Of a stretch of DNA of 64,000 nucleotides, positions 1 to 64,000 are shown one piece after another; positions within the stretch are counted from its first letter, which is position 1; every line of letters starts with the position of its first letter. Source of the stretch: Pelagihabitans pacificus (GTDB taxonomy: Bacteria > Bacteroidota > Bacteroidia > Flavobacteriales > Flavobacteriaceae); contig NZ_VIKU02000001.1 in NCBI RefSeq assembly GCF_009371985.2, positions 682,001-746,000 on the forward strand, given 5' to 3'. The position numbers and the translations under genes are program-made. The notes beneath the pieces were generated by a model. The model saw only the letters and a program-made list of their open reading frames with translations. It was not told where the DNA came from and did not search any database.

Positions 1-616
1 GAGCCTTGATATGGGTTGAAAAGATATTCAAGGCCACAGCGATTCCCCATAAAATAAAGATGACGCCTCCCCAAGCAATGGTTCTTTTAATCCATTTTAG
101 ATTGTCGAACTCCAAAAGGGAAGAATTCAATTGCGGATACGGAAATACCAACGAAATCACTTTGCTAAAGATAAATAAGGAATAAAACAACGTTACCGCA
201 TCCTCAATAGCATTATAAGTTGCAATTCCTCCTGAATCAAACCATCCTTGATCGACAAAGGTCAAAAAGATACTTTGCGCCAAAAATTCCCCCATAAAAA
301 TGCCTATGGAAAGACTCAGGAAAGATTTTTTCTTCTTTTCCAGACCAAAATAATGGATAAGGAAGGCGTAAAACATGGGAACGATCAATACATACCAAGG
401 AAATATGAAGTTTTCCAGAAAAAATACGTTCAAGGCATACCCTTTGGCAATCAACCACGACTGCAAATTGTTCATGGAAAGGAAAAACACGAATAGGTTC
501 AGAAAAATGACCGGTTGCTCTATTCTCCTTCGATAAAGAAAGGTGGCGATGTTAAAAATAAATCCGTGAATGGCCCCGGCTATCAATAAAAAGTTCATGA
601 CGTTGGATGCGTCCAT
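1..616 (-). CDS. Membrane sensor part of a probable AraC-type transcriptional regulator (truncated by window edge)
   Basis: Reading the minus strand from ATG at 616 gives an open frame of 205 codons that runs off the left edge. It begins MDASNVMNFLLIAGAIHG and contains about six hydrophobic helices with short loops, for example around residues 5-25, 35-55, 62-85 and 95-115. Bacteroidetes have many regulators built this way: a six- to seven-helix membrane sensor followed by an AraC-type HTH in the C-terminal third. The HTH would lie outside the window, so the regulator call rests on the sensor alone; another integral membrane protein is possible. The gene starts 21 bp after the GH3 stop on the same strand and may be cotranscribed with it. 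Confidence 0.6.
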   Translation of the reverse strand, partial: MDASNVMNFLLIAGAIHGFIFNIATFLYRRRIEQPVIFLNLFVFFLSMNNLQSWLIAKGYALNVFFLENFIFPWYVLIVPMFYAFLIHYFGLEKKKKSFLSLSIGIFMGEFLAQSIFLTFVDQGWFDSGGIATYNAIEDAVTLFYSLFIFSKVISLVFPYPQLNSSLLEFDNLKWIKRTIAWGGVIFILWGIAVALNIFSTHIKA

Positions 617-637
617 CGGTATATTTATTTGGGATTG

Positions 638-2152
638 CTATCCGTTCATTTGAAGTAATTCATCAATATAATCCCTTTTATTGGAAAGTCGAGGTATCTT
701 ATGTTGGCCTCCGAGCTTGTCTTTCGACTTCAGCCAATCATAAAAAAGGTTTTTCCTTGCCACATGTACCTTGGGCATCTTCAGGGTGATGTTATTGTAG
801 CGCTTGGCTTCGTAGTCGGAATTCAACGACTTCAATGCATTATCCAAAAACTCGGTAAAGTAGTTCAGGTCTTTTGGTTTTTTTCTGAACTCGATGATCC
901 ATTCATGTGCCCCTTTCTCTTTCCCCGACATGAAAATAGGCCCGGCGGTATAATCCATAATCTCGGCCCCTGTTTTTTTACAGATACTTTTTAAGGCTTC
1001 TTCCGCATTTTCGATGATTAGCTCTTCCCCAAACACATTGATATGATGCTTGGTACGCCCGGTGATTTTTATCCGATACGGATTGGTGGAAGTAAAGCGA
1101 ACCGTATCCCCGATTTTGTACCGCCAGAGTCCGGCATTGGTAGTGATGACAATGGCGTAATTGATATTCGTTTTCACTTCCCATAGCGGAATGGCACGTT
1201 CATCTTCACCCCCATAGGAATCCATCGGAATAAATTCGTAAAAAATGCCATAGTCCAGCATCAGCAGGAGGTCGTCTGCATTGTTCCTATCCTGAATGGC
1301 AAAAAAACCCTCAGAAGCATTGTAAATTTCGTAGTATTTAAAGCTTTTCCTCGGAAGTAGTTTTTGGTATTGTTCTTTGTACGGACTAAAATTGACCCCG
1401 CCATGAAAGTAGACTTCCAGGTTTTCCCATACTTCGAACAAATGGTTTTTTCCGGTTTCCTCCAACACATTGTTTAGTAGCACCAACATCCAGGAGGGGA
1501 CCCCGGCCAAGCTCGTCACATTTTCTTGGGTACTCTCCTTGATAATCGCTTTAAGCTTGTTTTCCCATTCGCTCATCAATGAAACCCTACTACTAGGGGT
1601 GCTACTGAATTCGGCCCATAAGGGCATATTATCGATCAAGATGGCCGAAAGGTCCCCAAAAAAGGATCCATTGTCTTCGTAGAGCTCCTTACTACCGCCC
1701 AAACGAAGGCTTTTTCCCGTGAAAAGCTGGGAATTCTCGTTGTTATTAAGGTACAGACACAATAGGTCTTTTCCGGATTTGTAATGGCAATCTTCCAACG
1801 CCTCCGTACTTACTGGAATAAACTTGCTCTTGGCATTGGTAGTACCACTGCTCTTTGCGAACCATTTGATGGCCGTTGGCCAGAAAAGGTTCTGCTCTCC
1901 CCTTCGGGTACGTTCAATAATAGGCTCAATTTCTTCATAGGAAACGATGGGAATCCGCTCCCTGAAAGTCTCATAGTTTTGAATGGATTCAAAATCATAT
2001 TTACGCCCGATCTCGGTACCCTCCGCTAGTTCTAGCAACTGATCACGCACTTCTTCCTGTACTTCTGCCGGATATTTAAGAAAAAGCTCTATCTGGTGAT
2101 AGCGTTTTTTTAGCAGCCATGAGGCGATGGAATTAAACAGTGGTATGGGCAT
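638..2152 (-). CDS. GH3 family acyl-acid-amido synthetase-like protein
   Basis: The product resembles the GH3 (auxin-responsive promoter) family, an ANL-type adenylating fold. Plant members join acyl acids to amino acids; the bacterial substrate is not known. The ATP-binding motif SSGTTNAKSK is at about residues 101-110, and a YNASEGFFA segment follows near residue 280. At 504 residues it is close to bacterial family size. I start it at ATG 2152 (MPIPLFNSIASWLLKKR) rather than the longer frame from 2203, because family members usually begin this way and a plus-strand TATCTTTG promoter (2160-2167) occupies the extension. It is divergent from the DUF2797 gene, an arrangement I recall as common in flavobacteria. 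Confidence 0.9.
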   Translation of the reverse strand: MPIPLFNSIASWLLKKRYHQIELFLKYPAEVQEEVRDQLLELAEGTEIGRKYDFESIQNYETFRERIPIVSYEEIEPIIERTRRGEQNLFWPTAIKWFAKSSGTTNAKSKFIPVSTEALEDCHYKSGKDLLCLYLNNNENSQLFTGKSLRLGGSKELYEDNGSFFGDLSAILIDNMPLWAEFSSTPSSRVSLMSEWENKLKAIIKESTQENVTSLAGVPSWMLVLLNNVLEETGKNHLFEVWENLEVYFHGGVNFSPYKEQYQKLLPRKSFKYYEIYNASEGFFAIQDRNNADDLLLMLDYGIFYEFIPMDSYGGEDERAIPLWEVKTNINYAIVITTNAGLWRYKIGDTVRFTSTNPYRIKITGRTKHHINVFGEELIIENAEEALKSICKKTGAEIMDYTAGPIFMSGKEKGAHEWIIEFRKKPKDLNYFTEFLDNALKSLNSDYEAKRYNNITLKMPKVHVARKNLFYDWLKSKDKLGGQHKIPRLSNKRDYIDELLQMNG

Positions 2153-2159
2153 TTTTGGG

Positions 2160-2167
2160 TATCTTTG
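2160..2167 (+). promoter_or_regulatory. Bacteroidetes -7 promoter element (TATCTTTG)
   Basis: TATCTTTG is an exact match to TAnnTTTG. It lies 64 bp upstream of the DUF2797 start in the intergenic gap with GH3. No clear TTG -33 box was found at the usual spacing. Confidence 0.5.
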
Positions 2168-2231
2168 GTGCACTAAAATAGCTTTTCTGGCGATTACTTT
2201 CAAATAGAATAATCATACCAATTTTTTATTG

Positions 2232-3026
2232 ATGCAGTACAAAGGCGTATTACGAAAAATGCAGACCGAGGTAGGGAGTCCTATTCAATATTACCTTGTC
2301 TTTGAGAATGATTTTTTAAACCTGAACCAAGTTCTGGATAAACAGCTGCAGATCAATTTCATCAAATTTCAGTGTCTCAACTGCGGCTTGGACCGTCCTA
2401 TTTATCGACAAGGGTTTTGCAAGACCTGTTTCTATGAAATCCCCTCGGCAGGTGATTGGATAATGCGCCCCGAATTAAGTACCGCCCATTTGGAAAAGGA
2501 AGACCGCGACCTGGAGTATGAGAAAAAGGTACAACTACAACCCCATATTGTATACCTCGCCAATTCAAGCAATATTAAGGTAGGGGTGACACGTAAAACC
2601 CAGGTGCCGACGAGATGGATCGATCAAGGTGCCCATGAAGCCATTGAAATCGTGGAAGTGCCGAACCGTTATTTGGCGGGGATTACCGAAGTGGCGCTGA
2701 AAGAACATTTGAGCGACAAGACCAATTGGCGCAAGATGCTGACCAATGATGTACAAGACGAAAATCTGGTAGAATGGCGCAACAAGCTACGCCCCTATAT
2801 TCCCGAGGAGGCAGCCGAGTACTTTATCGAAAACAATCAGGAAACCGAATTGAAGTTTCCGGTACTGCAATATCCGAAAAAAGTAAAAAGTCTTAATCTG
2901 GATAAAGTGCCAAACTACAAAGGGGTTCTTAAAGGCATCAAAGGCCAATACCTCATTTTTGAAGATAGTACCGTTTTTAATGTCCGGGGCAGTGAAGGGT
3001 ATGTTGTGGGGATTGGGATAGCCTAA
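2232..3026 (+). CDS. DUF2797 domain-containing protein
   Basis: The protein has 264 residues and matches the DUF2797 family, whose function is unknown. Near the N-terminus are four cysteines in two pairs, C48/C51 and C63/C66, which look like a zinc ribbon. The middle part contains the family-typical stretch with IVYLANSSNIKVGVTRKTQ, which recalls the GIY-YIG nuclease fold (inference). I use ATG 2232; a TTG codon directly before it is in frame but not needed. It is cytoplasmic by appearance, with no signal peptide or membrane segment. Confidence 0.85.
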   Translation: MQYKGVLRKMQTEVGSPIQYYLVFENDFLNLNQVLDKQLQINFIKFQCLNCGLDRPIYRQGFCKTCFYEIPSAGDWIMRPELSTAHLEKEDRDLEYEKKVQLQPHIVYLANSSNIKVGVTRKTQVPTRWIDQGAHEAIEIVEVPNRYLAGITEVALKEHLSDKTNWRKMLTNDVQDENLVEWRNKLRPYIPEEAAEYFIENNQETELKFPVLQYPKKVKSLNLDKVPNYKGVLKGIKGQYLIFEDSTVFNVRGSEGYVVGIGIA

Positions 3027-3218
3027 GATGACTCGTATCATACCGATACCATTAATCGTTCTTCCCATCGGTTCCAAAAAAAAAGGTAGATTTTCTTTCG
3101 AACTAATAGAAGCAAGAAATAATACAATTACAAGTATCCTATATCAATTGAAATTTATTTATTTAAGGACTAGCCACAATTCGTATTTTTGACCCTTACG
3201 TAAGCTGTGAAGAGACCC

Positions 3219-5969
3219 TTAATTATTGGAATCCTTTTTGGTCTTTGAGGTATCTTTCTTTTTTCCGCCTAAGAGTCCGCCTAAAATACTTTTTGCTTTT
3301 TCCTTCACAACATCTTCCTCTTTCTTGGGTACCGAATCGACCTGGGTCGTATCTTTTTTCCTGCCTCCTAAAATCCCGCCTAAAACTTCCTTGACGCCTT
3401 CCGTAGTATTATCCTCTTTTTTGGCGGTGTCCTTTTCGCTTGTATTGCGTTTTAGGATGTCCCCGATCAAGTCCTTGGCCTTATCTTTTCCCTGATTGAT
3501 CAATTTCTGCTTTTGTACTTCTATCAATTGATTGGTGAGATTTTTCACACCTGTGGCAAAATCGGTACTTACCGATGGATTGTTGTACATGCCCCCGATA
3601 TTGGCCGTTACTGGAATGGTCATATTTTTGAGGGATTCCTCATCAATTTGGGCAATCAGGTTGTTGATATCGGATCCCAAATATTTGGTAGGTACTTCCA
3701 TGGTAGCCGTGTAGTTGAGCTTTTGGTCAAATGTATGGCCACCGGCGACATTTATCGCGACATCCCTGTATTTGATTGTAAAGGGTTTTACGCTTACGAT
3801 TCCATTTTCAAAGGATAGCTTGGTCTTTAGGGCATCCAAATTCAACTCCTTGAGGTCGATAAAGTCGAGTTTGTTGTCTAAGGCATTTAGGACCGGTGTC
3901 TGCTTCGCATCGATTTCCCGGGCAAAGATATTGGCCAAGACATTCCCGCTTAGGGAAAGTAAATCAGGACTAAAATCATCGGTCAGGTTACCGGCCAATT
4001 CAATATCGGAATCCAGTTTCCCTTGAAGGATTTGGGCAATCGGGGCCAAGACTTGAAAGAGTTCCAACGATTTGAATGTCTCCCCGATCTCCAGTTTGTC
4101 CAATCCCAATTTCATAGCAAACGCGGGGGTATTGTTCTTTGTGGACACCTCACCATTAAAGGACACTTTACCGTCAAACAATGAGGAGGTCATATTGCTC
4201 AAGACCGCTTTTTCATCTTTGATTCGAAGATTACCTTTTACATTCCTCAAGGTGAGGTCATCGTACAATACAGTGTTCGCGGATGCGTTGATAGTGGCAT
4301 CCAGGAATGAGGGAATTTTTATTTTTTCCTCAGTGGTAGCAGGTTTGGCCCATGCCGGTCTTTTTTCACCTTCAGATTCCTGGCTTAGGGCGGACGTTTC
4401 ATCGTCGGGCACCATAAAATCGTTAAGGGCAAAAGTATCGGAGGTGAAAACGAAATTGCCTTCTACCTCTTCGTCATTGAAGAGGAAGCCCAGCAAGTTA
4501 TTGATGGTTCCCGTTGCATTAAAATCGGTGGTACCCGTGGTGCCGTTGAGCTTATTCAAGGTAACCGTGCTGGGGTTAAAGGTAAGGGAGGTGGAATTTA
4601 AGGCGATAGGATTTACCAACTCTTCGGAGTTGTATTCAAAATCCCTCAAATTCAGCTCCCCACTGGTCTTGGTCTTCCCATATTGCTTTTTCTCGATGGA
4701 AGCCATGTCAAAGTCCGTAGTGATATCCGCATTTAAGAGTCCTTTTAAATCGAGGTCCCCAGGTACCGGATATGCCTTGGAAATATTGGCAAGGTTCATT
4801 TTACCGTCGACATGGGCATTCACTTTTGTATTGCCCATCAGCTCCCTAATTTTGGCGGTCATATTGAAGGTATCCTCATCGATCATAAAGGAAAGTCTGT
4901 CAATATCCACCTGGGTATCCTCGGCTATTCCCGTAGTATTGGCAATCTTGGTGTCGATAAATACATTACGTACGGTTTTGGACAACTCGGGATATTTGAA
5001 GCTAGCGTTATCCGAATTGATCGTGATATTGAATTTGGGAATGTGTTCCTCATCCACCGTACCGTAGAATCGCCCTTCGACCTCAAAGTTACCGGTCGTC
5101 TGTACATTTTCAATATTCTTGGAATAGGCTTCTGGAATCACTGCCAGAAAGTTTTTAAAGTCGGAGGAGGGGGTTTTAAAGCTGATATCGACCTCTTGGC
5201 TGTTTTCGTTCACCTTTACAAATCCGTCAAAAACAAGGGGTAACTGATTTACCAAGGCTTCATTTTTAAGGAAGGTGTATTTATCCTCCTTCAGATCGAT
5301 CCCTATCACCGCATCGAGTTTTATGCTGTTCTTGTTCAAATAATTGGTACTGTCCAGATCAAAGGTGACCAAGGCCGCTGTTTGGGTATCCAACTCGGAA
5401 GTGGTAGCCGACAAATCCCCGGTACCCCTATGTTGAATATCGGACACTTCCAAGTAAACCTTGGCAGCCCTGTCGTCATATACCACTTTGGAATTGGTGA
5501 TCTCGTATGACTGTAGGTCCAACGTAAAGCCTTCAGATTGTTCGGACGAGGAGGTTGTTTCTCCCGAATCCTTACCAATTTCATAGTTGGCGATTTCCTC
5601 TTCATTGACTTTTACCAATACGCTGGCCCCATCAACGCTTAGATTTTTCACCCCGATCGATTCCCCTTCACCTTTAAAGAGTTCCCCAATACCCATGGTG
5701 AGTCGCAAATCCTTGGCTGCGAACAGCGTATCGCCTGCAAAGGGTTCCCTATTGACCAAGGTGACCTCTTGAAGCCTTAGAGCTGCGTTCGGAAAACTTT
5801 TGACCAAACTCAAATCCGCTTCCGTAAAACTCAAGGTAGCATCGACATTGTTATTGACATTGTTCTTGATTAATTCCCCGATCTTGGCTTCCAGGAAAAA
5901 GGGGGCCGCTATAAGCAAACCCACGATTAACAATAAAACGATACCCAAAACCTTTAAAAATTTTTTCAT
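3219..5969 (-). CDS. AsmA family protein
   Basis: The 916-residue protein has one N-terminal membrane helix (about residues 7-28), then a very long periplasmic region rich in beta strands with the AsmA N-terminal and AsmA-like C-terminal domains. AsmA-type proteins are thought to form grooved beta bridges that help lipids or outer-membrane components cross the periplasm. The last 80 residues are unusual: a low-complexity lysine/aspartate tail in which a unit of the form LGG(I/L)LGG(R/K)KKDT occurs twice, about 35 residues apart. The gene stands alone, 154 bp after the start of the queuosine transporter's stop region and on the same strand. Confidence 0.88.
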   Translation of the reverse strand: MKKFLKVLGIVLLLIVGLLIAAPFFLEAKIGELIKNNVNNNVDATLSFTEADLSLVKSFPNAALRLQEVTLVNREPFAGDTLFAAKDLRLTMGIGELFKGEGESIGVKNLSVDGASVLVKVNEEEIANYEIGKDSGETTSSSEQSEGFTLDLQSYEITNSKVVYDDRAAKVYLEVSDIQHRGTGDLSATTSELDTQTAALVTFDLDSTNYLNKNSIKLDAVIGIDLKEDKYTFLKNEALVNQLPLVFDGFVKVNENSQEVDISFKTPSSDFKNFLAVIPEAYSKNIENVQTTGNFEVEGRFYGTVDEEHIPKFNITINSDNASFKYPELSKTVRNVFIDTKIANTTGIAEDTQVDIDRLSFMIDEDTFNMTAKIRELMGNTKVNAHVDGKMNLANISKAYPVPGDLDLKGLLNADITTDFDMASIEKKQYGKTKTSGELNLRDFEYNSEELVNPIALNSTSLTFNPSTVTLNKLNGTTGTTDFNATGTINNLLGFLFNDEEVEGNFVFTSDTFALNDFMVPDDETSALSQESEGEKRPAWAKPATTEEKIKIPSFLDATINASANTVLYDDLTLRNVKGNLRIKDEKAVLSNMTSSLFDGKVSFNGEVSTKNNTPAFAMKLGLDKLEIGETFKSLELFQVLAPIAQILQGKLDSDIELAGNLTDDFSPDLLSLSGNVLANIFAREIDAKQTPVLNALDNKLDFIDLKELNLDALKTKLSFENGIVSVKPFTIKYRDVAINVAGGHTFDQKLNYTATMEVPTKYLGSDINNLIAQIDEESLKNMTIPVTANIGGMYNNPSVSTDFATGVKNLTNQLIEVQKQKLINQGKDKAKDLIGDILKRNTSEKDTAKKEDNTTEGVKEVLGGILGGRKKDTTQVDSVPKKEEDVVKEKAKSILGGLLGGKKKDTSKTKKDSNN

Positions 5970-6122
5970 TTGCTATAAATTAATTGATCTCTTCGGTTCC
6001 ATGCGTTCCAGTATCCCCAAAGACCTTTTACCAAAAACGAAATTGGTCCCATACCATAAAAAGTGGTGGTCGGTACACTTCGACGTTTGTACTAATGACT
6101 AAACTCTAAAAAACACCGGATA

Positions 6123-6833
6123 TTATGCCTCTAGATAGATTTCCTCGCCTACGGCAAGACCAAATCGTTTTCTCAAAAGATATACGAAGAAATAAAGCAA
6201 AGGGGTGTCGATAAATGCTATAAAAACCTTAAAAAGAAAGCCGCTTACCAGCAGGCCGAAAAATAAATCCCACGATAGCACTTGAAATATACATAGGAGT
6301 CCGACCACGGTGAACGTATCGATAAACTGTGACAGAAAAGTCGAAAAGTTGTTGCGCAACCAAAGATGTTTCCCTTTGGTCAATCGCTTCCAAAAATGAT
6401 AGAGCGCAATATCGACATACTGTGCGCATAAGTAAGCGATCATAGAGGCCAGCACCCCAATGGGCGAGAGCGCGAATACTTGTTTGAAAGTAACATCATC
6501 TATCGGTGATGCATCGATAGCCGGCACATAATCGGATAGCGCCAATAGTCCCATTGAAAAGAAGGAAGCAAAAATACCCGCCGTTACAATTTGATTCGCT
6601 TTTTTTTGACCGAAAATCTCCGAAATCAAATCGGTGATCAAAAACGTAATGGGATAGGGAAGCACCCCTACGGAAATCTCGAATAGGGGTACGTCAAATA
6701 TTTTGATTTCCCCAAAAGGATACCAATAAAAAAATTTCTGGAAAATAAGGTTCGAAACCACCAAGGAGGTAATGAACAGTGCTCCCAGATATAAGTAGAT
6801 CTGGTAAGCCAGTTTCTTGTCTTTTGGCGTCAT
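6123..6833 (-). CDS. yhhQ: Queuosine precursor transporter (YhhQ/VUT family)
   Basis: This is a 236-residue integral membrane protein with about six helices, and it matches the COG1738 (YhhQ) family that imports queuosine precursors for tRNA modification. The family-typical region around residues 58-80 (PYPITFLITDLISEIFGQKKA) is present, with the acidic residues of the DLISE segment, and a second conserved part contains the FWKRLTKGKHLWLRNN region. It starts one base after the sppA stop on the same strand, so the two are almost certainly cotranscribed, although no functional link is obvious. Confidence 0.88.
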   Translation of the reverse strand: MTPKDKKLAYQIYLYLGALFITSLVVSNLIFQKFFYWYPFGEIKIFDVPLFEISVGVLPYPITFLITDLISEIFGQKKANQIVTAGIFASFFSMGLLALSDYVPAIDASPIDDVTFKQVFALSPIGVLASMIAYLCAQYVDIALYHFWKRLTKGKHLWLRNNFSTFLSQFIDTFTVVGLLCIFQVLSWDLFFGLLVSGFLFKVFIAFIDTPLLYFFVYLLRKRFGLAVGEEIYLEA

Positions 6834-8594
6834 TTATTTGATATCAAGGACAAAAGGCATTCTGGCCTGAATACCCTTTTGTTCCATGGCCGATTTGATT
6901 TGTTTCATTATCTGATAGGTTTCCGTACCTACTTCCTCTTCAATGAATTGTTGTTTTGCCTGGGCACTTGCTCCACTTAAATCCTCCATCAGTTGTTCGA
7001 AAGCGCCCTTATATTTGGGGTATTTTCTAATTCCATAGGTATCCAATTCTGCCATCCGGGCCGCTTCGGCAATGGCATCGTCCAAAGTACCGAGTTCATC
7101 TATAAGCCCCAATCTTTCCGCATCGACGCCGCTCCACACCCTGCCTTGGGCTAGACTGTCGGCCTTGGCTACCGTGATTCCCCTACCCTCGGCGACCCGT
7201 TCCAGGAAGGTTTCGTACACCTCCTCTATGCCTTCCTGTACGGTGTTTCGAAAGGTATCGGTCATTGGTTCAAAAAGGGAGTAGTCGATTGAATTTTTAT
7301 TGGTTCCGACTTGTTCCGCATTGATACCGATATCGGTGGCCAACCCATGAACATTGGGTAGGGTCCCGAATACACCGATAGATCCCGTCACCGTAGTCGG
7401 TTCCGCGAATATCTTATCTGCCCCGACGGCGATGTAATAGCCACCCGAAGCGGCCACATTCCCCATGGAAACGACCAACGGTTTTTTAGCATTGGCCAAC
7501 TCAAGCTCTCGCCAAATGATATCGGAGGTAAGCGCACTGCCCCCCGGGGAATCAACCCGTAATACAATGGCTTTTACGTCTTCATCGTCCTTAGCCTTTC
7601 GAATAGCCTTGACTATCATACCCTGACCAATAGTTTCCTGGTTGCCTTCCCCATAGAGAATTTCCCCTTGGGCAAATACAACGGCAATTTTATCTTTCCC
7701 GCTCTTTCTTCCTTTTCTGTTCGACCGTATGACATAATCCTCGAGCCGTACCTTGTTCAAGTCTTCTTGCTCATCTATGTCGAGCGCCTCTTTTAATTTT
7801 CGCTCGTATTCATCGTAAAACAGCAAATCGTCCACGAGTCCCGAAGCCTTTGCGTATTCAGGCGTCCTTCCCCCTAACGTGTCCGCAATGGTATTCAGGT
7901 CGGCAGTGCCTATTCCCCTTCCCTTTGAAATATCATTGACCATAGTATTCCATAAAGAGTGGATAAGTTCACTGATTTGCCTTCGATTTTCCTCACTCAT
8001 TTCATTGGAAAGAAAAGGCTCTACCGCGCTTTTGTATTTTCCATGGCGGATCACTTCCATTTTGACCCCCGTTTTTTCTTGAAGATCCTTAAAAAAGAGC
8101 ACTTCTGAAAATAGCCCCTTGAAATCCATTCCTCCTACTGGATTCAGATAGATGGCATCGGCCACGCTTGCCAAATAATAGTCTTTTTGCATATAAAAAT
8201 CCCCGTACGCATATACCGATTTCCCGCTCTCCTTAAAATTATCCAATGCCTTTCGAAGGGCCTGGGTTTGGGCCAATCCCATCATGAGAAAGTTATTGTT
8301 GATACTAATGGCCTGGATATCATCATCTTCTTTCGCAACTTCAATGGCCTGAAGGATTTCGTCCAATCCCTGAAATTTTTCAAAGAGACCCGCAAGAGGG
8401 TCTGAAGCATCGCTTCCGACATAATCCTTGACGGGGAGTTGCAGCTGCAACTCCAATACGGAGTTCGATTTGACCGAAACGGTTTCCTCGGCATTCCCGA
8501 CAAGACTGATAAAAATAAGGAACATCACAAAAATAATTCCAAAGGCAATCAAGCAACCGAGAATCGCTGCCAGTAGGTTTCTTAAAAACTTCAT
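6834..8594 (-). CDS. sppA: Signal peptide peptidase SppA, long (67K) type
   Basis: SppA is a membrane-bound serine protease that degrades cleaved signal peptides. The long type has two tandem ClpP-like domains. The catalytic Lys is K188 in GKYKSAVEPF (domain 1) and the nucleophile is S353 in DSPGGSALTSD (domain 2), matching the Lys/Ser dyad of E. coli SppA. There is one N-terminal membrane helix (about residues 5-32). I start at ATG 8594, giving 586 residues; the longer frame from TTG 8621 would begin inside the gene's own TATCTTTG promoter element. It is followed directly by yhhQ. Confidence 0.95.
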   Translation of the reverse strand: MKFLRNLLAAILGCLIAFGIIFVMFLIFISLVGNAEETVSVKSNSVLELQLQLPVKDYVGSDASDPLAGLFEKFQGLDEILQAIEVAKEDDDIQAISINNNFLMMGLAQTQALRKALDNFKESGKSVYAYGDFYMQKDYYLASVADAIYLNPVGGMDFKGLFSEVLFFKDLQEKTGVKMEVIRHGKYKSAVEPFLSNEMSEENRRQISELIHSLWNTMVNDISKGRGIGTADLNTIADTLGGRTPEYAKASGLVDDLLFYDEYERKLKEALDIDEQEDLNKVRLEDYVIRSNRKGRKSGKDKIAVVFAQGEILYGEGNQETIGQGMIVKAIRKAKDDEDVKAIVLRVDSPGGSALTSDIIWRELELANAKKPLVVSMGNVAASGGYYIAVGADKIFAEPTTVTGSIGVFGTLPNVHGLATDIGINAEQVGTNKNSIDYSLFEPMTDTFRNTVQEGIEEVYETFLERVAEGRGITVAKADSLAQGRVWSGVDAERLGLIDELGTLDDAIAEAARMAELDTYGIRKYPKYKGAFEQLMEDLSGASAQAKQQFIEEEVGTETYQIMKQIKSAMEQKGIQARMPFVLDIK

Positions 8595-8618
8595 GCTACA
8601 CAAGCTATAATTATGATT

Positions 8619-8626
8619 CAAAGATA
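8619..8626 (-). promoter_or_regulatory. Bacteroidetes -7 promoter element for sppA (TATCTTTG)
   Basis: On the minus strand TATCTTTG fits TAnnTTTG exactly and ends 24 bp before the sppA ATG. The divergent folK gene has a near match, TTACTTTG (8649-8656 region), on the plus strand, so this 71-bp gap appears to hold two back-to-back promoters. Confidence 0.6.
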
Positions 8627-8665
8627 ATGAACTCCACCTGACTTTTTGTTACTTTGCCTACGATT

Positions 8666-9811
8666 ATGGCGGACCCCAAAACGACATACCTATCCCTTGG
8701 CAGCAATCTAGGCAACAAGGCGAACAATCTGCAGCAGGCACTTTTCGCCATTCAACAAAAGGTCGGGAACATTGTGCGGATCTCCCCTGTTTATAAGAGC
8801 GGTGCCTGGGGATTCGATGCGGATGATTTTCTGAACGTTTGTATCGCCTTGGAAACAGAACTGGCACCACATGATCTGTTACAAGGTTTGCTTGAAATCG
8901 AGAGGCACATGGGAAGAACACGCCTCAAGGAAGAAGGCTATGAGCCCAGACTCATCGATATAGATATCCTTTATTATGAAAAGGAAAGTGTCGTATCCGA
9001 TACACTGATCGTTCCACATCCTGAAATTCCATTCCGGAAATTCGTACTGAAGCCTTTGTCCGATATAGCACCTCAGTTCTATCACCCCATACTGAACAAA
9101 GATACCCGAAATCTACTTCAGGAATGCAGGGATAAGGGAACCCTGGAAAAAACAACCGTTCGTTTGTTCAAGGATCGCCAATCGCTTTTGGCCCATCTTG
9201 GTTTTATCTCTATCGAAGGAAATATTGGTGCAGGAAAAACCACCTTGGCCAACAAGATCGCGGAAGACTACAATGCCAAATTGGTATTGGAAAGATTTGC
9301 GGACAACCCTTTTCTGCCTAAATTCTATGAAGACCAAAGCCGATATGCCTTTCCGCTGGAAATGTCCTTTTTGGCAGATCGCTACCAACAGTTCACCGAC
9401 GACACCTCCCAGTATGACTTATTCAAAAACTTCATGGTGAGCGATTACGATATCTATAAATCGTTGATTTTTGCACAAGTGACCTTGCAAAAAGAGGAAT
9501 TCAGGCTTTATCGAAAGTTATTCAACCTCATGTACCGGGAGGTCAAAAAGCCAAAAATCTACGTTTATCTGTATCAGACAACGGAACGTCTTTTGGATAA
9601 TATCAAAAAGCGCGGAAGGGAATATGAGCAGAATATCACAGCCGATTATTTGGAGAAAATCAATCAAGGGTATTTCGACTTCATCCGCAGCTATCCGGGG
9701 CAAAATAGCTTGGTGCTCGATGTCACGGAACTAGATTTTGTAGCTAGTACGAAAGACTATGAAAGTGTCGTAAAAAACATCCAGGACTTTGCAACGGAGA
9801 AAGTGCTTTGA
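8666..9811 (+). CDS. folK: Bifunctional FolK (HPPK) - deoxynucleoside kinase fusion
   Basis: The N-terminal part (about residues 5-135) is 6-hydroxymethyl-7,8-dihydropterin pyrophosphokinase of folate synthesis, with the opening SLGSNLGNK and the signature RLIDIDIL at 95-102. The C-terminal part (about 180-381) is a deoxynucleoside kinase with P-loop GNIGAGKTT at 185-193 and a DRYQQF segment in the nucleoside-binding region. This fusion recurs in Bacteroidetes; both halves look intact and are joined by a roughly 40-residue linker. I take ATG 8666, since the earlier TTG at 8654 falls in the promoter-like TTACTTTG. It is divergent from sppA and convergent with the TrmH-like gene. Confidence 0.92.
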   Translation: MADPKTTYLSLGSNLGNKANNLQQALFAIQQKVGNIVRISPVYKSGAWGFDADDFLNVCIALETELAPHDLLQGLLEIERHMGRTRLKEEGYEPRLIDIDILYYEKESVVSDTLIVPHPEIPFRKFVLKPLSDIAPQFYHPILNKDTRNLLQECRDKGTLEKTTVRLFKDRQSLLAHLGFISIEGNIGAGKTTLANKIAEDYNAKLVLERFADNPFLPKFYEDQSRYAFPLEMSFLADRYQQFTDDTSQYDLFKNFMVSDYDIYKSLIFAQVTLQKEEFRLYRKLFNLMYREVKKPKIYVYLYQTTERLLDNIKKRGREYEQNITADYLEKINQGYFDFIRSYPGQNSLVLDVTELDFVASTKDYESVVKNIQDFATEKVL

Positions 9812-9905
9812 CATTTTTTATCGAAAATACTTGCACAGAAAAAATGCATTTGCGTACTTGCCTGCTCCTAATCGGAAACTAAACTAACTCAAACCATAGA
9901 CAAGG

Positions 9906-9930
9906 CCCCGACATATGCTGTCGGGGTTTT
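9906..9930 (+). terminator. Rho-independent terminator after folK-dNK
   Basis: An 8-bp perfect stem, CCCCGACA / TGTCGGGG, with a 5-nt loop (TATGC) is followed by TTTT. It lies between two convergent genes and has a T-run only on the plus strand. Confidence 0.8.
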
Positions 9931-9935
9931 GTTAT

Positions 9936-10478
9936 CTAGGGAGTTAAGGATCGGTGTAATTTTGACCAAATATCCCAGATAACGATTCCGGCGCTTACCG
10001 AAATATTCAGGGAATGCTTGGTGCCGAATTGCGGAATCTCCAACACCCCATCGCAGAGGTCTACCACCTCTTGGGACACCCCCTTTACCTCGTTCCCAAA
10101 AACCACGGCATATTTTTTCGATGCAGCTACTTCAAAATCGTTCAAAAGGGTCGCATTTTCCGTTTGTTCAACGGCAAAGGTCAGCAACCCATCCGATTTT
10201 AATTCGTTCAGAAGGTCCAATGCATTATCCCTATATTCCCATGCCACACTTTCCGTGGCCCCTAATGCCGTTTTATGGATGTCTTTATGTGGAGGGGTCG
10301 CCGTGATTCCACAGAGGTAAATTTTCTCTACTAAAAATGCGTCCGCGGTACGGAAAACCGAACCAATATTATTAAGGCTACGAATATCATCCAGTACTAG
10401 CACCAAAGGGGTCTTCTTAGCCCTTTTGAAAGCTTCGATATCCAATCGGTTTAGTTCTTCGTTTTTGAGTTTGCGCAT
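9936..10478 (-). CDS. TrmH/SpoU family RNA 2'-O-methyltransferase
   Basis: The protein has 180 residues and the SPOUT (knotted) methyltransferase fold. Conserved SpoU motifs are visible: LDDIRSLNNIGSVFRTADAF (motif 1) near residue 29, VFGNEVKGVS (motif 2) near 125, and IPQFGTKHSLNISVSAGI (motif 3) near 148. These bind S-adenosylmethionine and the 2'-hydroxyl of a tRNA or rRNA nucleotide; the exact target cannot be read from the sequence. It lacks an N-terminal substrate-binding domain, so it is a short TrmH type. It is divergent from mutS. Confidence 0.9.
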   Translation of the reverse strand: MRKLKNEELNRLDIEAFKRAKKTPLVLVLDDIRSLNNIGSVFRTADAFLVEKIYLCGITATPPHKDIHKTALGATESVAWEYRDNALDLLNELKSDGLLTFAVEQTENATLLNDFEVAASKKYAVVFGNEVKGVSQEVVDLCDGVLEIPQFGTKHSLNISVSAGIVIWDIWSKLHRSLTP

Positions 10479-10641
10479 TTAAGGTTTAAGGTTCACGGTT
10501 GATAAGGCACATGTTTCTTCTTGGGCGCTGTGACCCCCTAAAAACTTATCCCCATAATATCAACAATGCTGGGGTTTACCTTCCAAAATCGCTACTTTCG
10601 TTTCACGTTCGGTATCGTAAAAATAGTTCAATAAAATCAGT

Positions 10642-13260
10642 TTGGGAAAAACGAAAATAAAGAAGGTGACCCCTTTGATGAAGCAATACAATACCATCAA
10701 GACCAAATATCCTGATGCGCTGTTGCTTTTTCGGGTGGGTGATTTTTACGAGACCTTTGGGGAAGACGCGGTAAAGGCCTCGAAGATCCTGGGAATTATA
10801 CTAACACAACGAAACAATGGCGGCGATCGTACCGAGTTGGCCGGTTTTCCCCATCATTCGCTGAATACGTATTTACCAAAATTGGTCAAAGCGGGGCAAC
10901 GGGTCGCTATCTGCGATCAGCTCGAAGATCCTAAAATGACCAAAACGATCGTAAAACGGGGCGTTACGGAATTGGTCACTCCCGGAGTTGCAATGAATGA
11001 CGATATATTGTCGGCTAAATCGAACAATTTTCTGTGTGCCGTTCATTTTGGAAGAAAGCTCCTAGGGGTTTCCTTTGTGGATATTTCCACGGGAGAATTC
11101 CTTACCGCCGAGGGAGGTGAAGAACAAATTGATAAACTGCTTCAAAATTTCGCACCCAATGAAATCCTGGTCTCCAAAAGCCATAAGAAAGAATTCTTTA
11201 CCCTATTTGGAAATCAGTTCCACACTTTTTTTATGGAAGATTGGGTCTTTCAAGAAGATTATGCCCTTGAAACCCTCACGGCCCATTTTAAGACGGCCAC
11301 CCTAAAGGGTTTTGGGATCGATCATTTACGGCATGGCATCGTGGCCTCAGGAGTGGCATTGCACTATCTCTCCGAAACCCGGCACCGTCAATTGCAGCAT
11401 ATCAATACCTTGAAACGTATCTCCGAGGAGGAGTACATATGGATGGACCGCTTTACCATTCGCAACCTGGAATTGTATCATTCCACGAATGTGAACGCGG
11501 TTACCCTCTTGGATGTGATCGACCGGACCCTTTCGCCCATGGGTGGAAGATTGTTAAAACGCTGGCTCGCCCTTCCGTTAAAGAATATCGAAAAAATACG
11601 GCGGCGGCACCAAGTGATTTCCTATTTGGCGAAAGCGGAGGAAAACCTCGAGAAACTACAACATTGGATCAAGCAGATGGGCGACTTGGAACGTTTGATT
11701 TCAAAGGTGGCGACTGGAAAAATCAATCCCAAGGAGGTAGTACAGCTTAAAAATTCCTTAGAGGCCGTTGTCCCTATCAAACAGTTGACCGCCCGAAGTG
11801 GCAACGAGGCGCTTCTATTGATTTCCGACCGGTTGCAATCCTGCGAACTACTTCGTTCCAAAATCAAGGAAATGCTGTATGAGGAAGCCCCGACACAGAT
11901 TCCCAAGGGAAAGACGATCGCCGATGGGTATTCAGATGAACTCGACGAATTGCGGCGATTGGCCTACTCAGGAAAGGACTATTTGGATACGATGTTGGAG
12001 CGGGAAACAAAACGTACGGGAATCACTTCCCTAAAAATTGCTTCCAACAACGTCTTTGGTTATTATATCGAAGTGCGTAATACGCATAAAGAAAAAGTGC
12101 CCGAAGATTGGATCCGCAAACAAACACTCGTAAGTGCGGAGCGCTACATCACGGAGGAACTAAAAGAGTACGAAGCAAAAATCCTTGGTGCCGAAGAACG
12201 GATTTTAAGTTTGGAACAACAACTGTTCTCCCAGCTGGTGGTATGGATGCAGGAATACATTTCCCCTGTTCAAAACAATGCCCAGCTCATCGCACAGCTT
12301 GACTGTCTTTGCGGTTTTACCCAATTGGCCAAGGAAAACCGGTATGTTATGCCAATCATCAACGATTCTACCGAAATCGAAATAAAGAATGGGCGACATC
12401 CCGTTATCGAGAAGCAGTTGCCCCCGGGGGAATCGTACATCGCAAACGACGTACTACTCAATCGGGAAGACCAGCAAATCATCATGATCACAGGACCCAA
12501 TATGAGTGGGAAATCCGCTATTTTACGACAGACCGCCTTAATCGTACTGCTTGCGCAAATGGGAAGCTTTATCCCCGCCGACTCGGCCAAAATCGGTTAT
12601 GTCGACAAGATTTTTACACGTGTAGGGGCCAGCGACAATATTTCAATGGGGGAATCGACCTTTATGGTAGAGATGAACGAGACGGCCTCTATTCTGAACA
12701 ACCTCAGCGACCGCAGCCTAGTATTGTTAGACGAAATTGGTCGTGGTACGAGCACCTATGACGGTATTTCCATCGCATGGGCCATTTCGGAGTATCTTCA
12801 CGAACACCCTGCCAGGGCGAAGACCCTATTCGCAACGCACTATCACGAATTGAACGAAATGGCCGCCACCTTTGAACGTATTAAAAACTACAATGTTTCG
12901 GTCAAGGAACTAAAGGATAACGTGCTATTTCTCAGAAAGCTCACTCCTGGTGGCAGCGAGCATAGTTTCGGGATACACGTGGCCAAAATGGCCGGTATGC
13001 CGCAACAAGTCATTCGCAAGGCCAATAAAATTTTGAAAAAATTGGAGAAATCCCACTCCAGCGAGGAACTCACTGATAAGCTGCAATCCGTTCAAAGCGA
13101 AATGCAGTTAAGTTTCTTTAACTTGGACGATCCCTTGTTGGAGCAAATCAAGGAAGAAATCACCCATTTGGACATCAATACGCTCACCCCTGTCGAGGCC
13201 TTGATGAAGTTAAGCGAAATCAAACGGCTACTTACCAAAAACAAGAAGGCCACCTCTTGA
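10642..13260 (+). CDS. mutS: DNA mismatch repair protein MutS
   Basis: MutS recognises mismatches and uses ATP to signal repair. The mismatch-binding Phe-x-Glu motif (F35-Y-E37) lies in [14 protein letters not shown], the Walker A motif GPNMSGKS is near residue 618, and the Walker B region [12 protein letters not shown] is near 693, followed by the ATHYHEL switch. The length of 872 residues is normal. The start is a TTG at 10642: the N-terminus [11 protein letters not shown] is conserved in the family, there is an in-frame stop at 10624, and the first ATG (10678) would cut into conserved sequence. A weak promoter-like TACTTTCG lies upstream. Confidence 0.97.
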
Positions 13261-13313
13261 ATCTACCCCCTAATTGGGGCTTTTGGCTTTTGTTTCTTTT
13301 GTCAAAATTTTCT

Positions 13314-13342
13314 TTGCCTTTCATAGAATTATATTAAATTTG
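13314..13342 (+). promoter_or_regulatory. Promoter of the tRNA-Gly/tRNA-Leu unit
   Basis: TTG (13314-13316), an 18-bp spacer and TAAATTTG (13335-13342) form a full Bacteroidetes-type -33/-7 promoter, 50 bp upstream of the tRNA-Gly gene. Confidence 0.75.
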
Positions 13343-13392
13343 CATCCGCATCATTGGAAAGATGCGATGTTCTCTTAAAAGCTAGTAGAAAT

Positions 13393-13468
13393 GCGAAAAT
13401 AGCTCAGTTGGTAGAGCGCCACCTTGCCAAGGTGGAGGTCGCGGGTTCGAATCCCGTTTTTCGCTCCA
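13393..13468 (+). tRNA. tRNA-Gly (anticodon GCC), CCA encoded
   Basis: The acceptor stem GCGAAAA/TTTTCGC, D arm with AGCTCAGTTGGTAGAGC, anticodon loop TTGCCAA with GCC, and T arm GCGGGTTCGAATCCCGT all fold. The 3' CCA is encoded in the DNA. Confidence 0.97.
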
Positions 13469-13472
13469 AAGG

Positions 13473-13498
13473 AAACGCTGCTCGCCGGCGTTTTTTTG
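13473..13498 (+). terminator. Terminator-like hairpin between the two tRNA genes
   Basis: AAACGC / GCGTTT with a 9-nt loop is followed by a run of seven T in total. It would partly separate tRNA-Gly from tRNA-Leu, for which no independent promoter is evident, so it may instead be a processing or attenuating hairpin. Confidence 0.5.
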
Positions 13499-13539
13499 TT
13501 TGAAGTCCGGCCCTCCATTACAAAGGTTTCGGAGGACAC

Positions 13540-13624
13540 GCTCGAGTGGTGGAATTGGTAGACACGTTGGACTTAAAATCCAATGGCCATTATGGCCGTG
13601 CGGGTTCAAGTCCCGCCTCGAGTA
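13540..13624 (+). tRNA. tRNA-Leu (anticodon UAA), no encoded CCA
   Basis: This class II tRNA has acceptor GCTCGAG/CTCGAGT, anticodon stem TTGGA/TCCAA with loop CTTAAAA (anticodon TAA), a long variable arm (GGCCATTATGGCC) and T arm GCGGGTTCAAGTCCCGC. The discriminator base is A, as expected for leucine tRNAs. The bases after it are CA, so CCA is not encoded, unlike the upstream tRNA-Gly. A near copy of its 3' end occurs at 16029-16044. Confidence 0.96.
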
Positions 13625-13636
13625 CAGATGTATGGA

Positions 13637-13663
13637 AAACCAAAGCTGTCGCTTTGGTTTTTT
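13637..13663 (+). terminator. Rho-independent terminator after tRNA-Leu
   Basis: A 10-bp stem AAACCAAAGC / GCTTTGGTTT with a TGTC loop runs into TTT. Confidence 0.85.
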
Positions 13664-13664
13664 G

Positions 13665-14012
13665 TTTGGTAACGGACCCTACCTTCGTTAAGTGCAACAG
13701 CTAAACAAAAGGAAATCCGAATAGTATCGGTATTGGCTTGATGCTTTACCAATAAAATAATTGCCCGTTTACGAATGACCATAAATAGTCGAAGTTATAC
13801 CAAGCATTACGTTGCCATGCCGCATTTTCCTCCGATGCGAACCGATATTGAAAGCATGCGAGCGGTGTACTCTTAACAAGTTCTTGAAATAGCAATGCTT
13901 TCCCATCCAGAATCCTCACATAATTCCTAAGGTAGCCTACTCTTGCAAATATTAGTAATCCCAATGGCTTGAACTTGATTTACAACGAATACTTACTACA
14001 AGGAGGTACGAA
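13665..14012. other. Intergenic stretch with no supported gene
   Basis: About 350 bp downstream of tRNA-Leu. A 72-codon minus-strand frame (13746-13964) exists, but I do not recognise it, it has no visible motif and it has no promoter. It might be a remnant of an insertion at the tRNA, but nothing in it looks like an integrase or transposase. Confidence 0.4.
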
Positions 14013-14819
14013 TCAATACAAAACAGGATTTAGTGGGGTGTTGATGGTCTGGCCGATTTTTGCTCCGGGACACCAGGTTTCCCAATCGTTTTTCTGGCCA
14101 TCATTCGATGGTTCTTTAAGTTTCATCTCCTTATCCATGTAAATCACGGTCATGACTTTTCTCGTCCGATCCGTGGTATTTGCGCCTGCTCGGTGGTATA
14201 CCCAACCCGAGTGAAAACTGATTTCTCCGACTTCAAAAGGCTCGATGACATGCTTAAAATCGGTTACCTTTAAACGTTTTTCGATCAACATTTCACTATC
14301 GGCACCAATCGATAGTTCCCTACCTTCCATAATCCCGTGACTGCCGGCACTGAATTCAAGCGGCCCCATTTCCAAACCGGTTTCTTGCAACGGAATCCAA
14401 GCTGTGATTGTTTTATCGGTTTCTAAGGGCCAATAGTGCTGGTCTGCATGCCATGGTGTAATGCCACCACCGGCTTCTTTGAACAACGCTTGGTCATGAT
14501 ATAAACGGACACCCTCAACCTGCATTAGGTCCGATGCGATTTTGGCAATACGTTTGCTAAACACCAACTCCTTAATAGCACTGTCTTCTTTCCAAAGGTT
14601 GAAAAGTTGTAAAAAGGCCTTATCGTAAACAGAGCGTTCGGCTAGTGGAACAGTCTGTTGGTTCAATTCATCTACCTTCTTTGAAATGACCTGATTGAAA
14701 TGCTCCAAAGTGGTGCTGTCCAGTACATTTTTAAGTTTAATGTATCTGTTCTTATGGTAAAACTCGATTTGCTCGGCCGTTAGAACATATGGTTGGTCCA
14801 ATGCTATCGTGGTTGACAT
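14013..14819 (-). CDS. Phytanoyl-CoA dioxygenase (PhyH) family protein
   Basis: This is a 268-residue Fe(II)/2-oxoglutarate-dependent oxygenase of the PhyH family. The iron ligands are H124 and D126 in WHADQHYWP and H209 in HSGWVYHRAG, with an arginine (R218 or R220) placed to bind 2-oxoglutarate. The substrate is unknown; bacterial relatives hydroxylate small molecules, lipids or secondary metabolites. It is divergent from an AraC-type regulator across a 131-bp gap, the usual layout for an enzyme and its own activator. The two genes lie alone between tRNA-Leu and a partial tRNA-Leu copy and may be accessory. Confidence 0.9.
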   Translation of the reverse strand: MSTTIALDQPYVLTAEQIEFYHKNRYIKLKNVLDSTTLEHFNQVISKKVDELNQQTVPLAERSVYDKAFLQLFNLWKEDSAIKELVFSKRIAKIASDLMQVEGVRLYHDQALFKEAGGGITPWHADQHYWPLETDKTITAWIPLQETGLEMGPLEFSAGSHGIMEGRELSIGADSEMLIEKRLKVTDFKHVIEPFEVGEISFHSGWVYHRAGANTTDRTRKVMTVIYMDKEMKLKEPSNDGQKNDWETWCPGAKIGQTINTPLNPVLY

Positions 14820-14950
14820 AATTTTACTTATTTATAGGAACAAAGGTATCACCATACTTGGGGTAATTATTTTTACATCTGAACCCAAACTATGCGTATT
14901 TAAACTTAAATGTATATTTTTAGAAGAAAACAAGTTTTAAACAGCTTATT

Positions 14951-15799
14951 TTGAAGCCTACACTAGAACAACTGAATTTAAATAACTCAGAACGATCCTT
15001 TCGGTTTTTCAAAAGGGAGGTCGACGCCTTTCGGCCCTTTTGGCATTACCATCCAGAACTGGAGGTGACCTTCATTTCAAAAGGAAATGGCACTCGGTTT
15101 GTAGGTAATTCAATTGAGCCATTTACAAATATGGACTTGGTCATGATTGGTAAAAATCTCCCACATCACTGGGTTGGCGTCCGTAGCGATACGGAAGAAA
15201 AACAGGAGGCGTTCGTATTTCAGTTTAACGATGATATGTTTGTAGGTTTCAAGGAATGTAGCGACTTTGAAATCTTGTTCGATTTATCAGGAAGAGGAAT
15301 ATTTTTTGAAAGTCCCTCAAACTCGCTGGTCCATCGTATTCTCAATTTTGAGTTTTTGAACGATGTGGAACAACTTTGCTCCTTGCTATTACTGATGAAG
15401 GACTTAAACAGTCATGGTCGCAAGAGGTTTTTGACCTCCGAATCCTACGCCCTTATGCATAATCAAAAATTGACCCGGCAAAAGTTCACAAAAGTCAACC
15501 ATCATATACTTGAAAATCTCGATCAAAAACTAACGGTGAACGAAATGGCCGAGATAACCCATATGGTACCACAGTCATTCTGTCGCTGGTTCAAGAAACA
15601 CTCAGGCCATTCTTTCGTGAATTTTTTGAATCTTTCCCGGATAGAACGGGCGTGTCAGCACTTGGTACTATCCTCAAATCCCATCCAGGAAATTGCTTTT
15701 AACTGTGGTTTTGAGACAATAAGTCATTTTAATCGAACGTTCAAAAAAATTAAGAAAATCAGTCCAAGAGAATATCGTAGTAAAAAATATTCCCGATAA
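14951..15799 (+). CDS. AraC family transcriptional regulator with N-terminal cupin domain
   Basis: The 282-residue protein has a cupin sensor (about residues 20-150, with the HYHPELEVTFI segment) and two C-terminal AraC-type HTH motifs (about 180-280; LTVNEMAEITHMVPQSFCRWFKK, split here as the first HTH, then IQEIAFNCGF in the second). The start codon is TTG at 14951: there is a stop in frame at 14921, no ATG lies between, and the next ATG would remove most of the cupin. It probably controls the divergent phyH-like gene, with a sugar or other small ligand bound in the cupin. Confidence 0.9.
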   Translation: MKPTLEQLNLNNSERSFRFFKREVDAFRPFWHYHPELEVTFISKGNGTRFVGNSIEPFTNMDLVMIGKNLPHHWVGVRSDTEEKQEAFVFQFNDDMFVGFKECSDFEILFDLSGRGIFFESPSNSLVHRILNFEFLNDVEQLCSLLLLMKDLNSHGRKRFLTSESYALMHNQKLTRQKFTKVNHHILENLDQKLTVNEMAEITHMVPQSFCRWFKKHSGHSFVNFLNLSRIERACQHLVLSSNPIQEIAFNCGFETISHFNRTFKKIKKISPREYRSKKYSR

Positions 15800-16028
15800 T
15801 TTTCACCCTGGCCTAACCGCCCATTTCCTCATCTCTTGGTTCGCTTAGCACAGTTTACCATGCCAATGTAAAAATCGCATTCCAAAAAACAGCTACTTCG
15901 GCTGTGGCTTTTCGTTTTGGAAGTGGAGCCAAGCGGGATTGAGTGGCAGTGTATAAAACTGAAAATCATCCTGTAGGGATTGGGTTTCCATTCTTAAGAT
16001 GTTAGTATCGGGACTCACCGAAGGCAAT

Positions 16029-16044
16029 TCCCGTCTCGAGAACA
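16029..16044 (+). repeat. Imperfect direct copy of the tRNA-Leu 3' end (possible attachment-site remnant)
   Basis: TCCCGTCTCGAGAACA matches the 3' end of tRNA-Leu at 13611-13626 (TCCCGCCTCGAGTACA) at 14 of 16 positions, in the same orientation, 2.4 kb away. Each copy is followed by a terminator hairpin. Such a pair can flank DNA that integrated at a tRNA gene. No integrase lies between, so this could be an old, decayed event or chance. Confidence 0.4.
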
Positions 16045-16071
16045 AAAGCCTTACTAAACGTAAGGCTTTTT
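16044..16071. terminator. Hairpin terminator, likely bidirectional
   Basis: A 10-bp perfect stem AAAAGCCTTA / TAAGGCTTTT with a 7-nt loop has T-runs on both strands. It lies downstream of the LytTR regulator gene (minus) and of the araC gene (plus). Confidence 0.75.
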
Positions 16072-16183
16072 GTTTGACTTAAAATCAAAAAAAGTATGGG
16101 TGGAACGGTACTGCTCATCCATTCATTTGTTGATAGATTTCCATCTCAATATGGATTAAAATCGTACAAAGATTGCAATCAAT

Positions 16184-17293
16184 CTATTGATTTAACCATT
16201 GTTTGAATTCCGAAGCTCTATTCTTACTTATAATGATATCAAGTTCAGAATTTGGGTTTATTAAAATTTTGAGTTGGTTGTTACCATACTTAACGATTTT
16301 TTCAATTGCGGAAATTGCAATGATAAATTGTCTATTTGCCCTGAAAAAATGGTTTCCATCAAGATTGGAAATAAGCTCGTCAAGACTGGAATTTGAAGTT
16401 GATCTTTTGGAGTCTATACAAACTATGTAAGTAATAGTGTTTTCAGTATATATATATGCAATTTCCTTGGTAGGCACCGGCCTAAGTTCATTTCTATGAT
16501 AGGTAAGTATGCGGCTTTTTGAGGAACTATCATCCTCATTATTTTCAACCGATTGCCCTACTACTCTTTTTTGGTATGCATCTACCGCACTATTGAGTTT
16601 TGCCAGATTAACTACTTCGTTGGAAAGTTTCACATTCTTTTCCTCTAATCTATTTTCATACCTGCTACCGATTAGCCTCACTATAACAACGGAAGTAACT
16701 ATCATAACAAGCCCCATAACGATCAAAATGTTATAGAACTTATTTCTTAAATCATTTATTTGTGACATTACCAATTGGGTATTGGCATGTGCTGCAATAA
16801 TCCAATCAGAATTATCAACGGGATATAGATAAATTACCTCTGATTCTTGTGAAGTATCCTCAAAGTCCCGAATTCCCCCCACGGCCTGTTTATTCTGTAA
16901 TAAACTGTAAAAGTCTTTTGAGGTTAAATCGTCCGATACTGATGAAACAAAAGATTCTTCCGGACTTATGCTTTGCCCGACAACTTTAATATCCGGATGA
17001 CAAATGATTTTACCGGACCAGTCAAACATACTTACAAAACCGATGGTCTGGTTGGTACTACCTATGCTGTTTTGCAAGGAAATAATTGCGGTATCCTTTA
17101 AAACACCATTCTTTAACTGTTCTCCTAATAGGGAAGCTACTTCCCTAGCTTCTCTTTTACTGAATTCCAACTGCGTCTCCAATACCCTATCTACGCTGAA
17201 CTTCACAAAATAACGAACCGCAACGCTTGATATAATCAAAAAGATTATCGTAATACCTAAAAATGTCAAAAGATAGAGGCGATCTTTTCGCAT
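16184..17293 (-). CDS. Membrane-bound one-component regulator: Cache sensor + LytTR DNA-binding domain
   Basis: In order, the 369-residue protein has a membrane helix (about 8-28), an extracytoplasmic domain of about 150 residues that looks like a Cache-type sensor (GFVSMFDWSGKIICHP near 85-100 is typical), a second helix (about 188-208), a coiled-coil linker (212-245) and a C-terminal LytTR DNA-binding domain (265-368, with FFRANRQFII). It therefore reads an external signal and binds DNA while anchored in the membrane, without a kinase. The gene is divergent from the cytochrome c operon. Two operons nearby share tandem TTCCC boxes 20 bp apart, the two-turn spacing expected for a LytTR dimer, so this is their likely regulator (inference). 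Confidence 0.85.
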   Translation of the reverse strand: MRKDRLYLLTFLGITIIFLIISSVAVRYFVKFSVDRVLETQLEFSKREAREVASLLGEQLKNGVLKDTAIISLQNSIGSTNQTIGFVSMFDWSGKIICHPDIKVVGQSISPEESFVSSVSDDLTSKDFYSLLQNKQAVGGIRDFEDTSQESEVIYLYPVDNSDWIIAAHANTQLVMSQINDLRNKFYNILIVMGLVMIVTSVVIVRLIGSRYENRLEEKNVKLSNEVVNLAKLNSAVDAYQKRVVGQSVENNEDDSSSKSRILTYHRNELRPVPTKEIAYIYTENTITYIVCIDSKRSTSNSSLDELISNLDGNHFFRANRQFIIAISAIEKIVKYGNNQLKILINPNSELDIIISKNRASEFKQWLNQ

Positions 17294-17399
17294 GGCTGTT
17301 CAATGAAGTGCTAAAATAGTAATCTTTAAAGATACAGGGCCACTGAGGGGCTTATAAGGTGGGCAAATCTAAAAATCGACAAAATTTCAACCATTAAAA

Positions 17400-17472
17400 T
17401 TCCCGATTAAACCCAAAATTTCCCTTTCACGGAGGTTAATAGGGTACCCTGGCCCTGAAATTATTCTATTTG
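17400..17472 (+). promoter_or_regulatory. Control region of redox operon 1: tandem TTCCC boxes plus TATTTG element
   Basis: TTCCC occurs at 17400-17404 and again at 17420-17424, where it is extended to TTCCCTTTCAC. AGGTT follows at 17433-17437 and a -7-like TATTTG at 17467-17472. The same elements with identical offsets lie upstream of operon 2 (20144-20216). The match is far better than the surrounding sequence and suggests shared activation, probably by the divergent LytTR protein. Confidence 0.7.
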
Positions 17473-17508
17473 ATTTCAATTAAAATTAATCTCTTAAAAA
17501 TAAAAACG

Positions 17509-17886
17509 ATGAAAAAAACAAGACTAGGCATAGCTTTTTTCTGCGCCCTTTGTATTTGGAGTTGTACAAATGATAGCGAAGCCGATTTAATTGAACAAGA
17601 ACAAATGGATGATGAGCCTACGGATGGCTCCGGGGTCACTTACGAAAACACAATTCGATCTATTATGCAAAGCAGCTGTGTTAACTGCCACGATGATCCC
17701 CCTAGAAACGGAGCCCCTTTCGCCCTGGTTACTTTCCAACAAGTTAGCTCCAGAGCCAATGGTATCCTGGAAGCTATGTCTCGCCAAAGCGGTGAGTCGG
17801 CGGCCATGCCTCCTGCAGGGAGACTCCCACAAAACACGATAGATCAAATTCAGCAATGGATCGATAACGGACTCCCTGAGAATTAA
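17509..17886 (+). CDS. Small c-type cytochrome lipoprotein
   Basis: The 125-residue protein has a lipoprotein signal with the acylated cysteine probably C19, an acidic linker, and one heme c site C57-V-N-C60-H61. A methionine in AAMPPAGRLP (M100) is well placed as the distal heme ligand. The C-terminal helix (IQQWIDNGLP) is typical of cytochrome c domains found at the end of planctomycete/Bacteroidetes redox proteins. It is the first gene of an operon with YceI, an OB-fold protein, a DUF5777 barrel and a heavy-metal-domain protein. I start at ATG 17509, which gives a proper signal peptide. Confidence 0.85.
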   Translation: MKKTRLGIAFFCALCIWSCTNDSEADLIEQEQMDDEPTDGSGVTYENTIRSIMQSSCVNCHDDPPRNGAPFALVTFQQVSSRANGILEAMSRQSGESAAMPPAGRLPQNTIDQIQQWIDNGLPEN

Positions 17887-17915
17887 AATATACTTCTAAC
17901 GATTAAACCTTAAAA

Positions 17916-18476
17916 ATGAAACAACGTAAAATCCCATTGGCGGCAATACTCATTCCCATTAGTGTATTTGCTTTCAATCTGAATGCCCAAAGCAAATATG
18001 TCGATAAAGCTGGCTACCTAAAATTTGAAGCCTCGGAAGCACTTTTCGAACCCGTCGAAGCGATAAACAAATCTGTAACCGCAGTACTAAATACCGATAC
18101 CGGTGAATTTGCCTCTTTGGCATTGATTGTAGGTTTTCGGTTCGAAAATTCGCTAATGGAAGAACATTTTAATGAAAACTACATAGAATCCGAAACGTAT
18201 CCTAAAGCCATATTCAAAGGGATGCTGATTGATTTTGACCTTTCAAGTTTGTCTAAAGACCCCATAGAAATTATGGTAGATGGGAAATTAGCATTGCATG
18301 GAAAAGAAAAAGAGGTCAAAACGATGGTCAGTATGCAAAAATTGAATGGCACCATAGTCATGAAGGGGGGCTTTACCGTCACCCCTTCAGACTTTGATAT
18401 TGAAATTCCATCCATTGTAAAAAACAAAATTGCCAAAGAGGTGCTTGTATCGTTGAACTTTAATCTTAAACCATGA
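17916..18476 (+). CDS. YceI family protein (operon 1)
   Basis: The 186-residue secreted protein has a signal peptide (about residues 1-25, ending in NLNAQ) and the YceI lipocalin-like fold. Other YceI proteins bind polyisoprenoids in a hydrophobic barrel, so a quinone or isoprenoid ligand is plausible but not shown. The segment LMEEHFNENYIESETYPKA is nearly the same in the second YceI protein at 22443 (MREHFNESYIESDIYPKA), which marks the two as paralogues. Its stop overlaps the next ATG by four bases (ATGA), so translation is coupled. Confidence 0.9.
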   Translation: MKQRKIPLAAILIPISVFAFNLNAQSKYVDKAGYLKFEASEALFEPVEAINKSVTAVLNTDTGEFASLALIVGFRFENSLMEEHFNENYIESETYPKAIFKGMLIDFDLSSLSKDPIEIMVDGKLALHGKEKEVKTMVSMQKLNGTIVMKGGFTVTPSDFDIEIPSIVKNKIAKEVLVSLNFNLKP

Positions 18477-18883
18477 GTAAAAAGAACAAGAGGTACTTCC
18501 TAATGGGTTTCGCCGCCTTGGTGATCTTAACAGCTTTTGTAATCTATGACAGGGTTTTTAATGCTGCACCTAGAGAGATAGCCAAGGAAACCACGGAATT
18601 TTCGATACCCGCTGACAATCTACAATTTCATTTTGCGGATAATCAAGCGAAGGCCACGGCGAAGTATTTAAACAGGGTGCTGGAAACCAGTGGGTCGGTC
18701 ACTGAATTAGGAACCAATACGATGGTCTTGGAAAATAGGGTTCAAGTCTATTTCTTGGACAATCCCGAACAGGATATTTCCCTGGGGGATACTATAAGCA
18801 TCAAAGGTAGATGTGTTGGCTTTGATGAGCTGTTACTCCTAGTCAAAATAGATCAAGCAACAACCATAAAACAAAATAAATGA
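18473..18883 (+). CDS. Membrane-anchored OB-fold (tRNA_anti-like) protein (operon 1)
   Basis: The 136-residue protein has one N-terminal membrane helix (about 9-28) and an extracytoplasmic OB-fold domain of the tRNA_anti-like type (AKYLNRVLETSGSVTEL, then DTISIKGRCVGFDEL). This fold family occurs in secreted Bacteroidetes proteins without known nucleic-acid roles. It overlaps its neighbours by ATGA on both sides. A lipoprotein version sits at the matching place in operon 2. I do not know its function. Confidence 0.75.
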   Translation: MSKKNKRYFLMGFAALVILTAFVIYDRVFNAAPREIAKETTEFSIPADNLQFHFADNQAKATAKYLNRVLETSGSVTELGTNTMVLENRVQVYFLDNPEQDISLGDTISIKGRCVGFDELLLLVKIDQATTIKQNK

Positions 18884-19734
18884 AAAATATTCTAGTAATA
18901 CTAATGCTCTATCTTACGGCAAGTACGCTTTGTGCCCAGGAAGATTTGCTTGCGGAATTTGATTCGGTCCCAGCTGACAACATCAAGAGTGCGGCATTCA
19001 AAGGTTTAAAAATCGTAAATTTTGAGTCTACTAAAATGGTCTCTAAAGGAGAGCTCTATTTTGTGACTTCACATCGGTTTGGTTCCGTGAAAGCCGGTAT
19101 TGAAGATTTTTTTGGTTTGGATCAAGCCGTGACCCGTTTGAACTTCATATACGGAATCTCTGACGGAATTAATATAGGTATTTCCAGAAGTTCTTTTCAA
19201 AAAATCTATGAGTCATCCTTAAAATTAAGATTGGTTCGCGAAAAAGCCGGTGGCTTTCCATTTACCATTGTTAGTTCAAACAACATATTGCTGAACACGG
19301 CATTGGATGATGAGATATTACCCGGGCTAAGCTTCGAGAATCGTCTGGGATATACGGCGCAGCTGTTAATTTCAAAAAAGTTCAATAAAAACTTCTCGCT
19401 TGAATTAATGCCCACTTTCTTCCATGACAACTTGGTGGCCTTGGATGAACAAGAAAATTCTCAATATGCTATCGGCTTTGGTGGAAGGCATAAGTTGACC
19501 AAGAGATTTTCAATCAACTTCGACTATGGCCTTCATCTGAACAGGGCATCGAACTCCCCATTTAAGAACCCCCTTTCCGTCGGGATAGATATTGAAACCG
19601 GAGGGCATGTTTTTCAGCTACATTTTACCAACGCACAGCCCATGAATACGAATGGTTTTCTAGGACAAGGAACAGGGGATTGGGGGGACGGTGATGTTTT
19701 CTTTGGCTTTAATCTTTCCAGGGTTTTCAACTAA
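18880..19734 (+). CDS. DUF5777 family outer-membrane beta-barrel protein (operon 1)
   Basis: The 284-residue protein has a signal peptide (about residues 1-19, ending in LCAQ) and then alternating strands typical of an outer-membrane barrel. The DUF5777 features are recognisable: a conserved start region with TFKxxKIVNFESTKM-like sequence, SHRFGSVKAGIEDFFGLDQA and LNFIYGISDGINIGISRS. Its paralogue is at 22981. It overlaps the OB-fold gene by ATGA. A barrel encoded with a cytochrome and YceI suggests a cross-membrane or surface redox assembly, which is inference. Confidence 0.85.
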   Translation: MKNILVILMLYLTASTLCAQEDLLAEFDSVPADNIKSAAFKGLKIVNFESTKMVSKGELYFVTSHRFGSVKAGIEDFFGLDQAVTRLNFIYGISDGINIGISRSSFQKIYESSLKLRLVREKAGGFPFTIVSSNNILLNTALDDEILPGLSFENRLGYTAQLLISKKFNKNFSLELMPTFFHDNLVALDEQENSQYAIGFGGRHKLTKRFSINFDYGLHLNRASNSPFKNPLSVGIDIETGGHVFQLHFTNAQPMNTNGFLGQGTGDWGDGDVFFGFNLSRVFN

Positions 19735-19744
19735 AACGACACTT

Positions 19745-20005
19745 ATGAAACAACAGATCGCAAGAATTCAAGTACAGAACAACTTTTGTGAAAGGTGTAA
19801 AAGTTCCATACAAACAAAGTTGACAAAAATAAGGGATGTCTCCAATGTTCGGCTTTATCCCAAAGAATCCCTGGTGGTATTTAATTTTTTCAGGGCCAAT
19901 GAGCTGTCCGATGTACTCAACGCCCTTACTGAGATGGGCTATCCGGAAGAAGGGGAAAGGATAAACCGGGATACGCTTCTAAGATCAAAATGGTGCATGT
20001 GTTAA
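19745..20005 (+). CDS. Small heavy-metal-associated (HMA-like) domain protein
   Basis: The 86-residue cytoplasmic-looking protein has an HMA-like fold: C15-E-R-C18 after the first strand, the helix SSIQTKLTKIRDVSNVRLYP, and the second helix ending in EMGYPEEGE. The CxxC would bind Cu(I) or another soft metal. The C-terminus adds a second cysteine pair, C-M-C. I start at ATG 19745; the longer frame from 19691 overlaps the barrel gene in another frame. As the last gene of operon 1 it may sense or deliver metal for the redox proteins of the two operons (inference). Confidence 0.7.
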   Translation: MKQQIARIQVQNNFCERCKSSIQTKLTKIRDVSNVRLYPKESLVVFNFFRANELSDVLNALTEMGYPEEGERINRDTLLRSKWCMC

Positions 20006-20143
20006 GTTGTACTTCGAAGTCAGTGCAACGGCGGGGATGAGATCATTTCGGGAAATCAACAAAGATAGTATGATACGACTTTAGCCCATGGTTCCTATAA
20101 CATCATTAATCAAATCAAAATGACACTTTACACCAAAAATACA

Positions 20144-20216
20144 TTCCCTTTTAAAGCTAAATATTCCCTTTCACCTAGGTTTTGTGTATAAACATCACCG
20201 CTCAAGGGTTTATTTG
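20144..20216 (+). promoter_or_regulatory. Control region of redox operon 2: tandem TTCCC boxes plus TATTTG element
   Basis: TTCCC is at 20144-20148 and 20164-20168 (20 bp apart), the second extended to TTCCCTTTCAC. AGGTT is at 20177-20181 and TATTTG at 20211-20216. All distances equal those upstream of operon 1. The remainder of the 250-bp gap (20006-20255) shows no other signal. Confidence 0.7.
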
Positions 20217-20255
20217 CCAGCATAAATAATTTAATAATTCTAAAAAAATAGTACA

Positions 20256-21794
20256 ATGAAAAAAGTATTTTTAGCAGCAATGGTCACTTTATTCGTAGTC
20301 GGTTGTAGCAAGGACGACGATAATGGATATGGCCCAAAACAAGATCAAGATCAAGAAGTAATCGATGACCCTGTGGTGGTTGAAAATTCGGTTAGATTGG
20401 CTTCTGATAACACCTTTGGAACGGTACTTACCAATGCGGAGGGGTTTACATTGTATTTCTTCGCTCCTGATAGTAAAGGAGATTCCAACTGCGTGGATGG
20501 TTGTTTGGCGAATTGGCCCGCTTTTAACCCAAGCGAACTAAGCTTGGACGAAGGTCTAAATGCGGATGATTTTAGTACGATAACCAGAACTGACGGCGCC
20601 GAACAAGTTGCCTACAAAGGATGGCCGTTGTACCTCTTTGCAAATGATACGGAGGCAGGACAAATAAATGGAGATGGCGCAGGAGATGTTTGGTTTGTTG
20701 CCAAGCCCGACTATTCAGTGATGTTTACAAGGTCTCAGCTTGTGGGAAGGGACGCCGATGGTAACGAGACCAACCTTACCAGCGCTTATGAAGCAGGGGA
20801 CGAGGAGACATTTTATATGACCGATGCCAATGGCAATACGCTCTATTCCTTTATCAATGATGAGAGCGGAACCAATAATTTTACCAACGAGGATTTTTCC
20901 AATAATGGGGCTTGGCCTATTTTTCAAACCGCACTGGAAAATGTACCTAGTATATTGAATGCAGATGATTTTGGGACCATATCGGTTTTTGGTGAAGCAC
21001 AATTAACCTATAAAGGGTGGCCACTTTATACCTTTGGCGGTGACGAGAATCGAGGGGACAATTTTGGGGTCGGATTCCCGGTGGCCGGCATATGGCCCAT
21101 TTTAAACCTGGATACCGAAAGTGCCCCTGCTCCAGAGGTTGACACATCCGCTGTTGAAAAAACATTTACCGTTTCAAATGTTGGGGCCTCTGCGTATCTC
21201 TTTGATTTTACAAGTTTGGAAAACCCGGAGCTTGAATTGACCAGGGGCAGTACTTATGAATTTTCGGTTGACACGCCCGGACACCCATTTATCATTAAAT
21301 CCGTGCAAGGTACAGGAACGGATAACACCTATGATGACGGTGTGACCAATAATGGTGCGGCAACGGGAACAATAGTGTTTACGGTACCCGAAGATGCTCC
21401 CGATGTTTTATTTTACATCTGCGAGTTTCATGGTTCGATGACCGGCAGAATTCGAATAGTGGACGCGACGGAGACCACTTCTTTTGACGTTGGCAATAAT
21501 GGCGCTACCTCCTATGTTTTCGATGGAAAAGGTTTTGCCGGTGATGAAAATCCAAATTTTAACTTAAGAAGAGGAAGAACATATGAATTCGTTGTCAATA
21601 CACCAGGGCATCCTTTTATCATTAAAGCTGTACAGGGCACGGGTACGGGCGACGCCGTTAATGACGGGGTTACAAATAATGGCGTGGCAACAGGAACAAT
21701 AAGCTTTACCGTTCCCGCCGACGCTCCTGATACGCTTTTTTATATTTGCGAATTTCATGGCAGTATGACCGGTACTTTTACAATCAGCGATTGA
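20256..21794 (+). CDS. Surface lipoprotein with Yx(FWY)xxD repeats and two C-terminal cupredoxin domains
   Basis: The 512-residue protein has a lipoprotein signal (lipidated C17) followed by SKDDDNG, an acidic stretch resembling the export signal that sends lipoproteins to the cell surface in Bacteroidetes. Residues 45-290 hold repeats of the secreted Yx(FWY)xxD type (PF03640-like), with four motifs: YFFAPD, YLFAND, YSFIND and YTFGGD. Residues 305-512 are two tandem cupredoxin domains. Type-1 copper ligands are complete in both: H343 with C389-x2-H392-x2-M395, and H452 with C498-x2-H501-x2-M504. This suggests an electron carrier or copper protein at the cell surface. It is the first gene of operon 2. 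Confidence 0.85.
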   Translation: MKKVFLAAMVTLFVVGCSKDDDNGYGPKQDQDQEVIDDPVVVENSVRLASDNTFGTVLTNAEGFTLYFFAPDSKGDSNCVDGCLANWPAFNPSELSLDEGLNADDFSTITRTDGAEQVAYKGWPLYLFANDTEAGQINGDGAGDVWFVAKPDYSVMFTRSQLVGRDADGNETNLTSAYEAGDEETFYMTDANGNTLYSFINDESGTNNFTNEDFSNNGAWPIFQTALENVPSILNADDFGTISVFGEAQLTYKGWPLYTFGGDENRGDNFGVGFPVAGIWPILNLDTESAPAPEVDTSAVEKTFTVSNVGASAYLFDFTSLENPELELTRGSTYEFSVDTPGHPFIIKSVQGTGTDNTYDDGVTNNGAATGTIVFTVPEDAPDVLFYICEFHGSMTGRIRIVDATETTSFDVGNNGATSYVFDGKGFAGDENPNFNLRRGRTYEFVVNTPGHPFIIKAVQGTGTGDAVNDGVTNNGVATGTISFTVPADAPDTLFYICEFHGSMTGTFTISD

Positions 21795-21812
21795 TTCATA
21801 CCATCTTTATAA

Positions 21813-21961
21813 AATGAGGCTGTCTCTATAGTCGAGAAAAGGCGTCATTGCGAACATAGTGAGGTAATCTGTTTGTCGCCTGTCAAAAAACGTACAGATT
21901 GCTTCCCCGGATAGTTATGGGGTCGTAATGCAAAAAGCGAGACTTAGTAGACAGCCTCATT
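21813..21961. repeat. Hairpin-forming intergenic repeat with 13-bp terminal inverted repeats (MITE-like)
   Basis: The element begins AATGAGGCTGTCT and ends with the exact reverse complement AGACAGCCTCATT, 149 bp in all. Inside, CATTGCGA...GTAATCTGT is matched by an inverted, imperfect arm ACAGATTGC...CGTAATG, so the whole element can form a long hairpin. The inner sequence resembles the CATTGCGAGGAACGAAGCAATC type repeats scattered through many Bacteroidetes genomes. It encodes nothing and lies between the first and second genes of operon 2. Confidence 0.8.
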
Positions 21962-22030
21962 ATTCAAACATTTGGGCTTCAAAAAGTCCCGTATAAACAT
22001 TAGTTTTAACTACTTTTTAAAGGTGGGAAT

Positions 22031-22441
22031 ATGAGAAGGAGTACCAGATTTTCCTATTTAACGGTTTTTATACTTGTATTTCTATGTCTTTTAGGCTGTA
22101 ATCACCGTTTAAATGGGGATCTAACAAACGTGCCGGCAAGTAAGGTATATACGGTGGAGCAATTGATTTCCGAATTCCAATCAAACAAGAAAGGCGATAC
22201 CGAGCTCGTAATTGCAGTAGAAGGAATTGTGCATGAAATCAACAATGTCAATGACAGGCACACCATTTTGCTAGAGGGGGAAACTGCCAGCGAAACCTAT
22301 GTGATATGCGATATGAATACCAACCAATTAAATACTACGGAAGCGGTAAAAAGTGGAGATTTGATTTTAGTAAAAGGTCTTTTAAAAGGTTTTCTAAAAG
22401 ACGTTATTATGTTGAATTGTGTAGTGATTAAGACCGAATAG
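22031..22441 (+). CDS. OB-fold (tRNA_anti-like) lipoprotein (operon 2)
   Basis: The 136-residue protein has a lipoprotein signal with C23 in FLCLLGC, then an OB-fold of the tRNA_anti-like type (DTELVIAVEGIVHEINNVND; GDLILVKGLLKGF). It has the same length and fold as the operon 1 protein at 18473, but it is lipid-anchored instead of helix-anchored. The stop is one base before the next ATG. Its promoter is unclear, because a hairpin repeat separates it from the cupredoxin gene, so it may be read through from there. Confidence 0.75.
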   Translation: MRRSTRFSYLTVFILVFLCLLGCNHRLNGDLTNVPASKVYTVEQLISEFQSNKKGDTELVIAVEGIVHEINNVNDRHTILLEGETASETYVICDMNTNQLNTTEAVKSGDLILVKGLLKGFLKDVIMLNCVVIKTE

Positions 22442-22442
22442 A

Positions 22443-22991
22443 ATGATAAGAATGTTAGCTGTTTTTTTAATAGCACTTTTAAGCACCTCGGAAATCGATA
22501 CTGATGGGAAGGTAATTGCCCGGCAGGGCAAGGTGTCTTTCTTCTCACACACATCGGTAGAAGACATAAAAGCGGAGAACAATCAGGTGCTAAGTGTTAT
22601 TGACCTAAAAGACGGAAAAATTGCTGTTAGTATGCTTATGAGTGCCTTCATTTTTGAAAAAGCGTTGATGAGGGAGCACTTTAATGAAAGCTATATAGAG
22701 TCGGACATTTACCCCAAAGCTATCTTTGAAGGAGTTTTAGTTGATTTTGACCCCGCCGTTCAGGGAGAGCAAACCCGTATGGCAAAAGGAGTTTTTACTA
22801 TGCACGGGGTATCAAAATCCCTTGAAATTAAAGTCAAAATAGAAAACAATACGAGTGGTTACGTCGTTTCGGGTAGTTTTGAAACATATGTAAAAGATTA
22901 TGATATTAATATTCCTCCCTTGCTCGCCGGAAATATTGCCAAAAGCATTTCAGTAGATTTTAGATTTGAATACGAGCCCTATGAAGACTAA
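22443..22991 (+). CDS. YceI family protein (operon 2)
   Basis: The 182-residue YceI paralogue of the protein at 17916 has a short signal peptide (about residues 1-16) and the conserved MREHFNESYIESDIYPKA segment, then GVFTMHGVSKSLEIKVKI, a YceI hallmark. A bound isoprenoid or quinone is possible from family knowledge. It overlaps the following DUF5777 gene by 11 bases. Confidence 0.88.
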   Translation: MIRMLAVFLIALLSTSEIDTDGKVIARQGKVSFFSHTSVEDIKAENNQVLSVIDLKDGKIAVSMLMSAFIFEKALMREHFNESYIESDIYPKAIFEGVLVDFDPAVQGEQTRMAKGVFTMHGVSKSLEIKVKIENNTSGYVVSGSFETYVKDYDINIPPLLAGNIAKSISVDFRFEYEPYED

Positions 22992-23895
22992 AATAATTTT
23001 TACGTTGGCATTCGCATTGCTGACCACGGTGCATTACTCATTTTCGCAAGACCTGCTGGGAATTTTAGAATCTGAACAGCAGAATGATGTTCCGTTTATC
23101 CCCGCAACATTTAAAATGACGCGTATAGCCGTCGGACACTCCACTGAAGTTCGGGGCAAGGGGATTTTGGACCTTTTTGTTGCGAATCGATTTTGGAATA
23201 CCCCGGCCGACAGAACCCAAAGCTTTGTCGCGGATAGAATGAGCAGCCGAATAGCACTTGAATACGGTATATCCGACAGACTTACTTTTGGAACTGGCGC
23301 AACCACTTTTGATGGACTTTTTGACGCGCATCTTAAATATCGAATTGTGCAGCATACCGATAAAAAAGGATTTCCATTTTCGATTACCCTTTTCCAAAAC
23401 ATGAGTTATAACAGTAGTCCCTTTGGTAACCAAGACATAGCCGACGACTTTTCGGACAGAACAGCTTTTACGTCACAAATTTTACTTTCAAAAAAGGTGA
23501 CAAAAGACTTTTCGTTCCAAGTTTCGCCTACATACATAAATAAAAGCCTAGGTTTATCAGAAAATGATCCTAAAAATTTCTTAGCTATTGGTTTGGGAGC
23601 TAGATATAGGTTGGGGTATCATTTAAGTCTGGTATCTGAATATTATCATACATTCAACCCAATAAAATCTTTCACTACTTATGATACTTTTGCCATTGGC
23701 ACCAACTGGGAATTAGGTGATATCATGTTGCAATTTATGTTGACCAATGCCGTGAATATGGTAGAGGATGCATTTATAGTTCAAACTAGGAATAACTTTA
23801 ATTTTCGCAATCCCAATTTAAATTTTGGTTTTAACGCCACCTATGTCTTCCATTTTAAAAATAGGCTTAAAACAAAAAATAAGGACAAATTGTAG
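22981..23895 (+). CDS. DUF5777 family outer-membrane beta-barrel protein (operon 2)
   Basis: The 304-residue paralogue of the barrel at 18880 has a signal peptide ending in YSFSQ. ATG 22981 is chosen because it gives a clean signal peptide; the frame opens five codons earlier. Family features are present: VANRFWNTPADRTQSF, IALEYGISDRLTFGTG and FQNMSYNSSPFG. It closes operon 2. The order barrel-last, with OB-fold and YceI before it, parallels operon 1 except that OB and YceI are swapped. Confidence 0.85.
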   Translation: MKTKIIFTLAFALLTTVHYSFSQDLLGILESEQQNDVPFIPATFKMTRIAVGHSTEVRGKGILDLFVANRFWNTPADRTQSFVADRMSSRIALEYGISDRLTFGTGATTFDGLFDAHLKYRIVQHTDKKGFPFSITLFQNMSYNSSPFGNQDIADDFSDRTAFTSQILLSKKVTKDFSFQVSPTYINKSLGLSENDPKNFLAIGLGARYRLGYHLSLVSEYYHTFNPIKSFTTYDTFAIGTNWELGDIMLQFMLTNAVNMVEDAFIVQTRNNFNFRNPNLNFGFNATYVFHFKNRLKTKNKDKL

Positions 23896-24116
23896 ATTAT
23901 TGGGTCGGGTTGTTCGACTACCGATGAATTCCTATTTTTAACGTCAACTAAAAATTTCATTGAATTTTTTAGTGAGGTTGAAGAACTTTTGCATTGATTG
24001 AAGCGCTACATCCCATTATAAAAATTTGCCACCTCATCCAACACTTTGCAAGTCAGCCTACATATTTTTATTTCATTGCATCGGTTGTTTAAGTCCTTAG
24101 ATGTATCTTTAATCCA

Positions 24117-24752
24117 ATGAAAAAAAAGTTTTTCAAACTACTTGGATTTATTCTCTTAAGTTTTGTTTTAATGATATTTTTGTGCAACTATATCATTGAT
24201 TCGGCCGCGGAAGGGAAGACTTTTTCAAATATAGATTCCGTTCCAAAAAATAGAGTTGGTATTGTATTGGGTACTTCCAGTAAATTGACCACAGGCTCCT
24301 CAAACCCATATTATACCAATAGAATAAATGCTACCATTCAACTCTTTACCGCAGGTAAAATAGATTTCATATTAGTAAGTGGAGACAACGGAACAAAATA
24401 TTATAATGAACCGGACACTTTCAAAAAAGATCTTATAGAAGGCGGTATTCCAGAAGATAAAATTTTTCTCGACTATGCCGGTTTTAGAACTTTGGATTCC
24501 ATGGTTCGCGCTAAAAATATCTTCGGACTGGACAGCGTAACCATTATATCCCAAAAGTTCCATAACGAACGGGCCATTTACCTTGCAGAAAAAAAAGGAC
24601 TGTCGGCCATTGGCTACAATGCCCGAGATATTTCGGCCCAACAGGGCTTCAAGGTACAGTTTCGGGAATATTTCGCAAGGGTCAAGGTCTTTCTGGATCT
24701 GTTGTTCAACACAGAACCCAAGTTCTATGGGGATATGATAGAAATCAAGTAA
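24117..24752 (+). CDS. SanA/YdcF family protein (DUF218)
   Basis: The 211-residue protein has one N-terminal membrane helix (about 7-27) and a periplasmic DUF218 domain with the family-typical GIVLGTSSKL start, a DFILVSGDNG segment, and EPDTFKKDLIEGGIPEDKIFLDYAGFRTLDS (here shown in parts: EPDTFKKDLIEGG, PEDKIFLDYAG). SanA of E. coli (vancomycin high-temperature exclusion) affects envelope barrier function; the biochemical role is unclear. A near-consensus TATCTTTA lies about 10 bp before the ATG, so the leader is very short. Confidence 0.88.
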   Translation: MKKKFFKLLGFILLSFVLMIFLCNYIIDSAAEGKTFSNIDSVPKNRVGIVLGTSSKLTTGSSNPYYTNRINATIQLFTAGKIDFILVSGDNGTKYYNEPDTFKKDLIEGGIPEDKIFLDYAGFRTLDSMVRAKNIFGLDSVTIISQKFHNERAIYLAEKKGLSAIGYNARDISAQQGFKVQFREYFARVKVFLDLLFNTEPKFYGDMIEIK

Positions 24753-24802
24753 AGAAAGGGAGCAGGGGAAAATTAGCATTTTAGAAACGATAACCAACTT
24801 TA

Positions 24803-26059
24803 ATGTCCAAAACAAAGGCATTCCTTAAAAACTTAGGTCCTGGGCTCTTGTTCGCCAGTATGGCTATTGGCACCTCGCATTTGGTACTCTCGACCAAGGC
24901 TGGTGCACAGTATGGTTGGGTGATGGTCATTCCGATTATTTTGGCGAACGTATTTAAGTACCCCTTTTTCGAATTCGGGGTACGTTATACCCACCTTACC
25001 GACAAAACCTTGATAGAAGGATATCTAAACCGCGGAAAACTATATTTATGGTTCTATGCAGGTATTACATTGATTACTACATTTACGATTCTTGCAGCAT
25101 TGTACACGGTTACCGCCGGACTGTTCATCAACCTCTTTAAAATTCCAAATGCTTCCGTTTCCTCCGTGGCTTTGGGCCTATTTGTCTTGATCGGTGCCTT
25201 ACTCATTGTAGGTCGTTATAAATTGTTGGAAAACTCCTTGAAATTGGTCGTTTCCATTTTGTTTGTGGCACTAATCGTGACCACGGCCCTTGTTATTCTC
25301 AGGGGCAAAATAGCTGCAGTAGAAGGTTTTAGTCCTACCCCTATTTTTAACGAGGTCGGCATTCTTTTTTTGATCGGGTTGATGGGATGGATGCCAACCA
25401 CCGTGGAAGCATCGAGTTGGGTAAGCCTCTGGAGTATTGAAAAATGGAAAAACAAAGAAGGAAAACCTTCACTGAAGCAATCGCTTCAGGAATTTAATAC
25501 AGGTTATTTTTTGACAGGTATTCTAGCTATCTTTTTCTTGATTATCGGCTGGTTCACGCTTTACGGTACCCGTAGCGAGCTCAGTGGCAACGCGGTCATC
25601 TTTGCAGACCAAGTCGTGAACTTGTTTACCACCCATATCGGGGCTTGGGCCTATGTATTTATTGCCGTTTCGGCTTTTGCTACCATGTTCAGCACTTGTA
25701 TGACGGCACATGACGCCGTAGCACGAGTAAGTCTCGATATTATTGATTTGCTCTCCCCGAAGACTCCCTTAAGTGGTAAAAAAGGGCCTTTCGCATTGGC
25801 AATTATCTTGTTGGCGTTGGTCAATTTTGTGGTCATCGCCACTTTTTCGGCCAACATGGGCCAGTTGGTCGCTTTAGCCACCTTCGTTTCTTTCGTAGTC
25901 GCCCCTATTATAGGGTATATGAATCTAAAAAATGTAATGAGCGCCGACCTTCCTGAAGCGCATCGACCTAAAAAATGGTTGCAATGGCTTACCTATGCCG
26001 GAATCGTATTCCTATCATTCTTTTCACTACTTTATTTCTGGATGGTAGTATTTCGCTAA
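24803..26059 (+). CDS. Nramp-family transporter lacking the canonical metal-binding motifs
   Basis: This 418-residue protein with about eleven helices aligns with Nramp/MntH transporters over its full length (LGPGLLFASMAIGTSH; AGAQYGWVMVIPIILAN). In true Nramp proteins helix 1 carries DPGN and helix 6 MPH, which coordinate Mn(II) or Fe(II). Here helix 1 has G23-T-S-H26 and helix 6 has M-P-T. The canonical coordination site is therefore absent. It may carry another substrate or bind metal differently. It is convergent with the OmpA gene. Confidence 0.8.
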   Translation: MSKTKAFLKNLGPGLLFASMAIGTSHLVLSTKAGAQYGWVMVIPIILANVFKYPFFEFGVRYTHLTDKTLIEGYLNRGKLYLWFYAGITLITTFTILAALYTVTAGLFINLFKIPNASVSSVALGLFVLIGALLIVGRYKLLENSLKLVVSILFVALIVTTALVILRGKIAAVEGFSPTPIFNEVGILFLIGLMGWMPTTVEASSWVSLWSIEKWKNKEGKPSLKQSLQEFNTGYFLTGILAIFFLIIGWFTLYGTRSELSGNAVIFADQVVNLFTTHIGAWAYVFIAVSAFATMFSTCMTAHDAVARVSLDIIDLLSPKTPLSGKKGPFALAIILLALVNFVVIATFSANMGQLVALATFVSFVVAPIIGYMNLKNVMSADLPEAHRPKKWLQWLTYAGIVFLSFFSLLYFWMVVFR

Positions 26060-26123
26060 GTACATCCGTAAAATCGTCTCCCAGATGTCCCCCCATAAGA
26101 GAAACCGGTGAACCGGTATCATA

Positions 26124-28061
26124 TCATTGATTAAGCTCCTCGTAATTCAACACTACAAAATTTGTTCGAGCATTTTGGTCATGCAGAAAATCCAGACAAT
26201 AAACCCCGTTGGTACAACTATTAAGGATTTTTTCTTCCCCATAACCTGTGGCTGAAACAATATTTGCCGAGGTAACATCCTTCTGTTCCAAGTACAGTCT
26301 AATCGCATCGGCTCTTTTCTGGGACAAACGCTTGTTTGAGGAACTACTTCCCCTACTATCGGTGTGGGTCTCTATTTGTAACCGCATTTTTGGAAATTGC
26401 TCAACGGCTTCGACTACCTTATCGAGTTGTACGGCAATCTCTGGCACTATTTCGGTCTTTCCCCTTTCAAAAACAAAACTATCCAACTTCAAAACGTCTT
26501 GGTTCTCTCTTTTCTCAACCAATTCTTCAAGGGAAACTATCTCAACATCCTGTTTGTTATTTTTTAATTCCTCCAATCCCGACTCCGTATATGTTTTGTT
26601 GAAAGTCGAATATCCCGGTTTGGATACCTTTAGCGATACATCTTCCCTCCATGGCACCTCTAATTGATAGCTACCGTCATCTTGGGTAAACACCTCCTTA
26701 ATCAAATTTTGTTCCCCGTCAAGTAGTTTAACCGACACGTCACCGATTCCCTGTTCGGTTTTAGGGGTACGTACCTCTCCCCTAACGAGCAATGTCTTCA
26801 AACCCGGTTCCCGACTTATTTTGAAGCCGTAGATATCGTCACCGCCTTTTCCACCTTTACGATTGGAAGAAAAATAGCCGATATAGCCGTCCATATCCTG
26901 TGGTCTTATTATAAAACCGAAATCATCATCAGGCGAATTGATTCCTTCACCGAGGTTCACGGGGGTACTAAAACTGTCATCGGCTTGCAAATAGGCCTTA
27001 TAAATATCCATCCCTCCCAGACCATAGAATACATCAGAGGAAAAAAAGAGGCTATTTCCCATGAAATAGGGGGCAATCTCATTGCCCGGAGTATTAATTC
27101 TAGGCCCCAAGTTTACCGGCGCGGACATCACTTGCGAATTTACCGTGGAAACGTAGTAGATATCGGTACCCCCATATCCATCGGGGAAATCCGCTGCAAA
27201 GTAAAGCCGTTCAGAGACCTCGTCAAAAAAAGGATAATAAAAGGAAGTGCTTAAATCTTTCAACATATTACGAAAGAATCCATTATCGTAGGTAACCCCT
27301 ATTGCCAAACTATTCTTTCCTCTATCATCAAAGGTCAGTTCTCCATCCTCCTCGTTTGAAAGCACATAAAAAATACGATCTATCCCTGATGCATGGTAAG
27401 GAGTAGCCTTGTGGTAGGAAGATTCTGGAATCTTTTCAAATATATTTGGATTCATGACCTTTCCGCCCCCGTTGATTCTGGCTACATAAATATCCATATA
27501 GGATTCCCCCGAAGGTCCATATATTTTTTTTGACTTGCTCTTTCTGCTGCTACTAAAGAGTAATTTGTCTTTGTAAAAGGTCGGGGCAAAATCGTCCTGT
27601 GGACTATTGGCATCGATGTTGAAAACGAAAAAGCCACCATTGTCCGCCGTCTCCGATTGCAGCAGTTCGTAGTTGAAGGCCGCATTCTCGACCAACTCGG
27701 TCGACAAGGAACCTTCATTGGATTTTAAAAAGGCTTTGACCCGCTCGGGCTCGGAGGTCTTAGCCAAACTCTGCAACATACTGTTAAAACGATTGTTTGA
27801 CATAATGGTATCGTTCTTGTACACGTCCAAATACCATTTTGCCGCATTGGTATAGTCATTTGTCTTAAAATAGGAATCCGCCAAATTCAAGAGCTGATGG
27901 TTGGTCATCAAAAATCCTTTCTGCATCTCTTTACCATATTCCTTGATAGCGTCTTCGTAGGCATAGGCATAGAAGTACTTGTCGCCTTTTGTCTTGATGT
28001 CCTGGGCAGTTACCAGAAATGCCGTTGTTAGAAAAAACAATATGAAAATTCGTATGCGCAT
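26124..28061 (-). CDS. OmpA family protein with TPR and PD40 repeats (T9SS-associated)
   Basis: The 645-residue protein has, in order, a signal peptide, TPR-like helices (about 20-130), WD40-like PD40 beta-propeller repeats (about 150-420; FAPTFYKDKLLFSSSR, LYFAADFPDGYGGTDIY), a carboxypeptidase-regulatory-like beta sandwich (about 430-510) and an OmpA peptidoglycan-binding domain (about 530-640, with THTDSRGSSSSNKRLSQKRA). The family resembles PorE-type proteins linked to the type IX secretion machinery. It is the third gene of an adhesin-SprF-OmpA triplet, starting 12 bp after the sprF stop. Confidence 0.92.
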   Translation of the reverse strand: MRIRIFILFFLTTAFLVTAQDIKTKGDKYFYAYAYEDAIKEYGKEMQKGFLMTNHQLLNLADSYFKTNDYTNAAKWYLDVYKNDTIMSNNRFNSMLQSLAKTSEPERVKAFLKSNEGSLSTELVENAAFNYELLQSETADNGGFFVFNIDANSPQDDFAPTFYKDKLLFSSSRKSKSKKIYGPSGESYMDIYVARINGGGKVMNPNIFEKIPESSYHKATPYHASGIDRIFYVLSNEEDGELTFDDRGKNSLAIGVTYDNGFFRNMLKDLSTSFYYPFFDEVSERLYFAADFPDGYGGTDIYYVSTVNSQVMSAPVNLGPRINTPGNEIAPYFMGNSLFFSSDVFYGLGGMDIYKAYLQADDSFSTPVNLGEGINSPDDDFGFIIRPQDMDGYIGYFSSNRKGGKGGDDIYGFKISREPGLKTLLVRGEVRTPKTEQGIGDVSVKLLDGEQNLIKEVFTQDDGSYQLEVPWREDVSLKVSKPGYSTFNKTYTESGLEELKNNKQDVEIVSLEELVEKRENQDVLKLDSFVFERGKTEIVPEIAVQLDKVVEAVEQFPKMRLQIETHTDSRGSSSSNKRLSQKRADAIRLYLEQKDVTSANIVSATGYGEEKILNSCTNGVYCLDFLHDQNARTNFVVLNYEELNQ

Positions 28062-28073
28062 ATCATTTACATA

Positions 28074-29069
28074 TTAAAAAAATCTAGGCGTATCGATTTG
28101 TTTTGGTTTTCCTTTTATACTCTTGGATTTGCTGCCCTTAACACGTTGACCCGTTCTTCCCAAATAAAATTTCAACACGAACTCAGGGGTACCATCGTTA
28201 TAGGCTCCCAATCCATTTGTACTGTAATCATAAGAAACTCCAAAAAAAAGAGGATTGGATATCTGAAAACCTGCCAACGCACTCACGGCATTGTCTACCC
28301 GATACGAGGCCCCGACCGTAAAACGGTCATTGAATAAAAAGTTAGCCGATATATTTACATTTACGGGTGCCCCAGCGATATAATTTACCAAAAAAGCGGG
28401 TTTTAACCTTGTTGTTTCCGACAGATCGAAAACGTATCCGCCAATGAAGTTATACTGCATCTTATCCTCTACTACGGTAGCTACCTCCTGGTTATAGATA
28501 CCATCGGTTAAAAAGTTGGGAATGGAAAGCCCCAAATACCAACTATCTTGATACAAAAACATTCCCGCACCGATCGTTGGGTAAAAGTTGTTGATGGTCT
28601 CCCGGTCTAAAATAGGTTCCCCGGGATTTTCGAAAGTACCTTTGGTGAAATCTACGTTCAACAGGGAACCCCCGACATCCATACCAAAAGACAATTTGGT
28701 GTTTTCGGAAACGTTGAATTGGTAGCTATAAGCCACATCGATATAGGTTTGGCTTAAAGGTCCCAACTGTTCATTGATTACATTGACACCCAATCCCATT
28801 CGTTCGTTCGCGAACGGAATGTTGGTTCCCAGTCGAATGGTCCTGGGAGCGCCGGGTATACTTAACCATTGTGCCCTATACATCGTCGTTATCTCCGGGG
28901 TCTCCGTAGTACCCACGTATGCCGGGTTAAAACTCCCTATATTATACATGTACTGGGTATATTGGGGTTCGTTTTGTGCAAGCAGAAAGGAGCCCCACAG
29001 TAGAAAAACCAGCAATGAAATATAGGAACACCTAAATCTATTTATATGGTACGCCATTGATTTAATCAT
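28074..29069 (-). CDS. PorP/SprF family type IX secretion membrane protein
   Basis: The 331-residue outer-membrane protein has a signal peptide and the PorP/SprF hallmark start QNEPQYTQYMYNIGSFNPAY. SprF of Flavobacterium is needed to anchor or export the type B-sorted adhesin SprB encoded next to it. The ATG at 29069 overlaps the adhesin's TGA (ATGA), so the two are translationally coupled, which supports the partnership. The alternative start at 29057 would break that overlap. Confidence 0.93.
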   Translation of the reverse strand: MIKSMAYHINRFRCSYISLLVFLLWGSFLLAQNEPQYTQYMYNIGSFNPAYVGTTETPEITTMYRAQWLSIPGAPRTIRLGTNIPFANERMGLGVNVINEQLGPLSQTYIDVAYSYQFNVSENTKLSFGMDVGGSLLNVDFTKGTFENPGEPILDRETINNFYPTIGAGMFLYQDSWYLGLSIPNFLTDGIYNQEVATVVEDKMQYNFIGGYVFDLSETTRLKPAFLVNYIAGAPVNVNISANFLFNDRFTVGASYRVDNAVSALAGFQISNPLFFGVSYDYSTNGLGAYNDGTPEFVLKFYLGRTGQRVKGSKSKSIKGKPKQIDTPRFF

Positions 29070-32000
29070 CTTATCAGCTGTATCCAGCCTTTCTGTATTT
29101 TGGGCTCCTCATTCTCTATTCGTACGTTCAACACATAATAGTAAGTGCCATCCGGTACTTGTTTCCCTTTCCAGGTTCCATCCCATATTTCCGCTTCCGT
29201 TTTGTTCTGGGCCAAAAAAGCCTGATTGCCGTATCGGTTAAAAATTTCTATCGAATAGACCAGCGAAACTTCTCGATTGCCATCGGGTCCAAATTGGGTT
29301 TTATTGATTTTCAGCATATCATTTACCCCATCACCGTTGGGCGAAAATTGATTGTAAATAATACCGACCTCCAAAGGATTTCTTTCCGCAATATTGACAA
29401 TAGCGGTTGATTGGCTATCAGCGTCAGATGCGATACTTTCGGCAGGTGATGAAGCGTTTACGGTAGCGGTATTGATAATTGTTCCAGGTTCGAGACATCG
29501 ATAGGAAAGTACCAGTTCAACTTCCTCGCCCACTTGAAGGCTCGATGAAATAGTCCAGACACCCGTGTCAGGATTATAATCACCTTGATCTGCTTCAAAT
29601 CCCTGAAATTCGAATTGAATACCTCCATCATTGGTCAACACATCGGCCACACTTATATTCGATACTTCATTACTTATTGATTCATTGGTAACCTTAATGA
29701 CAAACTCGACTTCTTCACCCACTAACGGATTTGCTTCCGGACCTAATGAAGCCCCTTTGATGCGCGCCAATTTCTCAACTACTAGATTCACCCCTTCCGG
29801 GCGATCTATTTCCAAAGTTACCGTTGCCGTATCATTTGAAGGGTTACCATCGTTCGGTACCGAGGCCAACAGTTCAGCCGTATTGCTGTAGCTTCCACCT
29901 TCCACAATCGTTACGGTAATCTCAAGGGTAGCTGTTTCCAGCGGTACTATTTCAAAAATTTCCCATTGGCCCATTTCCGGATCGTAGGTTCCTAAAGACG
30001 TCTCGTGGGAAACGTATTCAAACCCACTTTCCAAAACCTCTGCAATCCTGATACCTCTAGTCCTAATTTCAGATAAGTTGGTAGCGGTAACCGTGAAGGT
30101 CACCTCATCCCCTATCGTGGCAGCCTCATTATCTATGACCTTTAAAACCTCAAGATCAATTTCCGTATTGCAATTCTCATTTTCCGGATCTGGGTCGCAG
30201 GCATTGTTCGGATCGGTACCATTTTCGATTTCTTCCCCATCGGTAATACCATCATCATCGGTATCGCAGAGGCTATTATTATTGTTCGGGATGCAAGGAT
30301 TGGTATTGTCGGGATCTTGTTGATCTACCACCCCGTCGCTATCGGCATCGGAAACATTGGATTCCAAGGCGTCGATGATGTTATCGCCATCCTCATCTAA
30401 CGGATTTTCAATATCATCGCCTACTTCTTCCCCGTCGAGCAGGCCGTCCCCATCGGTGTCCTCGTCATTTGGGTCGGTTCCCAAAGAGGCTTCGGGGCCG
30501 TCGAAGAGACCATCACCATCGGTATCCACATCGCAATCGTTGACAGAGATGGTGACTGTGGCGGACTCGTTTTCACAGGGCGCCTGTGCCTCAGTGGTTG
30601 TGTACGTAAATACGTAATTACCATCGGCCCGCCCTTCAAAGTCAACAATATTTCCGGCAAGGATTGTCAAACTTCCAGATGGGTCTTCGGCGATTTCCCA
30701 GATTCCCTCGTCTTCACCGGTTAGTCGGTCATCCAAATCGATAATGGTAAGTCCGTTGGCCTCGACGCTACAGGCCGATGCGTCCGAAGGAGTGCCCGCG
30801 GAAGGTTGGGGTATCACGGTAGCGGTGACCGGTATTCTCGGGGAAGTAGTACAGCCATTCTCCGTCGCCTCCACAAAAAAGATAGTAGTTTGTGAGAGAT
30901 TGGTCGTAAAATTACTTCCTTGACCCACTTCGGTGCCGCCGCTTAGGGAGCTATACCAACGAAAGGTTGGGTTACCGGGGATTCCAGTAGCTGTAGCGCT
31001 GAGGGTAACAGGCCCTGTACCACAGCGTTGATCACCAGCCGTGCTGGTAATCGTAGGGGTTGTGTTTCTCGTTAACAATATACGCAATGCCGGACTCGCA
31101 CAGTCATTGACCGCATCGTAAAAATATCCGAAATAGGTACCCGGATTAGGGTTATCTATTTCTGACTGTCCTATGGGAGCAGGTACATTACCGTTACTAG
31201 GCTCTGTAAGACTCCATCTTAGAACGGTACCCGAAGGAGGAGTCGTGCTGGTATAATCGTTTAGGCTCACGTCAATTTCATCACAGAATATAGTAGGCAC
31301 GTCGGAATTTAAAGCTGGGGCGGCATTCCCGGCGACACAAGGGTCACAATCCGAAACCGGTACCGTAACATCAATGGTCTGTGTAGGACAGGGTGCTGCT
31401 GTAAGTGTATACCGAAAAACATAGCTTCCTTCAGGATCGTTGTTAAAATTAACCACGTTGCTACCATTGATACTCCCGGGATTCGCCGGTCCTGATACGA
31501 AGGTCCATTCTCCACCCGGGGTGCTTCCAGACAAAGTGGTATCAAGGTCCAAGGTGGTAACCCCACCAAAATCGGTGGTGTTGCAACTAAAAATACCACT
31601 GTTGACCGTACCTATCGGAGGCGTCTGTGCAAACACTACATCGAGACCATCGGTAACAGGACTAAAACAGTCTCCCGTTGCAGCATAATACACCGCATAA
31701 TAGGTGTTTGACTGCGTAACAGTTGCCCCGGGCAGCAAATCTCCCACTGCTTCGGGATCGGGATCCAAGCTCCATCGCAGTGCAGAACCAGGGGGAGCAC
31801 TTCCGGCCCCTCCTACTATAAACGTATTGAGATTTACGCTGGAAACATCGCAGAGTCCGGGGTCATTTCCATTGAATTCGGGGGCCTCATCACCGGCGGC
31901 ACAATCATTGTCTACGATAGTGACCGTTCCGGAATCGGGTGTTCCCAATTGAAATACAGGATTGCTAGGGGTTCCTAAGGTGAGGATGACCGTTTCATCG

Positions 32001-32719
32001 ATTTCTGCCACGGAATCGTCCTCAGGTATGACCCGTATCGTACGCGTAGATTGCCCTGCGGGAAAGGTAAGGATGGCTTGCCCTGCTATGGTATAATCCG
32101 ACTGGGCACCTCCATTGGTAGCCGTACCGGTCAGGGTATAGGGCACCGATATTACCTCGCCTGTACCATTCTCTTTGTCAAGTCGTATCACAAACCGACC
32201 TTCGTCCTGATTTTCCTCTGCTGCATCCGCGTCGGTAACATCCACTATCAACGTACCAATGTCATTATCATCAATGGTAGCGGTACCCTCGTCATTCGCA
32301 GGGTCTACGGTGTAATCAAAACCGGGCAACAAACGAATCGTAATGGTCTCTTGAAGCTCGACCAATTCATCGTCGGTAATACTTATAATGATATTAGCGG
32401 TGGTAGCACCTCCCGCAGGTAGCGTCACTGTGCCCGTAAGGAGTGGAAAATCATCACCACTTGTTGCGGTACCCAATACCTCATAAAATACCGTTCGAGG
32501 GCCAAAGGTAATTGGGGCGGCACTCTTGGTAATACTAAAAAGGGCTGGATTTTGTACATCACCGGCCACTACTTCGGCCGCCTCGTCATCGGGCACTGTA
32601 AGGGACATAGTCTGGGCCTGCATTTTAAGACCGGCAAAAAATACCAGAAAAAACAGGCATACTTTTAATGCATATCGATTTCCTCCAGATGGGAAACCTT
32701 TGTTTCTTTTCAATTTCAT
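29066..32719 (-). CDS. Giant secreted protein with Calx-beta, DUF11, Ca-binding repeats and type B T9SS sorting domain
   Basis: The 1217-residue protein has a signal peptide (to about 36), two or more Calx-beta domains (about 40-270), Ig-like/PKD-type segments (about 280-680), thrombospondin type 3 calcium-binding repeats (about 690-830; many DTDGDGL units), two DUF11 domains (about 850-1110) and a C-terminal gliding-motility type domain (about 1130-1217, with EIFNRYGNQAF and VPDGTYYYVLNV) that directs type IX export. It is probably a surface adhesin used in attachment or gliding. A small 7-bp inverted repeat (32730-32747) lies 11 bp before the ATG. Confidence 0.92.
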   Translation of the reverse strand: MKLKRNKGFPSGGNRYALKVCLFFLVFFAGLKMQAQTMSLTVPDDEAAEVVAGDVQNPALFSITKSAAPITFGPRTVFYEVLGTATSGDDFPLLTGTVTLPAGGATTANIIISITDDELVELQETITIRLLPGFDYTVDPANDEGTATIDDNDIGTLIVDVTDADAAEENQDEGRFVIRLDKENGTGEVISVPYTLTGTATNGGAQSDYTIAGQAILTFPAGQSTRTIRVIPEDDSVAEIDETVILTLGTPSNPVFQLGTPDSGTVTIVDNDCAAGDEAPEFNGNDPGLCDVSSVNLNTFIVGGAGSAPPGSALRWSLDPDPEAVGDLLPGATVTQSNTYYAVYYAATGDCFSPVTDGLDVVFAQTPPIGTVNSGIFSCNTTDFGGVTTLDLDTTLSGSTPGGEWTFVSGPANPGSINGSNVVNFNNDPEGSYVFRYTLTAAPCPTQTIDVTVPVSDCDPCVAGNAAPALNSDVPTIFCDEIDVSLNDYTSTTPPSGTVLRWSLTEPSNGNVPAPIGQSEIDNPNPGTYFGYFYDAVNDCASPALRILLTRNTTPTITSTAGDQRCGTGPVTLSATATGIPGNPTFRWYSSLSGGTEVGQGSNFTTNLSQTTIFFVEATENGCTTSPRIPVTATVIPQPSAGTPSDASACSVEANGLTIIDLDDRLTGEDEGIWEIAEDPSGSLTILAGNIVDFEGRADGNYVFTYTTTEAQAPCENESATVTISVNDCDVDTDGDGLFDGPEASLGTDPNDEDTDGDGLLDGEEVGDDIENPLDEDGDNIIDALESNVSDADSDGVVDQQDPDNTNPCIPNNNNSLCDTDDDGITDGEEIENGTDPNNACDPDPENENCNTEIDLEVLKVIDNEAATIGDEVTFTVTATNLSEIRTRGIRIAEVLESGFEYVSHETSLGTYDPEMGQWEIFEIVPLETATLEITVTIVEGGSYSNTAELLASVPNDGNPSNDTATVTLEIDRPEGVNLVVEKLARIKGASLGPEANPLVGEEVEFVIKVTNESISNEVSNISVADVLTNDGGIQFEFQGFEADQGDYNPDTGVWTISSSLQVGEEVELVLSYRCLEPGTIINTATVNASSPAESIASDADSQSTAIVNIAERNPLEVGIIYNQFSPNGDGVNDMLKINKTQFGPDGNREVSLVYSIEIFNRYGNQAFLAQNKTEAEIWDGTWKGKQVPDGTYYYVLNVRIENEEPKIQKGWIQLIR

Positions 32720-32865
32720 CGCTATACTATTGAATTAAAAAATTCAACATCCAGCATATCAGCAGGTTCTTAAGCAAATAGGGCCTCAATAATACTAAAA
32801 AAAACACCCACAACCTTAAATAATAGGTTTAAATATGGGTTTATCCGCTAAATTGTTCCGGGCAT

Positions 32866-33750
32866 TTAGGCAATAACAGCAGAAGTAGTCTCGCTTTCCG
32901 GGGATATTTTCCTAACAAGTCCTTGAAGCACCTTACCCGGACCGACCTCAGTGAACAACGTAGCCCCATCTTTGACCATCTGTTGAATACTTTGTGTCCA
33001 TTTCACCGGAGCGGTGAGCTGCGCAATCAAATTATCCTTGATTTCGGCAGAATCGGTAACTGCTGTCGTGGTAACATTCTGATAAATCGGACAAACCGGA
33101 TTTCCAAAATTTGTGTTTTCAATGGCCGACGCCAGTTCTTCTCTGGCAGGCTGCATCAATGGGGAATGAAAGGCACCTCCAACTGGAAGCACCAACGCCC
33201 TTCGAGCACCGGCTTCCTTCAACTTTTCGCAGGCAAGGTTTACCGCTTCGACCTCTCCCGATATCACTAACTGCCCTGGACAGTTATAATTGGCAGCAAC
33301 CACAATTCCGGGGGTTTCCCTGCAAATGCGCTCCACCACTTCATCTTCCAACCCTAAAACAGCTGCCATGGTACTCGGTTGTAGCTCACAGGCTTTTTGC
33401 ATGGCCAAAGCACGTTGGGCCACTAATCGGAGTCCATCCTCAAAGCTTAATACCCCATTGGCCACCAGCGCGGAAAACTCCCCAAGTGAATGACCTGCCA
33501 CCATTTCGGGTTTGAAATCATCTCCCATCACCTTGCTCAATATTACCGAATGTAGAAAGATTGCCGGCTGGGTCACCTTGGTCTGCTTCAGGTCTTCGGG
33601 CGTTCCTTCGAACATGACATCGGTGATGCTAAAACCAAGAATGTCATTTGCATTTTCGAATAGTTCTTGGGCCAAAGGGTATTTTTCATAGATATCGAGT
33701 CCCATTCCAACGAATTGGGCACCTTGACCTGGAAATATATATGCTTTCAT
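32866..33750 (-). CDS. fabD: Malonyl-CoA:ACP transacylase FabD
   Basis: FabD loads malonate onto acyl carrier protein for fatty acid synthesis. The nucleophile S88 lies in GHSLGE and the catalytic histidine H195 in GGAFHSPLM; the N-terminal oxyanion motif FPGQGAQ is at residues 6-12. I start at ATG 33750 (294 residues), preceded by a perfect minus-strand TAAATTTG element; the longer frame from 33840 reads through that promoter. Confidence 0.97.
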   Translation of the reverse strand: MKAYIFPGQGAQFVGMGLDIYEKYPLAQELFENANDILGFSITDVMFEGTPEDLKQTKVTQPAIFLHSVILSKVMGDDFKPEMVAGHSLGEFSALVANGVLSFEDGLRLVAQRALAMQKACELQPSTMAAVLGLEDEVVERICRETPGIVVAANYNCPGQLVISGEVEAVNLACEKLKEAGARRALVLPVGGAFHSPLMQPAREELASAIENTNFGNPVCPIYQNVTTTAVTDSAEIKDNLIAQLTAPVKWTQSIQQMVKDGATLFTEVGPGKVLQGLVRKISPESETTSAVIA

Positions 33751-33770
33751 TTTGTTTCTTTTTGGTGCGG

Positions 33771-33778
33771 CAAATTTA
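33771..33778 (-). promoter_or_regulatory. Bacteroidetes -7 promoter element for fabD (TAAATTTG)
   Basis: An exact TAnnTTTG on the minus strand, 20 bp before the fabD start. Confidence 0.65.
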
Positions 33779-33908
33779 CGGTTTTTGACGTACGATACTG
33801 AATTATGGCTTGAAAACCGATAGCGTACCCTATCAAACAATTTTTACCTCCCTAAAAAGTAGTTGGTTCAAAGGCTTCGTCTAGCTTGTGCATCGTAAAC
33901 CCTTCCGT

Positions 33909-34424
33909 TTACCCCTCCTTGAACCAACTCGCATATTTCACATAGTTTTCTGCGATTCGATCTATTTCGCCAGCACTGAGCTCCGGGCTAATATCCTTGA
34001 TTTTTTTCGCCGGAATCCCAGCGTATACAGACCCGGATGGCACATGAGTGCCCTTCGCAAGTACCGCGCCCGCGGCAATGATACTGTTAGATTCGACTAC
34101 ACAATCGTCCATGATGATACTACCCATCCCGACCAATACATTGTCTTTAATGGTACAGCCATGTACGATTGCATTATGTCCTATAGAAACATTGTTACCA
34201 ATGGTTGTTGGGGATTTTTGATAGGTGCAGTGGATGACCGCCCCGTCCTGTACGTTTACTTTGTTGCCCATCTTTATAAAGTGAACATCGCCCCGTAAAA
34301 CGGTATTGAACCAAATACTGCATTGGTTACCCATTATCACCTCCCCCACAATGGTGGCGTTTTCGGCGACAAAGCAGTCTTTTCCCAATTGTGGTGTTTT
34401 CCCTCTGACAGTTTTAAGAATCAT
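33909..34424 (-). CDS. Gamma carbonic anhydrase family protein (left-handed beta helix)
   Basis: The 171-residue hexapeptide-repeat protein resembles YrdA/CaiE-type gamma carbonic anhydrases. Three histidines at H65, H83 and H88 match the zinc ligands of the family (NVQDGAVIHC; SIGHNAIVH). The start ATG 34424 fits family length; the longer frame to 34472 overlaps the response regulator stop. Enzymatic activity is not assured, as many members act on other substrates or have no known reaction. Confidence 0.9.
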   Translation of the reverse strand: MILKTVRGKTPQLGKDCFVAENATIVGEVIMGNQCSIWFNTVLRGDVHFIKMGNKVNVQDGAVIHCTYQKSPTTIGNNVSIGHNAIVHGCTIKDNVLVGMGSIIMDDCVVESNSIIAAGAVLAKGTHVPSGSVYAGIPAKKIKDISPELSAGEIDRIAENYVKYASWFKEG

Positions 34425-34468
34425 GCTGACCAATTTTATCCATAGCGTTCCAAAGAGATTTGAAACAA

Positions 34469-35197
34469 TCAAAAATACGCCAATAATTCTTTCTTTTTGG
34501 AAGCCGAGACTAGCAACTCCTTCCCACTGGAAATGACAACACTACCACCTTTCCCCTTTCGGTATTTGACTACCTCGTTCACATTGACCAAATAGGATTT
34601 ATGAATGCGGGCAAAGGCAAAATCGGACAAGGCTTCCTCAAAATATTTGAGGGTTTTGCTGACTAGTATTTTCTTGTTCTCCAAATAGATTTCAGTATAA
34701 TTGTCATCGGCCTTACAGTAAAGAATATCATTCACGTTCAACACTTGAAATCCATCTTGTTGTGGCAGCGTGATCTTTCCTTCGACGGATTTCAGTTTAG
34801 GCCGGAGTACCCGATCTTCCAAAGCATCCTCCTTTTTTCGTATTTCCAGCACGTACCCCACCGCTTTCACCAACTCATCGATATTGATAGGTTTCATTAA
34901 ATAATAGGCTGCACGGTTGTTCAATGCATCCATGGCATATTGGTTATAGGCTGTCACAAAAACAGTCTCAAAGGTTCGATCAGGTACTTCGTCCAACAGA
35001 TCGAATCCGTTTCCGAAAGGCATTTCCACATCCAAAAAAATAAGGTCAGGCGTATGTTTATCAATTAATTGCAGCCCCTCCTGTATCGAAGCCGCTTCAC
35101 CTACCAAGGTTACTTCTGGACAGTACTTGGCCAAATAGTTTCGCAATATCTCCCTACTGTTGGCTTCGTCCTCTACTATGATCGTTTTTAAGTTCAT
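34469..35197 (-). CDS. LytTR family response regulator
   Basis: The 242-residue protein has an N-terminal receiver domain with phosphoacceptor D56 (LIFLDVEMP) and a C-terminal LytTR DNA-binding domain (about 140-240, with FARIHKSYLVNVNEV). It lies 78 bp downstream of a LytS-type histidine kinase on the same strand, so the two form a two-component pair. Targets are unknown. Confidence 0.94.
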   Translation of the reverse strand: MNLKTIIVEDEANSREILRNYLAKYCPEVTLVGEAASIQEGLQLIDKHTPDLIFLDVEMPFGNGFDLLDEVPDRTFETVFVTAYNQYAMDALNNRAAYYLMKPINIDELVKAVGYVLEIRKKEDALEDRVLRPKLKSVEGKITLPQQDGFQVLNVNDILYCKADDNYTEIYLENKKILVSKTLKYFEEALSDFAFARIHKSYLVNVNEVVKYRKGKGGSVVISSGKELLVSASKKKELLAYF

Positions 35198-35275
35198 TTC
35201 TTGGTCTTTATAATGTTCCTGAAGGTTTTGGATACTTCATCATTTTCAATATCCATCAAAAATTTGGTTGCTCTT

Positions 35276-37483
35276 TCAGTCTTTCCTTAATGTAAAAATT
35301 ACCTGGGTACCGGTACCATCGCTTTCAAGGTCGGTAATATAGACATCGACCCTGTCTTTGTACATATCGTTTAAAATGGCGATGCGTTTCTTGATATTCC
35401 CCATGCCTTTTGACTTTTGCTTCTTTTGGTTCTGTGTCTTCAGGGCGGCTGAACGTTTTCGACCAATACCGTTGTCCGATATCGTTATTTCGATGGTTTC
35501 TTTGTCTATTTGAACAAGGTTGATATTTAGAAATCCCTTTTCTTCCTTATACCGAAGTCCATGCCATATTGAATTTTCGATATACGGTTGCAACAACATC
35601 GGTGGAATCTCAAAGGCGTCGACATTTAGATGTTCATCGATGTGTATTGTATAGTCGAACTTTTCTGGAAAACGGGAGTGTTCCAGCTTTACATACAGTC
35701 TTAGCAGTTCAAGCTCTTTGGACAATGGAATAAAGTCTTCTTCGGAGTTTTCCAATACGGCACGCATCAATGTGGAAAACTCGCTCAAATATCTATTGGC
35801 ACTACGCTCATCGCTTTTGGCGATATAGTTGTTCACCGAATTCAAGGCATTGAAAATAAAATGGGGATTCATTTGGGAGCGCAAGGATTTTAACGCCAAT
35901 AAGTTGTTTGCCAATTTTTGCTGCTGATTGCTCCTGTAAAAAAAGAACGCAGCCAAACCGAGCAGTATCATGCCGAAAATAAGGGAATAGATGACCCATT
36001 TTTGCCTTTTATAACTTTCCTCGACCAATTGCTGTTCGGTAAGCGCCAAATCGTACTTGCTCTGCGAAAGTTCGCGCTCCTGCTCCAATCCTGAAATTCT
36101 GCTTTGTTTGGCGGCAATTTCCCTGTTGAAGCGGGCCGCTCTTGAAATTTCCTGCTCCTTTCGGATGTATAGGGTATCTACCAACGCTACATAGTCTTGA
36201 TAGGTCTTAAATGCTTTGGTATAGTCGCCTCGATACTCATAGATTTCCGATAGTTTTCTGGTAGCATCCTTTTGAACGATGAGATCGTCATCGCTATCTG
36301 CTTCCACAATGCTTTTCTTTAGATAGGGTATGGCCTCTTCGTATTTGTCCTGTGCGATGTAGGCGTTGGCGATTTTGTAGTTGATACGTTGCGCGGTAAT
36401 GGAGTCCGAATTGATGGAAACAGACTGACTTTCCACTTTGGCCTTTGGCAACCTTTTTAATTCCTCCAGACTTTTTTTCCGCATCTGGATTTCTTCGGGA
36501 TACCGGTTTTTTTGATTGTAAAAATCGGCCACTTTCTCTTTTTCCTGTATGGAGCGCTGTGGAGCTTGCTGTTCGGCCAATTGTAGCGAGTTTTTGTAAA
36601 AACCCTCAGCCTCGATACCACGATCATCGGTGGCATAGGCATCGGCTATCTTGGAATTAATATCCGCCATTTTGGGAGAAATCCTATTCTGTCGGGCAAC
36701 TGCAAGCCCTTCCTCATAATAGGCTATGGCTGTCTCGATATTTCCCTGTCCCTTAGCGGCATCGCCCAGACTCTCATACAATTCTACCTTCTGAAAGGGT
36801 ACCATGTTTCGGATTTTCATCAGGGGAAGAAGCGTTTGTTCCGCTTGCCTATAATCACCATTTAATACATACACCTGTCCCAGCAACAAGGTGGTCCTGA
36901 CCGATTTATTGACTTCCAGGGCATCCTTCAAATTTGTAATGGCCAGGTCATATTGCTGATGGTGGGTGTAGACCTCTCCTAGGACTGTCAATGACCTTGC
37001 CAATAGTTTTTTGTCGGCCCTCTTGCCTAATTGCGCAATCGATTGGGTGATAAAATCAATACTTTTTTCAATATTGTCCTTTTTGTAAAAATTGGCCGAA
37101 TCCAAATAGGTCTGATGCCTTGCCCTCCCCCGGTCCACTATCTTACTATCGACCGCTGTCAGATCGGCTTCACCATCGTAGCCCTCTACCAAGACGGTGA
37201 TGTCCTGATTATCCTTAATCGTATAACGTATTGTTCTAAATTCAGGGCTCTCTACCACCAACCGATCCCCGATGGCGGCATTTATGTTGAATTCACCTAG
37301 GCCATTGGTCAAAGTATATTCACCAGTATTGGTGGTTACCGTCACACCGGAAATAGGTACTCGGTTTTCCTTGGTCATGACCACCCCTTTGATCGGCATC
37401 CTTTCCAATGATTCCGATACTTGTGAAAAGGCAGAGGTACAACCAAAAAGTACTACTAATATGAGGTGTTTCAAATTTGACAT
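35276..37483 (-). CDS. TPR-containing sensor histidine kinase (LytS type)
   Basis: The 735-residue protein has a signal peptide, an N-terminal carboxypeptidase-regulatory-like beta sandwich (about 30-95), a long TPR array (about 130-440), a coiled coil (about 450-495), one membrane helix (about 498-518), and a LytS-type kinase core with the phosphorylated H541 in MNPHFIFNALN and an ATPase lid region (ISDNGIGRKRS). The TPR region is outside the membrane, so it probably senses a peptide or protein. It pairs with the LytTR regulator directly after it. Confidence 0.92.
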   Translation of the reverse strand: MSNLKHLILVVLFGCTSAFSQVSESLERMPIKGVVMTKENRVPISGVTVTTNTGEYTLTNGLGEFNINAAIGDRLVVESPEFRTIRYTIKDNQDITVLVEGYDGEADLTAVDSKIVDRGRARHQTYLDSANFYKKDNIEKSIDFITQSIAQLGKRADKKLLARSLTVLGEVYTHHQQYDLAITNLKDALEVNKSVRTTLLLGQVYVLNGDYRQAEQTLLPLMKIRNMVPFQKVELYESLGDAAKGQGNIETAIAYYEEGLAVARQNRISPKMADINSKIADAYATDDRGIEAEGFYKNSLQLAEQQAPQRSIQEKEKVADFYNQKNRYPEEIQMRKKSLEELKRLPKAKVESQSVSINSDSITAQRINYKIANAYIAQDKYEEAIPYLKKSIVEADSDDDLIVQKDATRKLSEIYEYRGDYTKAFKTYQDYVALVDTLYIRKEQEISRAARFNREIAAKQSRISGLEQERELSQSKYDLALTEQQLVEESYKRQKWVIYSLIFGMILLGLAAFFFYRSNQQQKLANNLLALKSLRSQMNPHFIFNALNSVNNYIAKSDERSANRYLSEFSTLMRAVLENSEEDFIPLSKELELLRLYVKLEHSRFPEKFDYTIHIDEHLNVDAFEIPPMLLQPYIENSIWHGLRYKEEKGFLNINLVQIDKETIEITISDNGIGRKRSAALKTQNQKKQKSKGMGNIKKRIAILNDMYKDRVDVYITDLESDGTGTQVIFTLRKD

Positions 37484-37857
37484 AGACTGCTATAACAACG
37501 TAAACTTAGCAGATTTATGCGGCACTAAAAAATGGTAAAATTCAAAACACATGGGCCAGTATCCCATATTTAAGCACTTCACACAACCGAGGAACCCTTT
37601 CACTCATCAAAAGGGGCAGTTTGCTCATTCCCCATTTTTTAAAAAATACTTTGGAAATACTTTTATCGATATAAATAGTATGATCAGGTGAGTTAATAAA
37701 AATAAGGATGAAAAAAATAATGGTTTTTAACCATTGCCTCTTATACCGACGATACCTGGAAGACTAAAAAAACCTCATCCTATGACCTCGGATTAATTGA
37801 GTGACCCATCCGGTCAAAAAACGATTTAAATAAAACAGAAACTAAAATCGAATTACT
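37484..37857. other. Intergenic stretch with a 17-bp palindrome
   Basis: Between two divergent genes. AATGGTT-TTT-AACCATT at 37719-37735 is a perfect inverted repeat that could be an operator or a small hairpin. No TAnnTTTG element or other gene was found; the rest shows nothing recognisable. Confidence 0.5.
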
Positions 37858-39033
37858 ATGAAAACCCATTGTCAGATACTTGCAGCTGGTCTTTTGACCC
37901 TCGCTATGACAACCGCTTATGGTTGTGAATCAAAGACCAAACATAACGGACCCACTTTGGTTGCGGAAGCCATCGGAAGCGAGGATAAAAATGCCAATAA
38001 TACGGTAAAAATCGCCTTGTTGTTGGACACCAGTAACAGCATGGACGGACTCATCAACCAAGCCAAGGCCCAATTATGGGATATTGTCAACGAATTCACG
38101 CATGCCAAATGCGGCAACGAAACGAGACCCAAACTAGAAATCGCCCTCTATCAATATGGCAACGATGACCTTTCTGCCCGCGAGGGATACATTCAACAGG
38201 TACTGGGCTTTAGCAGCGACTTGGATGAGATTTCTGAAAAGCTGTTCTCACTTACTACCAATGGTGGTGAAGAATACTGCGGTGAAGTAATACAGACTTC
38301 TTTAAAACAGTTGGATTGGGGTAAAAATCCCGATAATCTCAAGATGATCTTCATCGCTGGTAATGAACCCTTTGACCAAGGGAAACTAGACTTTCGCGAT
38401 GCCACGAGCAACGCAATGGAAAAAGATGTGGTGGTGAATACCATCTTTTGCGGAAACTACGAACAGGGTATCAAAACGCATTGGAAAGAGGGTGCCCGTT
38501 CGACCGGGGGAGAGTACATGGCCATTGACCACAACCGCCAGGTGGTACATGTCGATACGCCTTATGATGAGGTCATCATAAAATTAAATTCGAAATTGAA
38601 CAAAACCTACATTTCCTATGGCACCTTGGGAAGGTCAAAGATGGAAATGCAGGTGACCCAGGATGCCAACGCAATGGCAATGGAAGAGGCGGTAGCCGTG
38701 AAACGGGCCGTGAGCAAAAGTTCCAATCTATACAAAAACTCCAAATGGGATTTGGTCGATGCTTCCGAGGATGCGGAATTCGATGTCGCACAAATCGAAA
38801 AAGAGCAGTTACCTACGGAAATTAGAAACAAATCGACCGAAGAGATCAAAAGCTTTATCGAGAAGAAGAAACGTGAACGGGCTGCAATTCAAAAAGAGAT
38901 AAAAGAACTGAACGCCCAACGGGAAGCCTATATCGCAAAAAATCAAAAAGAGGGTTCCAAAGGGGAACTGGAAAATGCGATGATCCAGGCGATTAGAAAA
39001 CAGGCAGGACGTAAGAATTACCAGTGGGACTAA
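37858..39033 (+). CDS. VWA domain lipoprotein
   Basis: The 391-residue protein has a signal peptide with a likely lipidated C23, then a von Willebrand factor A domain (about 50-240) with the metal-binding motif D57-T-S-N-S61. The C-terminal part (about 330-391) is a charged coiled coil (EKKKRERAAIQKEIKEL). Its function is unknown; VWA domains usually bind a protein partner through a metal ion. It is monocistronic and followed by a terminator. Confidence 0.85.
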   Translation: MKTHCQILAAGLLTLAMTTAYGCESKTKHNGPTLVAEAIGSEDKNANNTVKIALLLDTSNSMDGLINQAKAQLWDIVNEFTHAKCGNETRPKLEIALYQYGNDDLSAREGYIQQVLGFSSDLDEISEKLFSLTTNGGEEYCGEVIQTSLKQLDWGKNPDNLKMIFIAGNEPFDQGKLDFRDATSNAMEKDVVVNTIFCGNYEQGIKTHWKEGARSTGGEYMAIDHNRQVVHVDTPYDEVIIKLNSKLNKTYISYGTLGRSKMEMQVTQDANAMAMEEAVAVKRAVSKSSNLYKNSKWDLVDASEDAEFDVAQIEKEQLPTEIRNKSTEEIKSFIEKKKRERAAIQKEIKELNAQREAYIAKNQKEGSKGELENAMIQAIRKQAGRKNYQWD

Positions 39034-39435
39034 AATTTCCCGACCATCCTAACGATACACATCTTCCTTAGGAGGGGTAGCGAATATGAATAGTAGGTTG
39101 GTGTTGGTAAGCGGGTTCATACCTTTTTGGGTTGGGCCCGCTTTTTTTGTACTGATCCGGACAGATCCATTCTATCCCATCGGGATTTGTGTTAACCCCA
39201 CCTTCGGTTCTATAAGAAGCAAAAGGGTTTGTCCTAAAAAACAGGTTCGCTTTCAATCTATGGGGAAGATTGCGAAGGAACTTTCAGAATAGGGATGTAA
39301 AAATTTTTTACGTGTAGGTTTTTGCTCTAGGTTCTTCAACTTTCCCCTGTCGAACAACGAATCTACAAAAGAAGGGATTCCAAATAAATACCTATTTGAT
39401 TCAGAATAGTTGCGGATTTCCAGTTTGGTGGATAC
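39034..39435. other. Intergenic stretch with one terminator
   Basis: Between the convergent VWA and sprF-like genes. A hairpin at 39109-39143 is the only clear element. Frames of about 62-68 codons on both strands have no recognisable homology or start signal and I leave them out. Confidence 0.5.
39109..39148 (+). terminator. Rho-independent terminator after the VWA gene
   Basis: AAGCGGG / CCCGCTT enclose a 21-nt loop and are followed by a run of seven T. Confidence 0.7.
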
Positions 39436-40458
39436 CTACTGGGCTGCAGGGCAATAACAATCATACTTTCTCTCAGGCTGTCCAAAATCGTACCCTAAGG
39501 TAATTTGGTGAAAACCCCCATTATCCAAACGTATAGTCCCGGATTGGTATGAATAATTATAGGATACCATAAAATTCTTGATGTTTGCGCCAATAATCGG
39601 GGTAAACAATTGTAGTCGCTGCTCGCCAAAATTGTCACCATCGACAAACTGGGCACCGTCAAAACTCCTTCGGTAAGAGAGGCCGCCCCAAATTCTTCCG
39701 AAATCGACGTCTTTGTAAACTTTTGCGTTGATATCGATGGTTTTTTCTTCTGTAAAATCGGTCAACTGGAATAGCACAGAAGGCTCTAACTGCACCGCAT
39801 TCCTACCAAATACATATCCCACTGAAAAGAGATACCGCCTTAGATTATCGATTACGGGCACATTGTTGGGATCCAGTCTTCCCACACGGTATAGGCTTCT
39901 TTCGGTACTCAAAAGGTTCAATGCGGCGAAATGAGCGTAGAATTCCATCAAATTATAGGACATGCCAATATCAACATTGTAATAGGCTTCACTGAGTTTG
40001 GAACCAGAAATCGCGGGATCTACGACTCCACCGGGAGAAAGAAACTCGCTTTCATCCAAGCTACTTTGAAGGTAGGTGGGACTCAAACCAAAGGAGAGCT
40101 GATTAAGCGCCCTTACGTCGCCGGCCAACTTTAAATGGTAGGCATACGTAAGCTTGACCCCCGTTTGGGCGTGGTATCCGTTTGCGTCGTTAAAGATAAT
40201 GGCCCCTATTCCGCTATTACTTTCGCCCAGTCTGAAATGGGCATTTAAAGTCTGAAGGTTGGGCGCGTCCTGCACATCGAACCATTGCTGACGTACCGTG
40301 GCCCTAATTTTACCACCTTGACCTATTCCCGCCATCGACGGATATACTAAGTAGTAGTTATCGGCCAAATAGTCGAAATAAACGGGAATACCTTCCTGCG
40401 CAAATGACTGATAACCAAAGGTAAAAACCGAAAGCAATACAAGTAAACGTAGTTTCAT
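39436..40458 (-). CDS. Second PorP/SprF family type IX secretion membrane protein
   Basis: The 340-residue outer-membrane protein has a signal peptide and the PorP/SprF pattern (VYFDYLADNYYLVYPSMAGI, then RATVRQQWFDVQDAPNLQTL split across residues 35-75). It differs from the copy at 28074 in having no adhesin next to it; it is divergent from nifU. Its C-terminus ends in a short cysteine-containing tail (CYCPAAQ). Confidence 0.85.
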   Translation of the reverse strand: MKLRLLVLLSVFTFGYQSFAQEGIPVYFDYLADNYYLVYPSMAGIGQGGKIRATVRQQWFDVQDAPNLQTLNAHFRLGESNSGIGAIIFNDANGYHAQTGVKLTYAYHLKLAGDVRALNQLSFGLSPTYLQSSLDESEFLSPGGVVDPAISGSKLSEAYYNVDIGMSYNLMEFYAHFAALNLLSTERSLYRVGRLDPNNVPVIDNLRRYLFSVGYVFGRNAVQLEPSVLFQLTDFTEEKTIDINAKVYKDVDFGRIWGGLSYRRSFDGAQFVDGDNFGEQRLQLFTPIIGANIKNFMVSYNYSYQSGTIRLDNGGFHQITLGYDFGQPERKYDCYCPAAQ

Positions 40459-40549
40459 TATGGGATTTTGGGAATAATAGTCGACTAATTTAAACTATAA
40501 CGGCCTAAATACAACATTATTATATGTGGGCCACCTTGGAAAATGATTG

Positions 40550-40557
40550 TATTTTTG
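40550..40557 (+). promoter_or_regulatory. Bacteroidetes -7 promoter element for nifU (TATTTTTG)
   Basis: An exact TAnnTTTG, 16 bp before the ATG; the longer frame's start at 40547 would fall on this element. Confidence 0.65.
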
Positions 40558-40573
40558 CACAAAAGACAAGACT

Positions 40574-41476
40574 ATGAAGGAGTATAACATCACCGTTCGT
40601 GAAACCAGCAACCCTGCAATTCTAAAATTCGAGACGAATCATTTTCTTACGAAACACAAAAACTACGAATTCAAGAACATCGATGAGGCTAAAAATTCAC
40701 CATTGGCGCAGCAGTTGTTTTACCTTCCATTTATCAAGACCGTATACATATCAGGTAATTTTATTGCCTTGGAACGGTATGAAATTGTCACTTGGAACGA
40801 TGTTAAAGACGAAGTGGCCCAACAAATGGTCGAATACCTCAACGCAGGGGAACCCGTAGTCATAGAAGAGGAGACTACGAAAAAGGTTGCAGTAACCGTC
40901 TACGCAGAAGTAACACCCAACCCTGCGGTAATGAAATTCGTTGCGAGCAGACGTATTGTGCCCGCTGCGCTGGAGTATAAAAACATAGATGAGGCGAAGG
41001 ACTCTGCCTTGGCCAAGGAACTTTTCCATTTCCCTTTTGTCAAAGAGGTATTTTTCGATGAAAACTACGTTTCGGTCACTAAATTCGAGGTCGCCGATTG
41101 GGATGAGGTCACCATGCAACTCAGGGAACATATACGTGATTTTTTGGCAGATGGTAAAGAATTCGCTTCTACAGAAAGTATCGTGCAAAAAACGAAGGAA
41201 ACAGGCAATCACCTATCCCAACAAGAGGAGCTGGATGTTACTTCAAGACAAATCATCGACATTCTGGAAGAGTATGTGAAACCGGCCGTAGCAAGTGATG
41301 GAGGTAATATTTTATTCAAATCCTATGAGCAAGAAAGTAAAACGGTCAATGTTATCCTCCAAGGGGCCTGCAGTGGCTGTCCGTCTTCCACCTTTACCCT
41401 GAAAAACGGCATCGAAACCATGCTCAAGAATATGATGGGCGATAAAGTAAATGAAGTGGTCGCCTTGAATGGCTAA
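40574..41476 (+). CDS. NifU family Fe-S scaffold with duplicated Nfu N-terminal domain
   Basis: The 300-residue protein has two tandem Nfu N-terminal domains (about 1-95 and 105-200; compare KNIDEAKNSPLAQQLF with KNIDEAKDSALAKELF) and a C-terminal NifU-like domain with C266-x-x-C269 (GACSGCPSS), which holds or transfers a [4Fe-4S] cluster. The start is ATG 40574, after the -7 element. Confidence 0.94.
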   Translation: MKEYNITVRETSNPAILKFETNHFLTKHKNYEFKNIDEAKNSPLAQQLFYLPFIKTVYISGNFIALERYEIVTWNDVKDEVAQQMVEYLNAGEPVVIEEETTKKVAVTVYAEVTPNPAVMKFVASRRIVPAALEYKNIDEAKDSALAKELFHFPFVKEVFFDENYVSVTKFEVADWDEVTMQLREHIRDFLADGKEFASTESIVQKTKETGNHLSQQEELDVTSRQIIDILEEYVKPAVASDGGNILFKSYEQESKTVNVILQGACSGCPSSTFTLKNGIETMLKNMMGDKVNEVVALNG

Positions 41477-41544
41477 TTTCACCGACCTGTTTTCGTCTTT
41501 CAAAGATTTATTAGTACCTTATAGCAAATCTAAAAACACTAATT

Positions 41545-41745
41545 ATGGCAGTATTAAAAGTAATTGAAGTATTGGCAAATTCCGATGAAAGTTGGGAAGA
41601 TGCTACTAAGAAAGCAGTTTCCCATGCTTCAAAATCGGTTAAGAACATTCGTTCGGTATATGTGAATGAACAGAGTGCCACGGTTGATGATGGCGAAGTG
41701 AAAGAATTTAGGGTAAATGTGAAGATTACCTTTGAAGTAAAATAA
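41545..41745 (+). CDS. Dodecin family protein
   Basis: The 66-residue protein matches dodecin, a small beta-alpha-beta-beta protein that forms dodecamers storing flavin. The typical start MAVLKVIEVLANSDESWEDA and the helix ATKKAVSHASKSVKNIRS are present. It has its own strong terminator downstream. Confidence 0.93.
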   Translation: MAVLKVIEVLANSDESWEDATKKAVSHASKSVKNIRSVYVNEQSATVDDGEVKEFRVNVKITFEVK

Positions 41746-41767
41746 CGTTTTCCCGACCTACGTCATG

Positions 41768-41799
41768 AAGCATCGCCAGTTGGCAGATGCTTTTTTTTT
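41768..41799 (+). terminator. Rho-independent terminator after dodecin
   Basis: AAGCATC / GATGCTT with an inner GCC/GGC pair is followed by nine T in a row. Confidence 0.9.
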
Positions 41800-41895
41800 G
41801 CCCGATTTTTCCTTTAACTTGACCTTAATAATCCAAAAGTTTGGTTCATTCGGAGGAATACGGCATCCACTTCCACTGCCTAAATACGTAACAGC

Positions 41896-43944
41896 ATGTC
41901 CAAAGAGTTCACCAATGCCCTAATCCATGAGACTAGCCCTTATTTATTGCAACATGCCCATAATCCGGTAAACTGGAAGGCCTGGCATCCCGAAGTCCTG
42001 GAAAGGGCAAAAGAAGAAAATAAATTGTTACTAATAAGCATCGGCTATGCGGCATGTCATTGGTGCCATGTGATGGAAAAGGAGTGCTTTGAGGATATCG
42101 AGGTAGCCGAGGTAATGAACGCCCATTTTGTGAATATCAAAATTGATAGGGAAGAGCGGCCGGATATCGATCATATTTATATGGATGCCCTTCAAATAAT
42201 GACGGGTAGTGGTGGATGGCCCCTAAATATTGTTGCACTACCGGACGGAAGACCCTTTTGGGGTGCGACCTATCTCAAGAAAGAGCGTTGGATCGATATG
42301 CTGTCCCAATTGAACGCATTGTATCAAAATCAGCCAGAAAAAGTACTGAAATATGCCCAAGATATGGCAGAGGGAATACGGGCCATCAATTTGGTTGAAA
42401 ATAAGGGCAGTGATGCGCTTTTTGGCATGAAATCCTTGAAGGAGGCGGTCGAGGATTGGTCGCAATACTTCGATACGTTTCTTGGAGGCCATAAGCGCGC
42501 CCCAAAGTTTATGATGCCCGTCAATCTGAATTTTCTTTTGCACTATAGTACTGTCGTAAACGACACCAAACTAAGGGATTATGTGTATACCACGCTGACA
42601 CGAATGGCCTGGGGGGGTATTTTCGACCACGTAGGCGGTGGGTTTTCGCGGTATTCGGTCGATACCAAATGGCATGTACCCCATTTTGAAAAGATGCTCT
42701 ATGACAATGGTCAATTGGTGAGTCTATATGCCCAAGCCTATTCCGAATCCAAAAATGTGCTATACAAACAAGTAGTAGAACAGACCATTGACTTTATAAA
42801 GACCGAATTGATGGGTACCAACCATGGTTTCTATTCCTCCCTGGATGCCGATAGTCTTAATGAAAAAGGACAACTGGAAGAAGGAGCCTATTATGTTTGG
42901 AAAGAAAAAGAGTTGAAAGACCTCCTGGGTAGCCATTACGACCTATTTAAAGACTACTACAATATTAACCCATACGGCCTGTGGGAGCGTGATAAGTACG
43001 TCTTGATCCGCAATGCCGATGGCACGGACGTGGCACAGAAGCACAAAATCAGTACCAATACGCTAGAGCGCATTATTCAGGATTGTCTCGCCATTCTGAG
43101 GAAAGAACGCGATAAGAGAAACCGCCCCAGGCTCGATGATAAAATAATAGCTTCTTGGAATGGTCTAATGCTTAAGGGAGTGATCGATGCCTATCGATAT
43201 GTCGAAGAACCTGAATATCTGGAACTTGCTTTGAAAAATGCCCACTTTATCGAAAAAAACCTTGCTAAGGAGGATGGCGGGCTCTTTCATGGTCATAAGA
43301 ACGGGAAGAGTGCTATTAACGGATATCTGGAAGATTATGCAACCATCATCGATGCCTACATTGGTTTGTACGAGGTGAGTTTTGACGAGCATTGGCTTTT
43401 GAGGGCAAAGCAGTACACCGATTATTGCGAGCGAAATTTTAAGGACGTTAAGAGTGGCCTTTTCTTTTTTACCAACAAGCAAGACGATTTTGTAATACGA
43501 AGAACCCTTGAAATAACCGACAATGTGGTTCCGGCATCGAACTCGATGATGGCCAAAAATCTTTTTAAGCTATCCCGTTTTTTTCCGAATGAAGGTTTTG
43601 GAGACTCCACAGTACAAATGCTTCGGAACGTACAGGACAATTTTACCAAGAACGCCCAGGGCCATGCCAATTGGTTGCAACTAGTGCTGTATATGAACCA
43701 ACCCTTTTATGAGGTTGCCCTAGTAGGGGATTTCTATCAGGAAAAAGCGAATGAAATAAGGAGAAATTACCTTCCGTACACTTTATTCGCAGGTACCGGG
43801 AGCGGTAGTGAGCTAGCGCTATTAAAAAACCGCCAGGTTGAGGGAATCACCCAATTCTATATCTGCCAACATGGTAGCTGTCAACTACCCTTGACACAAA
43901 CCGATGAAGTATTGACCCAATTAAGAGTTCAACGGGAGCCTTAG
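41896..43944 (+). CDS. YyaL-type thioredoxin domain protein (DUF255)
   Basis: The 682-residue protein has an N-terminal thioredoxin-like DUF255 domain with C54-H-W-C57 (GYAACHWCHVM) and a C-terminal (alpha/alpha)6 barrel-like region, as in the YyaL/SPATA20 family. Members are conserved from bacteria to man; the substrate is unknown. No signal peptide is seen, so it is cytoplasmic. Confidence 0.93.
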   Translation: MSKEFTNALIHETSPYLLQHAHNPVNWKAWHPEVLERAKEENKLLLISIGYAACHWCHVMEKECFEDIEVAEVMNAHFVNIKIDREERPDIDHIYMDALQIMTGSGGWPLNIVALPDGRPFWGATYLKKERWIDMLSQLNALYQNQPEKVLKYAQDMAEGIRAINLVENKGSDALFGMKSLKEAVEDWSQYFDTFLGGHKRAPKFMMPVNLNFLLHYSTVVNDTKLRDYVYTTLTRMAWGGIFDHVGGGFSRYSVDTKWHVPHFEKMLYDNGQLVSLYAQAYSESKNVLYKQVVEQTIDFIKTELMGTNHGFYSSLDADSLNEKGQLEEGAYYVWKEKELKDLLGSHYDLFKDYYNINPYGLWERDKYVLIRNADGTDVAQKHKISTNTLERIIQDCLAILRKERDKRNRPRLDDKIIASWNGLMLKGVIDAYRYVEEPEYLELALKNAHFIEKNLAKEDGGLFHGHKNGKSAINGYLEDYATIIDAYIGLYEVSFDEHWLLRAKQYTDYCERNFKDVKSGLFFFTNKQDDFVIRRTLEITDNVVPASNSMMAKNLFKLSRFFPNEGFGDSTVQMLRNVQDNFTKNAQGHANWLQLVLYMNQPFYEVALVGDFYQEKANEIRRNYLPYTLFAGTGSGSELALLKNRQVEGITQFYICQHGSCQLPLTQTDEVLTQLRVQREP

Positions 43945-44003
43945 CCATTATTTCATTTCTTTTTATGAAATTTGCAAAGCGATAACTTAATCTAGTCATC
44001 ACT

Positions 44004-44834
44004 ATGAAAGATTTGACCGAGTATCAAAAATATGTTGACAAGGCCATTGCCTATTTTTGGGAGTTTCTGCCAAACATTGTAACTGCCATCCTCATATTGG
44101 TAGTGGGGATGTGGGTGGTACGGTTCATCAATCGGTTGGTGCGGCGATTTTTCAACAAAAAAGACTACGACCCTACCCTTGAAACGTTTTTACAGAGCTT
44201 TATCAGCATCGCCCTTAAAGTGGTACTGTTTGTGTTGGTGGTGACCCAACTAGGGGTTAAATCGTCTTCCCTAGTGGCGATGGTCGGTGCGGCCGGTCTT
44301 GCCATTGGCCTGGCATTGCAGGGGTCGTTGGCCAATTTCGCCGGGGGAGTTCTTATACTCGTGTTCAAGCCTTTTAAAGTGGGCGATTGGATTTCTGCCC
44401 AAGGGGTCGATGGTACCGTAAAGGAAATTACCATATTTACCACTAAATTGAACACTTTTGGCAACCAGGTGGCAATCATACCCAACGGACAATTGAGCAA
44501 TAACAATATCGTGAACTATAATGCCGAGCCGATTAGAAGGGATAAAATCGATGTGGGCATCGGCTATGGCTCGAATATTAAAAAGGCCAAGGATATTTTA
44601 TTGGAGATTTGTGCGGAACACGAAGGAATTCTAAAGGAACCGGTACCTGAGGTCTATGTGGGGGCATTGGGAGATAGCTCTGTAAACCTAACTTTACGTT
44701 TTTGGGCCAAGAACGAAGATTTTTGGGTGGCTCATTTTCATGTCATAGAGTCCTTGAAATACCGATTCGATGAAGCAGGAATCGAAATTCCGTTCCCGCA
44801 GAGGGTGGTGCATCAGCCCAAAGGAACCGCTTAG
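44004..44834 (+). CDS. Small-conductance mechanosensitive channel (MscS family)
   Basis: The 276-residue protein has three membrane helices (about 20-42, 68-90, 96-128) with the glycine/alanine-rich pore helix GAAGLAIGLALQGSLANFAGG, then the beta domain (FKVGDWISAQGVDGTV) and the alpha/beta C-terminal domain. It opens on membrane tension to relieve osmotic shock. Its length is standard. Confidence 0.95.
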   Translation: MKDLTEYQKYVDKAIAYFWEFLPNIVTAILILVVGMWVVRFINRLVRRFFNKKDYDPTLETFLQSFISIALKVVLFVLVVTQLGVKSSSLVAMVGAAGLAIGLALQGSLANFAGGVLILVFKPFKVGDWISAQGVDGTVKEITIFTTKLNTFGNQVAIIPNGQLSNNNIVNYNAEPIRRDKIDVGIGYGSNIKKAKDILLEICAEHEGILKEPVPEVYVGALGDSSVNLTLRFWAKNEDFWVAHFHVIESLKYRFDEAGIEIPFPQRVVHQPKGTA

Positions 44835-44997
44835 CCACCTATGGTTGGAAGCATGGCTTTCAACTGGCCAAAGACTTTTAGTTTTCCATTCATACGTCCA
44901 TGATGCTCAAGTACAGGAAAGCAACTTGACATGGAAATTCGATATTAGGAAAATCCTAACAAAACCATTGCAGAATATTTCGTATCTTCTCACTTAA

Positions 44998-45005
44998 TAT
45001 ATTTG
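44998..45005 (+). promoter_or_regulatory. Bacteroidetes -7 element only 4 bp before a start codon (TATATTTG)
   Basis: An exact TAnnTTTG ends at 45005 and the ATG is at 45009. Transcription should begin close to the ATG, so the mRNA is leaderless or nearly so. Confidence 0.6.
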
Positions 45006-45008
45006 CAC

Positions 45009-45704
45009 ATGAAGACCTTACTAACAATTCCTATCGTGCTATGGAGCTTTTTCTCCTACGCACAATTCAATGAAAACACTTCTGGCCGTTATGCCGGTCA
45101 GTTCGAAATAACCCTTTATGACGCCCCCGTGGAGGGGTCGCCCTATTTGGATGAAATGTACAAGACGGGCAAGGCTACCATTGCAGGTGCTTCGCAAGCC
45201 TCCATGTTAATGCGGTACAACGCTTATGCCGATGAAATGGAATTTCTTGATTCTACCGGGAAACCAAGAAAACTAATGAAGAATACCAACGTTGTGGTAG
45301 ATTTGGATGGCACTATCTACGAAGTGCATGAGTACGAACATCGGGGAAAAATGAAGGAAGGCTATTTTATTGCCCTTAATGAAGGGCCTATTATCCTTTA
45401 TAAAAAACCGGGCAAACAATTCCGACAGGCAGAACAATTGCAGAACAGTTATGAAGAAGTGACCCCAGCCAAATACTCCGACAATACCACCTACTATTTA
45501 TGGGAAGATGGCAAGGACATGCAACAAATTCGTCTGAATCGAAAAGACTTCATCTACCATCTTGATGACAACACACGATCGTTGAAAAAATTTCTACAAA
45601 GACAAAAACTTAAGTTAAAGACCGAGGAAGAGGCCGTAAAGGTGCTTACTTACTATAACAAGATGCAGCAGTTGAAGGGGACCAACGAAAACGCACAAGC
45701 GTAA
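45009..45704 (+). CDS. Secreted protein of unknown function, first of a tandem pair
   Basis: The 231-residue protein has a signal peptide (about 1-18) and no domain I can name. With the next gene it shares a layout: G-x-PY-(L/I)-(D/N)-E near residue 40, then LMRYNAYADEMEF, a tyrosine-rich middle (GTIYEVHEYEHRGKMKEGYF), and a C-terminal helix (KLKTEEEAVKVLTYYNKM). The upstream TTG in frame is part of the -7 element, so I use ATG 45009. I do not know its role. Confidence 0.7.
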   Translation: MKTLLTIPIVLWSFFSYAQFNENTSGRYAGQFEITLYDAPVEGSPYLDEMYKTGKATIAGASQASMLMRYNAYADEMEFLDSTGKPRKLMKNTNVVVDLDGTIYEVHEYEHRGKMKEGYFIALNEGPIILYKKPGKQFRQAEQLQNSYEEVTPAKYSDNTTYYLWEDGKDMQQIRLNRKDFIYHLDDNTRSLKKFLQRQKLKLKTEEEAVKVLTYYNKMQQLKGTNENAQA

Positions 45705-45717
45705 ATCGAGGTGCACT

Positions 45718-46458
45718 ATGCTTTCTGGAAATATATTCTTTGACGTTTTCGGGAATCGTACAAAATGGTTCGTTTTTCTTTTGATTTATTGGTCCCTGTC
45801 ATCTTTGATGGGTCAAAATGAACCAACAGAGACTTATACGTTCCGCCATGGTTCCAACAGTCTGACTGCCATCGACTATAACGTAGAAGGACTTCCTTAT
45901 ATAAACGAAAATTTTATCAATGGGGTAGTCATCAATCGTAACACCAAACTTACCATTCCCCTTCGTTATAATGCCTATTCCGATACGTTCCAAGCAATTG
46001 ACCTCCAAGGTGACCACAACGATGTTTTAAAAAGACGCTATATCAGTGTTCGGTTGGGAGATACCCTTTACCAATATTTCGTGTTTGAAGACCATCTAAA
46101 GTTTAAGAAAGGATATTTCAAGGTAATAAGCGATGGAGAAACGAAACTCCTTTCGAGAACGGTCAAAACCATACAGGATTATATAGTACCTGAACACGGG
46201 TACGAACGTGGGGAAAGACCCAAGTTTCTGACCCACACTCATTACTATATCAAGAAATTGGGCAAGCCAGCCAAAAAATTGGCACATTTGAGCCGAAAAG
46301 AGGTCTTTGCAGTTTTATGGGATAAGTTTGCCGAGCTCCGGTCCTACGCCCGCAAAAACAAGTTACGCCTACGATCGGTAGAAGAGGTCGTTCAAACACT
46401 GGCATATTACGACTCCATTAAACTGCCGGAAGAAATTCCCAAAGAGGATGTGGAATAA
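45718..46458 (+). CDS. Secreted protein of unknown function, second of a tandem pair
   Basis: The 246-residue paralogue of the preceding protein, 13 bp downstream. The shared blocks are PYINENF, IPLRYNAYSDTFQA, LKFKKGYFKVI and the C-terminal LRLRSVEEVVQTLAYYDSI. The signal or anchor sequence is about residues 15-33. The pair looks like a tandem duplication in a flavobacterial family; function is unknown. Confidence 0.7.
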   Translation: MLSGNIFFDVFGNRTKWFVFLLIYWSLSSLMGQNEPTETYTFRHGSNSLTAIDYNVEGLPYINENFINGVVINRNTKLTIPLRYNAYSDTFQAIDLQGDHNDVLKRRYISVRLGDTLYQYFVFEDHLKFKKGYFKVISDGETKLLSRTVKTIQDYIVPEHGYERGERPKFLTHTHYYIKKLGKPAKKLAHLSRKEVFAVLWDKFAELRSYARKNKLRLRSVEEVVQTLAYYDSIKLPEEIPKEDVE

Positions 46459-46487
46459 TCGTCCCTTGCCAGGGTCCCTAATTTGTC

Positions 46488-47162
46488 TTACTCCTTTTTC
46501 GCTTGAATTATAAAGTCTTTTAAATAGTAAGGTTCAAAGTAGGCGACATCCTCAAAATCGTTGGAAACAAATTTACGATACGAGAGTTGTGCCATTTCGC
46601 GTGCCGAAGGTACTATGGAAGAATCATAAGACAGGTGCTTGTCGTCAATTATTGCTTTACATTTTTCAGCACCACTTCCCAATAGCAGTACCCTTCCTTT
46701 TTGCAGATATTCCTTAAAAGAGTTCCCATCGATGATTTCGGCCCTTGTTTCCCTGACATACTGATGTTCCTTATCAAAAACCGCGGAATACACCTCCATG
46801 CGCCGGGCATCCAATACCGGTATGATAAAATCAACTGTTTCATCATTCACTTGATAAGCGATACTTTCAAGAGTAGGTATCGATAGCAAAGGAATATCCA
46901 AGGAAAAACACAGGCCTTTGGCCGCCGACACACCGATTCGCAGACCGGTATAGGACCCTGGCCCCTTGCTCACCGCAACCGCATCCAAATCGGAAACCTC
47001 CAAGGAAGCCTCCGCCAGCACATCGGCTATAAAAACATGTAACTCTTCGGAATGGGAATAGTTGGACGTGTTCTGTTCCTTTATTGCCACTAATCTACCG
47101 TCAACCGCCACACTTACCGAGCAGTTGGTGGTCGCAGTCTCTAGGTTCAGGATGTTTGCCAT
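46488..47162 (-). CDS. tsaB: tRNA t6A synthesis protein TsaB
   Basis: TsaB pairs with TsaD and TsaE to make the t6A37 modification of ANN-decoding tRNAs. The 224-residue protein begins MANILNLETATTNCSVSV and has the ASKHA-fold segment KGPGSYTGLRIGVSAAKGL. ATG 47162 is preferred to the start 12 bases upstream, on family fit. It is the last gene on the strand of the export cluster. Confidence 0.95.
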   Translation of the reverse strand: MANILNLETATTNCSVSVAVDGRLVAIKEQNTSNYSHSEELHVFIADVLAEASLEVSDLDAVAVSKGPGSYTGLRIGVSAAKGLCFSLDIPLLSIPTLESIAYQVNDETVDFIIPVLDARRMEVYSAVFDKEHQYVRETRAEIIDGNSFKEYLQKGRVLLLGSGAEKCKAIIDDKHLSYDSSIVPSAREMAQLSYRKFVSNDFEDVAYFEPYYLKDFIIQAKKE

Positions 47163-47239
47163 AACAGGCAGCAAATATAACCAAAAAGCCCCGCCGAGTT
47201 GCTTATAAACCGACAGGGACTCTTAATTTTTTTAAATTT

Positions 47240-48601
47240 TTACTCTAGCACCAATGGAAGTCCGAAATAGAATTCCAGCACCTTTATCCTGAAAATATAA
47301 TCGTACTTTGTACGGACTACCTCTGCTGCCGCATTGTCGACCCTTGCTTGCGCTTGACTAAAAGTAAAGGCATCCATTAGACCTACGTCAAAGCGTTCTT
47401 TGGAATAGTCATAAGCAAGTTTTCTTGCTTCATACGTTTTTAGTGCCGCCTCATAGGCCTTGGCACTATTTTCCACATCAACGTACGCCTGATTGATATT
47501 GGTTTCCAAATCTAATTTGTCCTGTTCCAATTGCAATTTTGCCCTTTCGACGTTGATTTTGGAACGCTTGATATCATTTCGTACGCTAAAACCATTGAAT
47601 ACGGGTACATTCAGTTGAAAACCGTATTGAATACCATCATTGATCCATAGCTGATCGACAAAATCGTTTCTGAACGACACGATTTCTCCCGTTGCGGGAT
47701 TCTCAAATGTCTGAAATTGATTGGTGTAGAAAGTATTGTAATTAAAGAATGCACCCAGCGTTGGATATCTGGCCCCCTTGGAAATGACCAAATCCTTCTC
47801 CGCCAATTCGATGTTGGTCTTAGAGAGTTTTATATCGTTTCGAAAATCCAAGGCCTTGGCAAAGATAGTTTTGGCCGAATTATTGACGACATCGGAGGGA
47901 GGCACCTCAAAATCTTCGTCGACAATATCGAAGTTTTCGTAGTCGGTAATCTGAAGCAGCTGTGCCAGACTGATCCTTGAAATCAACACCAAATTCTCGT
48001 TATTAATGATTTGCTGCTCCTGATTAGCGGCCGTTGCCTCAATTTCCAAAAGGTCTCCTCTGGGCAGAGCACCCGACTCGACCAATTCCTCGGTACGTTT
48101 CAAGTCCTGTTCGGTAACCGCATATTGTGCCTTTGCAACATTGAGGGCCTCCTTGTTCGACAAAACCGATAAATAGGCGTTCGCTACGTTGAGGCGTATA
48201 TCGTCCTTTAAATCGTCCAAACGGTATTGATTAGCCAATGCGTTCAGTTTTGCCCTATTCAGCCGATGGATATTTCTCAGACCATCGAAGAGTGTCATAT
48301 TGGAGGAAATCCCTCCCGAAGTAGAGAAAATCTGGCCAGGTTCAATAATGTTTGTTTGCGGGTTGGTCACCAGACCAGATCGCTCCGAAGCATTTGCATT
48401 TGCATTTAAGTCGGGTAACAAATTCCCAAAAGCGTCGGATTCATCTATTTTGGCGTTTTCAAGATCCAGCTCGAACTGGGCAATGCTCAGGTTGTTTTCT
48501 ACTGCGTATTCCACACATTCCTCAAGGGACCATTTCTTTTGTTGTGCCGATAGCATGCCTATTGCCAGCACTACGAGTACTGCAGTTAGTTTAAATTTCA
48601 T
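47240..48601 (-). CDS. TolC family outer-membrane efflux protein
   Basis: The 453-residue protein has a signal peptide and two OEP repeats of long coiled helices with the ends WSLEECVEYAVENN and RFDVGLMDAFTFSQAQ. It forms the outer-membrane duct of a tripartite exporter. It lies 55 bp after an adaptor gene and is the only TolC for a cluster with four permeases. Confidence 0.95.
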   Translation of the reverse strand: MKFKLTAVLVVLAIGMLSAQQKKWSLEECVEYAVENNLSIAQFELDLENAKIDESDAFGNLLPDLNANANASERSGLVTNPQTNIIEPGQIFSTSGGISSNMTLFDGLRNIHRLNRAKLNALANQYRLDDLKDDIRLNVANAYLSVLSNKEALNVAKAQYAVTEQDLKRTEELVESGALPRGDLLEIEATAANQEQQIINNENLVLISRISLAQLLQITDYENFDIVDEDFEVPPSDVVNNSAKTIFAKALDFRNDIKLSKTNIELAEKDLVISKGARYPTLGAFFNYNTFYTNQFQTFENPATGEIVSFRNDFVDQLWINDGIQYGFQLNVPVFNGFSVRNDIKRSKINVERAKLQLEQDKLDLETNINQAYVDVENSAKAYEAALKTYEARKLAYDYSKERFDVGLMDAFTFSQAQARVDNAAAEVVRTKYDYIFRIKVLEFYFGLPLVLE

Positions 48602-48656
48602 GTGATGGTATTTTCGTGATTATTGATTGATGGTATATTAGTTATCTGATGGGATT

Positions 48657-49772
48657 TTAGGAGTCTTCGTTATCGTCTTTCTTCTCCAATTCGTTCCAGA
48701 CCTTGACTTTGGCATTTTCATCCAAGCCGGAAACCACTTCGACATCGATCCCATCACTCACTCCGAGCTCCAACTCCCTTTTTTCGAACTCATTCTCCCC
48801 GACCTCGACCTCGACAAAAGGTTTTTCCGTTTCCTTATCGAACTGCAGCAGTGCTTCCTTAATCGCCAATACGTCTTTTTTCTCTTCCAAAACAATGGCC
48901 GCGTTTGCACTATATCCTGCTCGGACATAAGCAGTATCGGTCACTACCAAGTCACCCTCGATCTTAAATTGAACGGCGCCTTCCTCCTCGGTCCCCTTGG
49001 GTGCGATAAATTTTAACTTGGCGGAATAAGTGGATTTTTCCAGTGCACCCAAGCTTATCTCCAAAGGCATCCCTAGCTTCAATTTTCCGACTTCGGCCTC
49101 ATCGACCTCTCCCTCAAAAATCATCTTGGTCATATCGGCAATGGTCGCTACCGTGGTGCCATCGTTGAAATTGTTGCTTTGTATCACCTGATCTCCTTCC
49201 TTCACAGGAATCTCCAAAATGGTCCCCGCAACGGTCGAACGTACATTGGTATTCGCGCTCGAAGAGCCCCCTGCCGAACCCAATCGAATAATACGATAAT
49301 CGTTTTGGGCATTTTCGAGTTCCAGCTTTGCCTGATCATAGGTCAACTTTATGTTGGCAAAATCCTGACTGGCAATGACCCCTTTATCAAACAGTTCCTT
49401 GTTTCGGTCAAATTCCAATTTGGCATTGGCCAAACTTACTTCGGCGTTCCGTACCCTACCACGAGCACTGGCCAACGACTGTTCGTTAGGGACCACTTTG
49501 ATGGTCGCAATGAGGTCTCCCTCCTTTACTTGCTCCCCCTCTTCCAGGTAAATCTTACTGATAATGCCTGAAATTTGTGGTTTGATATTGATTTCATCCT
49601 CAGGAATCACCTTGCCTGTTACTATCACCTGATTCACGATATCCTTTTTTTCAAGTTCCTCGGTCTCGTATAGTTTTGTGGGAGTCGTATTCTTTTTAAT
49701 GAAGAAAGCAACCGCCCATAGGACACCAATGGTCAAAAGACCGATCAATGTGTATTTAGCGTATTTGTTCAT
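48657..49772 (-). CDS. Periplasmic adaptor (HlyD/MacA type), copy 1
   Basis: The 371-residue protein has an N-terminal membrane helix (about 7-25), a lipoyl-like half near residue 60, an alpha hairpin (about 100-165) and a beta-barrel plus membrane-proximal domain. It links an ABC permease to TolC. It is clearly paralogous to the protein at 53095 (both carry VTGKVIPEDEINIKPQISG-like and FNDGTTVATIADMTKMIFEG-like stretches). Confidence 0.93.
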   Translation of the reverse strand: MNKYAKYTLIGLLTIGVLWAVAFFIKKNTTPTKLYETEELEKKDIVNQVIVTGKVIPEDEINIKPQISGIISKIYLEEGEQVKEGDLIATIKVVPNEQSLASARGRVRNAEVSLANAKLEFDRNKELFDKGVIASQDFANIKLTYDQAKLELENAQNDYRIIRLGSAGGSSSANTNVRSTVAGTILEIPVKEGDQVIQSNNFNDGTTVATIADMTKMIFEGEVDEAEVGKLKLGMPLEISLGALEKSTYSAKLKFIAPKGTEEEGAVQFKIEGDLVVTDTAYVRAGYSANAAIVLEEKKDVLAIKEALLQFDKETEKPFVEVEVGENEFEKRELELGVSDGIDVEVVSGLDENAKVKVWNELEKKDDNEDS

Positions 49773-49817
49773 TCGAATTGATTTGATTGTTATTTGAATT
49801 CAGTTAGCTATCTCTTT

Positions 49818-51071
49818 TTATTCTTCCCTCAACGCGTCGATGGGTTTGATCTTGACGGCCCGATTGGCGGGAATGAGCCCGATGAGGGTACTCAACGCCA
49901 CCATTAGCAAAAATGATACGGTAAATTGTGGGATATTGATCATCGGGTTATCGATAGGCACATCCCCTCCCGACAAGGCTATTTCAATCAGTGCCAACGC
50001 TCCTACCGAAATGGTAAAACCGATCAATCCCGCAAAGGTTGTAAGCACGATGGCCTCTAAGACAATTTGCCTTCTCACCACCTTGGGAGTAGCCCCAAGT
50101 GCCCTTCTGACACCTATTTCCTTGGTTCGTTCCTTCACCGTTATCAATAAAATATTGCTAATCGCGATAACTCCTGCCAACAACGTGAAAATACCTACGA
50201 AAAAGGAGAATCCCTTCAAGACGGTCGTGAAAGCCGAGATACTGTTAAAAACTTCCGACATATCGAAACTTCCTATGGCGCGTTCATCTTTGGGACTAAT
50301 ATCATATTTGGCCTTCAGTATCTTTTTAATCTTACTTTCAACCACGGCTACTTTGGTGTCGGGATCTACCGCAATCGCCATCCAACCCATTCGATCTCCG
50401 GAATTAAAGGCCTTTTGAAAGGTTGAAAAGGGAATAAACACAGCGTTCTCGCCATCGATGTTAATATTGTTATTGGGTTTATAAATCCCTACAATCCTAA
50501 AAAAGACGCCGTTTATACGAATATCTTCCCCGACCGCCTTTTCTCCCTTGTCAAACAACAGTTTATAGGTTTCCTCCCCAATGACGCACACTTTTTTCGA
50601 ATCGTCGATATCGCTCTGGTTCAGAAAGCGACCCTCGACCAGTTTCTTTTTGGTGATGTTATCGATTTCAGGATAATCTCCATACACCGCCGAACCACTT
50701 TTTCGTCCCCTTCGATAAACCGTGACGACGTCTCGATGGCTGCCCAGCTCAATCCTGGGTGCCAGGACCTCTATTTCAGGAATTTGTTTTTTAATGATTT
50801 CCGCATCCTCGATTTTAAAGCGAATTCGTCTTCCCCTTTCAAATCCTTTGTAGGGTTCGGAAGTTCTTTGGCTCCATACGAATAGGCTGTTAGACGCCGT
50901 TCCTTCGAATATTTTATTAAAACCATTGCTCAATCCGTTGGAACCACCAAGCAGTAGAATCAAAATCAACATGGCCAGGATAACCCCTATCATCGTCAAA
51001 AAGGTGCGCAACATGTTCTTGCCCAAGGTGTTAAAAATTTCTCCCCATAAATCCCTATCGAATATCCACAT
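49818..51071 (-). CDS. MacB-like ABC permease 1
   Basis: The 417-residue protein has the MacB layout: one N-terminal helix (about 20-45), a large periplasmic domain (MacB_PCD), and three C-terminal helices with the FtsX domain (KERTKEIGVRRALGATP motif near 310). There is no fused ATPase domain, so it relies on the separate ATPase at 52295. It starts one base after permease 2's stop. Confidence 0.93.
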   Translation of the reverse strand: MWIFDRDLWGEIFNTLGKNMLRTFLTMIGVILAMLILILLLGGSNGLSNGFNKIFEGTASNSLFVWSQRTSEPYKGFERGRRIRFKIEDAEIIKKQIPEIEVLAPRIELGSHRDVVTVYRRGRKSGSAVYGDYPEIDNITKKKLVEGRFLNQSDIDDSKKVCVIGEETYKLLFDKGEKAVGEDIRINGVFFRIVGIYKPNNNINIDGENAVFIPFSTFQKAFNSGDRMGWMAIAVDPDTKVAVVESKIKKILKAKYDISPKDERAIGSFDMSEVFNSISAFTTVLKGFSFFVGIFTLLAGVIAISNILLITVKERTKEIGVRRALGATPKVVRRQIVLEAIVLTTFAGLIGFTISVGALALIEIALSGGDVPIDNPMINIPQFTVSFLLMVALSTLIGLIPANRAVKIKPIDALREE

Positions 51072-51072
51072 A

Positions 51073-52302
51073 TTACTTATCGCTTAGTGCTACTATTGGT
51101 TTAACCCTAGCGGCTTTCATTGCAGGAATAAAGCCGGCTATTAGTCCTGCTACCACCAAAATAATCGTAGCGGTGACTACCGTCGAAAAACTTACCGAGG
51201 GATTTGAAAATGCCGGAAAGTCGAGATTTGGGCCAACAAGTGCCAAGAGGCCGGTGGCAAACAAGAGGCCTATGAATCCGGAAAGAGCCGTTATGAACAC
51301 CGATTCCAACAAAACCAATTTAATGATTTGTGAAGGCTTTGCCCCTAAGGCTTTTCGAACGCCAATTTCCTTGGTTCGCTCCTTGATAATAAAGACCATG
51401 ATGTTTCCAATTCCGACGATACCAGCGATCAAAATTAAAATTCCCACGACCACGCTCATGAAACTTAACCCACCGGTAAATGTGCTGATGTCGGAAAAGG
51501 CCTCGGCATAATTGAAAATTCGAATCCCGGATTGATCTTCCGGAGCCACTTGGTGCTTTCTTTTCAGAATAGTTTCCAGACGCCGCGAGAACTCCAATGC
51601 CTTCGGCAAATCGTAGGAAGGATTATACGTGAGCGCTATTTGATCGATCTCATCGGTATTCCCATAAATTTTCTGATAGGTAGTTAGGGGGGCATAGATA
51701 TTTCGCTCGGCGTTATCGTCGCCTTCATCGATAAAAATACCAATTACCCGAAAGGGTAGACTATTAAATTCCACAAATTTGCCTATGGGGTCCTCGTCGT
51801 CAAAAAGATCTTCCGCCACTTTTCTACCGATGACCGCAACTTTGGCCCCTAATGCTAAATCATTTGCGTTGATGTATCTACCATTGGTAACAATGGTTTT
51901 CTCAATTACCTGAAAATCGGGATGAACCGCTTGTACATTATAGGTGCCTGTTTCACTTTTATAGCGTGCCGAAGTATTCCTGAACATACGCGCACTGATC
52001 TGTTCATGGTCTTTTGGAAAACTTTTTTTGATATACCGAACGTCGTCGTTTCGCAATTGAATACGGCGATCTTTCTCAAAGCCCGCATATGCCTTCGAAG
52101 TGGTTCCGGATCGAATGAAGATTGTATTGGTCGCGTCATCGTTGAACTGTTTGGTAAAGCCGTTCTGCATTCCGTTAACAGACCCCAATAACATCACTAG
52201 AATAAAGATTCCCCAGCCCACGGAAAAGCCTGTCAGGAACGTTCTTAACTTATTGTTCCGGATACTGTGAAAAATTTCTTGCCAAATGTCCCTATCAAAC
52301 AT
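51073..52302 (-). CDS. MacB-like ABC permease 2
   Basis: The 409-residue MacB/FtsX-type permease has the same layout and motif (KERTKEIGVRKALGAKP near 310). Its start overlaps the stop of the ATPase gene by eight bases, which indicates coupled translation and a shared complex. Confidence 0.93.
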   Translation of the reverse strand: MFDRDIWQEIFHSIRNNKLRTFLTGFSVGWGIFILVMLLGSVNGMQNGFTKQFNDDATNTIFIRSGTTSKAYAGFEKDRRIQLRNDDVRYIKKSFPKDHEQISARMFRNTSARYKSETGTYNVQAVHPDFQVIEKTIVTNGRYINANDLALGAKVAVIGRKVAEDLFDDEDPIGKFVEFNSLPFRVIGIFIDEGDDNAERNIYAPLTTYQKIYGNTDEIDQIALTYNPSYDLPKALEFSRRLETILKRKHQVAPEDQSGIRIFNYAEAFSDISTFTGGLSFMSVVVGILILIAGIVGIGNIMVFIIKERTKEIGVRKALGAKPSQIIKLVLLESVFITALSGFIGLLFATGLLALVGPNLDFPAFSNPSVSFSTVVTATIILVVAGLIAGFIPAMKAARVKPIVALSDK

Positions 52303-52996
52303 AGTTTTTGGCCCTTACCTGTTTTACTTTTTTATCCTCTACGATTACCCCATCCTTTAAATGCACGATTCGTTTGCACATATGGGCAATATCCTCTTCA
52401 TGGGTTACTACCAAGATGGTATTTCCTTCATCGTTGATTTTCTGTATTAAATCCATGACCTCGTAAGATGTGGTACTATCCAAGGCTCCGGTAGGTTCAT
52501 CGGCCAACAGTACCTTGGGTTCTGCCGCCATGGCCCTTGCAATGGCTACCCGTTGTTTTTGCCCTCCCGAAAGTTCGCTTGGTAAATGGGTGGCCCATTC
52601 CTTCAAGCCCACCTGTTCCAAATATTTCATGGCTTTCTCCTGGCGTTCCTTTCTGCCTACCTTTTGGTAATAGAGCGGTAACGCCACATTCTCCATGGCA
52701 TTTTTGTAATTGATAAGGTTAAAAGATTGAAAAACAAAGCCTAGAAACTTATTCCTATAGTTGGCCGCCTTGGTTTCATTCAAATCTTTAATAGGCACCC
52801 CATCCAAGGTATAACTACCCTCGTCGAGGGTGTCCAACATTCCAATGATGTTCAAAAGGGTAGATTTTCCCGAACCCGAAGACCCCATAATTGCTACTAA
52901 TTCCCCCTCTTTTACTGAAAAATCGATGCCTTTGAGAACGTGCAGGGCATTGCTACCCATTTTATAGGATTTGTGAAGGTTTTTTATTTCAATCAT
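52295..52996 (-). CDS. ABC transporter ATPase (MacB/LolD type)
   Basis: The 233-residue ATPase has Walker A GSSGSGKST at 38-46, signature LSGGQKQR near 140, and Walker B VLLADEPTGALD near 160. It is the only ATPase in the cluster and presumably serves all four permeases. I start at ATG 52996; a GTG 27 bases earlier is in frame. Confidence 0.94.
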   Translation of the reverse strand: MIEIKNLHKSYKMGSNALHVLKGIDFSVKEGELVAIMGSSGSGKSTLLNIIGMLDTLDEGSYTLDGVPIKDLNETKAANYRNKFLGFVFQSFNLINYKNAMENVALPLYYQKVGRKERQEKAMKYLEQVGLKEWATHLPSELSGGQKQRVAIARAMAAEPKVLLADEPTGALDSTTSYEVMDLIQKINDEGNTILVVTHEEDIAHMCKRIVHLKDGVIVEDKKVKQVRAKNYV

Positions 52997-53094
52997 ATTG
53001 GTTTGATTAGTGGTTTGTGCCACCTAATTAGCTATCACTGCCAATAAGACACACAAGATGTTAATTTGTTACAAAACTTGCACCAAATATTTTG

Positions 53095-54213
53095 TTAATT
53101 GTTCTCTGCGAATTCCGCTGGCTTTATTTGGTTCCAGACCTTTATCTTATCATCTGCCGCTATACCCGATTTAATCTCGACATAAATCCCATCGCTGATT
53201 CCCAACTCCACGTCCTTTCGCTCGAACTGCTGGTCGCCGGTCTCAATTTCCACAAAGGGCTTTTTAGAAGTAGAATCGAATTGTACCAGTGCCTCTTTCA
53301 GGGCAAGAACACTATCGGCCTTGGCAAGAATTATCGATGCGTTGGCGCTTAGGCCGGCACGAATAAAGGTAGTATCGCTCTTTGTCAATGTTCCCTTTAT
53401 CTCGAACTGAATAGCTCCGTTCTCTTCATTTCCCTTAGGAGCGATATAATCCAGAACTGCATCAAACTTTTGATCTTCAATGGCCCCTACGGTAATCTCT
53501 AAAGGTAGGTTTTCCTTAATCTTGCCTACTTCGGATTCATCGACCTTTCCCTCAAAAATCATCTTCTCCACATCCGCGATGGCCGCAATGGTGGTGCCTT
53601 CGTTAAAATTGTTACTTTCGATGACCTGATTGCCCACCTCTACGGGCACTTCCAACACCATACCACTAACAGTAGCACGTATCTGGGTGTTTGCCGCATT
53701 TCCGTAGCCTTTTGCCGTTCCCGTTTTTACGATATCATAGCGCTTATTGGCGGCACCGAATGCCTGTTTCGCTTGATCAAAGCTCACCTCGGCCCTTTCC
53801 AGGTCAACTTTCGAAATCACGCCCTTATCGAATAGGCTTTTTTGTCGGTCCAGATTTCGCTTTTGATCGTCTAACGCGATTTTGGCCTCGTCAATGGCAT
53901 TGCGGGCATCGTTCAAGGCGTTCAGGTTGGGAACCACTTTTATACGACATATCAAATCGCCCGATTTCACATAGTCGCCGCCCTCGACAAATATTTCTTC
54001 GATGACCCCGGAGATATTGGGTTTTATCAATACTTCTTCCAAGGGAAGAATACTTCCGGTAGCCACAGTTTTTTTGACAATGTTCTGTTTGGAAGGTTTC
54101 TCGGTTTCATAGACCACCGGATCCTCCGCATTTTTTTGGTATAAATAGTACATCGATCCGCCGAAGGCCACGACAATCGTGAGTAATATAATAATAGTGA
54201 TCGTTTTTTTCAT
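53095..54213 (-). CDS. Periplasmic adaptor (HlyD/MacA type), copy 2
   Basis: The 372-residue paralogue of the adaptor at 48657 has an N-terminal helix (about 5-24), the lipoyl half (LIKPNISGVIEEIFVEGGDY), an alpha hairpin and matching C-terminal barrel. It lies between permease 3 and the ATPase. Confidence 0.93.
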   Translation of the reverse strand: MKKTITIIILLTIVVAFGGSMYYLYQKNAEDPVVYETEKPSKQNIVKKTVATGSILPLEEVLIKPNISGVIEEIFVEGGDYVKSGDLICRIKVVPNLNALNDARNAIDEAKIALDDQKRNLDRQKSLFDKGVISKVDLERAEVSFDQAKQAFGAANKRYDIVKTGTAKGYGNAANTQIRATVSGMVLEVPVEVGNQVIESNNFNEGTTIAAIADVEKMIFEGKVDESEVGKIKENLPLEITVGAIEDQKFDAVLDYIAPKGNEENGAIQFEIKGTLTKSDTTFIRAGLSANASIILAKADSVLALKEALVQFDSTSKKPFVEIETGDQQFERKDVELGISDGIYVEIKSGIAADDKIKVWNQIKPAEFAENN

Positions 54214-54284
54214 TTTGTATTTAGTTTGATTTGATGGATACTATTTACTTGTTATGTACTCTATTTTTTAGCTACATCGGAACC

Positions 54285-55541
54285 TTACTCCGCACGCAAC
54301 GCTTCGATAGGTCTTACACGAATGGCACTATTAGCGGGGATAAAACCAGCCAAAAGCCCCGAAATAATTAGAATGATGAGGGCCACCACCACTACCCCCA
54401 AATTAACATTCGGATTAACGAACATATCTACCGGGCCGTTCATCTCCAAGATATAGTTAATACCATAGATAGACAATGCGCCCAGCACAATACCCGCCAT
54501 GCCGGAAATAATGGTCAAAAATATCGATTCCATCAAGACCTGTTTTTTTATCGACCAAGGCCCCTCCCCCAAAGCACGGCGTATGCCTATCTCCTTGGTC
54601 CGCTCCTTGACCACGATGAGCATAATGTTACTCACCCCGATAATACCCGACAATAATACCAAAACCCCGACAAAATAGGCAATGAATTCCAAGGCCCCGA
54701 AAAGACGTACGACCCTACTGAACTGTTCAAAGAGATCAAAGTGACCGATGGCACGCAGGTCTTCGGGATGTATGGTATGCCTTTCTTTTAAAAGGCTGAA
54801 TATCCGTTCCTTTATTTGGGTAATCGGTGTCCCGTCAACGGCGGTAATGGCCATCCAACCCACATTGTCGGCCCGATTGAAAACCTGCGAAAAGGTGGTG
54901 AATGGGGTATATATTTCCTTTTGTGCATTGCTGTCGCCGTCGGCATTACCCTTATGGTAGGTACCGATAATCATAAAATTCACCCCATTGATCTTGATAT
55001 AACTACCCAGTACCTCCTCGTCATTTTCATAGAGGCTTTTTCGAACATCGGTACCGATGACCGCTACTTTCCTTTTTTGCTGGATATCGGCGTGATTTAT
55101 GAACCGCCCCGAAGTAATATCCATAGGTTGCTGCTTGATGATTTCAGGGTAATCACCGTAAATACTGAAAGCACCTGTTTTGAGCCCCCGGACGACATTA
55201 CTGGCGCCCCTGAAACCGCCAGATTGATTTCTTGGGGAAACAAATCGCAGATCGGGAATATTCCTCCAGATGGCATCGACATCGTCTACTTTGAAGTTGA
55301 AAGTCCGTTCCTTCGGGAGGCCTTTGTACGCTTTGGTAACACTTTGCGTCCACATAAACATGGTATTGGTAGCGATATCACCAAAATCGGCCCGTATGCC
55401 ATTTTCCAATCCTTTTCCTGCGGCCAATAAAATGATGAGGATGAAGATTCCCCAGAAAACCCCGAAGGCGGTTAGTACCGTCCTGAACCAGTTGGTGGTC
55501 AGTACCTGTAGAATTTCGCTCCAACGGTCTCTATTGAACAT
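54285..55541 (-). CDS. MacB-like ABC permease 3
   Basis: The 418-residue MacB/FtsX-type permease has one N-terminal helix, a periplasmic domain and three C-terminal helices (KERTKEIGIRRALGEGP near 310). It follows permease 4 by 45 bp. The cluster order in the direction of transcription is permease 4, permease 3, adaptor 2, ATPase, permease 2, permease 1, adaptor 1, TolC. Confidence 0.93.
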   Translation of the reverse strand: MFNRDRWSEILQVLTTNWFRTVLTAFGVFWGIFILIILLAAGKGLENGIRADFGDIATNTMFMWTQSVTKAYKGLPKERTFNFKVDDVDAIWRNIPDLRFVSPRNQSGGFRGASNVVRGLKTGAFSIYGDYPEIIKQQPMDITSGRFINHADIQQKRKVAVIGTDVRKSLYENDEEVLGSYIKINGVNFMIIGTYHKGNADGDSNAQKEIYTPFTTFSQVFNRADNVGWMAITAVDGTPITQIKERIFSLLKERHTIHPEDLRAIGHFDLFEQFSRVVRLFGALEFIAYFVGVLVLLSGIIGVSNIMLIVVKERTKEIGIRRALGEGPWSIKKQVLMESIFLTIISGMAGIVLGALSIYGINYILEMNGPVDMFVNPNVNLGVVVVALIILIISGLLAGFIPANSAIRVRPIEALRAE

Positions 55542-55586
55542 ATGGTAGATTTTATTGCTTTTTTAGTCCACTTGGTACATTAATCA

Positions 55587-56834
55587 CTATTCATCGCGCA
55601 GGGCAATAATCGGTTTAATTTTTGCTGCTCGGTAAGCAGGAAAAAAACCTGCCAAGGCGCCTGCCAAAATCAGTAGAAATACCGTAATCAACGCCACTCG
55701 AAAATCAATGGAGGGGTTTACCACATAGTCAACCTCTACCATCGGACCAAAGATTTCCAATAGCCCCATACTAAAAATGAGGCCCCCGAAACCGAATACG
55801 GCGGTTACGAAAATCGCCTCGTGCAAAATCAATCCGATTACCGAAATGGGTTTGGCCCCCAGCGCCTTTCGGATTCCTATTTCCTTGGTGCGTTCCTTCA
55901 CTATGATCAACATGACATTGCTGACGCCGACAATACCGGCTACGATGGTACAAATACCAACAAACCAGAAAAAGAAACGAATGCCGCCTGTGAGATTATA
56001 AAAGCGCTTCACCTCCTCAAGGGTATTAAAGGTATTGATTGCGCTTAAATCATCCGGTGCCACCGTATGTACTTGTTTTAAATAGGTCTTCAATTCTTCG
56101 GTAAAGCGTGTTGATTCCGCTAAAGATTGTTCAAAAGTTTCAGCCGGTTTTAGGGTGAAATACATCATATTGAGCCGGTCGGCCCCGTTGTAGACCCCTT
56201 GGGCGGTGGAAACCGGCATATAAATTTTCTCCTCTTCCCGTTCCCCTCCGACATCACCATACACCCCGACAATCTGAAAGCTGAGTCCGGAAATTTCAAT
56301 ATGCTCCCCTATGGGATTTTCGATGCCGTTCATTAACTCCCGGTGGATTTTATTACTGATGACCACCACTTTTGCCTTCTCTTGCGAATCTTTGTAGTTC
56401 AAGAAACGCCCGTACGACATAAAGGCGTTCTCCAGTTGTTGAAAATGGGGGGAAGTTCCCCAAATCGAATAGGCGCCCGATTCCTTTCCATAGGTAATCG
56501 AGGCATCAAAAACACGATACATGGGGGATTTATACTCCAGCTTGTCCGCGTGCAGTTTTTCGACGAACTCATAGTTCTCGTCCCGTAATTGAATCACACG
56601 GCCTGGATTCAGGCCTTTATATTCTTTGGTAGTTACCTGGGTATACACCCCGATCATATTGCTTGCATCCCGCTGAAACTCCTGGGCTATACCATTTTGC
56701 ATGCCTTGACCAAAACCTAATAAAATCACTAAAATGAATATACCGGATGCTACGGAAAGTCCTGTAAGGAAGGTACGCAACTTATTTTTGCGGATGGTAT
56801 CAAAGATTTCTTGCCATCTTTCAATGTCGAACAT
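55587..56834 (-). CDS. MacB-like ABC permease 4
   Basis: The 415-residue MacB/FtsX-type permease (KERTKEIGIRKALGAKP near 308) is the first gene of the export cluster. No perfect TAnnTTTG element was found in the 115-bp gap upstream. Confidence 0.93.
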   Translation of the reverse strand: MFDIERWQEIFDTIRKNKLRTFLTGLSVASGIFILVILLGFGQGMQNGIAQEFQRDASNMIGVYTQVTTKEYKGLNPGRVIQLRDENYEFVEKLHADKLEYKSPMYRVFDASITYGKESGAYSIWGTSPHFQQLENAFMSYGRFLNYKDSQEKAKVVVISNKIHRELMNGIENPIGEHIEISGLSFQIVGVYGDVGGEREEEKIYMPVSTAQGVYNGADRLNMMYFTLKPAETFEQSLAESTRFTEELKTYLKQVHTVAPDDLSAINTFNTLEEVKRFYNLTGGIRFFFWFVGICTIVAGIVGVSNVMLIIVKERTKEIGIRKALGAKPISVIGLILHEAIFVTAVFGFGGLIFSMGLLEIFGPMVEVDYVVNPSIDFRVALITVFLLILAGALAGFFPAYRAAKIKPIIALRDE

Positions 56835-56949
56835 GTGATTGGTTTTTGATTGATGCGTACAACAGGGGACGTCATACGTACATAAGACTTTGAGGAAACC
56901 AAAATGTTACAGTTGATATCTTAAAAAAAAGTTAAAAACCTCGTATGGA

Positions 56950-57165
56950 TTAGGCCTTTACCTTTCTATAGACAAAGTAGAACAACACGCCCACTAAAAT
57001 ATAAGGTATTGCCATTAAATAGACGATACCGTTATTAACTCCTTCCGCCGTAGATACATTTCCCTCACTTTCCAGCACCGCCCTGCACATCGCACATTGG
57101 GCCTCGGCCAACCCGGGCGTGAACAGCAATATAAAAACTACCATGAAAATTATACTCTTTCGCAT
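56950..57165 (-). CDS. Small conserved membrane protein with a CAMC motif
   Basis: The 71-residue protein has a signal peptide or first helix (about 3-22), the motif QCAMCRAVLES just after it, and a C-terminal helix (about 46-66). The two cysteines in C-x2-C would lie outside the membrane and could bind copper or a partner thiol. It is the last gene after DUF420 and SCO on the same strand, so a role in cytochrome oxidase assembly is plausible but not shown. Confidence 0.7.
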   Translation of the reverse strand: MRKSIIFMVVFILLFTPGLAEAQCAMCRAVLESEGNVSTAEGVNNGIVYLMAIPYILVGVLFYFVYRKVKA

Positions 57166-57199
57166 CTTAAACCTCTCGACCACCCTTGGGTCTTATTTT

Positions 57200-57733
57200 T
57201 CAATTGACGTAATACGGTGAGATCATCAAATAAACCACCACACCGGTAATGGCCACGTATAACCATATGGGAAAAGTTATCCTTGCCAATTTTCTATGGG
57301 CCTCAAACTTTTTTAAGTAAGCCCTGGCGTAGGTCTTTAGCACCAGCGGAATGATGACAATAGAAAGCGCAATATGGGATATCAAAATAAAGAAATATAC
57401 ATAACGCATCGTCCCTTCACCACCGTAGGCCGTTGATTCAGCGGTCATATGATAGGCAATATACATTAGCAAAAACAGGACCGATAGCACGATACAGCTG
57501 GTCATCAAATTCTGATGTAATTGTCTTTTTCCATTTTTAATCGCCCATATAGCTATTATCAATAATACCGCTGTGAGCCCGTTGATTGAGGCATAGATAG
57601 GAGGTAGAAAACCAAGGCGTTCAACATTTGGAATCTTTACACCGAACAAAATCGCTACAACTACCGGTACAATAATCGATACTATAGTGATCAACCGATT
57701 GAACTTTTTTTCTTTGTCAACAGTGGCGTCCAT
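57200..57733 (-). CDS. DUF420 family membrane protein (CtaM-like)
   Basis: The 177-residue protein has about five membrane helices and matches DUF420, a family next to cytochrome oxidase genes; the Bacillus/Staphylococcus relative CtaM aids oxidase maturation. Conserved histidines (AYHMTAESTAYGG; ISHIALSI; AHRKLARITFP) are typical of the family and could hold heme or copper. It starts directly at the SCO stop. Confidence 0.88.
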   Translation of the reverse strand: MDATVDKEKKFNRLITIVSIIVPVVVAILFGVKIPNVERLGFLPPIYASINGLTAVLLIIAIWAIKNGKRQLHQNLMTSCIVLSVLFLLMYIAYHMTAESTAYGGEGTMRYVYFFILISHIALSIVIIPLVLKTYARAYLKKFEAHRKLARITFPIWLYVAITGVVVYLMISPYYVN

Positions 57734-58462
57734 CTACTCTTCCAATAGTTTTTTAATATCTTCCTTTAGTATGGAAATCTGTTCAGTTTCCCCCTCCTCG
57801 TTAGTTCCTTGACTTTCGGTGATCGTTCCTCTATAATACACGATCGGGTTTCCGAATTCATCTACTCTTGAACGAATGTATCCTTTTTTGTCTATAAGCG
57901 CAAACAGTCCGGAATGCTCAAATCCACCGGGGACTTCAGGGGCTTCCGCCGCGAAGATATAAAACCCCGCATTCGCCAGTTCATAAATCTTTTCTCGATC
58001 ACCCGTCATTAGATTCCAATCCAAATCGGTGATACCGTTACGCTCGGCATATTCCTTTAGAACTCTTGGGGTGTCGTATTCAGGAGTGATGGAGAAAGAC
58101 GCGATGCCGAAGTCGTCCCTACCTGAAAACGCATTCTGAATTTCTACCAAATTCTTGTTCATAATCGGGCAAATGGAAGGACAACTGGTAAAAAAGAACT
58201 CGACCACATACACTTTCCCAAGATAGTCCTTATCAGAAATTACCAAGCTATCCTGGTTGAGAAAGGCAAAAGGGGGTACCCTTCTCTTTTTTCCGTTCTG
58301 CAATACATAGGCCAGGGGATCATCGTTGTTTCTGACATTCATACGATCGTTCTGCACAACCGAACCCTCTTTCACCCTATCAACGATTCTAGGAATCACG
58401 ATAATCCCAAAGATCAAGACGATCAGGGATACCCAAACGTATGTATATTTTTTTTTACCCAT
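57734..58462 (-). CDS. SCO family copper chaperone
   Basis: SCO proteins deliver copper to the CuA site of cytochrome oxidase. The 242-residue protein has one N-terminal helix (about 8-26) and a thioredoxin-like domain with copper ligands C94-x3-C98 (TSCPSICPIM) and H183 (FEHSGLF). All three ligands are present. Confidence 0.95.
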   Translation of the reverse strand: MGKKKYTYVWVSLIVLIFGIIVIPRIVDRVKEGSVVQNDRMNVRNNDDPLAYVLQNGKKRRVPPFAFLNQDSLVISDKDYLGKVYVVEFFFTSCPSICPIMNKNLVEIQNAFSGRDDFGIASFSITPEYDTPRVLKEYAERNGITDLDWNLMTGDREKIYELANAGFYIFAAEAPEVPGGFEHSGLFALIDKKGYIRSRVDEFGNPIVYYRGTITESQGTNEEGETEQISILKEDIKKLLEE

Positions 58463-58553
58463 ATTCGTTCTATCAACGACCAGCAGTCAAAGACTGGGAA
58501 AAAACCGTTTAAACAAATAATCCGCACAAACTGGCCATTACCGCAAAGTCCCG

Positions 58554-59186
58554 TTACTTATCCCTTCGCGCCGTGTTTTTTTTAAGTGCCAGTCGGTACT
58601 CGGCCAAAATAATCTTAACGTCATCCTCCATTTTATTGTTTAGTTCGGCGACGGAAGTAGTGTCGAACCCATATTTGGTACCCTCATCCTCATCATCGGT
58701 ACGTCCACGAAGATTGCCGTCTTTATCAATGATAAAAACATAGGGAGTCGAAAGGTCCGTGTTCAGTTTCAAATCGGTTTCAAGGCCTTCGAATACGGTC
58801 CGAATTTCCAGCTCCTTGGCAAAAACAAACACCCATTTTTGGGTATCGGTAAAAGTACCTAATTCGCTCTTAAGGGCTGCCACTTCGGATTCCATACCTT
58901 CTGGCACCATCATAATGAATTGAAAATCATTGAACTCGTAAAACCGCTTGTATATTTTCTGGTTTAAATTGAAGGCATTCGCTTTTTTCAGCTGAACATC
59001 ACGCCCCAGAAAACCCAGAATCGTAATCTTGTCCTTAAAGGAAACCCCGCTATCTACGTCATCGATATCGACTACATTTTCGGTAAGCGTCGGAAGCCTT
59101 CCAAAATTATTCGTACCCGACAAAAAAAAGAGATAGGCCACAATGGGCAGTACGAAGAGGGCAACTAAAACAACCGTTTTTTTCAT
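58554..59186 (-). CDS. Membrane-anchored thioredoxin-fold protein without copper ligands (SCO-like)
   Basis: The 210-residue protein has an N-terminal helix (about 4-22) and a thioredoxin/SCO-like fold (ITILGFLGRDV; PYVFIIDKDGNLRGR), but no cysteine pair at the expected place. It lies next to the true SCO gene and may be a partner or structural relative. Function is unknown. Confidence 0.65.
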   Translation of the reverse strand: MKKTVVLVALFVLPIVAYLFFLSGTNNFGRLPTLTENVVDIDDVDSGVSFKDKITILGFLGRDVQLKKANAFNLNQKIYKRFYEFNDFQFIMMVPEGMESEVAALKSELGTFTDTQKWVFVFAKELEIRTVFEGLETDLKLNTDLSTPYVFIIDKDGNLRGRTDDEDEGTKYGFDTTSVAELNNKMEDDVKIILAEYRLALKKNTARRDK

Positions 59187-59353
59187 AAATCCAAGTTGAT
59201 GGCAAAGATAAAACAGAAAAAGAAAAACCCGTTCCTCGTAATTCTTAACATTATCCCAATAGGGAAAATTCCTTTAAGAGAAATCCACCGGTTCCGGCAA
59301 GTTCACGAAACATGTACAACCCTATATTTTGTACTATTCGATACCTAAACCAA

Positions 59354-59381
59354 GAAAAGACGGTTCGAAAACCGTCTTTTC
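59354..59381. terminator. Rho-independent terminator after coxIV
   Basis: A 12-bp perfect stem, GAAAAGACGGTT / AACCGTCTTTTC, with loop CGAA has T-runs on both strands. It lies between coxIV and the SCO-like gene, so the cluster is probably split into two transcripts. Confidence 0.8.
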
Positions 59382-59410
59382 TCTATTATGGGTTATAGTT
59401 TAGTGCACTG

Positions 59411-59794
59411 TTAAAAATTCCATTTTATGTAACCGTCTTTGTACACATTGTAAACATAATCGGCCTCGAACAACAGAATAAAAATCAAATAGGCTACCAG
59501 GAAGATAGGGGTCCATACCACTGTTCTCCGAAGCGAAGTCTTCTCATCCCTGAGGTGCATGAAATCCCATGCGATATAATACGCTTTTACCAAGGTCAAG
59601 AGAATGAATATCCAGTTCAACAATTTCATTCCCAAAAAGGTGTTTCCTGTGAGAACCGCTGGCTTTGTAATACCTAAAGCGACCTCAATCGCCGTCACTA
59701 CCGATAAAAAAATCAGAACCCCCCAAATTTTGGAAGTGTTCGACTTGAACTTCAGAAGTCCCCGGAAAATCTCTAATTTGTGTTCGTGTGCCAT
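59411..59794 (-). CDS. Cytochrome c oxidase subunit IV family protein
   Basis: The 127-residue protein has three membrane helices (about 20-40, 50-72, 88-110) and matches the prokaryotic subunit IV family (KAYYIAWDFMHLRDE). It is a small accessory subunit of the heme-copper oxidase. Confidence 0.9.
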   Translation of the reverse strand: MAHEHKLEIFRGLLKFKSNTSKIWGVLIFLSVVTAIEVALGITKPAVLTGNTFLGMKLLNWIFILLTLVKAYYIAWDFMHLRDEKTSLRRTVVWTPIFLVAYLIFILLFEADYVYNVYKDGYIKWNF

Positions 59795-59871
59795 ACTTAC
59801 TGCAATATAATTTTTAAAAAGTTACGCCCTACCAAAACCACGCTGGGCACCAAGGCGCTCATTCAACTATG

Positions 59872-60846
59872 TTATACGAGATAGAAAAAGGTAAATACAA
59901 ATACCCACACCAAATCAACAAAGTGCCAGTACAACCCTACTTTCTCGACCATTTCATAATGTCCCCTACGCTCATAGGTACCTAAAATAACATTAAAGAA
60001 AATAATAATATTGATAACGACCCCAGAGAATACGTGGAAGCCATGAAATCCGGTGATAAAGAAAAAGAAATCGGCAAATAATCTGCTGCCATATTCGTTT
60101 CTAATAAGGTTGGCACCTTCTACAACCAAAGTGCCGTCTTTGATTTTTTCCAGGGAAGCATTCCTATCCAAAACTACCTTTTCCCCTTCCTCACTGATCT
60201 GTTCCGTCCGTATGAGCACATCGGTATTTGCTTTTAGACCTTCAATCACCTCGGTGACGGTATAACTTGGCAGATACCCTTCGGACATAAACCAAACACC
60301 CTCATTTCTCGTCAGTTTTTCCCTTTCATCGGGTATGGTTTCGGCAAATTCCGACAGCGCCAAGCGTTCACCGGTCTCGGCACTTACAAACTGTAAAATC
60401 CTACCCCCCCTGGTCTCGATCGCGCCATAATCTCCCTTTATAAAAGTTGCCCATTCCCACGCCTGGGAACCGACGAAAATGGCACCTCCGATAATGGTCA
60501 GGAACATATACCAGATTACGGCGTTTTTCTTCATTCTATGTCCTGCATCCACGGCGAGTACCATCGTTACGGATGACATAATCAGAATAAAGGTCATGAA
60601 GGCCACGTAGTACATGGGAAAGTTCCCATGGAAAAACGGAACGTGGGTAAATACCTCGTCTGCAATGGGCCAAGTCTCGATAAATTTGAATCTTGAAAAA
60701 CCGTAGGCAGCCAAAAATCCGGAGAACGTCAAAGCATCCGAAACTAGGAAGAACCACATCATTAATTTGCCGTAACTGGCACCTAGGGGTCTATTTCCAC
60801 CTCCCCAAACGTTTTCTTCCGAAGCTGATGTTACCGTAGAATCCAT
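59872..60846 (-). CDS. Cytochrome c oxidase subunit III with a large central insert
   Basis: The 324-residue protein has the subunit III core (MMWFFLVSDALTFSGF at the N-terminus; ITGFHGFHVFSGVV and YWHFVDLVWVFVFTFFYL at the C-terminus) interrupted by a charged region of about 110 residues (about 140-250). It is one of two subunit III proteins in tandem. Catalytic subunits I and II are not in the window. Confidence 0.92.
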   Translation of the reverse strand: MDSTVTSASEENVWGGGNRPLGASYGKLMMWFFLVSDALTFSGFLAAYGFSRFKFIETWPIADEVFTHVPFFHGNFPMYYVAFMTFILIMSSVTMVLAVDAGHRMKKNAVIWYMFLTIIGGAIFVGSQAWEWATFIKGDYGAIETRGGRILQFVSAETGERLALSEFAETIPDEREKLTRNEGVWFMSEGYLPSYTVTEVIEGLKANTDVLIRTEQISEEGEKVVLDRNASLEKIKDGTLVVEGANLIRNEYGSRLFADFFFFITGFHGFHVFSGVVINIIIFFNVILGTYERRGHYEMVEKVGLYWHFVDLVWVFVFTFFYLV

Positions 60847-60941
60847 AAATTATAAAGAATGGTTAAAGTTTGTGCAAATTTACATTTTTTTCGCCCATAC
60901 AAAAGCTGAATTGTTATCAAAACAGTCTTTCCATCAAATTA

Positions 60942-61523
60942 TTATTTCACAAAGGTCATAAATAGCATTAGATAGATCCATAAAAGATCCAGAAAATGCC
61001 AAAATGTGGCTCCCAAGGAAACTCCCAAGTATTCTTGGGAAGAGTATTTTCCCTTAACTTGTTTATACAACACCACCGATAATGAAAGGAGGCCCGCCAC
61101 CACGTGCGCTATGTGTACCGCGGCAATCAGGAACACATAGGACATTTTGATGTTGCTGGTAGGTCCGGTGAAATAATACCCGTTGGCCAACATCTCTTCA
61201 AAACCACGGAACTGGAGTACAATAAAGGCGATTCCCAAACCCAAGGTACCCCACAATAGTGAAGTACCTCTTTTGCTATTGTTCGTTGCTATGGCTTTTT
61301 TTGCAAGGATGTATGTGATGCTACTTACTAGAATCACGGCAGTACTCACAAAAAAGGAGTTTGGCAACTGTATATCCGAAATCCAATCCTCACGGCTACT
61401 ACTCACGATATAGGCACTGGTCCACCCTGCAAATCCCATTAGTAAACTAACGATACCGAACCAGAGCATCATTTTCTTTGCCCTGTCGGTTTTCTCTTTC
61501 TCGGTGCCTCGGGTCAAATCCAT
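60942..61523 (-). CDS. Cytochrome c oxidase subunit III family protein, short form
   Basis: The 193-residue protein has five membrane helices, the subunit III signature AAVHIAHVVAGLLSLS and the end FWHFLDLLWIYLMLFM. It lacks the insert of its neighbour. Its start overlaps the cyoE stop by ten bases, so it is translationally coupled to heme O synthesis. Confidence 0.92.
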   Translation of the reverse strand: MDLTRGTEKEKTDRAKKMMLWFGIVSLLMGFAGWTSAYIVSSSREDWISDIQLPNSFFVSTAVILVSSITYILAKKAIATNNSKRGTSLLWGTLGLGIAFIVLQFRGFEEMLANGYYFTGPTSNIKMSYVFLIAAVHIAHVVAGLLSLSVVLYKQVKGKYSSQEYLGVSLGATFWHFLDLLWIYLMLFMTFVK

Positions 61524-62425
61524 ATCCGTATCATTTTATCCGCCACATATACCAGTTGCATCAAGGTGATATAACTCACACTCGCCAACATGAGCTTTCT
61601 GGCGGATGCATTATCCCTTTTTTCGTACAATCTAAACGCAAACAACAACATGACCAACCCCATCAAAAAAACCAGTATGGCAGCGGGTATCGACAATTGT
61701 AAGGTCCCGGTAATTCCGAATACGGGAATGACGGAAATAACCAACATCCAAATGGTGTACATGATGATCTGCAAGGCGGTCGCCCCGTCCTTCTTACCGG
61801 TGGGCAGCATCTTGAACCCACCTTTTCTATAGTCATCGTCAAGCATCCACCCTAACGCCCAGAAGTGGGGGAATTGCCAAAAAAACTGAATCATGAACAA
61901 CGTCCCTGGCTCTATTCCAAAATCGTTCGTAGCGGCCACCCACCCCAGCATAAAAGGTATTGCACCGGGAAAGGCGCCTACAAAAACGGCCAAGGGGGTT
62001 TTGGTCTTTAGAGGGGTGTAGACACTCGTATACAGAAAAATCGAAATCGCTCCGAACATGGCGGTTTTCGGGTTCAGATAATAGAGTGAAACAACTCCCA
62101 GAAGCGTAAGCGTAATTGCAATCGCCATCGCCTTGTTTACAGACATTCTACCGGCGGGTATCGGTCTGTTCATAGTACGCTTCATCAGGGCATCGAGGTC
62201 TTTCTCTATCACCTGATTATACGCGTTCGAAGCGCCCACCATACAATAGCCACCAAAAGCAAGCAGTATGATGGAAAGCCAACTAATTTGGTCGGCCCCT
62301 AAAAAGTAACCTGCGATTGAAGAGAAAACAACACTTACGGCAAGCCTGGCTTTCGTGATCTCCTTGAAATCGGAGAAAGCCAAAGACCAAGAGGTATTTA
62401 TCGCCGTACCCACCGCAGTTTTCAT
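61514..62425 (-). CDS. cyoE: Protoheme IX farnesyltransferase (heme O synthase)
   Basis: This UbiA-type prenyltransferase adds a farnesyl group to heme B to make heme O for the oxidase. The 303-residue protein has about nine helices and the substrate motif N70...D76-x-D78 (NAYNQVIEKDLDALMKRT). It is the first gene of the oxidase cluster and follows a full promoter. Confidence 0.95.
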   Translation of the reverse strand: MKTAVGTAINTSWSLAFSDFKEITKARLAVSVVFSSIAGYFLGADQISWLSIILLAFGGYCMVGASNAYNQVIEKDLDALMKRTMNRPIPAGRMSVNKAMAIAITLTLLGVVSLYYLNPKTAMFGAISIFLYTSVYTPLKTKTPLAVFVGAFPGAIPFMLGWVAATNDFGIEPGTLFMIQFFWQFPHFWALGWMLDDDYRKGGFKMLPTGKKDGATALQIIMYTIWMLVISVIPVFGITGTLQLSIPAAILVFLMGLVMLLFAFRLYEKRDNASARKLMLASVSYITLMQLVYVADKMIRIWI

Positions 62426-62444
62426 CTGTCGTTTTTAACGGCTG

Positions 62445-62475
62445 CAAAGATAGCCTGCAACCGCTATTTCTGCAA
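62445..62475 (-). promoter_or_regulatory. Promoter of the cytochrome oxidase cluster
   Basis: On the minus strand TTG, a 20-bp spacer and TATCTTTG form a complete -33/-7 promoter ending 19 bp before the cyoE ATG. Confidence 0.8.
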
Positions 62476-62495
62476 CGAAATGGAGAGGTTTATCC

Positions 62496-62503
62496 TATAT
62501 TTG
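62496..62503 (+). promoter_or_regulatory. Retained -7 element before a pseudogene (TATATTTG)
   Basis: An exact TAnnTTTG on the plus strand, 22 bp before the mutated start of the metallo-beta-lactamase-fold pseudogene. Confidence 0.5.
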
Positions 62504-62525
62504 GAAAAATATAACACTTGCAACC

Positions 62526-63375
62526 ATAAAAAAACGACTGTCGATTTTACTAATGTCTTTGTTTCTGATGGGTCTTACCGAATTTAACGCCCAGGAAAAG
62601 GAGGTCATTATTACTATAGACACCCTATCCCAACAACTTTATATGCTCACTGGATAAGGGGGTAACATTGGCATCTATGTCGGACAGGAACATGTTTTTA
62701 TGATCGACGACCAGTTTGATCGTCTGAGCGGTAAAATCAAGACGGCCATTGGCACCTTGACAGAACAACCTATTGCCTATTTGTTCAATACCCATATGCA
62801 CAGGGACCATTCGGGAGGGAACGCCAAATTCAATTCCAAAAACACGGTATTGATAGCCCAGGACAATGTACGTACCCGAATCATGGGCAACCAAAAAGCA
62901 AAATTGGAAGCTCAGGAGATTTCATTGGATGACTACCGTAAAAGTCCGCCCGAAGTTACTTTTTCGGAAGATGCCACCTGTTATGATGGTGAGGAAACCA
63001 TTATGGCCTTTCACGTCCACCAAGCGCATACCGATGGTGATGCAATTGGTCTACTTTATGCAAAACAATGTCTTGCACATGGGTGATACCTATTTTTCGG
63101 GACGATATCCTTTTATTGACCTTAAAAGTGGCTGGAGTGTCCGGGGCTATATCGATGCCCGTAAAAAGGCCCTTCTGGTCATCAATGAAGATACCAAAAT
63201 AATTCCCGGGCATGGTAGACCTTCCAATCGGGCAGGGTTAAAGTTATATATATCGATGTTGGAAGATATCAAAGCCAAGGTACAGGCACAAATCGATGCG
63301 GGAAAATCGCTGGAACAAGTTATTGCGGATACTACCTTAACGGCAGCATATAATGAAAAGCATGGAAATGGCTAG
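62526..63375 (+). pseudogene. Metallo-beta-lactamase-fold hydrolase, broken by three lesions
   Basis: The reading is: a signal peptide beginning ATA (62526-62528) where ATG would be expected, an in-frame TAA at 62655-62657 inside the conserved LTG-x-GGNIG segment, and a one-base insertion (extra G at 63048/63049), after which the frame shifts. Downstream coding continues in the +1 frame to 63375. The motifs survive: H-x-H-x-D-H (NTHMHRDHSGG), HTDGDA, and GHGRPS. Family members are secreted zinc hydrolases. Three independent defects point to real decay rather than a reading error. Confidence 0.85.
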
Positions 63376-63445
63376 ATAAAACCCGAACGTCTCCGAGAGA
63401 CCTTTTACAAAAGTTTAAAACCGTTGTAACGAAATACAAACCCAC

Positions 63446-63482
63446 AAAAAAAGTCCGACTCAAATGAATGATCGGACTTTTT
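63446..63482. terminator. Bidirectional terminator between the pseudogene and tonB
   Basis: AAAAAGTCCGA / TCGGACTTTTT with a 13-nt loop has A/T runs on both sides and sits between convergent genes. Confidence 0.85.
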
Positions 63483-63498
63483 CAAAATTTCGTTCTTA

Positions 63499-64000
63499 CT
63501 ACTGAAGCTTGAAGGTAATTGGGATACTGAAAGGTACCCGTACCGCTCTTCCCCGTTGCTTGCCCGGTGTCATCTTAGGAAGTTTTCCGATGATTCTGGC
63601 AGCCTCTTTTTCCAAGTTCTTGTCCGGACCACGCATTCTGATATTTCCGATACTACCGTCTTTCTGGATAACGAACATTACGCTTACCCGGCCTTGAACA
63701 CCCATTTCTTGAGCTATTTCAGGATAACGGAAGTTTTTGCTGATGTGCTTTTGCATCATGCTCTGAAAGCAAGCCCTTTTATCGCTTTCCCCCTCACAGC
63801 CGGGAAAAATCGGTACATCCTCGATAACTGCAAAAGGTACGTCTACATCCTCTTCGACTTCTTCTACCTCAACGTCATCTATCTCAACAATTTCTTCTTC
63901 CTGACTCGTCTCGGTAGACTCGATTACGGTTTCCTCTACTTCTTCTTCATCCTCGACAACCTCAATAATCTCCGGGGCAGCCGGAGGTGGTGGTGGTGGA
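63499..64000 (-). CDS. TonB family energy transducer (N-terminus beyond the window)
   Basis: The open frame runs off the right edge; 166 codons are visible. It contains a proline-rich spacer (PPPPPP), a long acidic stretch (about 50 residues, EEE/VED repeats), and a C-terminal TonB domain (VSVMFVIQKDGSIGNIRM; VPFSIPITFKLQ). TonB passes proton-motive force to outer-membrane receptors. A short frame of 86 codons starting at 63759 is only its C-terminal part. Confidence 0.93.
   Translation of the reverse strand, partial: PPPPPPAAPEIIEVVEDEEEVEETVIESTETSQEEEIVEIDDVEVEEVEEDVDVPFAVIEDVPIFPGCEGESDKRACFQSMMQKHISKNFRYPEIAQEMGVQGRVSVMFVIQKDGSIGNIRMRGPDKNLEKEAARIIGKLPKMTPGKQRGRAVRVPFSIPITFKLQ

Follow-up and report, generated by a model that had tools for sequence, protein, structure and literature searches.

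A direct repeat upstream of two DUF5777 operons is a candidate operator of a membrane-bound LytTR regulator in Flavobacteriaceae

Gene Content of the Locus

The window, a 64,000-nucleotide stretch of the Pelagihabitans pacificus genome, carries two operons preceded by the same short element, with a regulator gene divergent to the first.

16184–17293, minus strand: predicted transmembrane one-component Cache-like/LytTR regulator, 369 aa, divergent to operon 1
17400–17410, plus strand: operon 1 box A, TTCCCGATTAA, a degenerate copy
17420–17430, plus strand: operon 1 box B, TTCCCTTTCAC
17433–17437, plus strand: AGGTT of operon 1, variable between genomes, three of five columns invariant in close relatives
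17465–17472, plus strand: operon 1 −7 promoter element, TCTATTTG (compare TAnnTTTG), at a fixed offset from box B
17509–17886, plus strand: operon 1 gene 1, small c-type cytochrome lipoprotein (Cytochrome_CBB3, E 9e-5, below the Pfam cut-off)
17916–18476, plus strand: operon 1 YceI protein (PF04264)
18473–18883, plus strand: operon 1 tRNA_anti-like OB-fold protein (PF12869)
18880–19734, plus strand: operon 1 DUF5777 β-barrel (PF19089, E 3e-88)
19745–20005, plus strand: operon 1 heavy-metal-associated (HMA-like) protein (PF00403, E 6e-5, just below cut-off)
20144–20154, plus strand: operon 2 box A, TTCCCTTTTAA
20164–20174, plus strand: operon 2 box B, TTCCCTTTCAC
20177–20181, plus strand: AGGTT of operon 2, five of five columns invariant in close relatives
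20209–20216, plus strand: operon 2 −7 promoter element, TTTATTTG, at a fixed offset from box B
20256–21794, plus strand: operon 2 gene 1, Lipoprotein_15 (SCO0930-like) surface lipoprotein (PF03640, E 5e-41, three stretches)
22031–22441, plus strand: operon 2 tRNA_anti-like OB-fold protein (PF12869)
22443–22991, plus strand: operon 2 YceI protein (PF04264)
22981–23895, plus strand: operon 2 DUF5777 β-barrel (PF19089)

The proposed paralogy of the operons is clear for YceI (35% identity) and DUF5777 (28%); in the OB-fold pair, BLAST shows it weakly. A terminal-repeat-like stretch at 21815–21968 is present as one copy in the genome and is not repeated.

The original prediction placed a LytTR regulator divergently beside operon 1, and the gene at 16184–17293 bears this out: residues 270–367 match PF04397 (E 2e-16; 60.3 bits against a cut-off of 22.6). 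Structure modeling adds the prediction that the protein is membrane-bound with a sensor domain of its own. In the AlphaFold2 model (pLDDT 80.6), two long helices (residues 2–61 and 172–250) flank a Cache-like domain and are followed by a C-terminal LytTR fold, which aligns with 3d6w (Foldseek E 5.7e-9, TMt 0.88) and with AgrA–DNA 3bs1 (TMt 0.73). The sensor domain matches Cache_3-Cache_2 at E 0.025, below the Pfam cut-off, and has weak Cache matches in Foldseek. Pfam and NCBIfam found no receiver domain, as would mark a two-component response regulator. The membrane helices are modeled within the regulator itself, rather than in a separate transmembrane inhibitor gene beside it; next to it in the window lie the target operon and ORFs that had no match at the other loci. 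With sensor, helices, and DNA-binding domain modeled in one chain, the protein is best described as a one-component regulator with the order membrane helix, Cache-like sensor, membrane helix, coil, and LytTR.

The Repeat Unit and Its Promoter Phasing

Direct reading confirmed every offset originally proposed for the elements upstream of operon 1 (17400–17472) and operon 2 (20144–20216). At operon 1, TTCCC lies at 17400–17404 and 17420–17424, followed by TTTCAC (17425–17430), AGGTT (17433–17437), and TATTTG (17467–17472); the operon 2 counterparts are TTCCC at 20144–20148 and 20164–20168, TTTCAC at 20169–20174, AGGTT at 20177–20181, and TATTTG at 20211–20216.

Sites at LytTR-ortholog loci of other genomes refine this description. 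The pairing and spacing of the TTCCC boxes stand, but the repeat unit is longer, about 11 bp, forming the direct repeat TTCCnTTTYAA...TTCCnTTTCAC with a period of 20 (sometimes 21) bp. AGGTT, originally counted as part of the shared control element, varies between genomes, and we rejected it as a general core box on the family alignment. TATTTG makes up the final part of a −7 promoter element, with box B starting 48–49 bp before its TTTG. Among 55 sites of at least 24 bits at LytTR-ortholog loci, spacing is 20 in 44 and 21 in 11, and 53 share the orientation of operon 1 once every locus is oriented with LytTR on the minus strand; TTTG falls at offset 48–49 from box B in 35/53 sites. Spacing was considered as a strict marker of regulator clade and dropped: it clusters on the tree (five changes vs. 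8.5 for shuffles), yet is not exclusive, and one genome (G018) has spacing 21 at its LytTR gene and 20 at an unlinked operon. According to the accessible portion of PMC9723704, the flavobacterial sigma-A promoter has a −7 box TAnnTTTG spanning −12 to −5; here TTTG likewise sits at a fixed place downstream of the boxes, whereas TA is mostly absent and the aligned consensus reads TTnTTTTG.

Site Model and Own-Genome Specificity

A first motif search by iteration spread to 194 sites, most of them weak, and was restricted to those of at least 24 bits, namely the 55 sites, which are distributed over 34 of the 39 LytTR-ortholog loci. These collapsed to 53, of which five (both window sites, plus three that were dubious or off register) were kept out of the training alignment, leaving 48 training sites from the LytTR loci of other genomes. 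The resulting E-values are rough, and at a loose E ≤ 0.05, 253/299 genomes have a match.

The 4.56-Mb genome itself holds only the two operon sites, by pattern and by model, in answer to the concern that the motif might occur at random genome-wide. The exact short form of the pattern matched these two sites, the form including AGGTT matched the same two with up to three mismatches, and the reversed pattern, as control, matched nowhere in this genome. The 79-position model, built without the window sites, scored them at E 4.4e-12 and 2.0e-7, with the next-best match in the genome at E 0.018.

Conservation in Relatives

At operon 1 (six ungapped sequences, the window and five relatives), invariant columns number 8/11 in box A, 10/11 in box B, and 13/40 in the 40 bp upstream; at operon 2 (five sequences) the counts are 11/11, 9/11, and 2/40. 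Orthologous operons of different genera keep the element in their upstream regions, for operon 1 and operon 2 alike, as the original prediction had asked. Boxes and the −7 element are kept while spacers and flanks diverge, both in close relatives and across the family, which agrees with the earlier reading of the differing spacers as conserved function and not a recent copy. A duplicated promoter, alike through shared ancestry and without current function, would fit the paralogous genes of the two operons; we regard it as extremely improbable given this selective retention, and L131, in which the search for Lipoprotein_15 gave no match, also lacks the second site.

Held-out loci carry a site upstream of LytTR in 12/14 cases, several being close relatives of each other; by model, L140 and L141 have none, and L133, on the same contig as L065, was left out of the count. 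In the proposed scan of related flavobacteria with the literal pattern, 299 family genomes gave eight matches at up to two mismatches, all in genomes with the regulator, and at three mismatches 29 matches in 22 genomes vs. 25 for the reversed control. Being barely above chance, the three-mismatch search was dropped as a family-wide test in favor of the trained model.

Co-occurrence of Site and Regulator

At E ≤ 3.5e-5, all 57 model matches in the 299 family genomes fell in genomes with this LytTR regulator (32/38 LytTR-positive vs. 0/261 LytTR-negative genomes), a statistic that is partly circular in that training sites were drawn from those same loci. Nine of the 57 are nontraining matches away from the regulator gene, all in LytTR-positive genomes; two precede CytC-YceI-OB-DUF5777 operons and three have no clear target. 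Five of the 38 (G010, G032, G186, G224, and G227) lack a site at E ≤ 1e-4; an imperfect copy is present in G032 and a weak site (E 8.7e-4) in G227. In the order sample, a match at E ≤ 5e-4 turned up in four of eight LytTR-positive genomes (G000, G176, G367, and G491) and was absent from the other four (G032, G314, G447, and G506). The held-out G367 and G491 are thus among those with sites, and the unlinked G367 site precedes a CytC-YceI-OB-DUF5777 operon. The window's own sites, the nine nontraining matches, the held-out loci, and these two genomes are free of the circularity noted above. Matches in LytTR-negative G181 (E 4.9e-5) and G067 (E 6.7e-5), with no module gene found nearby, were judged to be chance, as was one in G415 (E 2.2e-6), which has no LytTR ortholog at a threshold of E 1e-40 but may have a more diverged one.

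Strong copies go with the LytTR protein, not with the target genes. DUF5777 is present in 146/299 family genomes, and among these a match occurs in 32/37 with the regulator vs. 0/109 without it; since matches are confined to LytTR-positive genomes in this way, the site follows the regulator. The DUF5777 loci of 20 LytTR-negative genomes gave 0/20 sites of at least 20 bits (best 17.5), a control in which 18 loci are 61–70% identical in DUF5777, the order is mostly OB, DUF5777, cytochrome, YceI occurs in 3/20, and promoters may be nonorthologous. These genomes and loci lend no support to an element that tracks the target genes instead of the regulator.

Co-occurrence is nonetheless a correlation and may reflect another co-inherited regulator. 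The genome encodes 22 LytTR domains, and a neighboring ORF (14951–15799) is, we assume from its sequence, AraC-like; a different factor could bind the element, with LytTR merely co-inherited with the operons. We consider this improbable. All family matches at E ≤ 3.5e-5, with the unlinked sites among them, come from genomes with LytTR, and no strong site was seen in the 109 genomes or the 20 loci that have DUF5777 but lack this LytTR gene. The ORFs at 14951–15799 and 14013–14819 are also unmatched in the retrieved stretches of 38 LytTR-ortholog loci and in L127–L141, and the AraC-like neighbor was rejected as the regulator on that basis.

Comparison with Known LytTR Systems

The classical LytTR consensus is [TA][AC][CA]GTTN[AG][TG]. 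By eye, the box (CCCTTTYAA/CCCTTTCAC) reads T where the consensus reads G, and its ends deviate, a mismatch that had been anticipated. In their accessible portions, PMC6193735 and PMC4847170 document LytTR sites that do not follow the consensus or have none in common, the hdrRM operon repeats among the former (PMC6193735), and PMC4847170 describes a common layout with no common consensus: two direct repeats of 9–11 nt, 11–13 nt apart, with a period of ~20–24. The element has this layout for a 9-nt core, while the whole 11-nt box leaves a 9–10-nt spacer; two boxes about two helical turns apart, which the original prediction took to fit a LytTR dimer, agree with the arrangement of published sites (PMC4847170 and PMC6193735, same portions).

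The closest comparisons we found include those with Streptococcus mutans and Escherichia coli. As far as the available text of PMC6193735 goes, the S. mutans LytTR Regulatory Systems HdrRM and BrsRM couple a LytTR output to a membrane protein controlling its activity, and their repeats (ACCTCTTAG-N12-ACCACTTAA and GCAACTTAG-N11-GCAACTTGA; period 20–21) lie just upstream of −35, a similar period and position to those seen here. In those systems, a two-gene operon supplies the inhibitor as a membrane protein of its own, whereas here sensor, helices, and LytTR are modeled in one protein, the box is TTCCnTTTYAA, and the targets are envelope proteins. E. coli YpdB (PMC4847170, accessible text) has a LytTR domain and a tandem direct repeat, GGCATTTCAT, of period 21, with TTTCA within both boxes as in our element; it is a two-component response regulator, whereas no receiver domain was found here. 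Transmembrane transcription regulators, which also join a DNA-binding domain to membrane helices in one protein, are reported to be enriched in Bacteroidota, with membrane-spanning LytTR proteins described in Caulobacter (PMC10269533); the available part of that paper gives no target site for a LytTR member. Our literature search, which mostly missed subscription journals, returned no description of this flavobacterial family, no paper on DUF5777, and nothing useful on LytTR with YceI, CHRD, or DUF5777.

Proposed Mechanism and Implications

Strong copies in related genomes are almost confined to those bearing the regulator; the element is therefore very probably the binding site of the membrane LytTR regulator. 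We think it likely that the element is the operator of this divergently encoded protein and that the protein activates an uncharacterized envelope regulon. The chain we infer runs from a signal or ligand through dimeric binding to activation. A periplasmic signal, sensed by the Cache-like domain, would set regulator activity; two LytTR domains would occupy the TTCCnTTTYAA / TTCCnTTTCAC repeat on one helix face, two turns apart; and from there, with the end of box B immediately upstream of the −33 region, bound LytTR would bring in the housekeeping sigma factor, or position it correctly, at a weak −7 element (TnnnTTTG). Both operons and their envelope proteins (cytochrome c, YceI, OB-fold, DUF5777 barrel, HMA-like, and Lipoprotein_15) would thereby be expressed in concert, with unlinked surface-protein genes joining the regulon in other species.

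The same protein could instead bind the element to repress the operons, or mainly autoregulate, with a signal releasing the operons; the shared divergent region could serve both regulator and operon 1. We hold this to be unlikely, though less so than binding by another factor. Box B lies upstream of −33 at a fixed distance from −7, a typical activator position that resembles the S. mutans direct repeats just upstream of −35 (PMC6193735, accessible portion), and the element points the same way as the operons and is found again before operon 2 and before unlinked operons without an adjoining regulator gene.

Beyond activation itself, we offer tentatively, as a possibility we would not favor over its negation, that the regulator, remaining anchored in the inner membrane, directly activates several dispersed operons by drawing their direct repeats toward it, and that the regulator thereby builds, upon binding of a small periplasmic ligand by the Cache-like domain, an undescribed outer-membrane redox- or metal-linked apparatus. 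Its members would be the DUF5777 barrel, cytochrome c, YceI, OB-fold, and HMA-like proteins, with Lipoprotein_15, lamin-tail, CHRD, or spondin surface proteins.

These analyses offer a predicted operator, regulator, and regulon for a flavobacterial membrane-bound LytTR family, and the co-occurrence of site and regulator makes the predicted binding easy to test. The predicted regulon would tie DUF5777 to cytochrome c, YceI, and surface lipoproteins, providing a handle on DUF5777 function.

A spaced direct repeat upstream of two operons

The regulator, a transmembrane one-component LytTR protein, is encoded divergently from operon 1, and a direct repeat of two ~11-bp boxes (A and B), followed by AGGTT and a −7 promoter element, lies upstream of operons 1 and 2.

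16184–17293, minus strand: regulator, with a C-terminal LytTR domain
17400–17472: element of operon 1 (cytochrome c-like, YceI, OB-fold, DUF5777, HMA-like)
20144–20216: element of operon 2 (Lipoprotein_15, OB-fold, YceI, DUF5777)
18880–19734 and 22981–23895: DUF5777 barrels

The operon 1 cytochrome and HMA matches fall under Pfam cut-offs. The original prediction described the operons as paralogous, which holds for the YceI (35% identity) and DUF5777 (28%) pairs, but the OB-fold pair is weakly alike by BLAST. A third DUF5777 match lies elsewhere in the genome; 146 of 299 family genomes have DUF5777, as against none of 14 control genomes, and no mention of it was found in the literature searched. 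A 154-base stretch (21815–21968) between Lipoprotein_15 and the next gene resembles a small mobile element, its ends being inverted (GAGGCTGTCTC ... GACAGCCTC), yet is single copy in the genome.

Direct reading places the boxes at identical offsets upstream of both operons, exactly where they had been predicted, and the exact short pattern occurs twice in the 4,560,827 bases of the genome. With AGGTT included and up to three mismatches, the same two places alone are returned (reversed control, 0). Among relatives, this form gives eight matches at two or fewer mismatches, in seven of the 299 family genomes, all bearing the regulator. Allowing three mismatches raises this to 29 matches across 22 genomes, close to the chance level given by the reversed control (25).

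Conservation and promoter phasing

Regulator orthologs (E ≤ 1e-30) occur in 38 of the 299 family genomes. The 38 regions from 37 nonwindow genomes, with the window, gave 39 loci, in most of which OB/YceI/DUF5777 genes adjoin the regulator. Sites of at least 24 bits number 55 in 34 of these loci, which also served as motif training; 44 of the sites have 20-bp spacing and the other 11 have 21-bp spacing. At orthologous operons, boxes are kept and flanks altered in the window and the five nearest relatives found. Four loci (L068, L069, L073, and L075) carry at least three tandem boxes upstream of the regulator, with a period of ~20 bp, instead of two. In G018, from the same genus, the LytTR ortholog is distant (50% identity); the boxes at the ortholog's own promoter (L083) are spaced 21 bp apart, but those at an unlinked cytochrome–YceI–OB–DUF5777 operon (L116) are spaced 20 bp apart.

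The consensus of 48 aligned sites is ATTCCCTTTTAAnGCCnATTTTTCCCTTTCACAnAnTTTT ... TTnTTTTG. Phasing of the boxes to the promoter follows from the distance between the box B start and the downstream TTTG, which is 48 or 49 bp in 35 of 53 sites. An excerpt of PMC9723704 gives the flavobacterial −7 consensus as TAnnTTTG at −12 to −5; in that frame, by arithmetic, box B covers roughly −57 to −47, and box A roughly −77 to −67.

Strong sites track the regulator

We scanned genomes with a sequence-only, 79-position model built from 48 nonwindow sites. Both window sites were recovered, with E-values of 4.4e-12 and 2.0e-7; the next-best match in that genome was at 0.018. Across the family, all 57 matches at E ≤ 3.5e-5 lie in genomes with a LytTR ortholog (32/38 with, 0/261 without), an association that is partly circular because the training sites come from those same loci. 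Model E-values are rough; at the loose cut-off of E ≤ 0.05, 253 of 299 genomes show a match. The stricter filters of large scans lose weak matches. Five ortholog-bearing genomes (G010, G032, G186, G224, and G227) had no site at E ≤ 1e-4. G181 and G067, both ortholog-free, reach 4.9e-5 and 6.7e-5, matches judged to be chance.

Other comparisons are noncircular. Nine of the 57 matches lie outside the fetched regulator regions (G179, three; G102, two; G288, G018, G195, and G059), all in ortholog-bearing genomes; one of those in G179 shares a contig with the regulator, 22 kb away from it. Among 14 loci outside training (L127–L132 and L134–L141), the regulator gene is preceded by a site of at least 20 bits in 12, although several are closely related and thus represent fewer than 12 independent cases. 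L139 comes from another family of the order; L140 and L141 yielded no site at that threshold. A second site precedes Lipoprotein_15 in 8 of the 9 held-out loci with a match to it.

Of 246 genomes from the order, only G000, G176, G367, and G491, all ortholog-bearing, have matches at E ≤ 1e-6; the other four ortholog-bearing genomes (G032, G314, G447, and G506) have none at E ≤ 5e-4. G415, with no ortholog at 1e-40, reaches 2.2e-6. G367 and G491, both of one genus, lie outside the training set, and an unlinked G367 site lies ~90 bp ahead of a CytC–YceI–OB–DUF5777 operon. Within the 146 DUF5777-bearing family genomes, sites at E ≤ 3.5e-5 occur in 32/37 with an ortholog vs. 0/109 without. One DUF5777 locus from each of 20 of those 109 gave no site of at least 20 bits (best, 17.5); most are ordered OB, DUF5777, cytochrome (YceI in 3/20), making them a weaker control than like-for-like operons.

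Predicted binding by the regulator

The predicted structure (369 residues; pLDDT 80.6, pTM 0.48) comprises a long helix (2–61), a Cache-like domain with weak matches to Cache sensor domains, a second long helix (172–250), and a LytTR fold (261–368) resembling 3d6w (TMt 0.88) and DNA-bound AgrA 3bs1 (TMt 0.73). Protein family searches found no receiver domain. The genome encodes 22 LytTR domains, so specificity must come from the box sequence.

Published LytTR sites, as excerpted, comprise two 9–11-nt repeats separated by 11–13 nt, with no common consensus (PMC4847170); LRS repeats are usually separated by 12 bp, occasionally by 11 or 13 bp, and lie just upstream of −35, most often by 10 bp (excerpt of PMC6193735). 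The element's period of 20–21 and its position just upstream of the −33 region agree with these excerpts. We conclude that the regulator would bind both operon promoters through the element; most likely it activates both, presumably in response to a ligand. The repeat layout and LytTR domain are already known; the literature searched yielded no description of this regulator, box sequence, or regulon.

A predicted envelope regulon

Two of the nine unlinked sites precede CytC–YceI–OB–DUF5777 operons. Others lie before genes for one lamin-tail and one Spondin_N lipoprotein, for a protein bearing a type IX secretion tail, and for an ECF sigma factor; three have no clear target. The ECF site, in G288 (L114:4266–4339, E = 2e-9), contains the first ATG of the gene, whose true start is therefore probably further on; this strong site suggests a regulatory cascade in that species. 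Strong unlinked sites in G491 (L162, E = 1.9e-10) and G367 (L163, 1.4e-9) precede a protein of 207–209 aa without a family name, probably secreted.

We also scanned 10 proteins encoded by the first gene after a site at other regulator loci. Seven were assigned: those of L066, L067, L068, L074, L086, and L094 are lamin-tail lipoproteins, and that of L087 is a CHRD protein. Of the remaining three, one combines a lamin-tail match below cut-off with a type IX secretion tail, one has NHL repeats, and one gave no match. The lamin-tail, CHRD, Lipoprotein_15, cytochrome c, YceI, and DUF5777 targets together form a predicted envelope regulon, and its cytochrome c, YceI, and HMA-like components lead us to guess at a surface redox or metal role.
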